Of a DNA stretch of 64,000 nucleotides, positions 1-64,000 are shown piece after piece. How positions within the stretch are numbered: position 1 is the first letter of the stretch; every line of letters begins with the position of its first letter. The position numbers and the translations under genes were made by a program. Origin of the DNA: Ferrithrix thermotolerans DSM 19514 (GTDB taxonomy: Bacteria; Actinomycetota; Acidimicrobiia; Acidimicrobiales; CAIXPF01); assembly GCA_945906305.1 (NCBI GenBank), contig CAMDQT010000007.1, forward strand, positions 1 to 64,000, written 5' to 3'. A model generated the notes under the pieces. That model was given only the letters and a program-made list of their open reading frames with translations. It did no database searches and was not told the origin of the DNA.

Positions 1-747
1 GAGGCGGGCTTCTTGCCTTCGATCGAGGAGCTTGAGTCCTTGGTCACCGCGCGCACCCGGGTGATGGTGTTGAACTTCCCGTCCAATCCAACCGGGGCCT
101 GCGCCGACGCCGCGCAGCTTGGCGCGCTGGTCGAGTTCGCCCGTCGTCACGACCTGTGGGTAGTGGCCGACGAGTGTTATGACGAGCTGACCTTCAGTGC
201 CGAGGTGGTCAGCGCGAAGGCCGTAGACCCCTATGAACGAATCATCAGCGTGTACAGCTTCTCCAAGACGTACGCGATGACGGGCTGGCGAGTGGGTTAC
301 GCCTTCGCCCCGGCGGCGACACTGGCGGTGATGGGACGTATGCAAGAGCCCTTGGTCTCCTGCGTGAACGCCCCGGCGCAATACGCCGCCCTCGCCGCGC
401 TGCACGGGCCCCAGGACGTGGTGGCCGAGATGCGCGAGACCTACCGCCGTCGGGCCGAGGCGGCACGGGCAGTGCTGGTGGATGCCGGGGTCGGCGTGCC
501 GCGGCCCGACGGGGCGTTCTACCTGTGGGTTGACACCTCGGGCGATGCCCGCGACTCGCTGCGCCTGGCTCAAGACCTGCTGGCGGCGGAGCACGTGGCA
601 GTCGCTCCGGGCCTGGCCTTCGGCCCCAGCGGCCGTCACCGGTTACGGGTCTCGCTGGCTTCCTCCGATGATGACCTGCTTGAAGGCTGCCGCCGGCTGG
701 CCAGATTCCTCGGGCCGACCCGGGGCGGAGTGACAGGAACGGTGTGA
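1..747 (+). CDS. Class I/II PLP-dependent aminotransferase, 3' part
   Basis: The reading frame is open from base 1, so the N-terminus lies outside the window; 248 codons remain. Class I aminotransferases move an amino group between an amino acid and a 2-oxo acid using pyridoxal phosphate. The visible part has the substrate/cofactor motif NFPSNPTG, the Asp-Tyr pair DECYDEL of the PLP pocket and the Schiff-base lysine in SFSKTYAMTGWR (Lys codon at 265-267). The C-terminal small domain contains the substrate-carboxylate Arg region near RLRVSLA. The substrate cannot be told from this fragment. Its stop overlaps the start of the methyltransferase downstream by one base (TGATG), suggesting translational coupling. 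Confidence 0.9.
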   Translation, partial: EAGFLPSIEELESLVTARTRVMVLNFPSNPTGACADAAQLGALVEFARRHDLWVVADECYDELTFSAEVVSAKAVDPYERIISVYSFSKTYAMTGWRVGYAFAPAATLAVMGRMQEPLVSCVNAPAQYAALAALHGPQDVVAEMRETYRRRAEAARAVLVDAGVGVPRPDGAFYLWVDTSGDARDSLRLAQDLLAAEHVAVAPGLAFGPSGRHRLRVSLASSDDDLLEGCRRLARFLGPTRGGVTGTV

Positions 748-1526
748 TGGTGTGGAATCCCGGTCAGTACCTCCGCTTCGGTGATGAACGGTCCCAGCCC
801 TTCCATGACCTGTTGCATCGCGTGCCGGTGTCCACGGCGGGGCTGGTGGTCGACCTCGGTTGTGGTCCTGGACAGCTCACTGCGACGTTGGCCGACCGCT
901 TCGCAGGGGCCACGGTGATCGGGGTTGACTCCTCGCCTCAGATGATCGCGGCGGCAACGGCGCATCAAGGCCCAGCGGTGCACTTCGAGTTGGCGGACAT
1001 CAGAAACTGGCAGCCGCCCCGTCCCGTTGACGTCCTGGTGTCGAACGCGACCCTGCAATGGCTCCCCGGCCACCTCGGGTTACTCGGCCAGTTCTGGTCA
1101 TTGGTGCGGCCGGGCGGGTGGTTCGCGTTCCAGGTACCCGGCAATTTCTCTTCGCGCAGCCATCTCAGCATCGCCGCTCAGGTGGCATCGCCGCGTTGGC
1201 GGTCGCGTTTGGATGCCGCCGCACTTGAACGACCGCGCTCCGCCGAGCCGCAGGCGTACCTGGATCAACTGGCAACATTGGGGGCCGAGACCCAGGTGTG
1301 GGAGACGACGTATTATCACGTCTTGTCGGGGCCTGATCCGGTGCTGGAGTGGATTCGGGCTACGGCGTTGCGGCCCGTCCTCGCCTTGCTCGCCGGGCTT
1401 GAAGCGGACGAGCAGGCGGCCTTCGAAGCCGAACTGGCCGAACGGTTGCGACGGGCCTACCCGCCGGGTGCGCACGGTACCGTCTTTCCCTTCCGACGAA
1501 TCTTCGCGGTGGCCCGTCGGCGGTGA
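747..1526 (+). CDS. SAM-dependent methyltransferase, trans-aconitate 2-methyltransferase-like
   Basis: A 259-residue class I methyltransferase. The N-terminus (WNPGQYLRFGDER) is the pattern typical of trans-aconitate methyltransferase, followed by SAM motif I VVDLGCGPGQLT at about residues 32-43, motif II acidic residue in GVDSS, and a SNATLQWL motif IV region. Tam enzymes methylate trans-aconitate, a spontaneous by-product of the citric acid cycle that inhibits aconitase. The length matches the family. ATG at 747 is preferred over GTG at 744 because it gives the family N-terminus and a TGATG overlap with the aminotransferase stop. The substrate is inferred only from overall similarity, and a related small-molecule methyltransferase is possible. 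Confidence 0.8.
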   Translation: MVWNPGQYLRFGDERSQPFHDLLHRVPVSTAGLVVDLGCGPGQLTATLADRFAGATVIGVDSSPQMIAAATAHQGPAVHFELADIRNWQPPRPVDVLVSNATLQWLPGHLGLLGQFWSLVRPGGWFAFQVPGNFSSRSHLSIAAQVASPRWRSRLDAAALERPRSAEPQAYLDQLATLGAETQVWETTYYHVLSGPDPVLEWIRATALRPVLALLAGLEADEQAAFEAELAERLRRAYPPGAHGTVFPFRRIFAVARRR

Positions 1527-1551
1527 TCGAGAGGCGGGTAGGTTCGGGGCC

Positions 1552-1935
1552 ATGCTCGATCCCAAGGTCGTCTCCCTTGCCCAGGCCAAGAACTTCGCTG
1601 CGCTGAGCACACTGCTGCCAGATGGTCAGCCTCAGACCCACGTGATGTGGGTCGACGCCGACGATGAACACGTGTTGATCAACACCGAGTTGCATCGCCA
1701 GAAAGCCAAGAACGTGCTCCGCGACCCTCGCGTCTCGGTGGCCATCATCAACGCCGCGGACCCCTACGACTTTGTGGAGGTGCGCGGGACCGTCGACGAG
1801 GTCGTCCACGGCCCGGTCGCCCGCGCCCACATCGACGCGCTGGCGTTGAAGTACACGGGTAAGCCCTACGCTCGAGAAGTGCAGTCGGAGCGGGTGATCC
1901 TGCGCATTGCGGTGACCCGAACGGTGCTGCGTTGA
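1552..1935 (+). CDS. PPOX-class F420-dependent oxidoreductase
   Basis: A 127-residue split-barrel protein of the pyridoxamine 5'-phosphate oxidase-like fold. The order of motifs (NFAALSTLLPDGQPQTHVMW, then VLINTELHRQKAKN, DPRVSVAI, VEVRGTV and SERVILRI) is that of actinobacterial single-domain PPOX proteins that bind coenzyme F420 rather than FMN. Such enzymes reduce small quinones or enones; the substrate here is unknown. ATG at 1552 was chosen because upstream sequence is the end of the methyltransferase gene in another frame. It lies 25 bases after that gene and is probably cotranscribed with it. Confidence 0.85.
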   Translation: MLDPKVVSLAQAKNFAALSTLLPDGQPQTHVMWVDADDEHVLINTELHRQKAKNVLRDPRVSVAIINAADPYDFVEVRGTVDEVVHGPVARAHIDALALKYTGKPYAREVQSERVILRIAVTRTVLR

Positions 1936-1954
1936 CCACCACGATGGTGCGGGG

Positions 1955-2965
1955 ATGATCCCCCCTGCTCGTAGGGTGATCGAGCTCGACGATGTGCAAC
2001 GTGGCGCCTTGCGGCTGCGCGGTGTCGCCCATCGCACCCCGGTGCTGCGTTCCAGCACCCTGGATGCCGCGGCCGGTGCAGAGATCTTCCTCAAGGCTGA
2101 ATGCTTTCAACGTACCGGCTCGTTCAAATTTCGTGGCGCCTACAACGCGCTGGCGGCGATGCCGGCGGACCAACGCCGCCGTGGCGTGGTGACCGGTTCG
2201 TCGGGCAACCATGGCGCGGCGGTGGCGCTCGCGGCACGATTGTTCGGGGTGGCGGCCACGGTCGTGATGCCCGAGGATGCCCCGGCTAACAAACGCGTGG
2301 CGACGATGGCCTACGGGGCGACAGTCGTGGCCTACGACCGCTACCACGAAGACCGCGATCAGCGCTGTGCTGAGCTGGCCGAACGTCACGGGTTGGTGAT
2401 GGTTCCCGCCTTTGACGATCCAATGGTCATGGCCGGCCAGGGCACGTTGGCGCTGGAGTTGTTCGAGGAAGTCCCGGACCTTGACGTGCTGGTCGTCTGT
2501 GTCGGCGGCGGGGGCTTGATGGCCGGTTGTGCCACGGTGGCGAAGTCGCGTACCCGCAGCGTGGAAGTCGTCGGGGTGGAGCCCGCCGCCAGCGACGACC
2601 ATCGTCGTAGCCTGGCCGCGGGGGAGCGGGTCCGACTTGATGCCGTGGTTCGCTCTATCGCCGATGGGCAGCTGGTGGTGGTGCCGGGGGAGCTGACCTT
2701 TGCGGTGAACCGACATCTCGTGGACCGCTTCGAGACGGTCACCGACGACGAGATCGTGTCCGCCATGGCGATGCTATTCGAGCGGCTGAAGGTGGTGGCC
2801 GAACCGAGCGGGGCGTCGGCGCTCGCTGCGGTGCTCAGCGGGACAGTGGACCGTCGCGGGGCCAGGATCGGGGTCACCCTCTCCGGCGGCAACATTGACG
2901 TGGAGCGTTTCGCCGCCCTGCTGGCTCCGGCCGCTCGAGCTGCGGAGGAGACCCGCTCAACTTGA
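1955..2965 (+). CDS. Threonine/serine dehydratase-like PLP enzyme (fold type II)
   Basis: A 336-residue beta-family PLP enzyme. The PLP lysine is in GSFKFRGAYNAL (around residue 54), the phosphate-cradle motif is SSGNHGAAVA and the Gly-rich loop is CVGGGGLMAG. There is no C-terminal ACT/regulatory domain, so this is the short catabolic type rather than biosynthetic IlvA. Family members deaminate threonine or serine to 2-oxo acids, or act as serine racemase or hydroxyaspartate lyase, and the sequence alone does not separate these. A second, shorter paralogue lies at 61093-62010. It ends 4 bases before the convergent membrane-protein gene. Confidence 0.85.
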   Translation: MIPPARRVIELDDVQRGALRLRGVAHRTPVLRSSTLDAAAGAEIFLKAECFQRTGSFKFRGAYNALAAMPADQRRRGVVTGSSGNHGAAVALAARLFGVAATVVMPEDAPANKRVATMAYGATVVAYDRYHEDRDQRCAELAERHGLVMVPAFDDPMVMAGQGTLALELFEEVPDLDVLVVCVGGGGLMAGCATVAKSRTRSVEVVGVEPAASDDHRRSLAAGERVRLDAVVRSIADGQLVVVPGELTFAVNRHLVDRFETVTDDEIVSAMAMLFERLKVVAEPSGASALAAVLSGTVDRRGARIGVTLSGGNIDVERFAALLAPAARAAEETRST

Positions 2966-2969
2966 GCGG

Positions 2970-3377
2970 TCAGCCGCCGCCGAGTTGCACGCCGAACAAC
3001 ACTGCGGCCATTGCCGTGAACAGGCCGACCGCGCCCCATATGCCCCGAGATGCGGGGGCTGTGGCCTGGCCGTGCAGGAAGGCACCGACGCCCGAGCCTG
3101 CCACCAACAACAGCTTGACGAACAGGGTCACCTGGTAGCCGGCTGGGGTGTTGGCCATATCGATGGCGGTGATGTTCCACACACCGGTCAGTACGGCGAT
3201 AGCGAAGGCCGGCCAGGCGATCCGGTTGAATTGGCGGGCGAAGGCTTTGGGCAGGTCACCGCCGGCGGCCCGAAGGACGGGGAGCAGCCCGACAAGGGTG
3301 AGTTGGCCGCCCACCCAGACCGTGATTGCAAGCAGGTGAAGGGTGAGGCGGATCGTGCGGACGGTGAGGGGCAACAT
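2970..3377 (-). CDS. Small integral membrane protein, CopD/DUF2269-like
   Basis: A 135-residue very hydrophobic protein with about four membrane helices: roughly residues 8-32, 49-70, 80-100 and 112-132. The first helix carries the pattern LHLLAITVWVGGQL, with the His and Trp-Val-Gly-Gly typical of CopD-type and DUF2269-type membrane proteins, in which the conserved His may bind heme or copper. No function can be assigned beyond this. It is convergent with the dehydratase gene and divergent from the PPOX-fold gene at 3447. Confidence 0.7.
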   Translation of the reverse strand: MLPLTVRTIRLTLHLLAITVWVGGQLTLVGLLPVLRAAGGDLPKAFARQFNRIAWPAFAIAVLTGVWNITAIDMANTPAGYQVTLFVKLLLVAGSGVGAFLHGQATAPASRGIWGAVGLFTAMAAVLFGVQLGGG

Positions 3378-3446
3378 GCACTGATGGTTCTACCCGACCG
3401 TCAAGGCGCATGACCAGTGCAAGGCACGTCGGCGTAGGATTCGACG

Positions 3447-4043
3447 ATGCGACCGGAGTTGTATTCCGCGGGGGCCCGTGAGCTACAGGCTCAATTCGAC
3501 ACGACCCGTTTGGCCGACCGGCTTGAGGAACGGTCGGTTCTGGACACCCTTGAGGCGTGGCACATCAAGGTGATTGAACGCTCGACGTTCTTCTTCTTGG
3601 CCACCGCCGACGTACACGGCTGGCCGGATGTCTCCTACAAGGGCGGCGCGGCCGGGTTCGTGCAGGTGCTCGATCCGTCGACCCTGGCCTTTCCCAGCTA
3701 CGACGGAAACGGCATGTTTCGTTCGATGGGCAACATCGCTGACACCGGCAAGGTGTCCTTGCTCTTCGTCGATTTCGACAAACCGAAGCGGATCCGCATC
3801 CACGGCACTGCGGTACTGCACGACGATCCGACGTGGCTGGCGCGTTTCGAAGCCGCCGAGTTGGTGGTGGAGGTACAGATCGGCCGGGCATTCTTCAACT
3901 GCCCGCGCTACTTGCACAACCTCGCGGGCGGTGAGTTGTCGCCGCACGCCCCTCGTGAGGGTCACACCGTGGCCGAGGCAGAGTGGAAGTCGCTGCCGGA
4001 ATGGGCCGAAGTCTCGCCGGGGGGAGCTACAACCGGCCCATAG
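3447..4043 (+). CDS. Pyridoxamine 5'-phosphate oxidase-family FMN-binding protein
   Basis: A 198-residue split-barrel flavoprotein. After an N-terminal helical segment the sequence FFLATADVHGWPDVSYKGG and later LAFPSYDGNGMFRSMGNI match the larger PPOX-fold family in which FMN binds at the dimer interface. IRIHGTAVL forms the next barrel strand and a CPRYLHN segment the C-terminal helix region. The true pyridoxal phosphate synthesis enzyme (PdxH) is shorter on this motif set, so I infer a general FMN-dependent oxidoreductase rather than PdxH. It stands alone between two minus-strand genes. Confidence 0.75.
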   Translation: MRPELYSAGARELQAQFDTTRLADRLEERSVLDTLEAWHIKVIERSTFFFLATADVHGWPDVSYKGGAAGFVQVLDPSTLAFPSYDGNGMFRSMGNIADTGKVSLLFVDFDKPKRIRIHGTAVLHDDPTWLARFEAAELVVEVQIGRAFFNCPRYLHNLAGGELSPHAPREGHTVAEAEWKSLPEWAEVSPGGATTGP

Positions 4044-4086
4044 GCCAAGGTGCGTCTCGGTGGCTGAGTAAACGGCGGCAGCTACC

Positions 4087-5256
4087 TCAGATCACACCGT
4101 CAGCCCGCAGCGCCTCGGCATCGAGGCCCAGTTCGCCATACACCTCGGTATTGTGTTGGCCAAATCCGGGGCTGACGCTAAGCCTTGGAGGGGCTTGGTG
4201 GTCGAACCGTAGCGGGCTCTGGGGCAACGCGATCGTCCCGTAGATTGGATGATCGATGTCGCGGATGGCCTCCCGCTGGCGGAGATGTTCATCGTGCAGC
4301 ACCTCGACGAGGGTCCGTACCGGCGCGGCGGGCACGCGAAAGTGCGCACAAGCGGCGAAGACGGCGGCCTTGGTTTGCGTGACGGTCCATGCCGCCACCA
4401 ATTCGTCCACCTCATCGAGGTGGGCGGCGCGGCTGCCGTTGTCCACGTAACGCGGGTCTCCGATGAGTTCGGGCCGACTCATGGCATGGGCCAGGTTGGC
4501 CCAGTGCTCCTCCGCGGTACAGATCAGGGCGATGGCTCCGTCGGTGGTCGGATACACGTTGTAGGGCGCGACCGCGAGGCCGCTGTGGCGGTTGCCGGTG
4601 CGGCCCACTGAGCCGGTGCCGATGAGCGTGCCCCAATTCGATGCCATCGACATCAGCGTCACCTCTTGCATGGCGACCTCGACATGGCCGCCGATCCCGG
4701 TGTGCTCGCGTTCGAACAGCGCCGTCATCAGCCCGGCATACAAGTGCACCCCGCCGAGGAAGTCGACGATCTGCGGCCCGGCCTTCACGGGCGGCCCCTC
4801 GGGGAATCCAGTGACGGACATGGCCCCGCCGTAAGCCTGCACCGTGAGGTCCATGGCCAGGCGGTCGCGGTCGGGCCCCGACAACCCGTAACCGGACCCG
4901 GAGCCGTAGCACAGTCGAGGGTTTCCTTCGTGCAGTACGTCCCAGCCGACGCCGAGGCGGTCGAGGACGCCGGGGGCGAAATTTTCGATCAAGACATCGG
5001 CGGTCTTGGCCATCTGGAGGAGCAACTCCCGGCCCCGCGGATGTTTGAGGTCCAAGGTGATGTCCCGCTTGCCGGAGTTGAGGATGGCGAAGGGCACCGA
5101 CCCACCTTGGACCTGTTCCCGGCGGCGCAGCGGTTCACCTCGGGGCGGCTCGATCTTGATCACGTCGGCGCCCGCGGCGGCGAAGAGGAACCCGCAGTAA
5201 GGGCCTTGGTACACCTGGCCGAGATCGAGGACCCGGAGGTGGGCGAGCCCGGCCAT
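4087..5256 (-). CDS. CaiB/BaiF family III CoA-transferase
   Basis: A 389-residue family III CoA transferase, the usual full length. It begins [19 protein letters not shown] and continues to [16 protein letters not shown], the CoA-binding signature. The catalytic Asp lies in [14 protein letters not shown], followed by [12 protein letters not shown]. These enzymes move CoA between carboxylic acids through an enzyme-aspartyl-CoA anhydride; the acids here are unknown. ATG at 5256 overlaps the stop of the upstream deleted LLM gene (TGATG), so both are likely translated from one mRNA. A TTG at 5259 is an alternative start. Confidence 0.9.
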
Positions 5257-5699
5257 CAACGTCCGCCGACTACGTCGCGCCCGTAGCGCAGCACACCTTC
5301 GGCGTCGCTCACTTGGCTGCCGAGTCCGACCATACCGTTTACCGGAACCAGTACCCGATGCACGCCGCGCCGCTCCAGCTCGGCGATCTCCGCCGGATCA
5401 TCAGGAGCGCTGAGGGTGATCTCGATACGGTTCGGGTCACGGCCCGCGGCGACTTTGCTTTGGCCGCCAACGATGAAACTGAGCCATACCAGTGGGTCGG
5501 GGATGGGCATGGAGTTGTCAGCGGTCATCTTGCCGCTCGCGGCGTAGGGGTAGACCGACTCGTAGCTGTCGGGCACGACCACATGCTCGATCGTCCAGAT
5601 CGACTCGAACCCGGCCTCTTCGGCCGCCTGGGCGATTTCGATCGCGGCGCCGGGCTCGGTGAATGGGCCGAGGTTGGCGTAACGCAGTCCGAACTTCAT
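5256..5699 (-). CDS. Internally deleted LLM-class (F420/flavin) oxidoreductase, probable remnant
   Basis: The 147-residue product starts like a normal luciferase-like monooxygenase of the F420 type ([32 protein letters not shown], then [11 protein letters not shown]) and ends like one ([27 protein letters not shown]). The middle of the TIM barrel, which in the family is about 140-150 residues holding cofactor-binding strands, is missing. The junction is in frame near 5465-5490 (complement), and a short piece VGGQSK, normally about residue 180, sits at the join. The family is normally about 280-300 residues. Activity is unlikely, but the frame and the coupled downstream CoA transferase are intact. 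Confidence 0.75.
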
Positions 5700-5738
5700 G
5701 GGTCCCCCTTGTCCAAGGGCACGGTATCGTCCAAGGCC

Positions 5739-6332
5739 ATGCTCGTGCTCGCCTCGGCTTCACCTCGTCGGCGCCAGTTGCTGGAGCCATTCGTGGCCTT
5801 CGAGGTCTGCCCCGCCGATCTCGATGAGTCACCCCGTCCCGGTGAGGCGCCACGCGCTTACGTCCAGCGCCTCGCCGTGGACAAGGCCAAGGCGGTAGCG
5901 GTGCACGGCGACGCAGCAGCGGTTGTGCTCGCCGCGGACACGTCGCTCGATGTGGACGGCAGGATCGTTGGCAAGCCGGTCGATGCCGACGATGCCCGGG
6001 CGATTCTGTTGGCGCTATCGGGGCGAACCCACCTGGTTCATACCGGAGTCGCCATCGGCGAGGAGGTCTTCGCCGTTACCACCCGGGTGCGCTTTGTGCC
6101 ACTTTCGATATCGGCCATCGACTGGTATATCGCCACCGGTGAGCCCTTCGACGTGGCTGGCGCCTATGCCATTCAGGGTCGCGGTGCAGCGTTCGTCGCG
6201 GCCATCGAGGGCAGCTTCACCAACGTGGTCGGCCTGCCGTTGGCGGAGACCCTGGCCGCGCTGTCACGGGCGGGGGTTGCGGTGGCAGGCGGCGCTAGGG
6301 CGGAGGGGGCTGGGACAGCGTCGACCCGTTAG
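5739..6332 (+). CDS. maf: Maf-family nucleotide pyrophosphatase
   Basis: A 197-residue Maf/YhdE protein. The N-terminal signature [12 protein letters not shown], the [18 protein letters not shown] segment and the late [18 protein letters not shown] motif are all present. Maf enzymes hydrolyse noncanonical or canonical nucleoside triphosphates (dTTP/UTP or modified pyrimidines) to monophosphates, acting as house-cleaning enzymes and septum inhibitors. ATG at 5739 starts exactly at the family N-terminus, so the longer open frame upstream is not used. It is divergent from the LLM/CoA-transferase pair and followed closely by the AtuA gene. Confidence 0.9.
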
Positions 6333-6341
6333 CGTCGGGCC

Positions 6342-8120
6342 ATGCCCACCGCCGATGGAGCCGTTCGTGTCGCAAACTGCAGCGGATTCTATGGAGACCG
6401 CCTTGCCGCCGCCCGGGAACAGGTCGCAGGGGGCGACATCGACTATCTCACCGGGGACTGGTTGGCGGAGCTCACCATGCTCATCTTGGCCCGAACTCGG
6501 GCCGGTGGCCGTAGCGGGGGCTGGGCGCGCACGTTCCTGACCCAGATGGAACAGGTGATGGGCACCTGCCTCGACAAGGGCATTCGGGTGGTGTCAAACG
6601 CCGGCGGCCTCGACCCGGCCGGTTGTGCCGCCGCGGTCGCCGAGTTGGCCGAGAAGCTGGGCCTAGCGCCGCGTATCGCCTACGTCGCCGGTGACGACCT
6701 GATGGGTCGGCTCGATGAACTGGCCGCCGCCGGGGTGAGCTTCACGAACCTCGACACAGCCGAGTCGCTGATCGACAAGGGCGTGGAGGTCATCACCGCC
6801 AACGCCTACCTCGGTTGTTGGGGCATCGTCGACGCGCTGGGCCGCGGGGCCGACATTGTGGTCACCGGTCGGGCAACGGACGCGGCCATCGTCATGGGCC
6901 CGCCGGCGCATGCGTTCGGCTGGCAGCGCGATGACTGGGATCGCCTGGCCGGCGCCTGCGTAGCCGGCCACGTCATCGAGTGCGGGGCGCAGGCCACCGG
7001 GGGTAACTATTCGTTCTTCACCGAGGTGCCGGGCATGGATTACGCCGGTTTCCCCATCGCCGAGATCTACCCTGACGGCTCCTCGGTCATCACCAAGCAT
7101 CGGGGCAGCGGCGGGCAGGTGTCCATTGGTACGGTCACCTCGCAGTTGCTCTACGAGATCGGCTCGACGCGTTACGCCAACCCCGATGTGGTGTGCCGGT
7201 TCGACACGATAGATCTCGAGGAGCTCACGACAGACCGGGTCCGCATCTCGGGCACTCGGGGGGAGCCCGCACCGCCAACGCTGAAGGTGGCCATGAACTA
7301 CCAGGGCGGGTTTCGCAACGGGTTCAGTTTCGCCCTTACCGGCTTGGACATTGAAGAAAAGGCGGCGTTGCTCACCCGGCAGATGTGGTCGGCCTTTCCC
7401 GGCGGACCCGACTACTTCGACCAGGCCAGGGTGCAGTTGATCCGCACCGACAAGGCAGACCCGCAGTCCAACGAGGCGGCCACCGCGGTGCTCAAGATCA
7501 CGGTGAAGGACCGGGACGAACGCAAGGTGGGCCGGGCTTTCGCCAACCAGGCGGTGGAGTTCGGCCTGGCGTCCATTCCGGGTTTCTACGGTTTGTCGGG
7601 TGCCCCTGGGCCTGGTACGCCCTACGGCGTCTTCTGGCCCGCTCTGATCCCCAGTGACCTAGTGGTTCAGGAGGTCGTGGTCCTTGGCGAGGGACCTACC
7701 GTCGTGGACAACACACCGGCAGGTATGAAAGGGGTGGAGGTTGAGCCCGCGGCGATTGAGCTGCCGCCGTTGCCGGGCGGCGAGACTGCTCACGTACCGT
7801 TGGGTTTGTTGTTTGGTGCCCGCTCTGGGGACAAGGGTGGCAATGCCAACGTGGGGTTGTTTGCCCGCTCCGCCACGGCTTTTGCCTGGTTGGATCACTT
7901 TCTCACCGTCGAGCGCATGGCCCAACTTTTGCCCGACACCGCCGGGTTGGAGATACGCCGCTACCGCCTCCCCAATATCTGGTCGCTGAACTTCGTCATC
8001 GTCGGGTTCCTGGAGGAGGGTGTTGCCGCCTCATCCCGCCAGGACGGACAGGCCAAGAGCCTCGGCGAGTACGTACGGGCCAAGTACGCCGACATTCCCA
8101 CGGCGCTGCTCGGCACGTAA
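6342..8120 (+). CDS. AtuA-family protein (acyclic terpene utilization) with C-terminal AtuA-like domain
   Basis: A 592-residue protein. Residues 8-440 match the AtuA/DUF1446 family: [11 protein letters not shown], then [21 protein letters not shown], the [13 protein letters not shown] motif and [12 protein letters not shown]. The C-terminal 110 residues, starting about [19 protein letters not shown], form the small ferredoxin-fold AtuA-like domain that other bacteria encode separately. AtuA is required for citronellol/geranyl catabolism in Pseudomonas, though its chemistry is unresolved. This links to the acyl-CoA genes elsewhere in the window but does not prove terpene use. It starts 9 bases after maf and 10 bases before nthA. 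Confidence 0.85.
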
Positions 8121-8130
8121 CGTTGCCGAT

Positions 8131-8781
8131 ATGAGCGGCTCCGAGCATCACGATCACGATCACGATCACGACGGCCATTCGGACGTGCCCTCCGACGTGG
8201 CGCTGCGGGCCAAGGCGCTGTTCTCGTTGTTGGCCGACAAGGGTCTGGTCGACCCCGATGGCGTCGACCGCATCGTCGAGGCCTACGAGCATCGGGTTGG
8301 ACCGCACTTGGGGGCCAAGGTGGTGGCTCGGGCCTGGGTCGAGGACGCCTACCGAGAGTCGTTGCTGGTCGATGGCACGGCGGCGGTGCAGGCACTGGGT
8401 GTCGGCGGTTGGCGCGATGGTTCTCGTCTGGTGGTGGTGGAGAATAGCGCTGAGGTCCACAACGTCGTGGTGTGCACCTTGTGCTCGTGCTACCCGTTGG
8501 CGCTGCTTGGGGTCCCGCCGGTCTGGTACAAGTCGGCCCCGTACCGCTCCAGGGTGGTGATGGATCCGCGGGGGGTGCTGGCGGAGTTCGGAACCCACGT
8601 CGGGCCCGAGGTCGAGGTCCGCGTGTGGGACTCCAACTCCGAGGTGCGTTATCTGGTTCTACCCGAGCGGCCATTGGGCACGGAGCATCTCGGTGAGCAG
8701 GAACTCGCGGCGCTGGTCGGCCGCAACGCCATGATCGGGGTCGAACGAGTGGCGGCGCCAGTCGGCGACGTGACGGACTGA
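8131..8781 (+). CDS. nthA: Nitrile hydratase alpha subunit, cobalt type
   Basis: A 216-residue alpha subunit that would hydrate nitriles to amides with a low-spin metal. The metal-binding claw is CTLCSC at residues 115-120; Thr at the second position marks the noncorrin cobalt type (the iron type has Ser). The claw is followed by YPLALLG, and the C-terminal half contains [18 protein letters not shown]. The N-terminus bears an unusual [11 protein letters not shown] run (residues 6-16), encoded by a hexamer repeat, which could bind cobalt or nickel. ATG at 8131 includes that run; Met starts further in would lose it. It forms an operon with beta subunit and activator. Confidence 0.93.
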
Positions 8782-8785
8782 TTCG

Positions 8786-9415
8786 ATGAACGGCATTCAC
8801 GACCTCGGTGGTATGGCCGGGTTCGGTCCGGTATGGGCCGAACCCGAAGGGACCGAACCCAACTTTCACGCCGATTGGGAACCGAGCGTACTATCAAGTA
8901 TGTACGGGACCCTCCGGCTTCATCGCTGGAGCCTCGACGAGTTTCGCTTCACCATCGAACGTTCGGCGCCGGTGGACTACCTGCGCCGCAGCTATTACGA
9001 GAAGTGGCTTGCGGCGTTGGAGGAACTCGCGGTCCGTCATGGGCTGGTGGGGGAAGATGAGTTGGCCAGTGGGCGTGCTTCGCTGCCGGTCAAGCCGAAC
9101 GAGCATCCGTGGACACCCAGCTTCGAGGTGCCCGTGGCCGCGCCGCGCTTCGTTGCGGGCCAGGTGGTGCGTGCCGTCAACCGTCACCCAGTCGGGCACA
9201 CCCGCCAACCGCGCTACGTCAGAGGCCGGGTCGGAACCGTGGTCCGCGCCGTTGGGGCAGAGCCGCTGCCGGAGGAGGCCGCAATGGGTATCTGCACGCC
9301 GCAACGGCTGTATTTGGTGCGCTTTGAGGCGGCGGCGCTGTGGGGCCCCGATGCAGGTGGCAACGACGCCGTCTACCTCGAGTTGTGGGAGAGCTACTTG
9401 GAGGACCTTTCATGA
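8786..9415 (+). CDS. nthB: Nitrile hydratase beta subunit
   Basis: A 209-residue beta subunit. The N-terminus MNGIHDLGGMAGFGPV is diagnostic, as are YYEKWLAALEELAVRHG and the C-terminal SH3-like barrel beginning near FVAGQVVRAVNRHPVGHTR, with RYVRGRVGTV and LYLVRFEAAALWG. The beta subunit shapes the active-site tunnel, and its arginines hydrogen-bond to the oxidised cysteines of the alpha-subunit claw. The gene lies 4 bases after nthA, and its stop overlaps the next start (ATGA). It is slightly shorter than common cobalt-type beta subunits. Confidence 0.93.
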   Translation: MNGIHDLGGMAGFGPVWAEPEGTEPNFHADWEPSVLSSMYGTLRLHRWSLDEFRFTIERSAPVDYLRRSYYEKWLAALEELAVRHGLVGEDELASGRASLPVKPNEHPWTPSFEVPVAAPRFVAGQVVRAVNRHPVGHTRQPRYVRGRVGTVVRAVGAEPLPEEAAMGICTPQRLYLVRFEAAALWGPDAGGNDAVYLELWESYLEDLS

Positions 9416-9828
9416 GCGCCGAGCCCCGCCAGTCGGTTTCGGTCCCGCCCGTTTCAGACCGGTCGGTACGTCCGGCGTTATCGGCCGACGCCGAGGTGCT
9501 TCCGGGGCTGCCCCGCGACGAGGGTGGCCCCCACTTTCGTGATGGCTGGGAAGCGGAGGTATTCGCTATCGCCCTGTCGTTGTCGGAGGCCGGTCATTTC
9601 AGTTGGAGCGAATGGAGCGCTGCGCTCAGCGTCACGATCGTCGACGCCCAGGTGGGCGGTGACCCCGACCTCGGTGACACCTATTACCACCATTGGCTGG
9701 CGGCGCTTGAGGGGCTGTGCCGATCCAAGGGCCTAGTTCTCGGGGCTGAAGTCGACCGTCGCCAACAGGCGTGGCGAGAGGCCTACGAGCGCACTCCCCA
9801 CGGTCAAGCGGTGAACCTCGAGCGCTGA
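9412..9828 (+). CDS. Nitrile hydratase accessory/activator protein
   Basis: A 138-residue protein resembling the N-terminal helical half of the beta subunit: DEGGPHFRDGWEAEVFAIALSLSEAG, WSEWSAAL, then TYYHHWLAALEGL. In cobalt-type systems such a beta-like activator swaps alpha subunits to insert cobalt and promote cysteine oxidation. The ATG at 9412 overlaps the nthB stop (ATGA), so the longer frame from 9340 is not used. It is the last gene before a strong bidirectional hairpin at 9862-9896. The assignment rests on length, position and the resemblance to beta. Confidence 0.85.
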   Translation: MSAEPRQSVSVPPVSDRSVRPALSADAEVLPGLPRDEGGPHFRDGWEAEVFAIALSLSEAGHFSWSEWSAALSVTIVDAQVGGDPDLGDTYYHHWLAALEGLCRSKGLVLGAEVDRRQQAWREAYERTPHGQAVNLER

Positions 9829-9861
9829 GCGGCCCGACCTTGCCTGGTGGCGGTCCAAAAC

Positions 9862-9896
9862 GCGAGCAGCCGCCCCTATCCGGGGCGGCTGCTCGC
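9862..9896. terminator. Bidirectional intrinsic terminator hairpin
   Basis: A perfect 15-bp inverted repeat, 9862-9876 against 9882-9896, with a 5-base loop TATCC. It sits between the convergent nitrile hydratase operon and speDE. The minus-strand reading is followed by a TTTT run (complement of 9857-9860), and the plus-strand reading by a short TTAT. Confidence 0.8.
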
Positions 9897-9936
9897 TTAT
9901 CGTCAGCGTTGTCTCCACCGAAGACGGTGGATCAGC

Positions 9937-11127
9937 TCAGGCCAGCAGCTTGGCCCGCACCGCGGGGGGCACGAAGAACCAGTTGTGAGCCTCGGGCGTG
10001 TACAGCTTCGTGTCCAGGACTGGCATCCGTCGGGCAATGGTCGGGTCGAGGCCCTTGGTGGCCATGGCGAAGGTCCAAAACGCGCCGGGGTACGTGGCAA
10101 TGGACCCCCACAGCAACTCGGTGCGGGGGAACCGGCCGGCGAGGGTGGCGTAGCATTTCTTGACCGTCTCGGGGTGGAAATGCACCGACTCCGTCTGGGC
10201 GATGAGGACGCCGTCGGGGCGAAGGGCCTTCTCGCACAAGGCGTAGAACGGGTCTTCGAATAGCCGCGCCGCCTGGCCGATGGGGTCCGTGAGGTCCACC
10301 AGAATGGCGTCGAGTTCGTTGTCGAACTCGGCCATCGTGGCGAACGCGTCCGCAGGACGTACTTGCACCCGGGGATCCGCCAGGGCCGCCGCGGCCACGG
10401 GGTAGTGCTTACGGGCGGTCTCGATGACGTCGCTGTCGAGTTCGAGCAGGTACACCCGTTCCACGGTGTCGTGTTTGAGGGCCTCGGCCACGATGAAGGC
10501 GTCTCCGCCTCCGACCACCGCGACGGTACGAGGGTTGGGATGAGCCACCAGAGCAGGGTGGGTCAACACCTCGTGGTACACGTAGGTGTCCACGTCGGTC
10601 ATCTGGACGATGCCGTCGAGGGCCAAGACCTTGCCGGCTGTGGGGTGTTCGAAGAGCAACAGATCTTGGAACTGCGTTCGGCGGCTTTCGAGCACGCGAG
10701 CCATGGGGTAGCTGGCGGCGTACATGCTGGCCGGTTCTCGTTCCGCGAATTGACCAAAGGTCGCTTCTTCGGGGCTGGTTCCTCGGGTCATCTGGTGCCT
10801 TACCACGTGAGTCGGTTCGTACGCTTTGCGGAGAACGTCGAAGATGGCATCGACATCGACGTGGTCGCCGCAGGTGAAATAATCAAGTGCGGCATAGCCG
10901 AGTTCGGGCCAGGTGTGGATTGAGAGATGACTCTCGGCGATCACGGCCACGGCGGATACGCCCTGTGGCGCGAACTGGTGGACGACGAGCTGGACGAGGG
11001 TGGCTTTGCCTGCATCGACTGCGTCGCGGAAAGCCCGTTCAGTGATCTCGGGCGAGTCGAGGTTTGTTGCACCCCAGAACTCGCAGATCGTGTGCTGACC
11101 AAGTGCTGTATTGCCAATCTCTGCCAA
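9937..11127 (-). CDS. speDE: Fused S-adenosylmethionine decarboxylase-spermidine synthase
   Basis: A 396-residue fusion. Residues 1-118 are a prokaryotic SpeD: the self-cleavage motif ESHLSIHTWPE spans residues 65-75, with Ser66 expected to become the pyruvoyl group, and Cys86 lies in DYFTCGDH. Residues 126-396 are an aminopropyltransferase: VDTYVYHEVLTHPAL, the SAM-like pocket VVGGGDAFIVAEALKH, the acidic LELDSDVIE and the catalytic-loop DLTDPIG. The protein would decarboxylate AdoMet and pass the aminopropyl group to putrescine or a related diamine. The start is TTG with a GAGAGGG upstream. It converges on the nitrile hydratase operon with a shared terminator. Confidence 0.9.
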   Translation of the reverse strand: MAEIGNTALGQHTICEFWGATNLDSPEITERAFRDAVDAGKATLVQLVVHQFAPQGVSAVAVIAESHLSIHTWPELGYAALDYFTCGDHVDVDAIFDVLRKAYEPTHVVRHQMTRGTSPEEATFGQFAEREPASMYAASYPMARVLESRRTQFQDLLLFEHPTAGKVLALDGIVQMTDVDTYVYHEVLTHPALVAHPNPRTVAVVGGGDAFIVAEALKHDTVERVYLLELDSDVIETARKHYPVAAAALADPRVQVRPADAFATMAEFDNELDAILVDLTDPIGQAARLFEDPFYALCEKALRPDGVLIAQTESVHFHPETVKKCYATLAGRFPRTELLWGSIATYPGAFWTFAMATKGLDPTIARRMPVLDTKLYTPEAHNWFFVPPAVRAKLLA

Positions 11128-11216
11128 CGATAACCCTCTCTCTGAACCCGCCCTGTCCGTGGTTAGGCGCGAAGAGTCGATGTTAGTAGCTCAGGGAGCG
11201 ATGATTCCAGCGCGTT

Positions 11217-12125
11217 CTACGCGAAGCGGGCCTGCTTAGCGTCGCTGGTCATCGTCAACGCCGTCCATCCGTCCTCTCCCGAGAGGACCTCGCAGTTGAG
11301 GGCTCCGTAGCGGGCGAACACGGCGGCCACTTCAGGGCCTCGTTCGAGGAAGAACCCTGACAGAACGAGTGTGTGCCCCCACTGGGTCAGCGTCGGCGCC
11401 AGATCGATGAGCGTGTTCGCGCCGATGTTGGCGGCGATGACGTCGAAGCGGGGCCGTTGCGGCGGTGCACCAAGGGCTTTGCGCACCGGAAAGTGCACGC
11501 CGTTGCGGACTTGGTTTTCGCGGGTTGCCGTTAGGGCCTCGGGATCGATGTCCACCGCGAGCACCTCCGCCGCCCCCAGTCGTGCCGCGGCGATGGCCAG
11601 GACGCCACTTCCACAGCCAAGGTCGAGGACCCGGGTGTGGGGTCCGATCAGCCGCTCGAGTTCGGCCAATACCAGGCGAGTAGTCGGGTGCGCGCCGCTA
11701 CCGAAGGCGCGGCCGGGATCGATTTCGAGTACGAGGTCTTCGGGGCCGGCGGGTGGGTCGACAGACAGCACTAGCCACGGTGGATGCACGATCAAGTGAC
11801 GACCGGCCCGCTGGGCCTGGGCATAGGGCCGCCAGCTGTCGAACCAACCGTCGTCGGGAAAGAGAACTAGCGCCCGCGATCGGCACGGGTCAGGGAGCTG
11901 GCTTATGGCCACGTCTGCGGCCCTTGGGCTGGCGAAGCCGGCGAGCAAGACGCGGCCAGCCAACTCGGTGACATCGGCCGGGTCATCCAGTTCCTCGATA
12001 GCGGTCGCTCCGAGTTCGAACAGCAGGGCACTGAGCTGGTCGGCGTCGGTCTCCGCGTCGGTCGCCAGGGAGAATCGGACCAGGACCGTCCGAGTGTCAT
12101 CGCGGTCCGGCAGGTTGGTGAACAC
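11217..12125 (-). CDS. prmA: Ribosomal protein L11 methyltransferase
   Basis: About 302 residues. The C-terminal two-thirds hold the PrmA signature: LVLEIDPGRAFGSGAHPTTR, the SAM motif VLDLGCGSGVLAIAAARLGA, AVDIDPEAL and VIAANIGANTLIDL. PrmA trimethylates ribosomal protein L11. The N-terminal L11-binding region is poorly conserved but of the expected length (LLFELGATAIEELDD). The frame stays open to 12368, but the upstream part lacks family character; GTG at 12125 (or 12134) is the likeliest start. The gene is divergent from the TPR protein, with a gap of about 410 bases. Confidence 0.88.
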   Translation of the reverse strand: MFTNLPDRDDTRTVLVRFSLATDAETDADQLSALLFELGATAIEELDDPADVTELAGRVLLAGFASPRAADVAISQLPDPCRSRALVLFPDDGWFDSWRPYAQAQRAGRHLIVHPPWLVLSVDPPAGPEDLVLEIDPGRAFGSGAHPTTRLVLAELERLIGPHTRVLDLGCGSGVLAIAAARLGAAEVLAVDIDPEALTATRENQVRNGVHFPVRKALGAPPQRPRFDVIAANIGANTLIDLAPTLTQWGHTLVLSGFFLERGPEVAAVFARYGALNCEVLSGEDGWTALTMTSDAKQARFA

Positions 12126-12538
12126 CGCGAGCACGCTAGGCGTCGTCGTCCGTTGCTCCGGCCGGCGCTTAACCAAAAGTGGTGAGGTGAGCGCGGAGGA
12201 TGGTGACTTTTCGCTCCGCTGGGCCAGCGGGGACGAATGACCCGGTCGCCGCTTCGTCGGTTCCAAGTCCATGTCGGTTGATGGCGACGGCACCTGGGTG
12301 GGCGGCCTTATACGACGTAAGGCGCGGGTCCAACCCCATCCGGTGGTGGTCCCATCGTTTCTGCCCACGTTGCGTCAGGGCTTGGGTTCGCAGGGTGAGG
12401 CTTTGGCCCGCATTGCCCATCGAGCGGGGGCCTTGCGTGGTCACAGTCTTAGTGAACGGCTCAAGAGTCATGGGGCCAAGACCCCAATGACCGCCCCCGA
12501 AGGGGTAGGAACAATGGCGGCGCACCCCGGAGGTAACC
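12126..12538. other. Gene-free divergent interval between prmA and the TPR gene
   Basis: No convincing coding sequence is seen in 413 bases; open frames here are extensions or shadows. It must carry the two divergent promoters. Near the TPR end are two small hairpins: TGGGG 12471-12475 with CCCCA 12482-12486, and CCCC 12495-12498 with GGGG 12502-12505. Their role is unknown. Confidence 0.4.
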
Positions 12539-12820
12539 TTGCTCGATCCAGAACTGTTGGCGGGATTGGAAGAGGCCGTTGAGGCCGCGCCCGAGAATCG
12601 CAAACTGCATCTACATCTCATTGCCCTACTGCTCTCGGGTGGGTTGACCGACCGAGCGCTTGGCCATGCCCAGTGGTTGCTCTTGCAGGAACCGGACAAC
12701 CGCGATGCCCTGCTCATGGCGGCCCAAGCGGCCGAAGCGCTTGAAGACTCCGATCGCGCCGAGCGCTATCGCCGCGTTGCGGATGCGCTCGGCCTGATGA
12801 GCAATTCGGCACGACCCTAA
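12539..12820 (+). CDS. Small TPR-like hypothetical protein
   Basis: A 93-residue protein consisting of about two to two and a half tetratricopeptide-like helix pairs: LEEAVEAAPENRKLHLHLIA, then ALGHAQWLLLQEPDNRDALL and AQAAEALEDSDRAERYRRVA. No enzymatic domain is attached. It likely serves as a protein-protein contact module, resembling the N-terminal TPR segment seen before AAA+ ATPase domains in some actinobacteria. The start is TTG at 12539, preceded by a strong GGAGG at 12529-12533. Function unknown. Confidence 0.65.
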   Translation: MLDPELLAGLEEAVEAAPENRKLHLHLIALLLSGGLTDRALGHAQWLLLQEPDNRDALLMAAQAAEALEDSDRAERYRRVADALGLMSNSARP

Positions 12821-12929
12821 CCCGCGGGTGCCACGGGCCCGGTCGGCCGAGTATGCCGAGCATGCCGAGAGCTAAGGTGAGCCGAATCGCTCGGGTGCGC
12901 CGGGCCGGTCTCCTCGGGGAGGAAGACGC

Positions 12930-13730
12930 ATGTCCGATCGCATGGCTGATGCGGTGTTGTACGAAGTTGCGGAAGGTATCGCCACCGTCACGTTGAACCG
13001 CCCTGAGCGGCTCAACGCCTGGAACGGCGACATCGGCCATCTCTATTGGACCTACCTCGATAAGGCGGCCGCCGATGACGCGGTCAAGGTCATCATCGTC
13101 ACGGGGGCTGGACGCGGCTTTTGCTCCGGGGCGGACATGGACGTGCTGCAAGGCATCGGCGCCGCCGGCGGCATTAGCGCCGAAGCCCGCCGTCGCGACG
13201 AGCATCAGACCTACACGCTGTCCATCCCCAAGCCCGTTATCGCTGTGGTCAACGGGTCCTGCGCCGGGTTGGGCATGGTGCAAGCCGTCATGGCGGACGT
13301 GCGCTTCGCGGCTGCGGGCACCAAGTTCACGACGGCCTTTGCTCGACGGGGCCTAATCGCCGAACACGGGATCGGCTGGGTGCTACCGAAGTTGGTCGGC
13401 CCATCGAGGGCCCTGGACCTGCTCATGTCGGCCCGGGTGATCCTGGCCGAAGAGGCGCTTGAGATGGGCTTGGTCAACCGGGTGTACCCCGTCGACCAAC
13501 TCATGGCCGAGGCCAGGGCCTATGCACTCGATCTCGCCGCCAACGTGTCGCCGACGTCGATGGCGGTCATCAAGAGCCAGGTTTGGCACGGCGTGCAGAA
13601 CGACATGGCCAACAGCAATGCGCTTTCCGACAGCGAGATGCGAGCCTCGCTCAAGCGAGGCGACTTCAAGGAGGGTGTGTCGAGCTTCCTCGAGAAGCGC
13701 CCGCCGAACTTCGTGCCCTTGGGGGGCTAA
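12930..13730 (+). CDS. Enoyl-CoA hydratase/isomerase family protein
   Basis: A 266-residue crotonase-fold protein. It starts VLYEVAEGIATVTLNRPERLNAW and has the oxyanion-hole pieces GAGRGFCSGADMDVL and VNGSCAGLG. The catalytic Glu is in RRGLIAEHGIGW; this pattern is common to a subgroup of actinobacterial enoyl-CoA hydratases. Such enzymes hydrate trans-2-enoyl-CoA or isomerise double bonds; the substrate cannot be read. The ATG at 12930 has a good GGGGAGGAAG Shine-Dalgarno. It lies just upstream of the heat-shock groEL unit but is separated from it by the CIRCE promoter region. Confidence 0.88.
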   Translation: MSDRMADAVLYEVAEGIATVTLNRPERLNAWNGDIGHLYWTYLDKAAADDAVKVIIVTGAGRGFCSGADMDVLQGIGAAGGISAEARRRDEHQTYTLSIPKPVIAVVNGSCAGLGMVQAVMADVRFAAAGTKFTTAFARRGLIAEHGIGWVLPKLVGPSRALDLLMSARVILAEEALEMGLVNRVYPVDQLMAEARAYALDLAANVSPTSMAVIKSQVWHGVQNDMANSNALSDSEMRASLKRGDFKEGVSSFLEKRPPNFVPLGG

Positions 13731-13890
13731 GCGAGGCCCGATCCGGCCGGTGCTGTCAACTTGGGCCGCAGAAAGTGTTCACGGCGTGGTGCTCGTCGAG
13801 GGCTGCGTCGGTGTATTTGCCGCATTTCCGGCTCGTTTGGTGAGCGGCTTTGGTTTCCGGGTTGCGGAACCGACCCCGGCGGTGCTTGGA

Positions 13891-13917
13891 TTAGCACTCG
13901 ACGGGTGAGAGTGCTAA
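13891..13917 (+). promoter_or_regulatory. CIRCE operator (HrcA binding site) of groEL
   Basis: A perfect CIRCE: TTAGCACTC at 13891-13899, nine spacer bases, and GAGTGCTAA at 13909-13917. HrcA binds this inverted repeat to repress chaperonin genes and releases it on heat shock. It lies 90 bases before the groEL start. Confidence 0.97.
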
Positions 13918-15630
<1,713 letters not shown>

Positions 15631-15669
15631 CCCGACCGGGTCGGAAGATGTCTTCACCGAGGACGATGA

Positions 15670-15697
15670 CCGGGGGCGCCCTGTGGGGCGCCCCCGG
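15670..15697 (+). terminator. GC-rich hairpin after groEL, probable terminator
   Basis: A perfect 12-bp stem, 15670-15681 against 15686-15697, with a TGTG loop, 40 bases after the groEL stop. No T-run follows, so termination efficiency is uncertain. Confidence 0.6.
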
Positions 15698-15745
15698 CGC
15701 GTGCGGGAGCATCCACGCGGCCGGGTTTCGGGGAGATGGCAGACC

Positions 15746-16498
15746 ATGAAGGTGGTCCCTGCCCAGCCCGCGGCGCTACGCCTCGAGGGCGTGTCGATGT
15801 CCTTTCCCGATGGAACGCGGGCCGTGCACGAGCTGTCCTTCGAGGTCCATCGGGGTGAGTTCGTGACGATCATCGGACCGTCGGGTTGTGGCAAGTCGAC
15901 TGTGTTGCGCCTTGCCTCGGGCCTGCTGCACGGGGCCACCGGCAACGTGGTGGTAGCTGAGGACAATCTCGGCTACGTGTTCCAGGACCCGACGCTGCTG
16001 GGTTGGCGCACCGTGCAGCGCAACGTTGAACTGTTCGCCGAGCTGCGCCGGATGCCGCGGGCCGAAAGGGTGCGTCGAGGCACCGAGGCGCTCAACCTCG
16101 TCGGCCTGGCCGGCGTCGCTCATCGTTATCCGCGGCAGCTGTCCGCGGGGATGCGGATGCGGGTGTCACTGGCGCGGTCGCTTGCGCTGCGCCCGCAGCT
16201 GTTTCTCTTCGACGAACCATTCGGGGCACTCGACGAGATAACCCGAGAGCGGCTCAACGAGGAGGTGTTGGGGTTATTCGAATCCGAGCGCTTCGCCGCT
16301 TTGTTCGTCACCCATTCGATCTACGAGGCCGTCTACCTGTCGAGCCGAGTGCTGGTCATGTCGGCGCGTCCAGGTCCGCTGGTGGCCACGTTCGAGGTGC
16401 CCTTCGAGTACCCACGTCCGGGGTCGTTGCGCTTTGACGCTCGGTTCACCGCCTTGGCCGGGCAGCTGTCGGAGGCCCTACGGGAAGCCCACGCATGA
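15746..16498 (+). CDS. ABC transporter ATP-binding protein, SsuB/TauB/NrtD-like
   Basis: A 250-residue ABC ATPase. Walker A is GPSGCGKST, the Q-loop is GYVFQDPTLLGW, the signature is LSAGMRMRVSLARSL (an LSxGM variant of LSGGQ common in the nitrate/sulfonate/taurine group), and Walker B is LFLFDEPFGALDE, followed by the switch His in FVTHSIYEAV. It powers import with the permease and binding protein downstream. The ATG at 15746 has GGGGAG upstream; its stop overlaps the permease start (ATGA). Substrate unknown. Confidence 0.92.
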   Translation: MKVVPAQPAALRLEGVSMSFPDGTRAVHELSFEVHRGEFVTIIGPSGCGKSTVLRLASGLLHGATGNVVVAEDNLGYVFQDPTLLGWRTVQRNVELFAELRRMPRAERVRRGTEALNLVGLAGVAHRYPRQLSAGMRMRVSLARSLALRPQLFLFDEPFGALDEITRERLNEEVLGLFESERFAALFVTHSIYEAVYLSSRVLVMSARPGPLVATFEVPFEYPRPGSLRFDARFTALAGQLSEALREAHA

Positions 16499-17364
16499 GG
16501 GCGGTGCCGCCCTGCGGCCCGAGCCGCTCGAGGCCTGCCGGGCCGAGTTCCCGATCAGCGTCTCGGCGGCAAGCTCGCACCGAGTACCTCGGTCCCCTAG
16601 TCGTGTTCGCGGGGTTCATCGGACTGTGGTACCTGCTCTCGGGCTGGGCCATCGACTCGGTGTTCGCCAAGCCGTCGTTCCTGATGCCGCCGCCACACCG
16701 GGTGATCGCCGCCGGATTTCTCGACAACTCAATGATCCGGGGCCAGATGCTGCAAGCGGTATGGCTGTCGGCGCAGGTTGCCTTTCTCGGTCTGGCCATT
16801 GCCATCGTGGCGGGGATGTGCCTGGCGGTGCTCATGAGCCGGGCTCGGTGGATCGAACGTTCGCTTTACCCCTATGCGGTGGCCCTTCAGGCAGTGCCGA
16901 TTCTGGCCTTCGTGCCGTTGATCGGCTCGTTCTTCGGTTTCGATTTCTCGGCCCGGGTGATCGTGTGCGTGGTGATCTCGATCTTTCCGATCATCGCCAA
17001 CACGCTGTTCGGCCTGCTTTCCGCCGAGAGCGGACAGCACGACCTGTTCACCCTGCATGACGCCAGTAGGAGACAACGTCTGCTCAAGCTGCAAGTGCCG
17101 TCGGCATTGCCGTCGATCTTCACTGGCCTTCGTATTTCGGCCGGGCTGGCGGTGATCGGGGCTGTGGTCGGCGATTTCTTCTTCCGCCAGGGTCAGCCGG
17201 GGATAGGCCGGTTGATCGACGTCTATCGCTCCCGCAACGACAACGCCGAAATGTTCGCCGCCGTGCTGCTCGCCGCAACCTTGGGGATTGTCGTTTTTTG
17301 GCTGTTCGGCGGCCTCGGCAGGCGCGCCGTGCGACGTTGGCATGAATCCACCGGACAACGCTGA
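16495..17364 (+). CDS. ABC transporter permease, SsuC/TauC-like
   Basis: A 289-residue inner-membrane permease of the binding-protein-dependent type with about six helices. After a basic N-terminus the first helix is LGPLVVFAGFIGLWYLLSGW, and the EAA-like coupling loop is HDASRRQRLLKLQVPSALPS, followed by IFTGLRISAGLAVIGAVVGD, the pattern of nitrate/sulfonate/thiamine-precursor transporters. It is coupled to the ATPase by an ATGA overlap and followed 66 bases later by the binding protein. Confidence 0.9.
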   Translation: MRAVPPCGPSRSRPAGPSSRSASRRQARTEYLGPLVVFAGFIGLWYLLSGWAIDSVFAKPSFLMPPPHRVIAAGFLDNSMIRGQMLQAVWLSAQVAFLGLAIAIVAGMCLAVLMSRARWIERSLYPYAVALQAVPILAFVPLIGSFFGFDFSARVIVCVVISIFPIIANTLFGLLSAESGQHDLFTLHDASRRQRLLKLQVPSALPSIFTGLRISAGLAVIGAVVGDFFFRQGQPGIGRLIDVYRSRNDNAEMFAAVLLAATLGIVVFWLFGGLGRRAVRRWHESTGQR

Positions 17365-17430
17365 GGCCGTAAAGTAGCGGCCCGTTCATAGCGGAGTGTG
17401 GGCGTTGAATGCCCAGCAGAAGGAGACACA

Positions 17431-18585
17431 GTGTCCAAGTTTGGGGTTCGGTGGGGGTTCGCTCTGGCCACGGTTGGCGCCTTGGTGGCCCTGGGGTGTG
17501 GCGGTGTGAATGACACGACCTCTCCGGTAGCTACCAGCGAGACTGGCGCCATGCTCGCTGGGGTCTGCCCGCCGAAGGTGGTGATCCAGACCGACTGGAA
17601 CCCCCAAGCCGAACACGGCGGCGTGTACGAGCTAGTTGGCGACGGCTACACCATCGATGCCGACCGCAAGCTGGTTCGAGGGCCGTTGATGGCGGACGGT
17701 CAGGACACCGGTGTGGACATCGAGATCCGTGCGGGCGGACCGGCCATCGGTTTCAAGGCGGCGGCGGCATATCTCTACGAGGACCGCGACATCATGCTGG
17801 GCTTCGCCAACACCGACGGGATCATCCAGCGTCAAAGCACGATGCCCGCGTTGTCGGTCATGGCGGGCCTGGACATCAACCCGCAGATCATATTTTGGGA
17901 CCCCGTCACCTATCCCCAGGTCAAGACCATTGCTGATCTGCGGGCCACCGGCGCCAGGGTGCGAACTTTCGAGGGCATCGCGTTCATGACGTATCTGATC
18001 CAGACAGGGCTGTTGGACAAGACGCAGCTCGACGGCTCCTACGACGGCACCCCCGGGGTGTTCGTAGCGCAGCAGGGCAAGCTCGCCCAGCAGGGGTTCG
18101 CCTCCGCAGAGCCCTACCTGTATTCCCATGAGGTCAAGAACTGGGGGCGTGACGTCGTATATCAGTTGATCCATGACACGGGGTGGCAGCCCTATGCACA
18201 ATCCTTGGTCATCCGCAGCGCCGACCGGGACACGTTGGCGCCGTGCTTGAGGAAGCTCATTCCCATCACCCAGCAGGCGCAGGTCGACTTCCTCCACAAC
18301 CCTGCCCGCACCGACAGCCTGATTGTGCAGTTGGTGAGCCAGTACAACACGGGTTGGATCTACAGCCAAGCCGCGGCGGACTTCGCGGTCGGCCAGATGC
18401 GTAAGCTCGGCCTTGTCGGAAACGGCCCCAACCAGACCCTCGGTGATCACGATGAGCTCAGGGTGGCCGATCTGATCCACAAAGCGAACCCCATCTTCAA
18501 GCAGGCCGGTGGCAAGGTGAAGGACGATCTGAAGCCAGCAGACATCGTGACCAACGAGTTCATCGACCCATCTATCAAGCTTTGA
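17431..18585 (+). CDS. ABC transporter substrate-binding lipoprotein
   Basis: A 384-residue exported binding protein. The N-terminus (RWGFALATVGALVALGCGG) is a lipoprotein signal peptide with cleavage expected before Cys in LGC. The mature part starts with VVIQTDWNPQAEHGGVYELV and continues with a helix-rich two-lobe fold of the NMT1/THI5/SsuA class, which bind pyrimidine precursors, riboflavin, sulfonates and similar small molecules. No riboswitch or biosynthetic neighbour identifies the ligand. GTG at 17431 is chosen over 17398 because AAGGAG precedes it and the signal peptide then starts normally. Confidence 0.88.
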   Translation: MSKFGVRWGFALATVGALVALGCGGVNDTTSPVATSETGAMLAGVCPPKVVIQTDWNPQAEHGGVYELVGDGYTIDADRKLVRGPLMADGQDTGVDIEIRAGGPAIGFKAAAAYLYEDRDIMLGFANTDGIIQRQSTMPALSVMAGLDINPQIIFWDPVTYPQVKTIADLRATGARVRTFEGIAFMTYLIQTGLLDKTQLDGSYDGTPGVFVAQQGKLAQQGFASAEPYLYSHEVKNWGRDVVYQLIHDTGWQPYAQSLVIRSADRDTLAPCLRKLIPITQQAQVDFLHNPARTDSLIVQLVSQYNTGWIYSQAAADFAVGQMRKLGLVGNGPNQTLGDHDELRVADLIHKANPIFKQAGGKVKDDLKPADIVTNEFIDPSIKL

Positions 18586-18685
18586 GCACCTCCGATCATG
18601 AACTAGCGCAGGTGGCGTCGGGCCTTTCCCTGAGGATCGGACGCCGTGGCGGCCTCGTTGCGGCGCGGCACCGGGAAGGAACACG

Positions 18686-19156
18686 ATGACCGGCGGACCG
18701 CTCGACGAACTCCTCGGGGTTTGGGTCGGCACGGGTAGTGGCCACTACCCGACGATTGCATCGTTCGGCTACAGCGAGGAGGTCACCTTCAGCGCGGTGC
18801 CTACCAAGCCGTTCCTGGCCTACAACCAGCGCACCCGCCACGCCACCGAGGACCGCCCGTTACACGCCGAGTCGGGGTACTGGCGTTGGGTCGGAGACGG
18901 CGCCAGGATCGAGGTGGTGTTGGCCCATCCCACCGGCATCGCTGAGATCCTCGAGGGAGAGCTACACCGGGTGACAGGGGGCTTCGATCTTCGCTTGGCA
19001 AGCCGGGAGATTGCGCTCAGCACGACGGCGAAAGATGTGCGGACCACCACCCGAGAATTCCGCCTGCGTGGGGACGAACTGCACTACGAGGTGGCGATGG
19101 GTTCGGTGGGACTTGCCCTGCAGCCGCACCTTGGGGCGGTATTGCAACGTCGCTGA
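18686..19156 (+). CDS. Nitrobindin-like heme-binding FABP-family protein
   Basis: A 156-residue beta-barrel protein of the THAP4/nitrobindin (DUF1794) family. It has the family motif GVWVGTGSGHYPTI near the N-terminus and the C-terminal heme-ligand region LQPHLGAVLQRR, whose His coordinates ferric heme. Actinobacterial members bind heme and isomerise peroxynitrite to nitrate. The gene lies close to hemQ but is separated from it by fdhD. It is 100 bases after the ABC operon, so it may have its own promoter. Confidence 0.88.
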   Translation: MTGGPLDELLGVWVGTGSGHYPTIASFGYSEEVTFSAVPTKPFLAYNQRTRHATEDRPLHAESGYWRWVGDGARIEVVLAHPTGIAEILEGELHRVTGGFDLRLASREIALSTTAKDVRTTTREFRLRGDELHYEVAMGSVGLALQPHLGAVLQRR

Positions 19157-19206
19157 CCCGATGCTGAGGGCGGGCGAGGCTTTCCCACCACCGCTAGCGT
19201 AAGGCC

Positions 19207-20061
19207 ATGACCGCCCGGCGCCGCAGTGACAAGGTGCTGATCCACGCCTATGACGAGGGGTCCTTCGTGCGGCGGCCCGACGAGTTGATCGTCGAGGAGC
19301 CCCTGGCGATCCAACTCGACGGCCACCTGGTGGCGACGACCATGCGCACGCCGGGTCACGACTTTGAGTTGGCAGTTGGGTTCTGCCATACCGAGGGTCT
19401 ACTCGGCGGGTATGCGGTCCTCGGTTGCCGTTACTGCGGCGACGGACCCATCGCCGCGGCCACGCCCGGACCTCGGGCCAGCCGAGCGGCGGACACCGAT
19501 TTCAACGTCGTCACGGTGGAGACCGGCGGGCGGTCTGCGACGCCGGTGGCCCGGCTGGGGCTCACCACTTCGGCCTGTGGTCTGTGTGGTTCCACGACCA
19601 TTAGCGAGCTCGCCCAACGGCTCGATCCGTTGCCAAGCCGGCCAATCGGCGATCTTGCCCGGCTGGGTGCGGTGGCTGAGGCGGTGCGGGCCCAGCAGCC
19701 ACTGTTCGATCGAACCGGGGCGGTTCACGCCGCGGCGGCATTCGACGCTGACGGTAACGTGCTGGTGGTGCGCGAAGACATCGGTCGCCACAACGCCGTA
19801 GACAAGGTGATCGGCCACCTGCTGCTCGGCGATCGCCTACCGGCTTCGGAACTGGGTCTGTTCGTGAGCAGTCGGGCCAGCTTCGAACTGGTGCAGAAGG
19901 CCTGGGCGGCGGGGTTTCCGCTGCTGATGGCGGTCAGCGCCCCATCGTCGCTGGCGGTGAGCACTGCCCGCGCCGCGGGCATGACCCTCGCCGGTTTCGT
20001 GCGCGGCCAACGGCTCACCCTGTACTCCCCAGAACAAGTGCCAGGCCCAGCCAATCGGTAG
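19207..20061 (+). CDS. fdhD: Formate dehydrogenase accessory sulfurtransferase FdhD
   Basis: A 284-residue FdhD. The conserved pieces are EEPLAIQLDGHL, TPGHDFELAVGFCHTEGLL, the functional Cys pair in SACGLCGSTT and the strongly conserved REDIGRHNAVDKVIG, plus SSRASFELVQKAWAAG. FdhD carries sulfur from the IscS-type desulfurase to the molybdenum or tungsten bis-MGD cofactor of formate dehydrogenase. No formate dehydrogenase is present in the window, so the client enzyme is encoded elsewhere. It is followed after 10 bases by hemQ. Confidence 0.95.
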   Translation: MTARRRSDKVLIHAYDEGSFVRRPDELIVEEPLAIQLDGHLVATTMRTPGHDFELAVGFCHTEGLLGGYAVLGCRYCGDGPIAAATPGPRASRAADTDFNVVTVETGGRSATPVARLGLTTSACGLCGSTTISELAQRLDPLPSRPIGDLARLGAVAEAVRAQQPLFDRTGAVHAAAAFDADGNVLVVREDIGRHNAVDKVIGHLLLGDRLPASELGLFVSSRASFELVQKAWAAGFPLLMAVSAPSSLAVSTARAAGMTLAGFVRGQRLTLYSPEQVPGPANR

Positions 20062-20071
20062 GCTCTGGGCC

Positions 20072-20761
20072 ATGACGGAACCGCTCGAGGTCTCGGTCGG
20101 GCTGACCGTAGTGCACCTGTTCGGCAAGCTGGGCCCATCGTTCGATCGGGCGGCGTTGGAAGCTGCCTGCGCCCAGTTCGACGAGGCTGGTGGCATGTTG
20201 GTTCCGGTCGCGGTGCTGGGCCACAAGGCCGACCTGTGTCTCATGGGGCTGCACCGTGACGCGGTGGTCTTGCGCCAACTTCAGTCCGCCGTCCGCCGGG
20301 CCGGCATCGACGTGGTTGACAGCTATGTGTCGGTCACCGAGATCTCCGAATACGCCGATGCGGCGGGCGTACCTGAGGCCATGAAGCAAATGCGGCTCTA
20401 CCCGAAGCACCTGCCCCCCGCAGGCAAGCGGGCCTGGTGTTTCTACCCCATGTCGAAACGTCGCGATCCCGGTGCGAACTGGTTCCGCGGGGCCTTCGAC
20501 GAGCGCCGCGCCATGATGGAGGAACACGGCCATTCCGGTCGCGCTTTCGGCGAACGCATCTCGCAGTTGATCACCGCTTCCACGGGGCTGGATGACTACG
20601 AATGGGGTGTCACCCTCTTCGCCAATCATCCTGATGATCTCAAGGCGGTGGTGTACACGATGCGCTTTGACGAGGCGTCGGCGGTGTACGGCATTTTCGG
20701 CCGGTTCGTCACCGGGGTCAGCGGCACCCTGGCCGAAGTCCTCGAACTGCTGTCGGTCTGA
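20072..20761 (+). CDS. hemQ: Coproheme decarboxylase HemQ (chlorite dismutase family)
   Basis: A 229-residue chlorite-dismutase-fold protein. HemQ converts coproheme III to heme b in two oxidative decarboxylations, the last step of the coproporphyrin-dependent pathway of actinobacteria and firmicutes. The signature YPMSKRRDPGANWF, then RRAMMEEHGHSGRAFGERI, TASTGLDDYEWGVTLF and VVYTMRFDEASAVYGIFG-F are all present. A true chlorite dismutase would show a different distal Arg context. The later hemG/hemY and hemE genes (50.7-53.2 kb) fit the same pathway. Confidence 0.93.
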   Translation: MTEPLEVSVGLTVVHLFGKLGPSFDRAALEAACAQFDEAGGMLVPVAVLGHKADLCLMGLHRDAVVLRQLQSAVRRAGIDVVDSYVSVTEISEYADAAGVPEAMKQMRLYPKHLPPAGKRAWCFYPMSKRRDPGANWFRGAFDERRAMMEEHGHSGRAFGERISQLITASTGLDDYEWGVTLFANHPDDLKAVVYTMRFDEASAVYGIFGRFVTGVSGTLAEVLELLSV

Positions 20762-20773
20762 CCCGGGGCGATA

Positions 20774-21613
20774 GTGTCCACGGCGGTGAGCACCCTCGAC
20801 GATCTCCGCCGGATCCTCACCACCCACCCTTCAGTGGTGGTGGCCTTTTCCGGCGGGGTTGATTCCGGCTTGTTGGCCCGGGTGGCTCACGACACGTTGG
20901 GCCCACAACGGTGCCTGGTGGTAACGGCCGTGTCGCCCTCGCTGGCGGAGGATGAACGTAAAGTCTGTGCCGAGCTGGCCGGGGTGTGGGGCTGGCGCTG
21001 GGTCGAGGTCGAAACCGATGAACTCGAGCGAGCGGCATACCGAAATAACGACGCCGACCGCTGTTACCACTGTAAGAGCGCCCTCATGGACGCCCTCGAA
21101 CCACTCGCGGCGCCATTGGGAGCGACGGTCCTGCTCGGGGTCAACCTCGACGACCTCGGCGAGCATCGTCCCGGCCAGCGAGCGGCGGCGGAGCGTGGGG
21201 CGGTCTTTCCCATGGTCGAGGCCGGAATGACCAAGGCGGTGGTACGCGAGCATGCCCGAGCGCTCGGGCTGTCGATCTGGGACAAGCCAGCTGCGGCATG
21301 TTTGGCTTCTCGGCTGCCCTACGGCACGGAAGTCTCGGTGCAACTGCTCTCGCAACTAGACCGTGCCGAGGCGGCGCTGCACCGCTTGGGGTTCGCCGCG
21401 GTCCGGGTTCGTCACTACGGCGACACGGCCCGCATTGAGGTGCCGCTGGGAGACCTTACCCGGCTGGTTGAACGACGCGATCAGGTCGTGGATGCAGTGC
21501 GTGACGCTGGCTATCGCTACGTCACGGTGGACTTGGAAGGCCTTCGGTCGGGCAACCTCAACCAGGCCCTGACCGACCCGACGGGCGGGGCAGCATGGCC
21601 GCGGACGAGGTGA
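20774..21613 (+). CDS. larE: ATP-dependent sacrificial sulfur transferase LarE
   Basis: A 279-residue PP-loop ATPase. The PP-loop is AFSGGVDSGLLA; RCYHCKSALMDAL and the sulfur-donating Cys in KPAAACLASRLPYG match LarE. LarE adenylates the pyridinium carboxylate and donates sulfur to build the nickel-pincer cofactor of lactate racemase-type enzymes. LarB and LarC are not in the window. GTG at 20774 is the outermost start; GTG at 20786 is equally plausible. The 3' end overlaps the next gene by 19 bases. Confidence 0.92.
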   Translation: MSTAVSTLDDLRRILTTHPSVVVAFSGGVDSGLLARVAHDTLGPQRCLVVTAVSPSLAEDERKVCAELAGVWGWRWVEVETDELERAAYRNNDADRCYHCKSALMDALEPLAAPLGATVLLGVNLDDLGEHRPGQRAAAERGAVFPMVEAGMTKAVVREHARALGLSIWDKPAAACLASRLPYGTEVSVQLLSQLDRAEAALHRLGFAAVRVRHYGDTARIEVPLGDLTRLVERRDQVVDAVRDAGYRYVTVDLEGLRSGNLNQALTDPTGGAAWPRTR

Positions 21614-22109
21614 ACGGGCCGGATATCACCGGGGTTGGGGCGCATCGCGAACCGGCGGAGATCCTCGCCGCCAGCGCGTCGGCCTTGCTTGCGGTCGCCG
21701 CGGTGGTGTTGGGGCCTTGGGTGCAACGCAGCGTCGAGCGACGATGGCGTGACTACACCGGGGAAGATCCAGACCAGGTTCTGCGAACAGCAGCGGTCGA
21801 CGCCGGCGCAGCGGCGACGGTCGAGATCATGGGTCTGCTCGGGGAGTTGCTGGGCCTCGACGCCGACGCCCAACGAACTGGGCCGTTAGCGGTGCTGCGC
21901 CGGGCCGTTGCTTACCCCACGATGGTGTTACGCGCCGTCGGTGTGCCAGCGGTCGTGCGCGACGACTTCGCGGCACGTAACTTTCCCCACGACGACTACG
22001 ACTTGTCGCCGGCAAATTTCGCTGACATCGATGAGGCGCTGCACGAGCCGGGCCTCATCTGGGGTGCCGCGAAGGCGCACGTGGCGCTGACCCGCCGGCG
22101 CGGTGTTCG

Positions 22110-22113
<4 letters not shown>
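21595..22113 (+). CDS. Hypothetical protein
   Basis: A 172-residue protein I do not recognise. It has one hydrophobic segment at about residues 23-42 (ILAASASALLAVAAVVLGPW), followed by charged sequence with ERRWRDY and GEDPDQVL, a middle Gly-Leu-rich helix EIMGLLGELLGL, and a C-terminal region with DDFAARNFPHDDYDLSPANF that looks conserved in character. It overlaps larE by 19 bases and the next gene by GTGA, so it is translated as part of a larE-led operon. Confidence 0.7.
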
Positions 22114-22861
<748 letters not shown>

Positions 22862-22983
22862 ACCCGCGACGCGACATCAGATGCCGTTCAGTCAACCTGT
22901 GGCTCCACGCGCCACCCGCTCTACCATCGCCATCGGCATCGTTGGTGGCGCCCCGCCACCGTGGCTGAAGTGGAGGGGGTCTC

Positions 22984-25296
22984 GTGGCGCAATTGGTCCG
23001 TGAGGACATCCTCCAGGACGAATCCCTTGGTGGGCTGGCGTTCTGCCAGGCCTACACCACTCGGATCGACCATTGGTTACGTCAGCTCTATCTGAGCGCC
23101 ACCGGCGCACCAGAAGGGGTTGCTCTGGTTGCAGTGGGCGGATTTGGGCGCCAGGAACTGTGTCCCCATTCCGATCTCGATCTGCTCTTGCTGCACGACC
23201 AGCGGGTCGACGTGGCCGCTATCGCCGAGCGCTTGTGGTACCCGATCTGGGACAGCGGGTTGAAGCTCGGCCACGCCACGCCGACGGTGAAGGAGGCCTT
23301 GCGCCTCGCCGACGAGGAACTCGACTGCGCAACCGCTTATCTCGACACTCGTTTGATCGCCGGTGACCCGTCGCTGGCCGAGGAGCTCCTGCGTCACGCA
23401 CGGGCCCAATGGCGCAGGGGTGCGTCGCGCTGGTTGCCGGACCTGCGCGATGCCTTGCAGCAACGCACGGTTACGCCCGGCGAGGTGGCGTTCGTGCTTG
23501 AACCGGACATCAAGCTGGGGCGGGGGGGCCTGCGCGACTCCCACGTGTTGCGCTGGTTGGAGGCGCTCGAACCCTCTCTGTTGCAGCCCGATCAAACGGC
23601 CTATGACCAGGCTTGTAGCGTGCTGCTCGACGTTCGGGTGGCGCTGCACCGCCGCCTGCTACGACCCAGTGATGTGCTGCTCTTGCAGGATCAGGACGCC
23701 GTGGCGGCCACGCTCGGCTATCACGACGCCGATGCGCTCATGGCTGCGCTCGCCGGGGCGGCGAGGGCCATCGAGTGGCTCACCGATGACGCCTTCGACC
23801 GGGTCTCGCTCAGTGGTTCACGCTTGCGGCGCCGCCCGCGCGAGCAGCGACTGGGCAACGCGGTCACGTTGCGCGACGGCCAGGTCCACCTCGATGCGCC
23901 CGCCAGCACCGAACCGGCGGAGTTCGCCGCGCAGCTACTCGACGTGGCGTTGGCCGCGGCCCACCACGAGTTGCGCATCGCCCGGGCCACCTTGGAGCTA
24001 CTCGCTGGATCGGCCACGGCGTTTCCTGATCCGTGGCCGGAGGAAATCCGCACCCGGTTCGTTGAGCTGCTGCGTTGCGGCCCACCGATGATCCCGGTGG
24101 TTGAGAGCCTCGATCATTGGGGCCTGTTTGTCACCGTGGTCCCCGAGTGGGCACCGTGTCGTAGCCGCCCGCAGCGCAACGCCTATCACCGCTTCACGGT
24201 GGACCGACATCTGTGCGAAGCCGCGGCCGGTGCCGCGCACCTCGTGGCCAGGGTCGACCGTCCTGACCTCCTGGTGATCGGGGCGCTCCTGCACGACATC
24301 GGCAAGGGCTACCCCGAACACGACCACACCGTGATCGGCATCGAGCTCGTGCGGACCATTGCGGCGCGCATGGGATTCAACCCCACCGATACGGCCGCGT
24401 TGGTCGACATGGTGCGCTTACACCTTTTGTTACCCGACGTAGCCACACGACGCGACCTTTCCGATGACGCCACCATCATGGCGGTGGCGGCCACGGTTGG
24501 TACCTCGTCCACCCTGCGTCTGCTGCACGGCTTGACCGAGGCCGACTCGATCGCCACCGGACCGGCTGCGTGGGGCGAATGGAAGGCGGGACTGGTCCGC
24601 GAGTTGGTGGACAAAACGGCTCACGTGCTCGGAGGCGGGGCGATCAGCGATGCCATCGCCACCCAGTTCCCGACCGCAGAACAGCTACGGCAGATGCGGG
24701 CGAAGCACTACGGGGTGCGGGCCGAAGGCCACACCCTTACCGTCGTTGACGCCGATCGCCCCGGGTTGTTCTCCAAGGTGGCGGGGGTGCTGTCCCTCTC
24801 GGGGCTCGACGTGCTCGCGGCGGAAGCTTTCTCCGATGACGACGGCTCGGCGTTGTGTACCTTCCGGGTCGAGTCGCAGTTCGAGGTGGACCCGCCGTGG
24901 CCTCGAATCCGGGCCGAACTCGACAAGGCCTTGTCTGGTCAGCTGGCTTTGCGAGCCCGACTGGCCGAACGGGCCCGGACATACAGCCGTCGTCGTCCCC
25001 GTCAGGCGCGTGCTTGGGCACCGTTCGATAACAAGATCATCTTCGACAACGACGCCTCGGCCGCCTCGACGGTGCTCGAAGTGCGAGCCCTGGACGCGAT
25101 CGGCCTCCTCTATCGGATCACCACGGCCATGGCCGAACTCGACCTCGACATCCGTTCGGCCAAAGTGCAGACCTTGGGCGATCACGTCGTCGACGCGTTC
25201 TATGTGCGCGGGTCCGATGGCGCCAAGATCGTGGACCCCGCCTATCTCGCCGAGGTCGAGCGGGCGTTGACCTATGCCATCGTCGGCGGTCTGTAA
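22984..25296 (+). CDS. glnD: PII nucleotidyltransferase/deadenylylating enzyme GlnD
   Basis: A 770-residue GlnD. The nucleotidyltransferase motif GGFGRQELCPHSDLDLLLL is at about residues 47-65; the HD hydrolase motif LLHDIGKGYPEHDH is near residue 435-450; and two ACT domains follow, the first from TLTVVDADRPGLFSKVAGVL and the second from TVLEVRALDAIGLLYRITTA. In proteobacteria GlnD uridylylates PII; actinobacterial relatives adenylylate it. The product is somewhat shorter than the E. coli enzyme. GTG at 22984 has a GGAGGGGG ribosome site. It probably forms an operon with glnB. Confidence 0.95.
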   Translation: MAQLVREDILQDESLGGLAFCQAYTTRIDHWLRQLYLSATGAPEGVALVAVGGFGRQELCPHSDLDLLLLHDQRVDVAAIAERLWYPIWDSGLKLGHATPTVKEALRLADEELDCATAYLDTRLIAGDPSLAEELLRHARAQWRRGASRWLPDLRDALQQRTVTPGEVAFVLEPDIKLGRGGLRDSHVLRWLEALEPSLLQPDQTAYDQACSVLLDVRVALHRRLLRPSDVLLLQDQDAVAATLGYHDADALMAALAGAARAIEWLTDDAFDRVSLSGSRLRRRPREQRLGNAVTLRDGQVHLDAPASTEPAEFAAQLLDVALAAAHHELRIARATLELLAGSATAFPDPWPEEIRTRFVELLRCGPPMIPVVESLDHWGLFVTVVPEWAPCRSRPQRNAYHRFTVDRHLCEAAAGAAHLVARVDRPDLLVIGALLHDIGKGYPEHDHTVIGIELVRTIAARMGFNPTDTAALVDMVRLHLLLPDVATRRDLSDDATIMAVAATVGTSSTLRLLHGLTEADSIATGPAAWGEWKAGLVRELVDKTAHVLGGGAISDAIATQFPTAEQLRQMRAKHYGVRAEGHTLTVVDADRPGLFSKVAGVLSLSGLDVLAAEAFSDDDGSALCTFRVESQFEVDPPWPRIRAELDKALSGQLALRARLAERARTYSRRRPRQARAWAPFDNKIIFDNDASAASTVLEVRALDAIGLLYRITTAMAELDLDIRSAKVQTLGDHVVDAFYVRGSDGAKIVDPAYLAEVERALTYAIVGGL

Positions 25297-25337
25297 CGGC
25301 AACCCGGCCCGGCGTGCGGCCAGTACGTTGGCATTGT

Positions 25338-26015
25338 ATGGAACGTGTCACCGCCCAAAACCTGATCCGCTGGAGCGAAGCGCTGGCGGGTGTGGCGCGC
25401 ACCGGGTTGGCGTTCACCGAGAGCCTCTACGAACGGGAACGGTTCGAGGAGATCCTGGCTATTGCCGGCGATATCGGAGCGCACTGCGAGCACGATGTGG
25501 ATCCCCACCAGCGGGTGGCGGAGTGGATGCGGATGGTCGGCCAGGGTAGCGCCGGGTATGTCACCCCGAAGGTTGCCGTTGGGGCGGTGGTCGGAAACGC
25601 CGCGGGCGAACTGCTTTTGATCCAGCGCTCCGATTCCGGGGCCTGGCTTTACCCAACTGGTTGGGCGGACATCGGGTACTCGCCGGCCGAGGTCGCGGTG
25701 AAGGAGGTCCGGGAGGAGACGGGCATCATCTGCAAAGTGCGCGGCCTGATGGGGGTCCTGGACGGAATGCGTCGAGGGTTCACCCGGGTTCCGCTCTACT
25801 CCGTGGTGTTCGTCTGTGAGGCGGTGGGGGGCACCCTCGCTCGGCACCCCCTCGAGACGCTGGACGCGGGGTTCTTTCCCGCAGATCGCCTGCCCGAACC
25901 CTTGGCCGGGAGCGCCAACCTGTGGGACCTCGTGTTCAAGGCCATCAGGGGCGATCCCTTCGAGGTGGTTTTCGACGAGCCGCGCTCCGAGGTGTGGCTG
26001 CCACCGGCGCGCTGA
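25338..26015 (+). CDS. Nudix hydrolase with N-terminal helical domain
   Basis: A 225-residue Nudix protein. The first 75 residues form the helical Nudix_hydro_N-type domain (RWSEALAGVARTGLAFTES). The Nudix box is GYSPAEVAVKEVREETGI: the acidic EE of the metal-binding helix is kept, while the early Glu is Tyr, as in the YjhB-like group. It would hydrolyse nucleoside diphosphates linked to another moiety; the substrate is unknown. ATG at 25338 is close to the upstream glnD stop (41 bases), and the gene converges on the PAC2 gene with a 27-base gap. Confidence 0.88.
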   Translation: MERVTAQNLIRWSEALAGVARTGLAFTESLYERERFEEILAIAGDIGAHCEHDVDPHQRVAEWMRMVGQGSAGYVTPKVAVGAVVGNAAGELLLIQRSDSGAWLYPTGWADIGYSPAEVAVKEVREETGIICKVRGLMGVLDGMRRGFTRVPLYSVVFVCEAVGGTLARHPLETLDAGFFPADRLPEPLAGSANLWDLVFKAIRGDPFEVVFDEPRSEVWLPPAR

Positions 26016-26042
26016 GCAGACCTTGAGCCGACGGGCTGTGCG

Positions 26043-26879
26043 CTATTCCTCGGTCCGTTCGCGCAGGAATTGTTCGACCTCTTCGACGAGGCCAGCCGGG
26101 TCACTCATCTCGTCGTAGCGCTGCTCCAGCTTGCCTACGAGCTCCGCGGTGTCCTCGTCGCTTGACACGAGCTTGTTGACCTGGCGCTCATAGGCCGCGG
26201 TGGCGATCTGCAGGTCCGTCGTCGGAAGGCCGAAGTCGAGGAGGTTGGCCAGTTTGTCCACCAAGGCGAGGGCGGCTTTGGGGGAGGGCGAACCGTGCAC
26301 GTAGCTGGGCACCGCGGCCCACAACGAACCCGACGGTATGCCGGCGCTGTGCAACACGTTTTGCAATACGCCAACGATGCCGGTCGGACCTTCGTAGCTG
26401 GACGGCTCAAAGTGGTACCGCTCCGACAGATCAGCGTTGGCGCTGCTGCCGAAGACGTCCACCGGACGTGAGTGGGGGACGTCGGAGATCAGCGCGCCGA
26501 AGGTGAACGCCGTGGACACGTCGTACTGCTCGACGACGTCGACGACCTGGCGACAGAACGTGCGCCACATGAGCGCCGGTTCGGTGCCATCGAGGAGGAT
26601 CACATCACCGAGGTCGGGCACACACGCCGACAGGAAGCGGTTACGAGGCCACGTGATAGACCGCTTGGCGTCCTCGTCGAGTGCGACGTGGGGCCGGTGG
26701 GTGGTGAAGTCGAAGAATTCCTCCGCTTCGATCATGGCAAAGGGTCGTGCCCGCCACCGTTCCGCGAGGAAGCGCACGGCGGTCGTGGCCGCATCGCCAG
26801 CATCGTTCCAGCCCTCGAACGCGGCGATCAGCACCGGCCGCTGCAACTGTGGTCGGTCCAACCAGCGAAGAGACTCCAT
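26043..26879 (-). CDS. PAC2 family protein
   Basis: A 278-residue member of the PAC2 (proteasome assembly chaperone 2-like) family common in actinobacteria. PVLIAAFEGWNDAGDAATTAV is the typical N-terminus, with WPRNRF, GALISDVPHSRPV and TGIVGVLQNVLHSAGIPS following. In eukaryotes related proteins assist proteasome assembly; the bacterial role is not settled, so only the family can be named. A C-terminal acidic helix (LEQRYDEMSD) is present. The gene is divergent from the GNAT gene at 26951. Confidence 0.88.
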   Translation of the reverse strand: MESLRWLDRPQLQRPVLIAAFEGWNDAGDAATTAVRFLAERWRARPFAMIEAEEFFDFTTHRPHVALDEDAKRSITWPRNRFLSACVPDLGDVILLDGTEPALMWRTFCRQVVDVVEQYDVSTAFTFGALISDVPHSRPVDVFGSSANADLSERYHFEPSSYEGPTGIVGVLQNVLHSAGIPSGSLWAAVPSYVHGSPSPKAALALVDKLANLLDFGLPTTDLQIATAAYERQVNKLVSSDEDTAELVGKLEQRYDEMSDPAGLVEEVEQFLRERTEE

Positions 26880-26950
26880 CGGCCCCTCAGCCTATCGTCA
26901 GGGGCCGGGCTGGGTCTGCTCGGCTTGCGCCGCGGGTAGCTTGGCTGACC

Positions 26951-27388
26951 ATGCAGATCGTCGAAGCCACCACCGTCACCGTCGAGTTGGTGCACGCCTT
27001 CGCCACGCTGATTCCGCAGCTGTCCTCGTCCAACCCTCCGCCAACGGCTCAGGATCTGGCCGAAATCATCGCCGCGCCCGCGACCCAACTACTGCTGGCC
27101 CTCGACGGGGACGCAACCGTGCTTGGCGCGCTGACCCTGGCCGTGTTTCGCATTCCCACCGGCGTGCGGGCCTGGATCGAAGACGTTGTGGTCGATGAGG
27201 CGACGCGTGGACGCGGGGTGGGCGAAGCACTCAACCGAGAGGCCCTCGCACGAGCCCGGGCCAGTGGTGCCACCACGGTCGAACTCACGTCGCGACCCAG
27301 CCGGGAAGCGGCCAACCGCCTCTATCAGCGTCTCGGGTTCGAATTACGTGCCACCAACGTCTACCGGATCAACCTCGACCGGGCGTAA
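26951..27388 (+). CDS. GNAT-family N-acetyltransferase
   Basis: A 145-residue GNAT. The strand WIEDVVVDEATRGRGVGEAL carries the acetyl-CoA pyrophosphate-binding signature R-G-x-G-V/G, followed by the helix ALARARASGATTVEL and the C-terminal AANRLYQRLGFE. It transfers an acetyl group from acetyl-CoA to an unknown amine. The ATG at 26951 lies 71 bases from the divergent PAC2 start. Confidence 0.88.
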   Translation: MQIVEATTVTVELVHAFATLIPQLSSSNPPPTAQDLAEIIAAPATQLLLALDGDATVLGALTLAVFRIPTGVRAWIEDVVVDEATRGRGVGEALNREALARARASGATTVELTSRPSREAANRLYQRLGFELRATNVYRINLDRA

Positions 27389-27479
27389 AGGGCCCTGAAA
27401 CATTTAGCGGCAGTTCGTGAGGCGGCTTTTCGTCATCTGCGGTAGCTTGCCCGAGTTCATTCGACCGTTGGGGATGGAA

Positions 27480-28361
27480 ATGTCTGATTTCAAAGTCTTG
27501 GTTCCTCTCGATGGGGATGAGGTGTCCGAAGACGCCCTCTTGGTGTTGCCGATGCTTCGCACCATCGGGTTCTCGCAGCTGGTCTTCATCAGCGTGGACA
27601 GCCCCAAGAACCTCAAGACGAGGACGGCCAAGGCCTTTGCTGATTACCTTGCCGTCCACTCGGGCAATGCCGAAGCTGCCGGTTGGCAAGTCGAGACCGT
27701 GATCGCCGAAGGCGATGCGGCGGACATCATCCTGGCGGCCGCGGCGCGGACCGATGTCGACCTGATCCTGCTCGCCACCCATGGGCGGACCGGCCTAGAG
27801 CGCATCCGTCTGGGGAGCCTCTCGGACAAGCTCATCAAGAACGCCTTGTGTCCCCGCCTGGTGGTCGGTCCGAACGTCGACATCGACCTGGAGACCTACT
27901 CGCTCAAGCGGATCCTGGTCCCGGTGGACGGCTCGGCACTGTCCGAGATGTCGCTGCCAATCGCTCGACACCTGGCCAACCTCGTTGGAGCCGAGGTCGA
28001 TCTGATCCAAGCCGTTTCCATCAGCTCGGGCATGGTCGCAGGCGATACCGGCGCTGGCGTTGACCTGATGCCCGGGGTACTCGATTCGGCGAACTCCTAC
28101 CTCTCCCGGATCGCCGACGGGTTCCCAGGCGTGAAGGTCAACCCCAATGTGGTCGTCGGCAATGCCGCCGATAGCATCGTCGATCACCTTGATGCACACC
28201 CCGTCGATCTGGTGGTCATCGCCTCCCGTGGCCGCACCGGCCTTACCCGCTTTGCTTTGAGCAGTGTCACCGAGCGCATCTTGCAAGGCCCCGATCCGGT
28301 CTTGGTTTTTGAAGAGGGTGAAGACCGCAGTCGCCTGTTCAGCGCGGCTCGTTCGGCATAA
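27480..28361 (+). CDS. Tandem universal stress protein (two Usp domains)
   Basis: A 293-residue protein with two Usp domains, about residues 1-135 and 142-285. Each begins with a KVLVPLDG or RILVPVDGSALSE strand-loop and ends with an ATP-binding loop: ATHGRTGLERIRLGS in the first and ASRGRTGLTRFALSS in the second. In the second, Ser replaces the Gly of the GS pair, so nucleotide binding may differ. Its stop is 24 bases before the Cache-channel gene on the same strand, making cotranscription likely. ATG at 27480 gives a standard Usp N-terminus; ATG at 27474 is possible. Confidence 0.9.
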   Translation: MSDFKVLVPLDGDEVSEDALLVLPMLRTIGFSQLVFISVDSPKNLKTRTAKAFADYLAVHSGNAEAAGWQVETVIAEGDAADIILAAAARTDVDLILLATHGRTGLERIRLGSLSDKLIKNALCPRLVVGPNVDIDLETYSLKRILVPVDGSALSEMSLPIARHLANLVGAEVDLIQAVSISSGMVAGDTGAGVDLMPGVLDSANSYLSRIADGFPGVKVNPNVVVGNAADSIVDHLDAHPVDLVVIASRGRTGLTRFALSSVTERILQGPDPVLVFEEGEDRSRLFSAARSA

Positions 28362-28385
28362 GCGGCGACGAACCGACACCGATAA

Positions 28386-30710
28386 ATGCTCAAGCGTCGT
28401 TTTAGAGCGCGCCACCTCGTGGCTTTCGGGACCATCGCCGTGGGGCTGTTGTTGGGATTGCTGGTCAGCGAACTCGTCAAGGCACGTGGCGTCCACGATC
28501 GTGCCCACGTCGAGTACGTCCAGGAAAAAGCACGGCGCCAAGCACAGGAGTCGGCTGCCGCCGTCGAAAAGCTGCTCGCTGATATGCAAAATACCGGCAA
28601 TCGACTCCTCGAACAGCTGAATAGCGGCGAGGTCACTTCGGCGACGGCGGCAAAAACCACTTCGGCCCTTCTGGCGTCCCAACCGCACCTTTGGGGGGTC
28701 GGCGTCACCTACGACCGCCGCTTGCCAACAGCTCCAGCCGATCCGAACCACTACGCCACCCGCCCCGGCGGCATCATCAAGCCGGGCAAGATCACCTACA
28801 ACTACGAAGATCCGGCGGAGTCGCGCGGTCATTGGTGGCGGCAGGCGATGGAGGTTGGCAACACCTGGGTCCCGCCCTACCTCGGTGGCACGACCAAGAA
28901 GATGGTCGCCGTGTACACCGGCCGGTTCTATGGCCCGGAAGGCCCAGCAGGAGGCGGTCCGGCTGGCGCGATCATCATCTCGATGCAGCTCGACACCCTG
29001 AATCGCAGCGTCGGTTGGTCCGAGCTCGGCTCATCTGGCTACGGGTTCGTATTCTCGCGCCGGGGTTCCTACCCGAGTCATCCCTCGGCCAATGAGAACG
29101 GCGGATTCGTTGCCCATCCGAACAAGGCCTATTGGCGCGGGGATGGCGTTCCGACCTTTGCCGAAGTCGTCGCCGCGAATGGAAACAGCGCCGCCGTCGC
29201 CATGCTCGATGGGCCTGACCTGGACCCTAAGGCGGTGTTCGACTACCACGATGAGATCACCAACGAGCCTGCCTGGCTGTTCCCCGCCCGTCTCCCGACG
29301 GCGGACTGGATGCTGGGGTTCGTGGCTATCAAGAGAATGCTGATCGCAGGCGATCGAGCTCACTTTCGCTTCAACGTTGGAATTTTCGTCGCCGCCTTGC
29401 TCATGGTGGCGTGTTTGATAGTCGGCGCGGCGCTGTTTGCACCGTCCGAATTGGTGAGGGTGTGGGCGATCGTCATGGTCATCACAATGGTGCCAGCCGT
29501 GACCATCGGTGGTACCTGGAGGATGCAAAAGATAGCAACAGCTGAGAGTCCGCTCGGCGATGTTGTTCACAAGCTCCGCGGCAATGAGGTCGAGTTGCTA
29601 ACCGGTTTGGAACGACTGAGCGAGTCGATTGACGATTACTACAAATATGTGTCGACCGTATCGCTGGACCTCAAGCCGCACTCGGTGCTGGCAGGCGTGT
29701 TCTTGGATGCGATCGAACAAGGCGGGACCAGTGCTGAGCCTTGGCGGCTGTCAGGTACGATCTGGCAACGGTACGCTAACGGGGTTCCGGATGGTGAGAC
29801 ACCGGGGTTCGATTTCCCCGACGCCGTCGAAGAGCCGCAGTTCGAACCGTTCTATGACGTGCTAGACGGCGATACCAGAACTATCGCCTGGAGCTTTATC
29901 GCGGTGGTCCAGCCGGAGCGAGATCTCCGGTCTTACCCCTTCGACAAACTGACCTTACAGCTGCGAATGGTGCATCGGGATGCGTCCAAACCCATCGTGT
30001 TGATCCCCGATGTGGCGGAGTACAACTTGATTGTCCCCATCGCTCGACCAGGCCTGTCTCCGAAAATCTCGCCGCATGAATTTGAAATATCCGGAAGCGA
30101 TTTCGGGTTCTCCACGACGAGCGTCAACTCGACCATGGGCATCCCGAATTTCGCCCGGCAGACCAACTTTCCCGAGCTCACCTACACCGTGCACATGAAT
30201 CGCAAATTCGTCGAACCGTTTCTGTCCCAGATGTTCCCGGTGTTCGTGATCATGTTGCTGTTGTTCGTGGTGCACCTGATGGCCACCAGACCGGCGGAAT
30301 TCTCCTTGGTGATGTCACCGCGGAAGATGCCGAAAGGGATGTCGGCCCGCTTGTGGGATGGGGAACACCCGACCGCTGGAGCCTGGGATGAGGAGAGCGC
30401 GTCGGAACCGGCCGGAGGCAACTACTACGTGCAGGCGACGCTGACCTCGGTGCTCGCGTTGATGTTCGTGACGATCCTCGCCCACAACAACCTGCGCGGG
30501 ACCCTCGAAGCGAACGACATTGTCTACCTCGAAAACGGCTACTTCGTGCTGTACGTGGCGCTGCTGATGGTGGCGGTCAACTCATTGCTGTTCGGCACCG
30601 GCCACGGGGGGCGATTCGTGCATTGGCGCAAGAACCTGCTGCCAGAGGTGCTGTACTGGCCGTTGATCCTCACGATGGTCGCGGGGTCGACGCTGCTTAC
30701 TTTCTACTGA
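28386..30710 (+). CDS. Putative Cache-sensor/pentameric ligand-gated ion channel fusion
   Basis: A 774-residue membrane protein. Seen: TM1 at 11-30; a dCache-sized extracytoplasmic domain at about 31-328 with GYGFVFSRRGSYPSHP at 219-233; TM2 329-351 and TM3 357-377; a second extracytoplasmic domain 380-606; then four C-terminal helices at about 608-632, 680-703, 714-738 and 750-774. The second domain carries YPFD at 517-520, the Pro-loop motif of pentameric ligand-gated channels, and about 90 residues later FPELTYTVHMNRKF enters the first channel helix with the conserved Pro (QMFPVF). Spacing and topology fit Cys-loop-type receptors. The 633-680 cytoplasmic loop is longer than usual. I infer a ligand- or Cache-gated ion channel; homology needs profile search. 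DUF4436-like membrane proteins, also with YPFD, are the alternative. Confidence 0.7.
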   Translation: MLKRRFRARHLVAFGTIAVGLLLGLLVSELVKARGVHDRAHVEYVQEKARRQAQESAAAVEKLLADMQNTGNRLLEQLNSGEVTSATAAKTTSALLASQPHLWGVGVTYDRRLPTAPADPNHYATRPGGIIKPGKITYNYEDPAESRGHWWRQAMEVGNTWVPPYLGGTTKKMVAVYTGRFYGPEGPAGGGPAGAIIISMQLDTLNRSVGWSELGSSGYGFVFSRRGSYPSHPSANENGGFVAHPNKAYWRGDGVPTFAEVVAANGNSAAVAMLDGPDLDPKAVFDYHDEITNEPAWLFPARLPTADWMLGFVAIKRMLIAGDRAHFRFNVGIFVAALLMVACLIVGAALFAPSELVRVWAIVMVITMVPAVTIGGTWRMQKIATAESPLGDVVHKLRGNEVELLTGLERLSESIDDYYKYVSTVSLDLKPHSVLAGVFLDAIEQGGTSAEPWRLSGTIWQRYANGVPDGETPGFDFPDAVEEPQFEPFYDVLDGDTRTIAWSFIAVVQPERDLRSYPFDKLTLQLRMVHRDASKPIVLIPDVAEYNLIVPIARPGLSPKISPHEFEISGSDFGFSTTSVNSTMGIPNFARQTNFPELTYTVHMNRKFVEPFLSQMFPVFVIMLLLFVVHLMATRPAEFSLVMSPRKMPKGMSARLWDGEHPTAGAWDEESASEPAGGNYYVQATLTSVLALMFVTILAHNNLRGTLEANDIVYLENGYFVLYVALLMVAVNSLLFGTGHGGRFVHWRKNLLPEVLYWPLILTMVAGSTLLTFY

Positions 30711-30758
30711 CCGGTGACCTACGCGCCCCGCGGACCTGCGGCTCGAGGGGTACTGGTC

Positions 30759-31163
30759 TCAGGTCGGCCGGAACAACGCCAGGGCATACCCGTCGTCACC
30801 GACTTCATCGAACACCAACTCGACCGGCATGCCAATCCATACGTCGTCGGGGTCGCATTCGACAATGTTCGTGGTGACGTGAGGACCCTCCGCTAGCTCC
30901 ACGATCGCCACGACGTACGGTTCGTCGCCGGTGAACTTCGGGTGGGTAGGCCGACGGGCGATGCTAAAGGTGTGCACCGTGGCGGCGCCGCAAGCGTCTT
31001 CCCAACCCAGTTCGGCACTGCCGCAGTGCGGGCAGGCGGGCCGGGGATAGAAGGCGGCCTTATGGCACGCGCCGCAGCGTTGGATGAGGAATCTGCCCTC
31101 GGCGGTTGCCTCCCAGAACGGGCGAGTCACCACCGACGCTCGGCCGGGGCGAGGGTGGCTCAT
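30759..31163 (-). CDS. DUF35 zinc-ribbon/OB-fold protein, thiolase partner
   Basis: A 134-residue protein with an N-terminal rubredoxin-like zinc ribbon, CGACHKAAFYPRPACPHCG (two CxxC pairs), followed by an OB fold (VHTFSIARRP, PYVVAIVELAEGP). Proteins of this type (ChsH2-like) bind acyl-CoA and pair with thiolase-like Ltp proteins, as hydratase or aldolase components in steroid side-chain degradation. Its ATG overlaps the stop of the thiolase-like gene (ATGA), supporting a complex between the two. It is the last gene of a three-gene minus-strand operon. Confidence 0.9.
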   Translation of the reverse strand: MSHPRPGRASVVTRPFWEATAEGRFLIQRCGACHKAAFYPRPACPHCGSAELGWEDACGAATVHTFSIARRPTHPKFTGDEPYVVAIVELAEGPHVTTNIVECDPDDVWIGMPVELVFDEVGDDGYALALFRPT

Positions 31164-32353
31164 GGCTCAACTCCCAGTATCAGCGCGCATTCCTCGGACA
31201 TGATCCCCCCGTTGCCGTTCACGAAGGCGAAGGACAAATCTTTCACCTGACGCTCACCACCGCGCTGCTGAACCTGACGCACTGCTTCGGTTACGTGGCT
31301 CATCCCACCCGCCAGTCCCGGCTGGGAGAAACTGAGCTGCCCGCCGTGCGTGTTGAGCGGGAAATCGCCGTTGAAGCGCAGGTCGTGTTCCTCCACGAAG
31401 CGACCTCCGCCACCGCGTACACAAAAGCCGGCCTCCTCCAAGGTGACCAGCACGGTGATGGTGTAACAGTCATAGAGCGAGGCGAGGCCTATCTGGTCGC
31501 GGGTCACCCCGGCCTGAGCGAACGCCCGGTCGGCCGCGGGCTTGATGGCGGTGTCCATCAGGCTGGGGGCATAGGTGATGGTCTTGTGCGTGGTGCACTC
31601 CCCGGCGCCGAGTAACCAGGCCTTGGGCCGGTCGAGCTTGCGGGCCAGTTCCGGGCTGACCACCACCAAGGCCGCGCCGCCGCCGGAGGGCATCACGATC
31701 TCCAAGAGGTGCAGCGGGTCTGCGACCATGGGGGAGTTCAACACATCGTCCACGGTGATGCGCTCGCCGTAGAACCAGGCATCGGGGTTGACACAGGCGT
31801 TGTCGCGTTGGTGCACGGCGATCTTGGCCAGCTGTTCGGGTGTGGCCCGATGTTCGTGCAGATAGCGCTGGGCGATCATGGCGTAGCCGATGTTGGCCCC
31901 GACGTTGCCGTACGGCACCTCGAACTCCGCCCAAGCGGAGGTGTCCTTACCGCCAACCCCGCCCGAGCCGCTGGGCCGTTTCGGTCCCGGCGCCTCGATA
32001 CGACGCTGCCGCCGAGCGGCGGTCACACAAAGCACGGCGTTGGCCTGGCCCGCCGCGATGGCGGCGGCGGCCCGCCACACCATGGCGGCACCGGTGGCGC
32101 CGCCGAGATCCACCGTCGAGGCAAAGCTGCACCGGAGCCCCATCGACTCGATCAGGGTGGAGGGCACCAACATCGGTACCCCGGCCATGGGGTGAGCGAC
32201 GAGTCCGTCGATGTCGGACAACTCGAGTCCCGCGTCGGCGATGGCCGCCAGCCCCACCTGAGTGAACAGGTCGATCGTGGACACGTTGTCAGTCCAACGG
32301 GTGGGTTTCAGTTCGGCGACCCCAACCACCGCGGCGGTACCGCGCACGCTCAT
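31160..32353 (-). CDS. Thiolase-fold Ltp-like protein lacking the nucleophilic Cys
   Basis: A 397-residue thiolase-superfamily protein of the SCP-x/Ltp type. Where thiolases have the acylated Cys, this protein reads VDLGGATGAAM, so classical thiolysis is not expected. It keeps LYDCYTITVLVTLEEAGFC and the NTHGGQLSFSQPGLAGGMSH motif of Ltp2-like aldolases, which cleave beta-hydroxyacyl-CoA side chains together with a DUF35 partner. Such a partner is encoded directly downstream with an ATGA overlap. I infer an aldolase or related acyl-CoA lyase; the substrate could be a steroid, terpenoid or other branched acyl-CoA. Confidence 0.85.
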   Translation of the reverse strand: MSVRGTAAVVGVAELKPTRWTDNVSTIDLFTQVGLAAIADAGLELSDIDGLVAHPMAGVPMLVPSTLIESMGLRCSFASTVDLGGATGAAMVWRAAAAIAAGQANAVLCVTAARRQRRIEAPGPKRPSGSGGVGGKDTSAWAEFEVPYGNVGANIGYAMIAQRYLHEHRATPEQLAKIAVHQRDNACVNPDAWFYGERITVDDVLNSPMVADPLHLLEIVMPSGGGAALVVVSPELARKLDRPKAWLLGAGECTTHKTITYAPSLMDTAIKPAADRAFAQAGVTRDQIGLASLYDCYTITVLVTLEEAGFCVRGGGGRFVEEHDLRFNGDFPLNTHGGQLSFSQPGLAGGMSHVTEAVRQVQQRGGERQVKDLSFAFVNGNGGIMSEECALILGVEP

Positions 32354-32805
32354 CGCCCGCCGCCGAAGTCGATCAGTTCGAGCACGGCGCCGTCAGGATC
32401 TCGGAAGCAGCAGAAGCGGACGCTGGGGCCCATCTCCACCGGAGGAGACATGAACTCGATACCCTCGGCCCTTAGCCGCTCGTACTCGGCATCGATCCCG
32501 ATCGTCCACAGGGCGATGCGCGCCATACCGACATGGTTCAACGTCGGTGGTGTGGTACCGGCGGTGGGCGGGGTGATCCATTCGATGAGGTCGATACGGG
32601 TGCCTCGCGGCTTTTCTGGTTCGAGCATCATCAGCACCGCTTTGGCCTGGCCATCGGTTGGCAGGCCGAGCCCGGTCAGCATGCTGGGCGAACCGCCGGT
32701 GCCCAATTCGGTCACAACCTTGAACCCGACCTTCTCGTAAAAGGCTCGAGATCGGTCGAGGTCGGTGCAGTTCACGTTGATATGGAATACGTCCTTGATG
32801 GCCAT
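32350..32805 (-). CDS. VOC/glyoxalase-family protein
   Basis: A 151-residue vicinal-oxygen-chelate protein made of two beta-alpha-beta-beta-beta units: FHINVNCTDLDRSRAFYEKV-GF starts the first, and HVGMARIALWTIGIDAEYERL the second, ending in CCFRDPDGAVLELI. Metal-ligand candidates are the His in the first strand, the His of NHVG and the final Glu. Family members act as lyases, dioxygenases, epimerases or binding proteins; context in an acyl-CoA operon hints at a CoA-ester substrate, but this is inference. Its stop overlaps the thiolase-like start. Confidence 0.85.
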   Translation of the reverse strand: MAIKDVFHINVNCTDLDRSRAFYEKVGFKVVTELGTGGSPSMLTGLGLPTDGQAKAVLMMLEPEKPRGTRIDLIEWITPPTAGTTPPTLNHVGMARIALWTIGIDAEYERLRAEGIEFMSPPVEMGPSVRFCCFRDPDGAVLELIDFGGGR

Positions 32806-32916
32806 CGGACCCCCTTCGGCGCCAACTTACCCTGGGTTGAGCAGTCGCGGCCCCTCGTCAAGGTGCGTGGGCCGATTGCGCCTTCGCTGTCCTAGCCCCG
32901 TGCTAGGAACCTACCA

Positions 32917-35900
32917 ATGGCTCAGATCAGCTGCGGGAACTGTGGAGAGCTGCATAGCGGCGCAGCAGAGGTGCGTCGCTGTTTCCTCGAACGGCCAGCC
33001 GCGCTGGCGCTCAACCCCGACCGGGAGGTCGATGGGGGCCGCTGGGAAGATCTGGATCGTTTCGCCGATCCCGAAGAGCCCGCTGGAGTCGATGAAGCGC
33101 CCCCGCCCAGCTTCAACCGCTCGGTGGGCCCGGTCCGACCGTCGGGTTGGCGTGGCCGCGGCCCTCGCACCACCACCGTCGGCCGGGCCTCGGGGCCAGC
33201 CTCCCAGGCCCATTTCCGCCCTGCGGTGCACTGGGCCGGTCCCGAAGCGTTGGGCCGCGGTCTGGTCCTCGCCGCGGGTACCGCCGCGTTCGGGCCATGG
33301 ACGGAGGCCCCGGTATGGCCAATGGCTCTCGACGCAACGGGCAACCTCGCGGCGGATGCGCCGCTGGAGGAGTTGGCTCAGTGCTGGGCCCAGCGGCGTC
33401 GTTTTGTGGTGGAGTTGATCGTCGCCTCGGGTTCGGCGGTGATGGCGCCTCGGCCCAGCGACCCGTACCCGGTGATCGAACGCACCGAGCGCCCGCCGTG
33501 GGCCTTGGGCGTCGACTTCGAGTTCCGGGCCGAGCGACTCGGCGCGTTGTTGCGCCAGCACGCCGTGGATGGTCGCGATCCTGCCCAGGCAAGGTTTCAC
33601 CCGGCCGAGGTGGCCGTCGCCCTCGGGGCCACCATCGCGGCTGTGCCGGGCGTGGACATTGTGCTGCCCGATGGTCGCCCTGCGGTCATCGACGGGGGGC
33701 CGCTGACCCCTCACGATCTGGACGAACCCTTGGTGGTGGTTCCCGCGGCGATGCTGGCGGCAGGGACGTTCGAGCCGCTCGGCTCGGCCCCTGCGGTCGC
33801 CGAACTGGCGGCGGACCAATGGGCTGCGGTGTCCCACGCTGGCGGTGGGGCGCGCATCATCGCCCCGGCCGGATCGGGCAAGACGCGGGTCCTGACCGAA
33901 CGGGCCCGGCTGTTGCTTGCCTCTCGACGCGTGCCGGCCGAACTGGTGACGATGGTGGCGTTCAACGTGCGCGCCGCGGAGGAGATGCGGAGCCGCACCA
34001 CCGACCTTGCACGGTTGCACATTCGTACCCTCAACAGCTTGGGCTTGGCGGTCATCAATGGCGGCGGGCCCTTTCTGGCCCGCGCTGATGGTCGGCGGCT
34101 AGAGACCATCAACGAGACCGAGGTGCGGCGCATCTTGGAGAAACTGGTTCGCTTCGGTCGGCGGGCCGGAACCGACCCGGCCGCGCCATGGCTCGAAGCG
34201 CTCTCCGCGGTTCGCCTCGGGCTACGCGACCCGGCCCGTGTCGAGGCGGATTTCGGTGGCGACGTCGACGGCCTGGTCGATGTGCTACCCCGCTACCGCG
34301 CCGAGTTGGCCCGCCAGGGCGTACTCGATTTCGACGAGCAAATCGTCGCCGCAGTCGAGCGTTTGGCGCAAGACCCGCAGGCCCGGCGCGTTGCGCAGCA
34401 GGCCTGTCGGGTGCTACTTGTCGACGAGTTCCAAGACCTCGCTCCCGCTCACCTGCTCCTCGTGCGGTTGCTGTCGGCGCCCACCTATGACTGCTTCGGG
34501 GTTGGTGACGACGATCAGACGATCTACGGCTATGTCGGGGCGTCGCCCGATTGGCTGGTGCGTTTCAATCGTTGGTTCCCCGGGGCTGCGGACCATCCGC
34601 TTGAGGTGAACTACCGCTGCGCGCCCGGCGTGGTGCAGGCCGCGGCCAACCTGTTGACTCGCAATGCCCAGCGGGTACCGAAAAGAATCCGTCCGGTGCC
34701 CGGTCGCGTGGCGCGGCCCGAAGACCTCTCCGTGGTCATGGCGAGCGACGTGGCGGGCCAGACCTGTGAGGTCGTGGCACAGCTCGTCAACGCCGGGGCC
34801 GCGCCGGGCGAACTGGCCGTGCTGACCCGGGTCAACGTCACCCTGCTGCCGGTGCAACTTCGCCTCGCCGCCGCTGGCATTGCTACCACTGCACCGGTGG
34901 ATGGCCAGTTGCTGACCCGTTCGGGAGTGCGCGCCGCGTTGGCATGGCTCGCGCTCGCGGTGTCAGGCGGTCGGGCAGGGGCACCGCTCGGGGCGGGATG
35001 GATTGCGGATGCGGTACGGCGGCCGCCCCGCGGCTTGTCACCCCGCCTGGTGGAATGGATGGACGAGCAACGCAGCCTCGACGGTCTGCGTCGGCTGGCC
35101 ACCCGGCTGAGTACCCCGAAAGATGCGGACAAGGTCGAGGCGTTTGTCGCCGATGTGGCGTTGCTCGCGGCGCTGGTCGCCAGGGGCGCCGACACCGCTA
35201 CCGTGCTGCGCGCCGTCGCTGCGCAGGTGGGACTTGGCGCGGCGATGGACACCCTTGACCGATCCCGCGGGGCCGTTGACCGCTCCGCCCACGGTGACGA
35301 TCTGGCGGCGCTCGAAGCGGTGGCTCACCTGCACCCTGACCCGGCCGGGTTTGGGGCCTGGCTGAGCCAACAACTGAGCGAATCGGGGCGCGCCGCTCGA
35401 CCGGACGGGGTTCAGCTCGCCACCGTGCATCGGGTCAAGGGCCGGGAATGGCCTTACGTGATCGTGCACGACGCCTCCTACGGTTTGCTGCCGCACCGGT
35501 TGGCGACTGACGTCGAGGAGGAACGCCGGGTATTCCACGTCGCGCTGACGAGATCGTCCCAACGCACGGTGGTGGTCGCCGACGCGGCTGCGCCGAGCCC
35601 GTTCCTGGCGGAGCTCGACGCTCCCGGGGAAGCACCGCCGCCACCTCCACCAAGCGAGTTGCGGCCCTTGTTGGGGGCTCACGGGCCGGTCACCAGCTCT
35701 GCTGCGCGGCGACCCTCGGCCTCTGGGACCGCAGGTCGTAGCGCGGCGACGGCCGCTGGCGCGCATCAGCCCACAGTCGACGCGTTGAAGGTGTGGCGCC
35801 GCGAGCGGGCCCGCAAAGACGCGGTGGCGGCCTATCTGGTGCTGGCGGACCGGGCGCTGGAGGACATTGCCCGCCGCCGGCCGACCAGCCTGGCCATGTT

Positions 35901-35982
35901 GGCGCAGTGCCACGGCATCGGGCCGACCAAGCTGGAGCGCTACGGCGACGAGTTGCTCGCCGTGGTGGACAGCCAGATTTGA
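32917..35982 (+). CDS. UvrD/Rep-type superfamily I helicase with N-terminal Zn knuckle and HRDC domain
   Basis: A 1021-residue SF1A helicase. The first residues hold a CxxCxxxHx8C knuckle (Cys6, Cys9, His13, Cys22). After about 290 residues of low-complexity and unknown sequence comes Walker A (IAPAGSGKTRVLTERA), then VDEFQDLAPAHLL (Walker B), DDDQTIYGYVGAS, NYRCAPGV, TVHRVKGREWPYV and HVALTRSSQR. The C-terminus (VDALKVWRRERARKDAV to ATP-independent GIGPTKLERYGDEL) is an HRDC domain. It probably unwinds DNA in repair or recombination. It stands alone between minus-strand operons. Confidence 0.92.
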   Translation: MAQISCGNCGELHSGAAEVRRCFLERPAALALNPDREVDGGRWEDLDRFADPEEPAGVDEAPPPSFNRSVGPVRPSGWRGRGPRTTTVGRASGPASQAHFRPAVHWAGPEALGRGLVLAAGTAAFGPWTEAPVWPMALDATGNLAADAPLEELAQCWAQRRRFVVELIVASGSAVMAPRPSDPYPVIERTERPPWALGVDFEFRAERLGALLRQHAVDGRDPAQARFHPAEVAVALGATIAAVPGVDIVLPDGRPAVIDGGPLTPHDLDEPLVVVPAAMLAAGTFEPLGSAPAVAELAADQWAAVSHAGGGARIIAPAGSGKTRVLTERARLLLASRRVPAELVTMVAFNVRAAEEMRSRTTDLARLHIRTLNSLGLAVINGGGPFLARADGRRLETINETEVRRILEKLVRFGRRAGTDPAAPWLEALSAVRLGLRDPARVEADFGGDVDGLVDVLPRYRAELARQGVLDFDEQIVAAVERLAQDPQARRVAQQACRVLLVDEFQDLAPAHLLLVRLLSAPTYDCFGVGDDDQTIYGYVGASPDWLVRFNRWFPGAADHPLEVNYRCAPGVVQAAANLLTRNAQRVPKRIRPVPGRVARPEDLSVVMASDVAGQTCEVVAQLVNAGAAPGELAVLTRVNVTLLPVQLRLAAAGIATTAPVDGQLLTRSGVRAALAWLALAVSGGRAGAPLGAGWIADAVRRPPRGLSPRLVEWMDEQRSLDGLRRLATRLSTPKDADKVEAFVADVALLAALVARGADTATVLRAVAAQVGLGAAMDTLDRSRGAVDRSAHGDDLAALEAVAHLHPDPAGFGAWLSQQLSESGRAARPDGVQLATVHRVKGREWPYVIVHDASYGLLPHRLATDVEEERRVFHVALTRSSQRTVVVADAAAPSPFLAELDAPGEAPPPPPPSELRPLLGAHGPVTSSAARRPSASGTAGRSAATAAGAHQPTVDALKVWRRERARKDAVAAYLVLADRALEDIARRRPTSLAMLAQCHGIGPTKLERYGDELLAVVDSQI

Positions 35983-36026
35983 GGGTAACCGGCCCCGGCG
36001 GCAGCGGACCGTCGAGGACCGTCGAG

Positions 36027-36056
36027 GGCGGCTCAAACGCCCCGTTGAGCGCCGCC
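36027..36056. terminator. Hairpin between convergent helicase and amidohydrolase genes
   Basis: GGCGGCTCAA at 36027-36036 pairs with TTGAGCGCCGCC at 36045-36056, with a 2-base bulge and an 8-base loop. It lies in the 79-base gap between two convergent stops; no T-run follows, so it is only a candidate. A direct repeat GGACCGTCGA lies just before it. Confidence 0.45.
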
Positions 36057-36061
36057 GCCAA

Positions 36062-37294
36062 TCAGCCGAGGCTGGGCCAGTACCGCCGATCGCCGAAGAC
36101 GAGGCGGCCGGCTCGCCAGACGGCGAGGATCTCAATGGCCGCGATTCGGGCCGGATCGATGCGGGCCACCTCCCGGGGATCTTCGGCCAGGACCACCAGG
36201 TCGGCCGCTTCGCCGACCCTCGGCGCGCCGCCGACGAGGCCCAGCGCCGAATCGACGTCGATTCGTTCCGTCAGGCCCAGCGTTCGGGTCATCGCCGAAG
36301 CGACCTGATCGAGCGGGCGAGCCGCAACGACGGGAGCGTCCGATGATCCCAGGAGCACCACTCCCGCATCGAGCGCGCTACGAAGTCGGTACAGCCAGCC
36401 CAATTCGGTCTCGCTTAGCTCACGGCGGTACTTGGCTGCCCGATGGGTGACGAAACCAGGCTGGGTCACCACGGTGACCTTCCGGCGGGCCAGTTCGGCG
36501 AGCTGTTCGGGTAGGCAGAGGCCGAGGTGCTCGATTCGGTCACCGATACCGATGCCCCCATCGAGTGCGGCCTGAACTTCATCGACATCAACGGCATGCA
36601 CCGCCGCCGGAAACCCGGCTTGGTGGGCCGTGTCAACGAGGTGGCGCAGCGCGGCGAGTCCGCAGTCCGGGGGCATGATCTTTGCGGGCCCAACTTCGAC
36701 AGAACCGATATGGCTACCGAAGCTCAGCCCCGGCAAGGAGTGCGCCGCCACCATGGCCGTCACGTGTATGGGAAGACGGAACCGGTCGAGCAATTCGAGG
36801 GTCACTATGTCGTTGGTATGGGTGGCGTCGGTGACCGCGGTAATGCCGGCCGCGACGAGCTGCGCCCCGATCTCGGCGACGGCATCGGCCAACTCCTCCT
36901 GGGGAATCGGGTCGGGCGGGCCGGTCATCTCGGCGGCCCGATTGCGCAACCGAAGGTGGCCGGTGCGGTGATGAAGGACGAGCGGTCGCCCGGCGGTGAA
37001 CCGGTCGAGTTCATCCACGGTGGGCAGGCGTTGTTCGATGAGGTCGGTCTCCTCGATGCCCCAGGCGCGCAGCCAGCGACCCTGCGGCGTGCGGCGCGCC
37101 GCCTCGGCGAGGGTGTCGCCGACCTCCATGAGGGACCGGGCGGTGCTCAGATCGACGGACCGGAGCGCCGCGGCGGCTGCCAGTAGATGCAGATGGTGAT
37201 CGGTGAACGCCGCCCCGATAACCGCCCCCGGCGGCAGGTCGATGCCGTCGTCGGCCCGGGGGAACAGCGAGATGGCGAGCCCGTCTGCTACCAC
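36062..37294 (-). CDS. Amidohydrolase-family protein (YtcJ/imidazolonepropionase-like)
   Basis: A metal-dependent hydrolase of about 410 residues from GTG 37294. The first metal motif is FTDHHLHLL, the mid-barrel His residues are in DATHTNDI and AVHAVDVDE, HLG follows in RIEHLGLCL, and the late Asp in LLGSSDAPV. The C-terminal part (EAADLVVLAEDPREV) completes the composite beta-domain. Substrate unknown. The natural N-terminus looks longer: the frame stays open with plausible strand sequence (FSLRGPCLGLG, then PTGVVVADG) to a CTG at 37375 that overlaps the ligase TGA and has GAGGAG eight bases before it. Confidence 0.85.
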   Translation of the reverse strand: MVADGLAISLFPRADDGIDLPPGAVIGAAFTDHHLHLLAAAAALRSVDLSTARSLMEVGDTLAEAARRTPQGRWLRAWGIEETDLIEQRLPTVDELDRFTAGRPLVLHHRTGHLRLRNRAAEMTGPPDPIPQEELADAVAEIGAQLVAAGITAVTDATHTNDIVTLELLDRFRLPIHVTAMVAAHSLPGLSFGSHIGSVEVGPAKIMPPDCGLAALRHLVDTAHQAGFPAAVHAVDVDEVQAALDGGIGIGDRIEHLGLCLPEQLAELARRKVTVVTQPGFVTHRAAKYRRELSETELGWLYRLRSALDAGVVLLGSSDAPVVAARPLDQVASAMTRTLGLTERIDVDSALGLVGGAPRVGEAADLVVLAEDPREVARIDPARIAAIEILAVWRAGRLVFGDRRYWPSLG

Positions 37295-37371
37295 TACGCC
37301 GGTGGGCGCGTCGGCCCTGTCATCGGTCGGGCCCAGGCCGAGGCAAGGCCCGCGCAGGCTGAATCGGGCGC

Positions 37372-38943
37372 TCAGCCCAAGCGCTCCTCGACCAGGGGCA
37401 CCAAGTCGCGACGCACCAGTTTGCCAGTAGAGGTTCGGGGCAGCTCCTCGAAGATGAGGATCTCCTCGGGGCGCTTGAAGCTGGCGAGGTGGTCGCGGGC
37501 GTAGGCGGCAATGACGTCAGTTCCGACTCCGGGGCGCAACACCACTGCGGCCACGACACGCTCGCCCCAGGTCTCATCGGGCAGGCCGACCACGGCAGCT
37601 TCGATGACGTCAGGGTGCTCATAGAGCACGGCCTCGACCTCTTCGGGGGCGATGTTCTCGCCGCCTCGGATGATCATGTCTCCCGAACGACCGGACAGGA
37701 ACAGGTAGCCCTCTTCGTCGAGATACCCGAGGTCGCCGGTATGCACCCAGCCTGACCCGTCCACGGTGACCCGGGTCTTTTCTGGGTTGCCCCAGTAGCC
37801 GTCCATGGACCGGAAGGTCCGCAACCAGACCTCGCCCGGGGTGTTGACCGGGACGAGGTTGTCGCTCTCGTCGCAAATCTGGACCTCGACGTCGTCGAGC
37901 ACCTTACCCACCGAACGGAGGCGTCGGAGCTTGACTTCTTGTTCCTCGGCGCTGCCTTCCCAGATGCGATGGTCGTCGGGATCCAGTACCGCCACCGTGG
38001 CGGTGGTCTCGGTTTGGCCGTAGGACTGGGAGAAGGCCACGGTGTGCGGGAAGACATCGATGGCGCGGCGGATGACCGATGGTGGCATGGGGGCGGCGCC
38101 GTAGGTGACGCCTTGGAGGCAGGACAGGTCGGTATCGCTCAGGGCCGGGTCATCGAGCAGACGGGCCAGCATCGTGGGCACCAGGAAGGCGTGGGTGATC
38201 TGGTGACGCCCGACCGCGGCAAGCCAGGTGGCGCCTTCGAACTGCGAGAGCATCACCACGACCCGACCGGAGTACAGCGCGATCAAGGTGGAGGTCAACC
38301 CGGCGACGTGGTACAGCGGGGCCGCGAGGAGCGTACGACCATGGTCCTCGCCGTCGGCGCACTCGTTGGTGCCCATGATGTAGCCGGTGATCGCCCCGTG
38401 CTTGAGCATCACGCCCTTGGGCATCGACGTGGTGCCCGAGGTGTACAGCAGGGTGCACAACGAATTGTCTTCGACGTCCTCGATGAGCTCGTAGGGCTCT
38501 GCGGCATCGCGGCGCGGCGGGTAATCGCCGTCGAAGAGCAGCACGTGTTCGAGGCTGGCGGGCCGTACCGAGTCGATCAACGCGGAGTAGCGGGATTCCG
38601 CCACCAGCACTTTGGTGCCCGAATCGGTGATCAGGTGGGCCGCCTCGTCCTTGCCGGCCCGGTAGTTCATGGGTACCACGGTGGCGCCGAGGGCAAGCGC
38701 ACCGAATACCACCTCAAGGAAGGCGACCCGGTTGGTGCCGAGGATGCCCACCCGGTCGCCCGCGGTGACACCGAGGCTGGACAGCAACCCTGCGGTCTGC
38801 GAGATCGCCGCTCGAAGTTCACCGTAGGACACCTCGGTCCCGTCAACGTCGATCACGGCCGTCTGGTCGAAGCAGATCATGGAGGGCAGGTCGATGAGCA
38901 TGGCGACATTCACCCGGCGAACGATATCCACCCTGCGACACAT
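37372..38943 (-). CDS. Acyl-CoA ligase, class I adenylate-forming enzyme
   Basis: An ANL-superfamily enzyme of up to 523 residues. The P-loop is LLYTSGTTSMPKGVMLKH, A4/A5 regions include QSYGQTETTATV, A7/A8 is TGDLGYLDEEGYLFLSGRSG, and the catalytic Lys is in PRTSTGKLVRRDL. It activates a carboxylic acid with ATP and loads it on CoA; the acid may be a fatty, aromatic or terpenoid acid. The likely start is Met at 38901 (MLIDLPSM) because the first 14 residues are not family-like. It is coupled to the amidohydrolase downstream and follows no nearby gene. Confidence 0.92.
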   Translation of the reverse strand: MCRRVDIVRRVNVAMLIDLPSMICFDQTAVIDVDGTEVSYGELRAAISQTAGLLSSLGVTAGDRVGILGTNRVAFLEVVFGALALGATVVPMNYRAGKDEAAHLITDSGTKVLVAESRYSALIDSVRPASLEHVLLFDGDYPPRRDAAEPYELIEDVEDNSLCTLLYTSGTTSMPKGVMLKHGAITGYIMGTNECADGEDHGRTLLAAPLYHVAGLTSTLIALYSGRVVVMLSQFEGATWLAAVGRHQITHAFLVPTMLARLLDDPALSDTDLSCLQGVTYGAAPMPPSVIRRAIDVFPHTVAFSQSYGQTETTATVAVLDPDDHRIWEGSAEEQEVKLRRLRSVGKVLDDVEVQICDESDNLVPVNTPGEVWLRTFRSMDGYWGNPEKTRVTVDGSGWVHTGDLGYLDEEGYLFLSGRSGDMIIRGGENIAPEEVEAVLYEHPDVIEAAVVGLPDETWGERVVAAVVLRPGVGTDVIAAYARDHLASFKRPEEILIFEELPRTSTGKLVRRDLVPLVEERLG

Positions 38944-39000
38944 GGCATAGCCTTGAGTGCTTTTCAGACCATTTGATGAGTATTCAGTCCTCCGGCAGGG

Positions 39001-39732
39001 TTAGGCTCGAGGTGCATGGTGCCGCCGGCACGACGCAGCGAGCCGCCTTTCGAGGGCGAGACCCTGCCCTAAAGGCAGTTCGGCCGCGGCCCGCAGGGCA
39101 CGTTTGGCCGCCTGGAGTAGGACCGGGTCGAGTCCGGCCCAGGCGAGGGCCTGGCGGCGGGCGGCGGCATCAACTGTGTCCGGCTCCTCGACGATGTGGT
39201 GGATGAGGCCGCGGCGCCGAGCGTCAACAGCGCGGAGGTTGTCTGCGGTGAGCACTACCGGTAGTGCCCCCGTCGGGCCGATGGCCTTGGTGAGGCTCTG
39301 GGTGCCGCCTGCGGCGGGCAGCATGGCCAGGCGGGTTTCGGGCAGGCCCACCACCGTGTCGGGGGCGGCCAGGCGTATATCGCACAGCAGGGCCATTTCT
39401 AGGCCCGCGGCCAGCGAGTAGCCGTGCAAGGCTACGACCACCGGTTGGCGCAAGGACCACAGCGGGCCCCAGGGGTCACGGTCCCAACGGATGCGCCGGG
39501 CCTCGAAAACCGAAGTGGCCGAACCGAACTCGCTCAGGTCAGCACCGGCGGAGAAATGGCGACCCTTCGCCGCGAGTACCACGGCGCGGACATCGGGATG
39601 GTCGCGCGCTGCGAGGACGGCCTCGATCAGCGCGTCGCGCACCGCCACGCTGACAAGGTTCAAGGTTTCCGGCCGGTTCAGGGTGATGGTGGCGACCGCG
39701 TCGTCAACCTCGAAAAGGACCTCGTCGTTCAT
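39001..39732 (-). CDS. Enoyl-CoA hydratase/isomerase family protein
   Basis: A 243-residue crotonase-fold protein. VATITLNRPETLN, the oxyanion-hole segment GRHFSAGADLSEFG and HGYSLAAGLEMALLCDIRLAA, and the late LPETRLAMLPAAGGTQ are present. Acidic residues at the two classical hydratase positions are partly retained (Glu in GLPETRL). The start overlaps the stop of the CoA transferase upstream (ATGA at 39729-39732). It belongs to a three-gene operon: enoyl-CoA hydratase, CoA transferase, enoyl-CoA hydratase. Confidence 0.88.
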   Translation of the reverse strand: MNDEVLFEVDDAVATITLNRPETLNLVSVAVRDALIEAVLAARDHPDVRAVVLAAKGRHFSAGADLSEFGSATSVFEARRIRWDRDPWGPLWSLRQPVVVALHGYSLAAGLEMALLCDIRLAAPDTVVGLPETRLAMLPAAGGTQSLTKAIGPTGALPVVLTADNLRAVDARRRGLIHHIVEEPDTVDAAARRQALAWAGLDPVLLQAAKRALRAAAELPLGQGLALERRLAASCRRHHAPRA

Positions 39733-41111
39733 GGCGATCGCTCCGTCTGGGAGTGGTCGCGAAGCAACGGAGTCCGCAGCACGGCGCAGCCGTCCGCCAC
39801 GACGGTGCGAAGGGCGGCCCAGGTGGCCCAGCTTTCCAACTCTTGCCCGCTGGTCCGGTCTTCTGTGCTGGCCCGGCCCCCGAGACGGGCCTCGCCTAGA
39901 ACATGGGCCACCACCCCGACCAGCGGTGCCACCGCCTGTTCAAGCGAACACTCGATGCGCCAGGGGCCCGGCCCGCCCCCTCGGCGACGGATTAGAGCCC
40001 CGAGCAGGGCCAGAAGTACTTCGAGGCCGGCCAGCGGGTCGGCATAGGGCACTGGCGTCGGCCGCGGTGCAGAGCGGGCCATTTCGGCTTCGCCGGTGAT
40101 GCCAGTGGGAAAGGCGAGTCCGGACGTGGCGTGCACTCCGCCGCCGTAGGCCACCCAGTCGGCGTGAGCGCCGAGCGGGCTAAACGCGGTCAGCGAGAGG
40201 TCGATCAGCCCCGGGCGCCACGACGCCAGCCGGTCGACTGCGATGTCGAGATTGGGGCGCACCCGTGGACTGAAGCTGTCGACCACGATGTCGGCGGAGT
40301 TCACCAGCTCCCTGAACTGTTCATGGTCCGAGGGGAGTCGAAGGTCGAGTTCAGCGTGGGTCTTGCCGTGGTTGAGGGCCACGAAAAGGCAACCGTCGCC
40401 GGGACCCGCCGTGGCTGGCCGCGGACTGTTGCGGAACCCGTCGCGTCGGCACGCGGCTTCGATTTTGATCACGTCCGCGCCGAGGGTGGCCGCCAACCAC
40501 GTGGCCAAAGGACCGGCCCACATGGCGGTCAGATCGATGATTCGAACCCCTTCGAGTGGTCGGTCGGGGCTGCTTGCCGCGGGCCGGGGTACGTCGACGT
40601 GGTGCCCAGGACCGCTTTGCTTTCCTGCGGTCACCCGTCGAGCGCTCGGCTCGCTCGAAGTTGCCGCGGTACCCAGGCGGTAGGGCGTTACCGCCAGGCG
40701 CCATTCCTGGGCCCGGCAGGCGAGATGCTCGGCATCGGGCGGCGACGCGCCGGCGCTCACTTCGTCGGCCAGGACGGCTTGCAGCGTGGTCCAAGTTGAG
40801 GCGTCGTCGGGCCCGATGTCGACCATCACCCAACCGCCACCAGGGGCTGCGACGGGCTCGGCCGCCGCCACGGGTGGAGGGAGGTGGTTGGCCGCGGCGA
40901 TCACGTAGGGCAGCAGCAGGTGGGCATCGAGCAGGTCGTGGTCGACCTGGAAACGTGCCGGGTTGTCCAACGCGTCGAGCCCGACGAGTTTGTTGACCAG
41001 ACCAACGATCGAGCCCGCCAGGTGGGCGGCTCGGGCCCGTGTCCCCGGTGGTAGGGATCGGTCCGGAAAGGGCGGGGAAGGGTGGACCGATCCCCCCGAC
41101 CGGGCCGTCAT
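39729..41111 (-). CDS. CaiB/BaiF-type CoA transferase with rearranged domains
   Basis: 460 residues from ATG 41111, which overlaps the upstream stop (ATGA). Residues 184-460 are a CaiB large domain: [21 protein letters not shown] and the catalytic Asp region VPYADPLAGLEVLLALLGAL. The protein stops soon after, without the C-terminal small domain that normally completes the fold. Instead, residues about 90-147 (GGGWVMVDIGPDDASTWTTL, then ACRAQEWRLAVTPYR) precede it and resemble the CaiB small domain. So the halves appear in swapped order. Such a protein might interlock with another subunit or be inactive; function is inferred. Confidence 0.8.
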   Translation of the reverse strand: MTARSGGSVHPSPPFPDRSLPPGTRARAAHLAGSIVGLVNKLVGLDALDNPARFQVDHDLLDAHLLLPYVIAAANHLPPPVAAAEPVAAPGGGWVMVDIGPDDASTWTTLQAVLADEVSAGASPPDAEHLACRAQEWRLAVTPYRLGTAATSSEPSARRVTAGKQSGPGHHVDVPRPAASSPDRPLEGVRIIDLTAMWAGPLATWLAATLGADVIKIEAACRRDGFRNSPRPATAGPGDGCLFVALNHGKTHAELDLRLPSDHEQFRELVNSADIVVDSFSPRVRPNLDIAVDRLASWRPGLIDLSLTAFSPLGAHADWVAYGGGVHATSGLAFPTGITGEAEMARSAPRPTPVPYADPLAGLEVLLALLGALIRRRGGGPGPWRIECSLEQAVAPLVGVVAHVLGEARLGGRASTEDRTSGQELESWATWAALRTVVADGCAVLRTPLLRDHSQTERSP

Positions 41112-41857
41112 CGCCCGGCGAAGTCGGCGGGCCGTTTGGCGAAGAACGCCGCCAGCCCTTCGGCTCGGTCTGCGGAGGTGGCCAACAGCGTGTTCAAATC
41201 GCCCTCGAGGCGAAGGCCGTCGCGCAACGGCAACTCGGCGCCTCGGTGCACCGCCTCCTTGGCGTATTCCAGGGCCAACGGGCCGAGGCCACAGAGTCGG
41301 TTCGCCAGTGCGGCGCAGTGGACTTGGAGCGCGTTGGGGTCCTCGAGCACGGACCAAACCAGCCCGGCCGCTTCGGCGGCCGAGGCGGTGAGTTCCTCCC
41401 CTGAGAGCATCATCGCCGTCGCCCGAGCGACGCCCACGGCCCGCGCCAGGCGCTGGGTGCCGCCCCAGCAGGGCAGGCCCCGACCGACGGCGACATCATC
41501 GAGGGCAAAGCGTGCCGATGATGTGGCCACGACGATGTCGCAGGCAAGCACCAACTCCAAGCCAACGGACCGGCAGTCGCCCTGCACCGCGGCAATAACC
41601 GGCACCCGGATGCGAGCGATCGCGGCGGCAGGGTCCTCGCCCAGTCCCAATGGATCGAGCTGGGGGTCTGGGCCGGTACAAAAATCAGGGCCGAGGGAGG
41701 TGAGAACCACCACCCTTACGGCCCGATCTTCGGTGATCTCGTGCGCAGCCGCGGCCACCGCAGAGGCGGTGAGGGCATTGAGGGTCCCTCCGGGGAGGCG
41801 CAGAATTACCTGCGCGCCGTTCTGGAGTCGCTCCTGGCCCAACCGTGCAGGCTGCAC
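41108..41857 (-). CDS. Enoyl-CoA hydratase/isomerase family protein
   Basis: A 249-residue crotonase-fold protein. It has VILRLPGGTLNALTASAV, the oxyanion-hole piece DFCTGPDPQ, VQGDCRSVGLELVLACDIVVA and GLPCWGGTQRLAR. The usual Gly-Ala/Gly of the oxyanion loop is Thr-Gly-Pro, and the family Pro-Glu motif near the active site is altered, so the reaction may differ from plain hydration. The C-terminus (AEGLAAFFAKRPADF) is typical. It is the first gene of the hydratase-transferase-hydratase operon. Confidence 0.85.
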   Translation of the reverse strand: MQPARLGQERLQNGAQVILRLPGGTLNALTASAVAAAAHEITEDRAVRVVVLTSLGPDFCTGPDPQLDPLGLGEDPAAAIARIRVPVIAAVQGDCRSVGLELVLACDIVVATSSARFALDDVAVGRGLPCWGGTQRLARAVGVARATAMMLSGEELTASAAEAAGLVWSVLEDPNALQVHCAALANRLCGLGPLALEYAKEAVHRGAELPLRDGLRLEGDLNTLLATSADRAEGLAAFFAKRPADFAGR

Positions 41858-41866
41858 CGTTGCGCC

Positions 41867-42115
41867 TCAGTCAGCCGACTTGGTTTGCTTGGGCTGGACC
41901 TGTGCCATCTCGGCTCCGTTCACCTTGAGCGCTCCTGCGCCCGGCTTGGTGACGAGCACCTCGATGCCACTCACCTCGTCGGTGTAGCGCTTGCCGACCT
42001 GCAGTGCGCCGCTCCCGGCGGGATCGAATTCGATCGTCGCGTCTCCACCCTTGGTGACGACCACCTCGGCGGAACCGGTCTCGAACTTCAGGCGTTCCCC
42101 GGCCTTCGTGGGCAT
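41867..42115 (-). CDS. Small protein, two Cys-less desulforedoxin-like repeats
   Basis: An 82-residue acidic protein with two similar halves. Half one is GERLKFETGSAEVVVTKGG (residues 6-24); half two is GKRYTDEVSGIEVLVTKPG (about residues 41-59). Each resembles the N-terminal desulforedoxin-type knuckle in which xCxxCG-EV would bind iron or zinc, but all ligand cysteines are replaced (Phe/Gly and Asp/Ser). It has no signal peptide. ATG at 42115 with GGAGGT upstream is a good start. It lies 9 bases before the hydratase operon start. Function unknown. Confidence 0.75.
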   Translation of the reverse strand: MPTKAGERLKFETGSAEVVVTKGGDATIEFDPAGSGALQVGKRYTDEVSGIEVLVTKPGAGALKVNGAEMAQVQPKQTKSAD

Positions 42116-42252
42116 GAGTGACCTCCTTCACACAATATGACGAGGGGGGACAATAACCCACCTGCCGCTCCAGGCAGTATTCGGCGGTGACAGGGGCAAG
42201 GCCACGGCAGCGGTGATGTCCGGCACGAGGGGGGACGGCTAGCCTCGCCCCC

Positions 42253-42702
42253 ATGCTGGCGAAGGTGTCTCGTCTTTGGACTGATCACGCTGGCCGGTTC
42301 ATCCGTTACGGCGGGGTGTCGGTATTCAACGTGCTGTTCGGACAGTCGTTGCTGGCGTGGTTCATCGTGATCGGGATGCATGCGGCGTTGGCAAATCTCG
42401 CGGCGGTGGCCATCGGCACCGTGCCCGCCTACCTGCTGGCCCGTAGGTACGTGTGGAAAAAGTCCGGCCGGCATTCCATCCGGCGCGAGGTGCTGCCGTT
42501 CTGGGTCCTCAACTTCGTGGGTCTGCTGCTCTCCACCGCGTCCACCTCGCTGGCACATGAGCTGTGGGGTTCCAAGGTTCTGGTCATCAGCGCCGCCTCG
42601 CTGCTGGCGTGGTTCGCCGTGTGGGTTGCCAAGTACGTGCTGCTCGACCGGGCCATATTCAAAGTGGATGCCAACGAGACCGCAGGCCCACTCGCAGCCT
42701 GA
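42253..42702 (+). CDS. GtrA-family membrane protein
   Basis: A 149-residue protein with four membrane helices. RFIRYGGVSVFNVLFGQSLL starts the family core, followed by ALANLAAVAIGTVPAYLLARRYVWK, which has the conserved N...RYVW pattern, and two more helices (VLNFVGLLLSTASTSLAHEL and SAASLLAWFAVWVAKYVLLD). GtrA proteins are thought to help move polyprenyl-phosphate-linked sugars across the membrane for wall or surface polysaccharide. It fits the nearby glycosyltransferase operon but is not adjacent to it. Confidence 0.9.
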   Translation: MLAKVSRLWTDHAGRFIRYGGVSVFNVLFGQSLLAWFIVIGMHAALANLAAVAIGTVPAYLLARRYVWKKSGRHSIRREVLPFWVLNFVGLLLSTASTSLAHELWGSKVLVISAASLLAWFAVWVAKYVLLDRAIFKVDANETAGPLAA

Positions 42703-42760
42703 GTGAACCCGGCCCCCTTGAGGCCATCTCTACCAGTGTCCGGGCGATACGGTGCAGGCC

Positions 42761-43405
42761 ATGTCGAGCCTGCCACTGTCCCCTGATGAACTGCTGTCCA
42801 CCACCCGTGCGGTGCGCAAGCGGCTCGATTTCGACCGGCCGGTGCCCCTCGAGCTGATCGCGCAATGCGTTGGGCTGGCTCAGCAGGCACCTACCGGTTC
42901 AAACCTGCAGGGCTGGCATTTCATGGTGGTCACCGATCCGGCCAAGAAGAAGGCCATCGGTGAGCTCTATTCGAGAGCCTTTGTGGGCTACCGAACCTCG
43001 CCGATGTATGCCGGGGCGCTCACCCTCGGCGACCCTGACCGCGATGCACAGCAATCCCGGGTGGCGTCCTCCGCGGAGTTTCTCGCCGAGCGGATGGGTG
43101 ATGCCCCCGCGCTCGTGTTGCCCTGCATCACCGGGCGGGCTTCGGGGGCGAATGCGGCGGGGTTGCTCGGGGCTATCCTGCCCGCAGCCTGGAGCTTCAT
43201 GTTGGCGGCGCGGGCTCGCGGCCTCGGTACCTGCTGGACCACCCTTCACCTTCGCTTCGAACAGGAAGCAGCGGACATCTTGGGTATCCCCTTCGACCAG
43301 GTCAGCCAGGCGCTGCTCACCCCGGTGGCCTATACCAAGGGGACTGACTTCAAGGCGGCGTTGCGCCCTGATCCGATGTCGATCATCCACGTCGACACCT
43401 GGTGA
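42761..43405 (+). CDS. Nitroreductase-family flavoprotein
   Basis: A 214-residue FMN-dependent oxidoreductase. It has TTRAVRKRLDF, the family LVGLAQQAPTGSNLQGWHF, ILPAAWSFMLAARARGLGTCWT, and a C-terminal LGIPFDQVSQALLTPVAY. Enzymes of this group reduce nitro groups, quinones or enals with NAD(P)H; the physiological substrate is unknown. ATG at 42761 is preferred to GTG 42752 by family start. Its stop overlaps the methyltransferase start (GTGA at 43402). Confidence 0.88.
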   Translation: MSSLPLSPDELLSTTRAVRKRLDFDRPVPLELIAQCVGLAQQAPTGSNLQGWHFMVVTDPAKKKAIGELYSRAFVGYRTSPMYAGALTLGDPDRDAQQSRVASSAEFLAERMGDAPALVLPCITGRASGANAAGLLGAILPAAWSFMLAARARGLGTCWTTLHLRFEQEAADILGIPFDQVSQALLTPVAYTKGTDFKAALRPDPMSIIHVDTW

Positions 43406-44088
43406 GCACGCTGCCCGCTGAGCTACGCCGTCGGGCCGAAGCGGCGCGCGGGTTCCTGCCCGCAGAGGAGGGTTTGGCCCTGCACCAGGCGGCGCGGACG
43501 TTGCCGCTCGAGGTGCCTGGTCCCCTGCTGGAAGTGGGCAGCTATTGCGGCAAGTCTGCGCTCTATCTCGCCGACGCGGCCCGTCAGCAGGGTCGGGTGC
43601 TGTTCTGCGTCGACCACCACCGCGGGTCCGAGGAGAACCAGCCGGGATGGCCATGGCACGAGCCGGACCTGGTCGACGCAGCGGTGGGTCGCCTGGACAC
43701 GTTGCCGCATTTCCGTCAGACGGTGCATGCCGCCGGCCTGGAGGAGGTTGTGGTGGCGGTCGTGGGGGACTCGGCCACGGTGGCCCGTTGGTGGTCGACG
43801 CCTTTGGCTTTCGTCTTCATCGATGGCGGTCACGGTGAACAACCTGCGCACCGCGATTACGAGTGCTGGGCGCCGCTTGTCGCACCGGGGGGTCGGCTGG
43901 CCATCCACGACGTGTTCCCCGATCCGGCCGATGGGGGAAGGCCTCCGTTCGAGATCTACCAGCGGGCCCTGGCGAGCGGGGCCTTTTCGGAGGTGGTGGG
44001 ATGTGGCTCGTTACGGGTCTTGCAACGGCTCGACGCGCCGCTTGCGGATACCACGCGTCGTCCGAGCCCAGGAAAAGACTCTGCTTGA
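43402..44088 (+). CDS. Class I SAM-dependent methyltransferase (Methyltransf_24-like)
   Basis: A 228-residue protein. The SAM motif is PLLEVGSYCGKSALYLADAA, the acidic loop is FCVDHHRGSEENQPGW, and the active-site strand is LAFVFIDGGHGEQPAHRDYE, as in the class of small methyltransferases often linked to sugar or cell-wall metabolism. It follows the nitroreductase with a GTGA overlap. The last codons run into a 9-bp tandem repeat (44081-44134), so the C-terminus may have been changed by repeat expansion. Confidence 0.85.
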   Translation: MSTLPAELRRRAEAARGFLPAEEGLALHQAARTLPLEVPGPLLEVGSYCGKSALYLADAARQQGRVLFCVDHHRGSEENQPGWPWHEPDLVDAAVGRLDTLPHFRQTVHAAGLEEVVVAVVGDSATVARWWSTPLAFVFIDGGHGEQPAHRDYECWAPLVAPGGRLAIHDVFPDPADGGRPPFEIYQRALASGAFSEVVGCGSLRVLQRLDAPLADTTRRPSPGKDSA

Positions 44089-44134
44089 TCTGCTTGATCT
44101 GCTTGATCTGCTTGATCTGCCTGATCAGCCTGAT
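44081..44134. repeat. 9-bp tandem repeat at convergent gene ends
   Basis: Six 9-base units: CTGCTTGAT four times (44081-44116), then CTGCCTGAT and CAGCCTGAT. The run begins inside the methyltransferase stop region and ends at the lipoprotein stop. It also contains CTGATCAG palindromes at 44121-44128 and 44130-44137. Confidence 0.9.
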
Positions 44135-44673
44135 CAGCCGAACTTCACGCCGCAGTTCTGCTCGCTGTAGGCACGAAGGTTTGCCACTGAGGTGGTGAAG
44201 CCCCCCGACTGAGTCGAGGTCACGCGGCCGATCAGTTCCAGTGTGGCCTTTTGCATTTCCGCGGCTGCCGCGACGTCGGTCTTTGCGGCGGCATTCAGCG
44301 TGGCGATTTTGGTCAGTAGCGGGGTGAGTTCCTCAAGGGTGCCCGCCAGGCTGGCGATATCGGCCTTGATTTCCTGAGGCGCGAGGGCGAGGGCCTCGGT
44401 GAGGAGGGAGGCTGCGTCGGGTAGTTGCTGCAGTGCGCTGCCGAGGTTGGCGATGGAGGGCCCCAAACCGAATTTTTGCGCCGCTTCGCTGATCTTGCGG
44501 CAGAAGGGATCGTTCGCCATGAGCGCGCTTGGGGTGACGGACAGGCTGCTGGTCGTGCTCGGAGCGATAACTCGCTCGCCCTCTGCGTCGGCGGAACCGC
44601 CGCAGGCTCCCAGTAGCCATCCTGTGCTCAACAGCACCGAGAGCAGGGTGACACGGCGATGGTGCTTGGCCAT
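44134..44673 (-). CDS. Putative lipoprotein of unknown function
   Basis: A 179-residue exported protein. The signal peptide (VTLLSVLLSTGWLLGACGG) has a lipobox LGAC, with Cys24 as the likely lipidated residue. The mature part starts with a Ser/Thr-rich linker and then long helices (IANLGSALQQLPDAASLLTE, EELTPLLTKIATLNAAA) that suggest an elongated helical bundle. Two Cys residues (in DPFCRKI and SEQNCGVKF) could form a disulphide at the ends. No family is recognised. It converges on the methyltransferase, with the tandem repeat between them. Confidence 0.8.
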   Translation of the reverse strand: MAKHHRRVTLLSVLLSTGWLLGACGGSADAEGERVIAPSTTSSLSVTPSALMANDPFCRKISEAAQKFGLGPSIANLGSALQQLPDAASLLTEALALAPQEIKADIASLAGTLEELTPLLTKIATLNAAAKTDVAAAAEMQKATLELIGRVTSTQSGGFTTSVANLRAYSEQNCGVKFG

Positions 44674-44716
44674 GGCGTCAGGTTAGGTCGCTGCGGCCAG
44701 CTAGCGATCTGGACCC

Positions 44717-45751
44717 TCAGCCAAACCGATGCTGCGTTTCGGCCCCGAGCGTGAATAGTTCGGCCGCAGGACCCGCGCCGAGGGCGTCGGCGGTGAGGAT
44801 CACCGCCGCTGCGCTGTAGCTGGAGGATTCGCGGTCGGGAAAGGTGATGGCGCCGGGGTGGACCAGGCCCGTCAGATAACGGCCGGTGGTGGCATCGCGG
44901 TGGGCCAGGGTCCAGCGAAAGAACTCCTGCGCCAAGGTCGGCTCGCCGGCAGCGAGGTGGGCGAGGGCACATTCGCAGGTTTCCGCCGCGGTGACCCACG
45001 GCTGGTCGGCGACGCAACGCACTCCCCGCCCGGGCAGCACGAAACGATCGCGATCCTGGCGCAAACGTTGGCGTGCTGTGTCGAGCTCAAGAGCATTGAC
45101 GAGCACGGGGTAATACCAGTCCATGGCCCAGCGGTGCTTGGGGGCGAAGGCGCCGGGGTGGTGGCGGATCACGTCGATGAGGCGGTCGAGTGCCGCCTGC
45201 CAGCGGGGACGTTCCACCCCGATCTCGGCCGCAAGCCCTAAACCGCAGCGAAGGCTGAGACTGATCGACGAGTTACCGGTCAGCAGCGCGAAGGGCCACG
45301 GTGTGCCGTCGCCTTGCCGGGCCCAGAGGATCTCACCCCGCGGGGTCTGCAGGTCCACAACGAAGTCGAGCGCGGCGTCGACCATGGGCCAGAACGTGTC
45401 GAGGAGGCCACGATCGCCGCTACAGCGGTACAAGAACCACAGACCGGTCGCGGGGTAGGCGCAACAGTTCGCGTCGAGCTTGTCTTCCTCGACCCCTTCG
45501 GCCCGGTAATAGCGGTGCCACGCGCCGTCGGGTCGTTGCCGCGCGTGCAACCACTCCAACGCCCGCGCCGCGCCTTGGTGGTGCCCGCCGGCCATGAGGG
45601 CCATGGCCGCCTCGGTGTGGTTCCATGGGTCGGCGTGACCGCCGGGGAACCATGGGATCATCCCGTTGGGTAGCTGCCAGTCCGCAATGCTCTCCACGGT
45701 GAGCTGCAGCTCCCTGGCGCTGATGGTGCCGGGCAGGTCACGCAGCCCCAT
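44717..45751 (-). CDS. (alpha/alpha)6-barrel protein, glycosidase/prenyltransferase-like
   Basis: A 344-residue protein built of repeated helix pairs. ADWQLPNGMIPWFPGGHADP, then WNHTEAAMALMAGGHHQGA, WLHARQRPDGAWHRYYR and KLDANCCAYPATGLWFLYRC show the Asn/Asp-rich loops of six-hairpin glycosidase or terpene-cyclase-like folds. A likely acidic catalytic residue lies in DLQTPRGEILW, but cannot be confirmed. It ends a three-gene operon with a glycosyltransferase and methyltransferase and overlaps the latter by 14 bases, so I infer a role in the same glycan or glycolipid. Confidence 0.75.
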   Translation of the reverse strand: MGLRDLPGTISARELQLTVESIADWQLPNGMIPWFPGGHADPWNHTEAAMALMAGGHHQGAARALEWLHARQRPDGAWHRYYRAEGVEEDKLDANCCAYPATGLWFLYRCSGDRGLLDTFWPMVDAALDFVVDLQTPRGEILWARQGDGTPWPFALLTGNSSISLSLRCGLGLAAEIGVERPRWQAALDRLIDVIRHHPGAFAPKHRWAMDWYYPVLVNALELDTARQRLRQDRDRFVLPGRGVRCVADQPWVTAAETCECALAHLAAGEPTLAQEFFRWTLAHRDATTGRYLTGLVHPGAITFPDRESSSYSAAAVILTADALGAGPAAELFTLGAETQHRFG

Positions 45752-46487
45752 CGGTGCTCCCCGATGTCGTGTTGTCGTGCCGGGCGTACACCACGACTGA
45801 CTTGGCCATCAACCGAGTGAGAATACGGTCCGCCAGGTGGGTGACAAACGGTCGTCGGGCGATATCCCACACCAGCAGACGGTGATAGGCGCGGACCCAA
45901 CGATGGTCCTCCCGGGCGATCCCGACGGCGCAGCGCAGCCACCAATACGGGGTGTGCAAGCCGTGGGCGGCGCCCAAGCCAAACGGCTCGAAACCGGCTG
46001 AGCGCAGCCGGTTTCGGAGTTCCACTGCGGTGTACACGCGTACGTGACCATCCTTGACGGCTGGGTAGTGGTAGTCCTCGGACAGCTTCCAGCACACGAT
46101 CTCCGCCAGCCATCCCGGTACCGTCACCGCCAGGGTCCCACCGGGTCGCAGCACGCGGGCGAGTTCGCGCAGTGCGTCGACATCACGGTCGATGTGTTCG
46201 AGGACCTCGGAGGCGATGATCCGGTCGAAGGCCGCGGTGGCGAAGGGGAGTTGCAGGGCGGAGCCCTGCACGGAGGCGGCCATCGCTTCAGCAGGGCATT
46301 GGCCGGCTTGGGCCATGGCCGCAAAGGTGTTGTTGCACGCTTGGAGTTCGTCGCGGCCGAGGTCGACCGCAATCGCGGTGGCACCGCGACGAAACGCCTC
46401 GAAGGCGTGGCGGCCGAAGCCGGCGCCGAGATCGAGTAACCGGTCGCCCGGTTCGAGGCCCAGCCGATCGAAGTCGACCGTGAGCAT
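45738..46487 (-). CDS. Class I SAM-dependent methyltransferase
   Basis: A 249-residue protein. The SAM-binding motif is GDRLLDLGAGFGRHAFEA, the acidic partner is AVDLGRDELQAC, and motif IV is DRIIASEVLEHIDRDVDA, as in UbiE/Coq5-like enzymes. The C-terminal half contains an aromatic region (EDYHYPAVKDGHVRVYTAVE) seen in sugar O-methyltransferase homologues. It directly follows the glycosyltransferase (stop and start share base 46487). The methylated product is unknown. Confidence 0.85.
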   Translation of the reverse strand: MLTVDFDRLGLEPGDRLLDLGAGFGRHAFEAFRRGATAIAVDLGRDELQACNNTFAAMAQAGQCPAEAMAASVQGSALQLPFATAAFDRIIASEVLEHIDRDVDALRELARVLRPGGTLAVTVPGWLAEIVCWKLSEDYHYPAVKDGHVRVYTAVELRNRLRSAGFEPFGLGAAHGLHTPYWWLRCAVGIAREDHRWVRAYHRLLVWDIARRPFVTHLADRILTRLMAKSVVVYARHDNTTSGSTDGAA

Positions 46488-47818
46488 CAGCGGCCGAGGC
46501 GTCCAAGGCGGGACCAGCCGTCATGGCGCTGGTCGGGCAACCCAGGGTGGCGCTTTTTGTCTTCGATCGTGCGCCGGTACTCCTCGACGGTGCGGGCGGC
46601 CATGATGGCCCAACTCCAGTTGTCGAGAACCCGTTGGCGCCCCCGGGCGCCCATGCCGGCGCGCAGCGCTGCGCCGCGTCCCAGCGTGGCCCGCAGTGCC
46701 TCGGCGAGCGCATCGCTATCGCCAGGCGCGACGAGCACGGCGGTGTCCCCGTCCTTTCCGACCACTTCGGGAATCGCCCCACCGGTGGTGGCGATCAGCG
46801 GTACCGCACAGCTTTGAGCCTCGATCGCGGGGAGGCTGAACCCCTCGTACAGCGAGGGCACCACCGCGACCTCGGCCTCGGCGTACAACTCGATGATGCG
46901 CGACTCGTCGACCCCGGTCACGAAGGAGACGGCGTCTTCCAAACCCAACTCGGCAATGGCCCGGTCGGAGGGCCCACCCGGCTTGCGGCGCCCGATGAGC
47001 ACCAGATGGGCGTGCGGCAGGTCGACGCGAACCTTGGCCAAGGCCTCGAGCAGAAAGCGCAGTCCCTTGAGGGCGACATCGGCCGAGGCGGTAGTGATGA
47101 TGCGGCCGGGGACAACGTCCACATCATGGAGGGGACGGAACAGCTGCACATTCACCCCGACCGGGATGACTTCAATCCGTTCGCCGGGGACCGCGAACTC
47201 AGCCTGGATGTCTCGGTGGGAGCTCTCTGACACGGTAATCACCCGCCGCATCCGGCGGGCGACGCGGACTTGCATTCGGGTGAAGCCGTGCCACCGTGCC
47301 TTGGAGATCCTCTCGTACCGGGTTCGTGCCGCTTGGAGTTCGAGCCGCTTGTCCACGGTTATGGGGTGGTGGATGGTGGCGATGACGGGCAGGCCGGCCC
47401 GCTCGATACCGAGCAGGCCGTAGCCGAGGCATTGGTTGTCGTGGACCACGTCGTAGGGAGGGCTGGCAGACCTCTGCCGCGCCGCAAGGTGGCGCCAGGC
47501 CCGCAGCGAGAATGACAACGGTTCGGGAAACGAGCCGCTCATGAACACCGCGGTCTCCACCCAATCCGGCCAACTCTTGAGCTCCCAGATGCCGGGCATG
47601 CGTAGCGGGTAGTGGTCGTTGTAGAGGTCGAGGCTGGCCAGCTTTATCAATGGCACGCGCTTGTCGAGGATCGGGTAAGGCTGGCCGCCCAGGACGTCGA
47701 CGCAATGGCCGAGATCGGCGAGTGCTTTGGTGAGGTGTCTGGTGTACACGCCCTGGCCGCCGACGTGGGGTTTCCCCCGGTAGCAGAGGTAGGCGATGCG
47801 CAGGGGAGACTCAGACAC
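46487..47818 (-). CDS. GT4-family glycosyltransferase
   Basis: A 443-residue GT-B glycosyltransferase. The N-terminal domain starts RIAYLCYRGKPHVGGQGVYT, with the Gly-rich donor-domain loop; the C-terminal domain holds RIITTASADVALKGLRFLLEA, the Glu of VPSLYEGFSLPAIEAQSCAVP, and TGGAIPEVVG. Such enzymes add a sugar from a nucleotide donor to a lipid or glycan acceptor. It opens the operon with the methyltransferase and the six-hairpin protein, and is divergent from dtd at 47882. Confidence 0.92.
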   Translation of the reverse strand: MSESPLRIAYLCYRGKPHVGGQGVYTRHLTKALADLGHCVDVLGGQPYPILDKRVPLIKLASLDLYNDHYPLRMPGIWELKSWPDWVETAVFMSGSFPEPLSFSLRAWRHLAARQRSASPPYDVVHDNQCLGYGLLGIERAGLPVIATIHHPITVDKRLELQAARTRYERISKARWHGFTRMQVRVARRMRRVITVSESSHRDIQAEFAVPGERIEVIPVGVNVQLFRPLHDVDVVPGRIITTASADVALKGLRFLLEALAKVRVDLPHAHLVLIGRRKPGGPSDRAIAELGLEDAVSFVTGVDESRIIELYAEAEVAVVPSLYEGFSLPAIEAQSCAVPLIATTGGAIPEVVGKDGDTAVLVAPGDSDALAEALRATLGRGAALRAGMGARGRQRVLDNWSWAIMAARTVEEYRRTIEDKKRHPGLPDQRHDGWSRLGRLGR

Positions 47819-47881
47819 GGGTGCTCACACTAGGGTCGACATCGGTTGTGGGCCGGAGGAAGCTCCTGGGGAGTTCGAAAC

Positions 47882-48319
47882 GTGCGTGCGGTGGTGCAAC
47901 GGGTGACTGAGGCGTCGGTCAGGGTCCACGGCGAGTTGGTCGGCGCCATCGGGGCCGGGCTGTGCGTGCTGGTGGGTGTCACCCATGGCGACACCAGCGC
48001 CGAGGCGATCAAGTTGGCCGCGAAGCTGTGGAACCTGCGGGTGATGGCGGACGAAGCGGGGGTCATGAACCGATCGGTGGCCGAAACCACCAAGGCGGTG
48101 CTGGTGGTCAGCCAGTTCACGCTGTACGGCAACACCGAACGTGGCCGACGTCCATCCTGGATCGACGCGGCCCGCCCCGAGGTGGCGGAGCCGCTGATCG
48201 ACGAGTTGGTGGCGGAATTGGGGCGGCTAGGGGCCTTCGTCGCCACCGGCCGTTTCCGGACCGACATGGCCGTGTCGCTGACGAATGATGGTCCTGTCAC
48301 CGTGCTGATCGACCTCTGA
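47882..48319 (+). CDS. dtd: D-aminoacyl-tRNA deacylase
   Basis: A 145-residue DTD. It removes D-amino acids (and glycine from tRNA-Ala) by chiral proofreading. The SQFTLYGNTERGRRPSW motif with the invariant SQ-T, and the TNDGPVTVLID motif with Gly-cisPro, are both present. GTG at 47882 follows GGGGAG; the longer frame from 47846 adds no family sequence. It is divergent from the glycosyltransferase operon and converges on lnt. Confidence 0.95.
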   Translation: MRAVVQRVTEASVRVHGELVGAIGAGLCVLVGVTHGDTSAEAIKLAAKLWNLRVMADEAGVMNRSVAETTKAVLVVSQFTLYGNTERGRRPSWIDAARPEVAEPLIDELVAELGRLGAFVATGRFRTDMAVSLTNDGPVTVLIDL

Positions 48320-48344
48320 GCGTTGGCGCTTGTTCGTGCGCCGG

Positions 48345-49811
48345 TCAGGCGGTGCCAGGTCGACGCCGGGCCATGAGGTGCGCGACAAGCAACACCAGCA
48401 GACACGCGGCGAGTGCGGGCCACGGTCCGAAGCGCACCGACCAGGTAAACCCGGCGCGACGCCAAACGGTCTGGTGCAGCACCGCTGTTTCGCTAATGGC
48501 GGTGCGCTGCTGCACCGTTCCATCGGGCGAAACGACGGCCGAAAAGCCGGTGGGGGCGGCCTGGAGGACCCAACGGCCGGTTTCCAGCGCCCGTAGCTGC
48601 GACGAGGCCACCTGCTGGGATTGCACGATTGTCAGCCAGTAGCTCGACCCGTTCGTAGGGTTGAGAAGTACCTCGCCACCATGACTGATGGCGTCGCGGG
48701 CACGGCGCTCGAAGAACACCTCCCAGGAGATCACCACGCCCATCGTTCCGCGGCGTGTTTCGAGCACGGCGGGTTTGGTTCCGGGTACCGCGTCGCTGGG
48801 CACGAAGCGCGACACCGCCCCACCGGAGAGCAGATCCAAGCTGCGCCGAAACGGCACGTATTCACCGAAAGGCACGCGGCGCACCTTGTCGTAGCGGCTG
48901 ATCGTGGAGCCATCGGGGGTGATCACCACCGATGCGTTGAAGAAACGCCCCGGGAACGATTCCACGATGCCAGCAATGACGGGCGCCTCGACCCTGCCCG
49001 CGAGTTCGATAAGTGAATGCTCCTCGGACGTGCCCGCCAACGGACCGGTCACGCTCACCACGTTCTCGGGCCACAGCACCAGGGCCACGGGCATTTCGAC
49101 GGCCGCCGACGCGGCGAGATGCCGTTCGAACACCGCATCGGCGTCGGAGTACACCGCCCGCGTCCGTTGTGGTCCGCCGCCTTGGACCACGGCCACCTCA
49201 AGGGGACCGATGTCGTGTCCGTCGGGGGCCACCGCGGCCAGTGCGAGCAGGCCACCGATCACGGCGAGGCCGGCTGTAGCGGCCCGCCACTGGCGACCTA
49301 CCGCTGCGGCGAGGGCCATGGCCGCGGTGGCGGTGGCCACGGTCAGCATGACGCTGCCGCCGATCCGGGACACCGGGGCCAGAGGCGAGCCCACCTGGCT
49401 CATGGCCAACGTTGAAAGCGGAACTCCACCGAAGGGCACCACGCTGCGGGCGAACTCGGCCCCGGCCAAAACGGCGGGAATCGCCAGGTAGGTGGCCGGT
49501 CGCCCTTCGGGAAGGGCCGCGGCGGCGAGGCCGACGAAGGCGGACAGCAACCCTGCCGTCACCACATAGCCCGGGACGGAGAAGTCCACGACCCACACCG
49601 TCGAGGGCACCAACCAGGCCAGGCCGGCGAGCCAACCCCACCAGAAGCGGCTCTGACGACTGGTGGCCGCGAACAATCCAGGGAACAGGGCGATGCCGAT
49701 GATGGCCAGCGGCCACCATCCCCATGGCGGCATGGCGAGCGCGATGGCCATGCCAGCCAGCACGGCTCGACCGGCCCGCGCCGCCCGACCTGCACGCAAA
49801 GCTCGAATCAT
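48345..49811 (-). CDS. lnt: Apolipoprotein N-acyltransferase homologue with Ser at catalytic Cys position
   Basis: About 488 residues from ATG 49811. A hydrophobic N-terminal part (about seven helices, starting LAMPPWGWWPLAIIGIALFP) is followed by a nitrilase domain. The catalytic Glu is in LVLWPENVVSV and the Lys in RYDKVRRVPFGEYVPFR. The position of the Cys nucleophile, ICYE in E. coli, reads ISWE here (TCC codon, about 48737 on the minus strand), so acyl transfer by the known thioester route is not expected. A conserved NPTNGSSYW segment follows. It may be an inactive or altered paralogue. The upstream frame to 49952 was rejected. Confidence 0.88.
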   Translation of the reverse strand: MIRALRAGRAARAGRAVLAGMAIALAMPPWGWWPLAIIGIALFPGLFAATSRQSRFWWGWLAGLAWLVPSTVWVVDFSVPGYVVTAGLLSAFVGLAAAALPEGRPATYLAIPAVLAGAEFARSVVPFGGVPLSTLAMSQVGSPLAPVSRIGGSVMLTVATATAAMALAAAVGRQWRAATAGLAVIGGLLALAAVAPDGHDIGPLEVAVVQGGGPQRTRAVYSDADAVFERHLAASAAVEMPVALVLWPENVVSVTGPLAGTSEEHSLIELAGRVEAPVIAGIVESFPGRFFNASVVITPDGSTISRYDKVRRVPFGEYVPFRRSLDLLSGGAVSRFVPSDAVPGTKPAVLETRRGTMGVVISWEVFFERRARDAISHGGEVLLNPTNGSSYWLTIVQSQQVASSQLRALETGRWVLQAAPTGFSAVVSPDGTVQQRTAISETAVLHQTVWRRAGFTWSVRFGPWPALAACLLVLLVAHLMARRRPGTA

Positions 49812-49830
49812 CGGCTCCAGGCTAGGGCGA

Positions 49831-50589
49831 TCAGGGGTCAGACACGGTCGGGGTGGCGGTGGCATCGACCGGGGAAGCGACGCCTGGTGGGTCAAGCATC
49901 TGCAGACGCACGACAATGCGGTAGGCGGCGGATCCCGGTGGATGGCAGGCAAACAAGGTCGAGGTATAGGCCTCGGTCTGATCCGCGATGTGGACCTCGT
50001 CCGGCGTCACCACATCGGTGCGGCTGACGGCGTAAGTGAAGGTGCCAGCGTCGGTGCGGTAGATCACCCGATCGCCAGCCTGCAGTTGATCGAGGTTGCG
50101 GAAGGGTTTGGAGTACGTCGTGCGGTGCCCGGCGATGACGACGTTGCCCATCTGTCCGGGCAATGCGGTACCCGGCCAGTGGGACGGACCTCGGTTGATG
50201 GCCGTCAGGGTCATGCCTTGGTGCACCTCCTCGTCGAGGCCGATGGCGGGTATGACGATGCGGGCGACGACGATCTCCGGCGTGTCCGCATACGGGTCGA
50301 GCGGCAAGGGTGCAGGTACTGGCAGCGCCGGTTTCGTTGTCGTAGTGGGCGTTTCGGAAACCGTCGAGGTGCTCGGTGGTGATGCGGGTTCCTTGGGGGT
50401 ATCGCTGGCGTAAGACCGACCGCCGATGGGTGCGGCTCCGGCCCGGGCCGACGCCAAGCTGGCCTCGATGTTCAACCGTTCGACGCGGTCGCTCCACACC
50501 AGGCCACAAATGGCCAGCACGGCCAGCACGGCCAGCGCTGGGACGGCCAGACGAGCCGGCCTGAATGACGGTGGGTGAGCTACCCGCAC
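49831..50589 (-). CDS. Sortase, class E-like
   Basis: A 252-residue sortase. One N-terminal membrane helix (AVPALAVLAVLAICGLVW) anchors it, followed by a Pro/Thr-rich stalk and the barrel. The catalytic His is in GNVVIAGHRTTY, the Cys in STLFACHPPGS, and the Arg in YRIVVRLQ, all in correct order. Sortases cleave an LPXTG-like signal and attach proteins to the wall or to each other; no substrate with such a motif is seen in this window. It starts 19 bases upstream of lnt on the same strand. Confidence 0.9.
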   Translation of the reverse strand: MRVAHPPSFRPARLAVPALAVLAVLAICGLVWSDRVERLNIEASLASARAGAAPIGGRSYASDTPKEPASPPSTSTVSETPTTTTKPALPVPAPLPLDPYADTPEIVVARIVIPAIGLDEEVHQGMTLTAINRGPSHWPGTALPGQMGNVVIAGHRTTYSKPFRNLDQLQAGDRVIYRTDAGTFTYAVSRTDVVTPDEVHIADQTEAYTSTLFACHPPGSAAYRIVVRLQMLDPPGVASPVDATATPTVSDP

Positions 50590-50698
50590 TGCACCCAGCG
50601 TAGGACCCAGGGTTTCGAAGTGCTCCTCGCCGATGCGCGGTGCCGGACCCCAGCCCCCGCTAGCCGCGGACGTTCGTCCTGTGGGTTCTTCGAACGGC

Positions 50699-52108
50699 CT
50701 AGGAGGCGGTCGGCACCAATTGTTTGATCAGGGTCCGCGCCGCTCGCCGTCCCGAGTCGATACAGGCCGGTATCCCCAGGCCGCGTAGCGACGCTCCTGC
50801 GAGCACTACCCGAGGCAGGTGATCAGCCAAGTCGGCTTCGATGAGGGCGATGCGCTTCTCGTGTCCGGGTTGATACTGAGGCAGAGCATCGGGCCAGCGG
50901 TTGACGCGCACCGCGACCGGTTCGGCCTCGATGCCCATGAGCGACGCGAGCTCGGCTCGGACGGCGAGGATCAGGTCACGGTCCTCAAGATCGACAAAGC
51001 GAGTGTCGTCGCTTCGACCCACCGATGCCCGGAGGCGGACGAGGCCGTCGGCGCCGAGGTGGGGGAATTTGGAAGATGACCAGGAGCAAGCAGTCAGCAA
51101 TAGTCCAGCGCGCCGCGGCACCAGAAACCCCGAGGCGTCGAGCAAGCCGGGCACGGCGGCGCGTTCGAATGCCAGGGAGATGATGGCGACCGAGGCATAC
51201 CTGAGGGTCTGTAGTTGTGCGCCCACCGAAGCGACATGGGCGCGCAACAGGTTGGCGCTGACCGGGGCGGGGGTGGCCACCACCACGGCATCGACGGTTT
51301 CCGACGTTGCTCCGATAGTGACGGCCAATCGGCCGTCAGGCTGTTCGACGAGGTCGGTGGCAGTCTCGCCGAGCCGAAAATGGTCAGTCCCGATGGCGTC
51401 GACCAAGGCGGCGATGAGCGTACCCATGCCTCCGGGCAGAGCGGCGAACACGGGTGCGCGTTCGCCGCTCGACGGTAGTGCCCCGAGTTGGGCGCGGGCG
51501 CCGCGCATGAGGCTTTGGTCGCGCTGGGCGGCCGCGAACAGCTGCGCCGCCCCGAGCTTCGCGCTGAGGTCATCCGCTCGCCCGGCGTTGACTCCGGAGA
51601 GCAACGGGTCTACGAGCATCTCGAACACCTCGTCCCCGAGGCGGCTGCGCACCAGCTCTCCGACGGAGCGGTCCACCTCGAGGTTCTCTTCCGGCGGCCC
51701 TTCCGGTCGGGCAAGGTCCTCCGCCATTCGGGCGAGTCCGGCGTCGCTGAGCAGGCCGCTGGCCCGAACGGCTTCGACATCGCTCGGCACGCCCAGAACG
51801 AGGCCCTCGGGTAGTCGCCGGAGCTGTCCTTCGTGCACCACTAGTGCTGAACCGATAGCGGGGTGGATCAGCGTCGCCTCCAACCCGAGGTCGCGGCAAA
51901 GATCGATTCCCCAGGCCAGGCGGGCCAGAAACATGTCCGCCGATTCGTCGAGGTCAATCCCGGCCAACGGGCTGGTTCGGAGCTTGCCCCCGGCTCGATC
52001 AGCCGGGTCGATCACCACGACGTCGACCCCAGACCGGGTCAGCTCGAAGGCGGCGCTCAATCCGGCGATGCCGGCGCCGAGAACGGCCACTTTGGGGGTG
52101 ACGCTCAC
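50699..52108 (-). CDS. hemG: Protoporphyrinogen/coproporphyrinogen oxidase (HemY/CgoX type)
   Basis: A 469-residue FAD enzyme. The Rossmann motif VLGAGIAGLSAAFELTRSG and the acidic GG motif VVIDPADRAGGKLRT come first; RLAWGIDLCRDLG and the C-terminal FAD piece VVLAGASLRGLGIPACIDSG follow. In the coproporphyrin-dependent pathway of actinobacteria this enzyme oxidises coproporphyrinogen III to coproporphyrin III, ahead of ferrochelatase and HemQ. Its start overlaps the hemE stop (ATGA at 52105-52108), so it is translated with HemE. Confidence 0.92.
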   Translation of the reverse strand: MSVTPKVAVLGAGIAGLSAAFELTRSGVDVVVIDPADRAGGKLRTSPLAGIDLDESADMFLARLAWGIDLCRDLGLEATLIHPAIGSALVVHEGQLRRLPEGLVLGVPSDVEAVRASGLLSDAGLARMAEDLARPEGPPEENLEVDRSVGELVRSRLGDEVFEMLVDPLLSGVNAGRADDLSAKLGAAQLFAAAQRDQSLMRGARAQLGALPSSGERAPVFAALPGGMGTLIAALVDAIGTDHFRLGETATDLVEQPDGRLAVTIGATSETVDAVVVATPAPVSANLLRAHVASVGAQLQTLRYASVAIISLAFERAAVPGLLDASGFLVPRRAGLLLTACSWSSSKFPHLGADGLVRLRASVGRSDDTRFVDLEDRDLILAVRAELASLMGIEAEPVAVRVNRWPDALPQYQPGHEKRIALIEADLADHLPRVVLAGASLRGLGIPACIDSGRRAARTLIKQLVPTAS

Positions 52109-53163
52109 GCCTGGTCTTCAACGTTTGAACCGACTGGCTGGGCGTGGACGAACTCGGCGAGACGCGCCAATACGTCGGGGTTGCTCTCGGGCAGAACGCC
52201 GTGGCCGAGGTTGAAGATGTGGCCGTGGTGGGCGCCGTTGCGGCGCAGAATGTCGGTCGCCTCCACCTGGACCTGAGGCCAGCCCGCGAGGATCACTGCC
52301 GGGTCGAGGTTGCCCTGAAGGCTGATGTGGGTTGGTACCCGGGCCCGTGCCGCATCGAGAGGCACTCGCCAGTCGACCCCGACGACCTCCACCCCGGCGG
52401 TGGCCATCAATGCCAGCAGCTCACCGGTGGTGACTCCGAAATGGATCCGCGGCACGCCGAGGTCGGCCACCCCGGCGAATACGGCCCGAGTGTGCGGGAG
52501 CACGTAGCGCTCGTAATGCGCCGGGTGCAGCGCCCCGGCCCAACTGTCGAAGACCTGCACGACGGAGGCACCGGCGGCGATCTGAGCCCGCAGGGACGCC
52601 ACCGCGTGTTGTGCCAGCCGACTGAGCAACTCGCGAAACAACTCGGGGTCGCCCAACATCAGTGCTTTGGTCTTGGTGTAGGTACGCGACGGACCACCTT
52701 CGATGAGGTAGCTGGCAACGGTGAAAGGCGCCCCGGCGAAACCGATCAGCGGAACGCTGAGCTCGCGCACCAAGAGCCGAACGGTCTCCGCCACATAGGG
52801 CAGGTCGTGGTCGGGTTCGAGCGGCCGGACCCGGTCGAGATCGGCTCGGGACCGGAACGGTTTCTCGGCCACCGGCCCGATGCCGGTCTTGATGTCCACC
52901 CCGAAACCGACCGCAGCAATGGGGACCATGATGTCGGAATACAGGATGGCTGCGTCAGTGTCGTAGCGGCGGATCGGTTGCAGGGTGATCTCGGCGGCGA
53001 GCGCAGGGTCTCTAACGGCGTGCAGAATACTGCCGGTGCCGCGGATGGCCCGATATTCCGGCAGTGAGCGCCCGGCCTGGCGTTGGAACCACACGGGGCG
53101 CCGTGTTGGCCTTTCGCCCCTACAGGCGGCGAGGAACGGTGAGCTTGTCGGGTCTGCGCTCAT
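52105..53163 (-). CDS. hemE: Uroporphyrinogen decarboxylase
   Basis: A 352-residue HemE converting uroporphyrinogen III to coproporphyrinogen III. PVWFQRQAGRSLPEYRAI is the N-terminal motif (with Gln and Ser where Met and Tyr are common, but the catalytic Arg residues kept); AAILYSDIMVP has the active-site Asp; GFAGAPFTVASYLIEGG, QVFDSWAGAL and FGVTTGELL are family segments. It lies between hemG and a patatin gene with ATGA overlaps on both sides. Confidence 0.96.
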   Translation of the reverse strand: MSADPTSSPFLAACRGERPTRRPVWFQRQAGRSLPEYRAIRGTGSILHAVRDPALAAEITLQPIRRYDTDAAILYSDIMVPIAAVGFGVDIKTGIGPVAEKPFRSRADLDRVRPLEPDHDLPYVAETVRLLVRELSVPLIGFAGAPFTVASYLIEGGPSRTYTKTKALMLGDPELFRELLSRLAQHAVASLRAQIAAGASVVQVFDSWAGALHPAHYERYVLPHTRAVFAGVADLGVPRIHFGVTTGELLALMATAGVEVVGVDWRVPLDAARARVPTHISLQGNLDPAVILAGWPQVQVEATDILRRNGAHHGHIFNLGHGVLPESNPDVLARLAEFVHAQPVGSNVEDQA

Positions 53164-54218
53164 GACACCACGGTTGGGGTGAGAAGCACGGCGAGTTCGT
53201 GGTCGGAACGCAGCCGAGCGGCGACTGATGCAAAGGCCTGCTCGGCGATGTCGACCCCACCATCGGGGCTAGGCCCACGAGCGTCGAGCACAACGAGGTC
53301 GTCCTGTGTTGGCTCGATGGTGACAACTGGGGTGCCCGAACGGAGGACCCGTCGGACTTCGGCTTGCAGCACAGCTCGATGGTAGGCCCGCGCCACCAGC
53401 CGTCGAGGTTTGCAGCCGTCTTGGCGCGCCGCAGCCAGCAGGCGCCCGGTGGCTCTCAGCCCGTGCGGCGTGGACAGTGGCGCGATGATCACCACGACGT
53501 CAAAGCCAACATGAGCGAGCAGGTCGGCATTGGTAGCGGACCAGGTTCCACCGTCCACATACTGCTCATCGTGGACCGCAACGGGGCTGAACCGCCTTGG
53601 TACGGCGCAGGAGGCCGCTACAGCGCGGCCTACGTCGAGGGGCGGGTGGTCGTCACGCCCGAATACCACCCGTCGGCCGTCGCGCATCCGCACCGCGCAC
53701 AGCCACAGCGAGGCAGCGGGCCAGCGAGCGTGCAACGCGCGATGGTGCTCGCCGAGCGGAGTTGGGCTGCGAACACCCCGACGCAAGGCTCCGGCCAGCA
53801 TCACGCCAGGACGTGGGGGCCAGCGCAGCAGCCCACGGGCGGCAAGAAGGACCGACGCCGGTCCCTGCCGCGGGCGGTGTTCGGGGCCACCATCCCACGC
53901 CAGGGCGGGCAGCAGGGCCACCAAGGCGTCACCTTCCGGCGACAGTGTTCGACCGAGCCTGTGAGCGTAAAGATCCGCGCCGGACAGGCCGGCCCGCAGA
54001 AGGGATCCAATTGCGGCGCCGGCTGAGGTTCCCACGATCAAGTCTGCGCCGCGGGCGTCGAAGCGGCCGTGTTCGCCGAGCGCGGCCAGCGCTCCGATGT
54101 GGAACGCGTAGCCCGCGACGCCGCCCGCACCGAGCACCAAGCCGACCGACCGGGTCCGCCCGGGGCGACCGAGCGTGACCGTTGAGGGCAACGGTGTCGT
54201 CTCGGGGCTGGGATCCAC
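53160..54218 (-). CDS. Patatin-like phospholipase family protein
   Basis: A 352-residue patatin-fold hydrolase. The oxyanion loop is LVLGAGGVAGYAFHIGAL, the nucleophile is in IVGTSAGAAIGSLL, and the catalytic Asp is in QYVDGGTWSATN. Such enzymes hydrolyse lipid ester bonds. The C-terminal 80 residues look less conserved. Its stop overlaps the hemE start, so a lipid hydrolase is translated together with two heme enzymes; the reason is unknown. A 150-base divergent gap separates it from the metalloprotease-like gene. Confidence 0.88.
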   Translation of the reverse strand: MDPSPETTPLPSTVTLGRPGRTRSVGLVLGAGGVAGYAFHIGALAALGEHGRFDARGADLIVGTSAGAAIGSLLRAGLSGADLYAHRLGRTLSPEGDALVALLPALAWDGGPEHRPRQGPASVLLAARGLLRWPPRPGVMLAGALRRGVRSPTPLGEHHRALHARWPAASLWLCAVRMRDGRRVVFGRDDHPPLDVGRAVAASCAVPRRFSPVAVHDEQYVDGGTWSATNADLLAHVGFDVVVIIAPLSTPHGLRATGRLLAAARQDGCKPRRLVARAYHRAVLQAEVRRVLRSGTPVVTIEPTQDDLVVLDARGPSPDGGVDIAEQAFASVAARLRSDHELAVLLTPTVVS

Positions 54219-54371
54219 CGGCCGATGCTACGGCCCCTCCGTCAGGCAAACGTCCGTCATGCAAACTGGTGAAATTTGCTGCGGTTCACCCATCGGTAGC
54301 ATGGGTGTCGCTCGGGTGCGGCGATGATTTCGCCGTTGGTGATCTGTCCGGTTGTCCTCGGTGGAGCAGGT

Positions 54372-55445
54372 GTGAGCGATTTCGCCCAGCAACAAGCGCT
54401 AGCACGTGGTCGGACCGTCGCTCGGCGATGGCGCTGGGCCCCGATGCTGTTCCTGCTGCCGGCTTGTGGATTCACCGGGTCGGTGGCGGACACCGTCGCG
54501 GTCATCGGCGGGGACCGACTGTCAGCGTTGGTCGCGATCGAGCCCTCGTCGGGTTCTGGTCCGGTTTCGGGCGATTTGGCCCGCGACCCGAAAACCATGG
54601 CCTCAGGGATCGAGGCTGGCTCTGCATCGGAGAGCTTGGCCAACATCGCCGCGACGGGGAGCTCACCGGGGCCGACCTCGGCCCCCGGTTCGTTGGGCTT
54701 CACCGATGCGATGAGTGGCTGCACGGTGGGAACAGCGCTGCGCTCTCTTGGCCTCGATTCGTTCTACCAGAAGGTCTGCACGGTCAAGGGCCTCGCGGTC
54801 GTCTCCTCTTCGGTGGTGGCGGACGCGGCGCTAGAGGCTGCGGGCGAGATTCTCCACGGCATGCTCGCTCCCCGCCCTGACCTCGTGGCGGCCATGAGTC
54901 GGGGCCATTTCCGTCTCGGTGTGATCGGGCAGTACCAGCGGGCGGTGGAGCTGCCTGAATACCGTGACCTGCCCGCCAACTATCCACGGACCAATTGGGA
55001 TTCGGCTCGTGCCTACGGCGCCACGCCGCAACGTCCACTTGCCGCCGCGCCGGAGGAGAACCTGTTGTGCCTGGCGACGGACACGTATCCCGGTCAATCG
55101 GTACTCGTGCACGAGCTTGGGCACTCGGTGCTCGATATGGCGATTGTGCCGATTGATCCGGGCTTCGAGGCTCGCATCGAAGCCGGATTCGCCGCGGCAC
55201 GCTCGCTGGCGGTCTACCGCAACACCTATGCCCTGACCGACCAAGACGAGTACTGGGCGGAGGGTGTCCAGGACTATTTCGACGCCAGTCGAGCGGCCTA
55301 CGGTGATGACGGTGGGGGCGACGGCTACGACGGGCCGATCCACTCCAGGGTGACGCTGGCGCTCTACGACCCCACGTTGTACGACCTGATCGCGGAGGTG
55401 TTCGCCGAATCTGACTGGCGCCCTTCCTGTCCGGTCTCCCGCTGA
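54372..55445 (+). CDS. Secreted HELGH-motif zinc metalloprotease-like lipoprotein
   Basis: About 357 residues from GTG 54372 (GGAG precedes). The N-terminus has a basic region and a hydrophobic segment ending in LLPACG, a possible lipobox. After a Ser/Pro-rich linker, the catalytic-looking segment is QSVLVHELGHSVLDMA, an HExxH zinc motif, and about 50 residues later DEYWAEGVQDYFDA could give the third ligand Glu (gluzincin-like). Cys pairs in MSGCTVG, VCTVKG, LLCLA and RPSCPV suggest disulphides. The peptidase family is not recognised and activity is inferred. Confidence 0.75.
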   Translation: MSDFAQQQALARGRTVARRWRWAPMLFLLPACGFTGSVADTVAVIGGDRLSALVAIEPSSGSGPVSGDLARDPKTMASGIEAGSASESLANIAATGSSPGPTSAPGSLGFTDAMSGCTVGTALRSLGLDSFYQKVCTVKGLAVVSSSVVADAALEAAGEILHGMLAPRPDLVAAMSRGHFRLGVIGQYQRAVELPEYRDLPANYPRTNWDSARAYGATPQRPLAAAPEENLLCLATDTYPGQSVLVHELGHSVLDMAIVPIDPGFEARIEAGFAAARSLAVYRNTYALTDQDEYWAEGVQDYFDASRAAYGDDGGGDGYDGPIHSRVTLALYDPTLYDLIAEVFAESDWRPSCPVSR

Positions 55446-55478
55446 GCGGGCCGGGACGCGGGAGGAGCCCGACGCTCG

Positions 55479-56465
55479 CTAGAGCCGTTCCTCACCGTCG
55501 AGGAGGTTGATCTCCCACAGGACTTCGTCGAGTCGATCTCCGGCGCTGATGGCCCCATAACGTTGTGGCCGCTCGGGGCTCACCGTGCACACCAACGGGG
55601 CAAGAACCGTCCACGGCGTCGGGTGGCAGAACTGCACCACCGAGTATCGCCCGCCGGTCTGGTCGGGGTCGGCGAGCACCCGATGGATACCTGTTGGTAT
55701 CACGCCGTTGGTGATCTGTTCCAGCATCATCCCGGTGTTTATCACGACGTGGTGCATCGGCGGCACCGCGTCTATCCAACCGTCGGTGGTGAGCACCTGC
55801 AACCTCCGGGCGGTGGCCCGTGGCAGCGCCGTGATCAGGTTGATATCGCCATGAGGCGCCGCCCAAAGGTGCTCACTGCCAGGGGCGAGGTCCATGGCTG
55901 GATAGTGGATGGCGCGGGTCAACGTGGGGCCGTGGGCCACGAGTCGGTCGAAGAAGTCCTCTGCTATGTCGAGGCCGGCCGCCACCACCCGGAGGAAGCG
56001 GTGTTGGAGGCTCATCGTCTGTTCGTGCAAGGCGGAGAGCACGCTGGAGATGCCCGGCACCGAGGCTTCGGGAAATACCGGGTCGAGATAGCGATGGGGG
56101 TACCGGCGACGCAACGGATGACCCGGGGGCAGGGCCGCGCCCCAGTTGAGCATCTCCTTCCAGTCGGCATGGTCCGCAGTTGCCGCGGTCTCTACCAGCA
56201 ACCCGGTATAGCCGGTCTGTCCATGCGATCCAGGCGTGACGTAGCGGGCCTTCTCGGACGTCGGGCGCTCGAAGAATGCGGCGAGCATGCGGTAGGCGTC
56301 GTCGAGGAGGCCCGCTCCGAGATCGTGGGAGGTGAAGACGAACCCGGTGCGCAGTGAGCGCATCACCCCGTCGACAACGGCCATACGGGCGGCGCGGTCG
56401 CCGGTCTCGAAGCGCAACAGATCGACGTCGAGGATCTGCTCCGCGCCAGTGCTCATGGCGGTCAC
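55479..56465 (-). CDS. 2-oxoglutarate/Fe(II) oxygenase, isopenicillin N synthase-like
   Basis: A 328-residue member of the IPNS/2OG oxygenase family. The iron-binding triad is visible as HGDINLIT (His and Asp) and GIHRVLADP (His), and the 2OG-binding Arg region is in RYSVVQFCHP. The N-terminal part has GFVFTSHDLGAG and FFERPTSEKARYV. These enzymes hydroxylate, desaturate or cyclise small molecules; the substrate is unknown. Its GTG start overlaps the Lhr stop (GTGA at 56462-56465), so the pair is translated from one mRNA. Confidence 0.85.
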   Translation of the reverse strand: MTAMSTGAEQILDVDLLRFETGDRAARMAVVDGVMRSLRTGFVFTSHDLGAGLLDDAYRMLAAFFERPTSEKARYVTPGSHGQTGYTGLLVETAATADHADWKEMLNWGAALPPGHPLRRRYPHRYLDPVFPEASVPGISSVLSALHEQTMSLQHRFLRVVAAGLDIAEDFFDRLVAHGPTLTRAIHYPAMDLAPGSEHLWAAPHGDINLITALPRATARRLQVLTTDGWIDAVPPMHHVVINTGMMLEQITNGVIPTGIHRVLADPDQTGGRYSVVQFCHPTPWTVLAPLVCTVSPERPQRYGAISAGDRLDEVLWEINLLDGEERL

Positions 56466-59400
56466 GCTAGTGGGGGGTGGGCTAAGCCCTCGCTGCGCAG
56501 GATCAGCCCGCGGTAGCCGTCGCGGAATCCCCCGGCTCGTAGGGCTGGGGCCAACATGCTGTCGAGCGCGGCGGCCCCGTCGATGTGCACGATTTCGATC
56601 TGGCGCAGACGGCGGCGTTGGTTAAGCACGGCAAAGGCACCGGTCCAGCCGACTTCGCCGTCCGCGGCTAGCCGGGCACAAGCGGGGAAGGTGATCAGCC
56701 GGCTCCGGGAACGATCGAGGTAGGCGATGGCCTCGCCGTCGTGGATGACGACCTGGGCCCCGGCGATGCGTTGGGGCCGGGCCTCGCCCGGTGGCCACGC
56801 CAGGGTGGCCCCGAAGGGCTGGGCAGGGTCGGTGGCGGCAAGGAGCACGGTTCGGACCGCAGCGCCGTCCGCGTGGGGTCGGGTGGACCGCAACGACCGC
56901 AGCCTTTCGATTGCACCGGGCAAGGCGAACTGCGCCGCGCCCAGCCCCTGCACGAAGTAACCCCGCCGGAGCTGGCCCCGTTCCTCGAGGGCTTTGAGCA
57001 CGGGGTAGACGCCCGCGAAACCCCCTTCTGCACCTTCGCCGAGAGCGCTCTCGCGCGTGAGCACGCCATAGCGCTGTACGAGTTGAAGGGCCCGAGCGGT
57101 CATCGTCGCGGTCTCGGAGGGTGTCGGGGCGAGCACGGTGGACACCAACGACCAGCGGCCCGCGCCCGCCGCGGGTCCCGCCCGGGTCAAACGGCCGGGC
57201 CGTGGACGGTTCCGGGCGCTTGACCCGGTGACCCGGCGGCTGTGGGTGCCGCCGAGTAGGGCCCGCAACGGTGCCAGTGAGTCGTTGGTTACGACACCGG
57301 CCCACACCAGATCCCACAGCGCGGCCAGCACCGATGCGTCGTCGTGGGCGGCGTCGGCCCTTTGGGCGCCGGCCACGACCTCGGCCCAGAAGCTGGCTCC
57401 ACCGGTGCCAAGGTGGGCGATGATGGCGTCGTGCAGCGGCCCGGTCGGCGCGTCGAGGGCCGGGCCGTGAAGCAGCAACGGCGCCTGGTCGCGAAAGGCC
57501 AGTCGGATACGGCCATCCCTGCTCCCGATGGAACCTGCGCCGACCCAAACGACCTCGCCCGCGGTGCACAGGGCGTCAAGGTCTGCGGCGCGGTAGGCGA
57601 CGAGCCGAGCCGGTAGGACGTCGGCCTCGAGCACACTGGCAGGTATGGCTGCGCCGGCGAGCGTGGACAAAGCGTCCGCTAGGGCATCGACCCCCCGTGC
57701 GGAGCGTCCTACGCCCTGCCATACTGGGAGGAATCGGGCGAATGCCTGCTGTTCAGTCGGCTCGACCTCGCGCCGTAAGGCGGCGAGGGAACGGCGGCGT
57801 AGCTGGCGAAGTACTTCCGGGTCGCACCACTCTTGTTCAACGCCACCGGGGCGGAACTCGCCCCGCACGAGACGGCCCATTTGTTCGAGCCGTTGGAACG
57901 CAGCCTCCGCCTGTGCGACACCGATGCCAAAACGGCGGGCGGCCTCGGCGGCTACGAAGGGTCCGCGGGTCCGGGCGAACCGGGCGAGGAACTCAACGAG
58001 CGGTTCGGGAGTTGACTCGGTGAATGCGGCGGGCAGACCGAGCGGAATGGCCGCGCCGAGGCCATCGCGTAGGCGTCCGGCCTCCTCGGCCACCGCGAGG
58101 TAGGGCTGGCCGGCGATTTGGGTCTCGATGATCCGTCGGTCGCGCTGTAGGCCGTCGATCCAGAGCCCAGGGTCGGCCTCGCTGCGCTGGTGAAGTTCTT
58201 CCCTGGTCAACGGGCCTAGCCGCCGCAGGCCATCCCAGAGGTCTTCCGCGTGGCGCATACGTCGGGCATCGGTAAGTAGCTGTAACTCCAACTCGAGTTC
58301 GGCCAGCGCTTGGGGATCGAGCAACTCCCGCAGTTGCTCCTCTCCGAGCAGATCGCGCAACAGTTCACGGTCCAATGCCAATGCGGCGGCCCGTCGCTCG
58401 GCGAGGGGCGTGTCGCCCTCGTAGAGGTACACCGCGATCCAGCCGAACAGCAGCGAGGCGGCAAACGGTGACGCCTTGGACGTCTCGACGCTGACCATAC
58501 GGACCCGTCTGGCGCGAAGATCGGCGAGTATCTGGCGTAGGGCGGGAAGGTCGAAGACATCGTTGAGGCACTCCCGCGTGGTCTCGAGCAGGAGCGGGAA
58601 ACTGGGGTAGCGCGAGGCCACGGTCAGCAGATCGGCGGCGCGTTGTCGTTGCTGCCACAGCGGGGTTCGCCGATCGGGCCGCCGCCGCGGCAACAGCAGC
58701 GCCCGGCCTGCGGCCTCTCGGAAACGGGCGGCGAACATCGCGGTGGCGGGTAGGGCGGCGACGACGGCGTCGTGGATCTCTTCGGGCTCGAAGCGCAGTA
58801 GCTCCTCGGGGAAGCTGTCGATGGATTCCGGTAGCCGGATGACGATGCCGTCGTCGGACCAGATCATCTCCGGATCGTGACCCCAGAGTTCGGTGAGGCG
58901 GTGGCGCAGCGCCATGGCCCAAGGGGCGAGAACCTGCGCCCCGAAGGGACACAAGATGCAGACCCGCCAGTCGCCGATCTCGTCGCGGAATCGTTCGATC
59001 ACGATGGTGCGGTCATCGGGGACGACACCACCCGCTTGGCCCTGATCATCGAGATACTGCACCAAGTTGCCAGCCGCGAATCGGTCCAGGAAATGCTCAT
59101 GGCCGAGAAGTTCGAGGGCCTGCTCACGTTCCAGCGTGCGTAGGTGGCGGGTGAACGCCCCGATGGCAAGGCCTAACTCCAGTGGTCGGCCCGGTCCGTC
59201 CCCGTGCCAGAAGGGCATTTTGCCTGGCCGACCGGGTGCTGGGGTGACAACGACCCGGTCGAAGGTGATCGCCTCGATGCGCCAGGTGGATGCCCCGAGC
59301 AGGAATGTCTCACCGGGTCGGGACTCGTACACCATCTCCTCGTCAAGCTCGCCGACTCGGCCGCCGTCGGGCAGGAAGACACCGTAGAGACCGCGGTCGG

Positions 59401-61066
59401 GGATGGTGCCGGCGTTGGTGACCGCTAATCGTTGGGCCCCCGGCCGGGCCTTGAGCGTGCCAGTGAGCCGGTCCCAGATGATTCGGGGACGCAACTCGGC
59501 GAACTCCTCGGAGGGGTAGCGGCCCGACAGCAGGTCCAACACGTTGGTCAATTGCTCGTCGGACAATTCGGCGAAGTTGGCGGCCGAGCGGATGGTGCGG
59601 GCCAAGGTCGGTACATCCAACTCGTCGTGGCTGGCCGCCATGGCCACAATCTGTTGACAGAGCACGTCGAGAGGATTGCGGGGATAGCGGGTCGACTCGA
59701 TGAGACCGTCGCGCATGCGTTGGGTGACCACCGCCACCTCTACGAGGTCGGAGCGGTGCTTGGGGAACACTTTGCCCCGGCTCGCTTCGCCCACCTGGTG
59801 GCCTGCTCGGCCGATGCGCTGTAGGCCACGGGCGACCGAACCGGGCGACTCGACTTGGATGACGAGGTCGACCGCGCCCATATCGATGCCGAGCTCAAGC
59901 GAGCTGGTAGCGACCAGCGCCCGTAGGTGGCCCGACTTCAGCTCGTCCTCGATGAGGAGACGACGTTCTCGGGCCAGCGAGCCATGGTGGGCTTTCACGA
60001 GCTCCGGAATCGGTTCGGCACAGAGAGTCAGATCACTGGCGTCAGCTGTAGCGGCGTTTTGTTCCGCCTCCAGTTCGTTCAGCCGAGACGCCAGGCGTTC
60101 GGCGAGACGGCGGGCGTTGACGAAGATGATGGTGGAGCGGTGAGCCTTGATCAGCTCCAGCAGACGAGGGTGTATCGCGGGCCAGATGGATCGTCGGTCC
60201 TGGTCGGAGGGGGAGGCACCGGCGCCGGGTTCGGCGATGGTGCAGCCGAGCCCCGCCAGGTCTTGCACCGGGACCACGACCTCGAGTTCGAGCGGTTTGC
60301 GCACGCCGGCATCCACGATGCGGACCGGTCGCGGCCGGGGCTCTGCGTCTTGCGCTCCCGCCTCGAAGCCACCGAGAAAGCGAGCGATCTCCTCCAGCGG
60401 GCGCTGGGTGGCCGAAAGGCCGATGCGCTGGGGTGGGCGCGGGGGGAGTTGGGCCAGCCGTTCCATACTCAACGCCAGATGCGCCCCCCGCTTGGTTGCC
60501 GCCAGGGCGTGGATCTCATCGACGATGACTGCTTCGGTGTTGGTCAACGTGCTGCGGGCGGCGGAGGTGAGCATCAGGTACAGCGACTCCGGCGTGGTGA
60601 TCAGGATGTCGGGGGGTCGTCGGATAAGCGCCCGCCGGAGATCGGCCGGGGTGTCCCCGGTGCGGATCCCGATGGTGGGCAGGTGCAGCGTTGTGCCGAG
60701 CCGCTCGGCGGCGAGTGCGATGCCGGCCAAGGGGGCGCGCAGGTTTCGGTCGACGTCCACCGCGAGGGCCCGCAGTGGCGAGACGTAGACGAGCCGGGTG
60801 CGAGCGGCGGCCTCCGGCGGCGGGGTGGTCATGAGCTGGTTGAGGCCCCACAGGAAGGCGGTGAGGGTTTTACCCGAACCGGTCGGTGCCAAAATAAGGG
60901 TGTCCGCTCCGGCGGCGATGGCGGGCCAGCCCTGGGCCTGTGCGGCGGTGGGGGCGCGAAAGCTCGACTCGAACCACGCCGCCACGGGTGGGGCGAACAG
61001 CGAGAGCGGGTCGACCAGCGCCAAGGCGCCCAACCTAGGCAACCCCACGTTGGTGTGGGGTTGCAC
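56462..61066 (-). CDS. lhr: Large helicase Lhr
   Basis: A superfamily II helicase of up to 1534 residues. Walker A is LILAPTGSGKTLTAFLWG, the DExH box is VIVDEIHAL, motif III is GLSATQRPLEEI, and motif VI is LQRIGRAGHQVG, all within the first 430 residues; the remaining 1100 residues include the Lhr-specific winged-helix and C-terminal domains. Lhr translocates 3' to 5' on DNA in repair. Translation from GTG 61066 would read through the hairpin at 61039-61064, so a later TTG (61024 or 61033) is possible. Confidence 0.92.
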   Translation of the reverse strand: MQPHTNVGLPRLGALALVDPLSLFAPPVAAWFESSFRAPTAAQAQGWPAIAAGADTLILAPTGSGKTLTAFLWGLNQLMTTPPPEAAARTRLVYVSPLRALAVDVDRNLRAPLAGIALAAERLGTTLHLPTIGIRTGDTPADLRRALIRRPPDILITTPESLYLMLTSAARSTLTNTEAVIVDEIHALAATKRGAHLALSMERLAQLPPRPPQRIGLSATQRPLEEIARFLGGFEAGAQDAEPRPRPVRIVDAGVRKPLELEVVVPVQDLAGLGCTIAEPGAGASPSDQDRRSIWPAIHPRLLELIKAHRSTIIFVNARRLAERLASRLNELEAEQNAATADASDLTLCAEPIPELVKAHHGSLARERRLLIEDELKSGHLRALVATSSLELGIDMGAVDLVIQVESPGSVARGLQRIGRAGHQVGEASRGKVFPKHRSDLVEVAVVTQRMRDGLIESTRYPRNPLDVLCQQIVAMAASHDELDVPTLARTIRSAANFAELSDEQLTNVLDLLSGRYPSEEFAELRPRIIWDRLTGTLKARPGAQRLAVTNAGTIPDRGLYGVFLPDGGRVGELDEEMVYESRPGETFLLGASTWRIEAITFDRVVVTPAPGRPGKMPFWHGDGPGRPLELGLAIGAFTRHLRTLEREQALELLGHEHFLDRFAAGNLVQYLDDQGQAGGVVPDDRTIVIERFRDEIGDWRVCILCPFGAQVLAPWAMALRHRLTELWGHDPEMIWSDDGIVIRLPESIDSFPEELLRFEPEEIHDAVVAALPATAMFAARFREAAGRALLLPRRRPDRRTPLWQQRQRAADLLTVASRYPSFPLLLETTRECLNDVFDLPALRQILADLRARRVRMVSVETSKASPFAASLLFGWIAVYLYEGDTPLAERRAAALALDRELLRDLLGEEQLRELLDPQALAELELELQLLTDARRMRHAEDLWDGLRRLGPLTREELHQRSEADPGLWIDGLQRDRRIIETQIAGQPYLAVAEEAGRLRDGLGAAIPLGLPAAFTESTPEPLVEFLARFARTRGPFVAAEAARRFGIGVAQAEAAFQRLEQMGRLVRGEFRPGGVEQEWCDPEVLRQLRRRSLAALRREVEPTEQQAFARFLPVWQGVGRSARGVDALADALSTLAGAAIPASVLEADVLPARLVAYRAADLDALCTAGEVVWVGAGSIGSRDGRIRLAFRDQAPLLLHGPALDAPTGPLHDAIIAHLGTGGASFWAEVVAGAQRADAAHDDASVLAALWDLVWAGVVTNDSLAPLRALLGGTHSRRVTGSSARNRPRPGRLTRAGPAAGAGRWSLVSTVLAPTPSETATMTARALQLVQRYGVLTRESALGEGAEGGFAGVYPVLKALEERGQLRRGYFVQGLGAAQFALPGAIERLRSLRSTRPHADGAAVRTVLLAATDPAQPFGATLAWPPGEARPQRIAGAQVVIHDGEAIAYLDRSRSRLITFPACARLAADGEVGWTGAFAVLNQRRRLRQIEIVHIDGAAALDSMLAPALRAGGFRDGYRGLILRSEGLAHPPLA
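61039..61064 (-). other. Hairpin at the 5' edge of lhr
   Basis: A perfect 10-bp inverted repeat, GCAACCCCAC at 61039-61048 and GTGGGGTTGC at 61055-61064, with a 6-base loop. It lies 28 bases after the dehydratase stop, on the same strand. It could end transcription of that gene or be a leader structure of lhr; no T-run follows. Confidence 0.5.
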
Positions 61067-61092
61067 TGGTTAGGTCGCTTTGATGGCCAGGG

Positions 61093-62010
61093 TCACGTGC
61101 TCGTGGCGAGGGTGCCAGGATCGACATTGCCGCCGCAGATGATCACCCCGACCCGTTCGCCTGGTTCGGGCCGGTAGACACCATCGAGCAGGGCGGCGAA
61201 GGCGGTGGCCCCGCCCGGTTCGGCCACGATCCGAACCGTTTCCCACAAATGCTGCTGCGCCGCCACGATCGCTTGGTCCGAGACGATTACGGATCGGTAG
61301 AGATGGGTGGCGGCCAACTCGAAAGGGCGATCGCCGATACGGCGGGCGCCGAGCGAATCCGCCGCCACCCCCGCGACGGAGACCTCGACCGGTCGGCCCG
61401 CGGCTAAAGCCGCGTGCAGGGCTTGGGAATGTTGCGGTTCGACGGCCACGACGCGGATGTCGGGCCCGAAGTACGCCAGGGTGCCGCCGAGCAGACCGCC
61501 GCCACCCACCGCCACGAGCACGGTATCGAGGTCTGGTTCCTCCTGATGGAACTCCAATGCCACCGTGCCTGCGCCCGCCATGACCTCGTCGCGGTCGAAG
61601 GGGTGCACGAGGTGGGCCCCGCTTTGAGCTGCTCGGATGCTGCAAGCGTTCTGGGCATCGTCATAGATCGCCCCGCTGACCACCACGGTGGCCCCGAAGC
61701 CAGCGATGCGCTCCCGCTTGAGCGTCGGACATACCTCGGGTACGAACACCTCCGCCGTCAGACCAAGCTTGTGGGCCACATAAGCCACGGCCTGACCATG
61801 GTTTCCCCCCGACGCGGCGATAATGCCAGCGGCGGGCAATCCGACCCGGCTGAGGACGTCGTTGAAGGCGCCACGAGGTTTGAAGCTGCCGGTGTGTTGG
61901 GTCAGTTCGAGCTTGAGCACCGTGGTCCCGTCGAGGGCCACGGTCGGGGTGCGGCGGACGTGAGCGGCGATTCGCCGGGCCGCGTCGGCCACGTCATGGC
62001 GGGCGATCAT
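61093..62010 (-). CDS. Threonine/serine dehydratase-like PLP enzyme
   Basis: A 305-residue fold type II PLP enzyme. The PLP Lys is in TGSFKPRGAFN, the phosphate-binding motif is SGGNHGQAVAYV, and the Gly-rich loop is AVGGGGLLGG. It is a paralogue of the enzyme at 1955-2965, but 30 residues shorter, with no ACT domain. Whether it deaminates threonine, serine or hydroxyaspartate, or racemises serine, cannot be told. It is the only gene between ribH and lhr. Confidence 0.85.
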   Translation of the reverse strand: MIARHDVADAARRIAAHVRRTPTVALDGTTVLKLELTQHTGSFKPRGAFNDVLSRVGLPAAGIIAASGGNHGQAVAYVAHKLGLTAEVFVPEVCPTLKRERIAGFGATVVVSGAIYDDAQNACSIRAAQSGAHLVHPFDRDEVMAGAGTVALEFHQEEPDLDTVLVAVGGGGLLGGTLAYFGPDIRVVAVEPQHSQALHAALAAGRPVEVSVAGVAADSLGARRIGDRPFELAATHLYRSVIVSDQAIVAAQQHLWETVRIVAEPGGATAFAALLDGVYRPEPGERVGVIICGGNVDPGTLATST

Positions 62011-62063
62011 GGGCTTACTCTGTCAGAGCGTGGGCGGTGGTTGCCCGGGGGCGTGGCGATGGG

Positions 62064-62537
62064 TCAGCCGGCCTCGATGACCGTGCGCAGGTCGGCCATC
62101 TCCAACGCGCAGGCGGCGGCCTCGGCCCCCTTGTTGCCCGCCTTGCTTCCAGCTCGCTCTATGGCCTGCTCGATCGTCTCGGTGGTGAGTACCCCGAAGA
62201 TGGTGGGCACACCGGTATCGAGGCCGATGCGGGCCAGCCCGGCGGCGCAGTGGCCGGAGACCAACTCGTAATGGCTGGTGGCGCCTCGAATTACCGCACC
62301 GAGGGCGATCACCGCGTCATACCGGCCAGTACGGGCTAGCTGGTTGCATGCGGTGGGTAACTCGAAGCTGCCGGGGACCCAGACCACGGTGACATCGGTG
62401 TCCGCAACGCCGCAACGTCGCAGCGTGTCGAGCGCGCCGCTGAGGAGTCGTTCGGTGATGAACTCGTTCCAGCGGGCAGCGGCAATGGCAATGCGGCGGC
62501 CTTCGCCCCGCAACCGGCCTTCGAGCACCTTCACCAT
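62064..62537 (-). CDS. ribH: 6,7-dimethyl-8-ribityllumazine synthase
   Basis: A 157-residue lumazine synthase that condenses dihydroxybutanone phosphate with the ribityl-aminopyrimidine. IAIAAARWNEFITERLLSGA carries the conserved substrate-binding Trp, VPGSFELPTACNQLA and ALGAVIRGATSHYELVSG the phosphate and pyrimidine pocket, and GVLTTETIEQAIERAG the C-terminal helix. The oligomer is usually a pentamer or 60-mer. ATG at 62537 is 2 bases after the ribBA stop. The gene is expressed from the FMN riboswitch-led operon. Confidence 0.95.
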   Translation of the reverse strand: MVKVLEGRLRGEGRRIAIAAARWNEFITERLLSGALDTLRRCGVADTDVTVVWVPGSFELPTACNQLARTGRYDAVIALGAVIRGATSHYELVSGHCAAGLARIGLDTGVPTIFGVLTTETIEQAIERAGSKAGNKGAEAAACALEMADLRTVIEAG

Positions 62538-62539
62538 GA

Positions 62540-63808
62540 TCAGTTCTCCCCTGCGTTGGCGGCCGGATGGGCCGTACCTTGAACCGTCGAATCGTTGGGA
62601 CCGAGTAGCGGGACGCGATCGGTGATGACGAGATCGAAGCCTTCGAGTCCGCCATACTGGGCGGGATTGTCGGTCAGCAGCCGTAATTGGCGGATGCCGA
62701 GCCCACCTAAGATCTGCGCCCCGACGCCGTAGCCGGCCCGGTTGGCAGCGGGCAGTCCGGAGCCGGGTCCATGGCCATTGCCGACCGCAGCGAGGGCTGG
62801 GTGGGCATTGAGAATCTCGAGGGCGGGGCTCAGACCACCGGCGCGGGCCTCCGGTCCCCGCAAGTACACCACCACGCCGCGACCCTCCGCAGCAATGGCC
62901 TGCAGGGCGGCATCGAGGTTTGCGCCGCAGCGACAGGACTGGGCTCCGAACAGATCTCCCAGCACACACTCGGTGTGTACCCGGACCAACGGTGGCGGTC
63001 CCTCCGCCGAGTCGAGCTCGCCGAGGGTCAGCGCTAGGTGATCGCCGCCATGGTGGGTCACGGTGTAGCTGGTAGCAGTAAAGCTGCCCCACCGGGTGGG
63101 GATGACCGCCGACGCCACCGGCTCGACCAGCCGTTCGGTACGGCGCCGATGGCGGATGAGATCGGCGATGGTGATCATCAGCAGGCCGTGTCGCTGGGAG
63201 AAGGCCATCAACTCCTCAAAGCGCGCCATGGTGCCGTCGTCGTTGACGATCTCGCTCAGCACCCCCACTTCGGTCAGCCCGGCCAGGCGGCATAGGTCGA
63301 CCCCGGCCTCGGTGTGGCCCTGGCGGATGAGCACCCCGCCTGGCTTGGCTCGGAGCGGAAAGATGTGACCGGGCCGGGCGAGGTCGGTGGGTCGAGCCTT
63401 CGGGTCGCACAACAGCCGCAGGGTGACTGCCCGGTCCGCGGCGGAGATGCCCGTGCTTACGCCGACGGCGGCATCCACGGTGTCGGTGAACGCGGTGTGG
63501 TGGGACTCGGTGTTGCGTTCCACCATGAGCGGCAGGTCAAGTCGCTCGCAGATCTCCGGAGGCAGGGGGGCGCAGATCACCCCGGAGGTGTAGCGGATGA
63601 AGAAGGCCAGCTTCTCGGCGGTGGCGAACTCGGCCGCCATGATGAGGTCGCCTTCGTTCTCGCGGTCCTCGTCGTCCACGACCACCAAGATCTCGCCCCG
63701 GGCGAACGCGGCGAGCGCGGTGGGAATGTCAGCAAGGCCCTCATCGCGGTCGCGGGACCAAATCGAGCGGGTGTCGTTCGTTCTCAGCGCTTCCGAGTTC
63801 ACCGTCAT
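62540..63808 (-). CDS. ribBA: RibBA: DHBP synthase with divergent GTP cyclohydrolase II half
   Basis: A 422-residue two-domain riboflavin enzyme. The N-terminal 3,4-dihydroxy-2-butanone-4-phosphate synthase has DDEDRENEGDLIMAAEF and RPGHIFPLRAKPGG. The C-terminal part keeps the zinc cysteines of GTP cyclohydrolase II (HTECVLGDLFGAQSCRCG) but not RQEGRGIGL, reading RGPEARAGGL, and the DTVEAN stretch before the GAQIL strand is missing. Thus the second activity may be lost, as in RibBX-type proteins, with GTP cyclohydrolase supplied elsewhere. ATG at 63808 has AGGAGG six bases upstream. Confidence 0.9.
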   Translation of the reverse strand: MTVNSEALRTNDTRSIWSRDRDEGLADIPTALAAFARGEILVVVDDEDRENEGDLIMAAEFATAEKLAFFIRYTSGVICAPLPPEICERLDLPLMVERNTESHHTAFTDTVDAAVGVSTGISAADRAVTLRLLCDPKARPTDLARPGHIFPLRAKPGGVLIRQGHTEAGVDLCRLAGLTEVGVLSEIVNDDGTMARFEELMAFSQRHGLLMITIADLIRHRRRTERLVEPVASAVIPTRWGSFTATSYTVTHHGGDHLALTLGELDSAEGPPPLVRVHTECVLGDLFGAQSCRCGANLDAALQAIAAEGRGVVVYLRGPEARAGGLSPALEILNAHPALAAVGNGHGPGSGLPAANRAGYGVGAQILGGLGIRQLRLLTDNPAQYGGLEGFDLVITDRVPLLGPNDSTVQGTAHPAANAGEN

Positions 63809-63931
63809 CGTCCTCCTGTCCCACCCCGGGTTGGGGTTCGCGAGATGCGAGAAGGGTGACGGAGCGGTGAAAGGGCCACGACACGCACGACGTGCCCGCG
63901 CATGCGGTAGCAGCCCTGACGTGGCGCCGCA

Positions 63932-64000
63932 CTCCCGCTGCTCCCATCCGGACTGTAACCGTCGGCCCCGGAATTCCACCGGATCGGCCCCATCGTCCTA
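63932..64000 (-). promoter_or_regulatory. FMN riboswitch (RFN element), 3' half
   Basis: On the minus strand the sequence contains GATCCGGTGGAATTCCGG, GCCGACGGTTACAGTC and CGGATGGGAG, matching the second half of the conserved RFN core in order. The 5' half is beyond the window end. It lies about 125 bases upstream of ribBA. A small hairpin at 63823-63837 (ACCCC/GGGGT) just ahead of the ribBA Shine-Dalgarno could be part of the expression platform. FMN binding should lower rib expression. Confidence 0.93.

Follow-up and report, generated by a model that had tools for sequence, protein, structure and literature searches.

A predicted Cache-pLGIC fusion protein with departures in the pore region from a freshwater actinobacterium

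Introduction

In the part of Tasneem et al. (2004; PMC549065) that is drawn on here, pentameric ligand-gated ion channel (pLGIC) proteins whose N-terminal domains are of the MCP-N and Cache types are described from Methanosarcina, Cytophaga and Microbulbifer, a chemosensing role is proposed for these bacterial and archaeal MCP-N/Cache pLGICs, and stand-alone PBP-II genes are reported to adjoin bacterial pLGIC genes. The residues that mark the superfamily were listed by Jaiteh (2016; PMC4795631); among them, the M1 Pro occurs in 77% of members, the M2-M3 Pro (88%) and a basic M2 0' residue (79%) are not strictly required, and the pre-M1 Arg forms a salt bridge to the Asp of the Pro-loop. An experimental study of a Cache-pLGIC was not found in the literature searched, in which subscription papers were thinly covered. 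Here, a gene encoding a putative protein of this kind, located in a window of 64,000 nucleotides (the whole stretch of DNA that was analysed) from a freshwater actinobacterium, was compared with these systems.

Profiles and reference sequences

The open reading frame, the homology of the Cache and channel parts with the coupling residues, the selection on the gene and the strict conservation of M2 were all computed here from the sequences. A family profile (A4) was built from the C-terminal halves of six family members, and a reference profile was built from four bacterial pLGICs. One reference protein (L048) passed the PF02931 cut-off and the reference profile found solved pLGICs at E 7e-17, so the reference set was considered sound. 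Some bacterial pLGICs of this set lie below the PF02931 and PF02932 cut-offs. Reversed profiles and DUF4436 (PF14494) were used as controls in hhalign, for which the percentages below are match probabilities. The residue list of Jaiteh (2016; PMC4795631) was used for the inspection of individual positions. In the tree of the family, where the Vibrio homologue (L047) forms a long branch and the forks are open, the Cache domain may either have been gained once or have been lost in L009 and L046.

Results

The gene and its surroundings

The frame at 28386-30710 on the plus strand is complete and present as a single copy in the genome, and orthologues of its product (69% identity) are encoded by two further species of the genus (L002 and L003). 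The gene order is kept in both, with a universal stress protein (Usp) gene upstream and thiolase and OB/zinc-ribbon genes downstream. The dN/dS ratio of the gene was about 0.2, and dN was low (~0.21) against dS (~0.97) between the window and L002, which indicates purifying selection on the fusion protein. The frame is thus a real gene. All features of the locus are collected in Table 1.

Table 1. Positions of the features of the Cache-pLGIC locus in the window
Feature	Coordinates	Strand	Remarks
Tandem universal stress protein (Usp) gene	27417..28361	+	PF00582 E 1e-35, two domains
Cache-pLGIC fusion gene (predicted)	28386..30710	+	774 aa, ATG start, stop 30708-30710
TM1, N-terminal anchor of Cache domain	28407..28481	+	Residues about 8-32, hydropathy
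Extracytoplasmic dCache domain	28482..29369	+	Residues 33-328; PF02743 46-235 sub-threshold; BLASTP to Vibrio Cache part
TM2-TM3, two extra helices between Cache and channel ECD	29373..29519	+	About 330-352 and 355-378, hydropathy
pLGIC-type extracellular beta domain (ECD)	29682..30206	+	Residues 433-607; hhalign to pLGIC profile
Pro-loop [F/Y]PxD motif, YPFD	29934..29945	+	Residues 517-520
M1	30213..30287	+	Residues about 610-634; P618 = kink position
M1-M2 loop, predicted cytoplasmic	30288..30413	+	42 residues, 635-676, alignment
M2, predicted pore-lining helix	30420..30497	+	Residues about 679-704
M3	30519..30596	+	Residues about 712-737, hydropathy
M4, end of protein	30645..30707	+	Residues about 754-774; W758-P759 conserved

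The distribution of the fusion protein is sparse. Among the relatives searched, its presence was confined to three members of this genus, one of which is the window's own genome, and a wider search of the class gave only one more convincing match, in a genome (G361) whose protein has no Cache domain. For the class-wide matches at E 0.006-0.1, no pLGIC-like protein was present in the plus strand frames of L010, L012 and L017, and no match was obtained in the phage records and viral contigs searched. A further candidate relative (G714/L045) was rejected, the frame inspected being a membrane protein that lacks a Pro-loop motif.

In each of the three genus members, the tandem Usp gene lies next to the channel gene. 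The two genes lie on the same strand, separated by 24 bases in the window and by 33 bases in L002 and L003, and they are therefore likely to be co-transcribed, with the Usp gene as operon partner of the fusion gene. The Usp protein contains a nucleotide-site-like stretch, ATHGRTGLERIRLGS.

Layout of the protein

Seven TM helices were recognised by hydropathy, one at the N-terminus (TM1, 8-36), a pair within residues 325-380 and four closing the protein (M1 607-640, M2 680-703, M3 711-740 and M4 755-773). The Cache domain, flanked by TM1 and TM2 (from about 325), is placed outside the cytoplasm by the same analysis. The anatomy that the original prediction had proposed (a Cache-sized domain, an extra helix pair, a second domain and a closing four-helix block) thus agrees with the frame and the hydropathy, and the YPFD motif at 517-520 indeed stands about 90 residues before M1. 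Weak matches of DUF4131 at the TM2-TM3 region (E 0.016-0.12) were taken as chance. AlphaFold2 models, for which the input was the window sequence and the two orthologues, gave mean pLDDT values of 37 (C-terminal half) and 32 (full length) and are uninformative because they drew on only three sequences.

The Cache domain

The full protein matched PF02743 (dCache_1) at residues 46-235 with E 3.5e-5, and the N-terminal part alone with E 4.2e-6. The dCache assignment of the original prediction held in so far as this match was obtained and recurs in both genus orthologues; the score stayed below the cut-off (23.9 against 45 bits). In the Vibrio homologue, the E value for PF02743 was 6.8e-9 and PF22673 was above cut-off, and the Cache parts of the window and Vibrio proteins are homologous to each other (BLASTP E 2e-15; hhalign 97.1%). 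A single-sequence PDB search with P0001 gave weak Cache matches to chemoreceptors and one chance match, and nothing else.

An Asp (D173 in PctA/PctD) is the motif residue of Cache sensors for amino acids and amines (dCache_1AA/dCache_1AM). In a pairwise alignment with PctB, which is weak (E 0.38), S199 stands at the place of this Asp, and from that substitution it is improbable that the ligand is an amino acid or amine in the canonical binding mode. The same S199 could also fit a channel carrying a degenerate, ligand-free Cache domain that only shapes assembly, with protons or an ECD ligand doing the gating, and L009 and L046, the nearest relatives beyond the genus, have no Cache domain. We regard such a channel as very unlikely, because the Cache part is conserved like the ECD (72% and 70% invariant columns in the orthologues, respectively) and under similar selection, which argues that it has a function; moreover, a missing amino-acid motif still permits other ligands.

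Homology of the C-terminal half to pLGICs

Residues about 433-774 matched no Pfam family, and PF02931 and PF02932, on which the original prediction had counted, were absent at E up to 10. By profile comparison, the family profile and that of the reference pLGICs aligned with a probability of 97.3% (E 2.6e-11 in a single comparison); the alignment covers 267 columns and is collinear from the ECD to M3. The value was 95.8% for the window sequence alone, 96.3% for the genus alignment, 94.9% for L009 with L046 and 87.9% for the Vibrio protein alone, and the controls ranged from 0.1 to 5.6%. Against the PDB, all of the 60 matches listed, out of 78 up to E 10, were GLIC or GLIC chimeras (best E 0.011), a result that is weak alone but one-sided. 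GLIC, the proton-gated channel of Gloeobacter, thus supplied the best-scoring solved structures among the matches listed, aligned from the ECD to M3. On these profile comparisons, assignment of the C-terminal half to the pLGIC (Pro-loop receptor) superfamily, as one of its divergent members, is well supported, and so is the joining of a dCache domain to a pLGIC-type module in an actinobacterium, as originally predicted.

The C-terminal half might instead come from an unrelated membrane family, DUF4436 or another, its likeness to pLGICs being one of a short motif and a TM pattern. The absence of a PF02931/PF02932 match would agree with this, and DUF4436 proteins too carry [WY]P[FW]D before TM helices. 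However, DUF4436 gave no Pfam match and reached only 5.6% (family) or about 1% (window sequence) in hhalign, as against 96-97% for pLGICs and less than 1% for reversed profiles, and the similarity runs from the ECD to M3, beyond the motif. The DUF4436 profile was hence not the better match, and an unrelated family, already disfavoured by these values, is highly improbable.

In the actinobacterial DUF4436 proteins (L024-L042), the [WY]P[FW]D motif is accompanied by an Arg that precedes the C-terminal block's first TM helix, and a Pro-rich loop, RN-x-x-PG-x-PP, is conserved behind the second helix. The bacterial pLGIC profile aligned to them at 71.5% (E 3.6e-5, one comparison) over 221 columns, and a profile search of the PDB with these proteins gave no support for pLGIC kinship. 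They may be three-helix proteins distantly related to pLGICs.

Superfamily residues, M2 and the M1-M2 loop

The [F/Y]PxD Pro-loop, which belongs to beta6-beta7, is present as YPFD in the window protein and as YPLD in both orthologues. The pre-M1 Arg is R606, the salt-bridge partner of D520, and none of P518, D520 and R606 varies among the six diverse family members. The beta9 aromatic residue (W, F or Y) is F566 here and W in L009, L046 and L047, an assignment that depends on the alignment. At the M1 Pro position, the window protein has Pro (P618), as do L009, L046 and L047; both genus orthologues have Gln. The M2-M3 Pro is absent, its place being taken by R704, an Arg invariant in the family. 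The M2 0' residue is not basic (Y681 by the GLIC register), and this register is uncertain owing to the long M1-M2 loop.

A manual alignment with GLIC gave N at -2', Q at 2', T at 6', L at 9', F at 13' and I at 16', a pore-like pattern with polar residues at 2' and 6' and hydrophobic residues at 9', 13' and 16'; F 13' is invariant in the six family members. M2 is 100% conserved among the three orthologues and lies in their longest invariant run (674-704). When the invariant columns were shuffled 20,000 times, a run of this length (31) arose in 12 cases, a figure that serves only as a guide because shuffling ignores the local clustering of conservation.

The M1-M2 loop has 42 residues here against about 10 in L009, L046, L047 and the reference pLGICs; its excess over the nearest relatives beyond the genus is about 36 residues. 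The original prediction had not mentioned this wide spacing of M1 and M2. It is long in all three orthologues, evolves faster than M2, yet is constrained (dN 0.29, dS 1.8), and by the predicted topology lies in the cytoplasm at the mouth of the pore, where it could be a small intracellular domain.

Several of these features speak against a channel: the lack of a Pfam pLGIC match, Arg for the M2-M3 Pro, no basic M2 0', the M1 Pro absent in the orthologues, and a 42-residue loop at the expected cytoplasmic mouth. The protein might descend from pLGICs and no longer be a channel, acting as a sensor or scaffold that relays the Cache signal via the M1-M2 loop, perhaps to the Usp. The length and moderate constraint of this loop, the loss of the M2-M3 and M1 Pro residues, and the Usp neighbour conserved in the three genus members would suit such a role. 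We nevertheless consider it unlikely, as M2 is completely conserved in the three orthologues with its pore-like pattern kept, and in the relatives without Cache the M1-M2 loop is short and M2 can still be recognised as related.

Relatives outside the genus

Relatives without a Cache domain include a 370-aa protein (L009) from an acidimicrobial genome within the same order and a protein of an Acaryochloris plasmid (WP_012166950.1); relatives with a Cache domain occur on Vibrio plasmids. An acidimicrobial genome (G268, L043), likewise from this order, carries on the minus strand a 458-aa open frame for an ordinary-looking pLGIC without Cache, with YPLD, LPPT in the M2-M3 loop and four helices, which matches PF02931 below the cut-off (E 7.7e-5). 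Two Streptomyces plasmids (L051 and L052) encode pLGIC-like proteins that fall below the PF02931 cut-off or miss it.

On the Vibrio plasmid, three overlapping frames (L047:463-4714) encode an SBP_bac_3 binding protein, a 207-aa protein and the Cache-pLGIC homologue. The homologue's gene overlaps the 207-aa frame, which has no known family, by four bases, and that frame overlaps the SBP_bac_3 gene. The SBP_bac_3 neighbour parallels the PBP-II neighbours in the cited part of Tasneem et al. (PMC549065) and gives independent evidence for the Vibrio homologue as a receptor of this type.

Discussion

The protein is best explained as a real, divergent Cache-pLGIC, and we think it probable from the sequence comparisons that it forms a homopentameric channel and that a ligand of the Cache domain modulates its opening. 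The channel, for cations or for anions, would probably be built from five subunits around M2. If the Cache domain binds a ligand on the extracytoplasmic side, both the TM2-TM3 pair and the pLGIC ECD would move, and this movement would be relayed to M2 by the interface of the Pro-loop with the pre-M1 Arg. The pentamer, ion conduction, ligand gating, the modulator role of the Cache domain and any link to the Usp are what we infer.

A more far-reaching proposal would make these proteins a pLGIC subfamily gated by a membrane-anchored Cache domain with three helices of its own, in which the M1-M2 loop is a new intracellular domain coupling ion flux to a cytoplasmic partner, for example the Usp; we hold it to be distinctly unlikely. 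If the predicted Cache-pLGIC conducts, the commonest external sensor fold of bacteria would be tied directly to a channel of the neurotransmitter-receptor superfamily, and a testable system would be available for the gating of a pLGIC by an added sensor. The protein also shows that some pLGICs lie too far from the Pfam models to be matched by them, so that the numbers in published inventories are probably too low.

Comparison with known systems

The original prediction was largely right about the probable identity of the protein as a Cache-pLGIC and wrong about its novelty: it had taken the architecture to be undescribed or rare, and Cache-pLGICs are found in Tasneem et al. (2004; PMC549065), in the part drawn on here, and a Vibrio plasmid encodes one with the same layout. 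Fusions of this kind have been on record since 2004; the new element is the departures around the pore. As variant features, the protein has an additional TM pair, no M2-M3 Pro and an enlarged M1-M2 loop.

DeCLIC (PMC9897478, PMC12664993) is a bacterial pLGIC that, like the window protein, has a large N-terminal sensory region; this region consists of two calcium-binding jelly-roll lobes and not of a Cache domain, and the described architecture has no extra TM helices. GLIC, unlike the window protein, has no N-terminal sensor, keeps the M2-M3 Pro and has a short M1-M2 loop.

The protein of the Vibrio sp. THAF191d plasmid (L047:2636-4714, 692 aa) has the same order of TM, dCache, two TM, ECD and four TM, with both halves homologous, and the same extra TM pair is visible in its sequence. 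It differs from the window protein in its short M1-M2 loop and in its SBP_bac_3 neighbourhood, as against Usp in the window, and identity in the channel half is 22%.

The proteins of Tasneem et al. (2004; PMC549065), as far as the cited part describes them, likewise have a Cache-type sensor N-terminal to a Pro-loop ECD and a four-TM module, and their PBP-II neighbours resemble the SBP_bac_3 gene beside the Vibrio homologue. Compared with them by description, the window subfamily escapes PF02931 and PF02932 and lacks the M2-M3 Pro, adds a TM pair between the Cache domain and the ECD, and, in the window genus, has the 42-residue M1-M2 loop.
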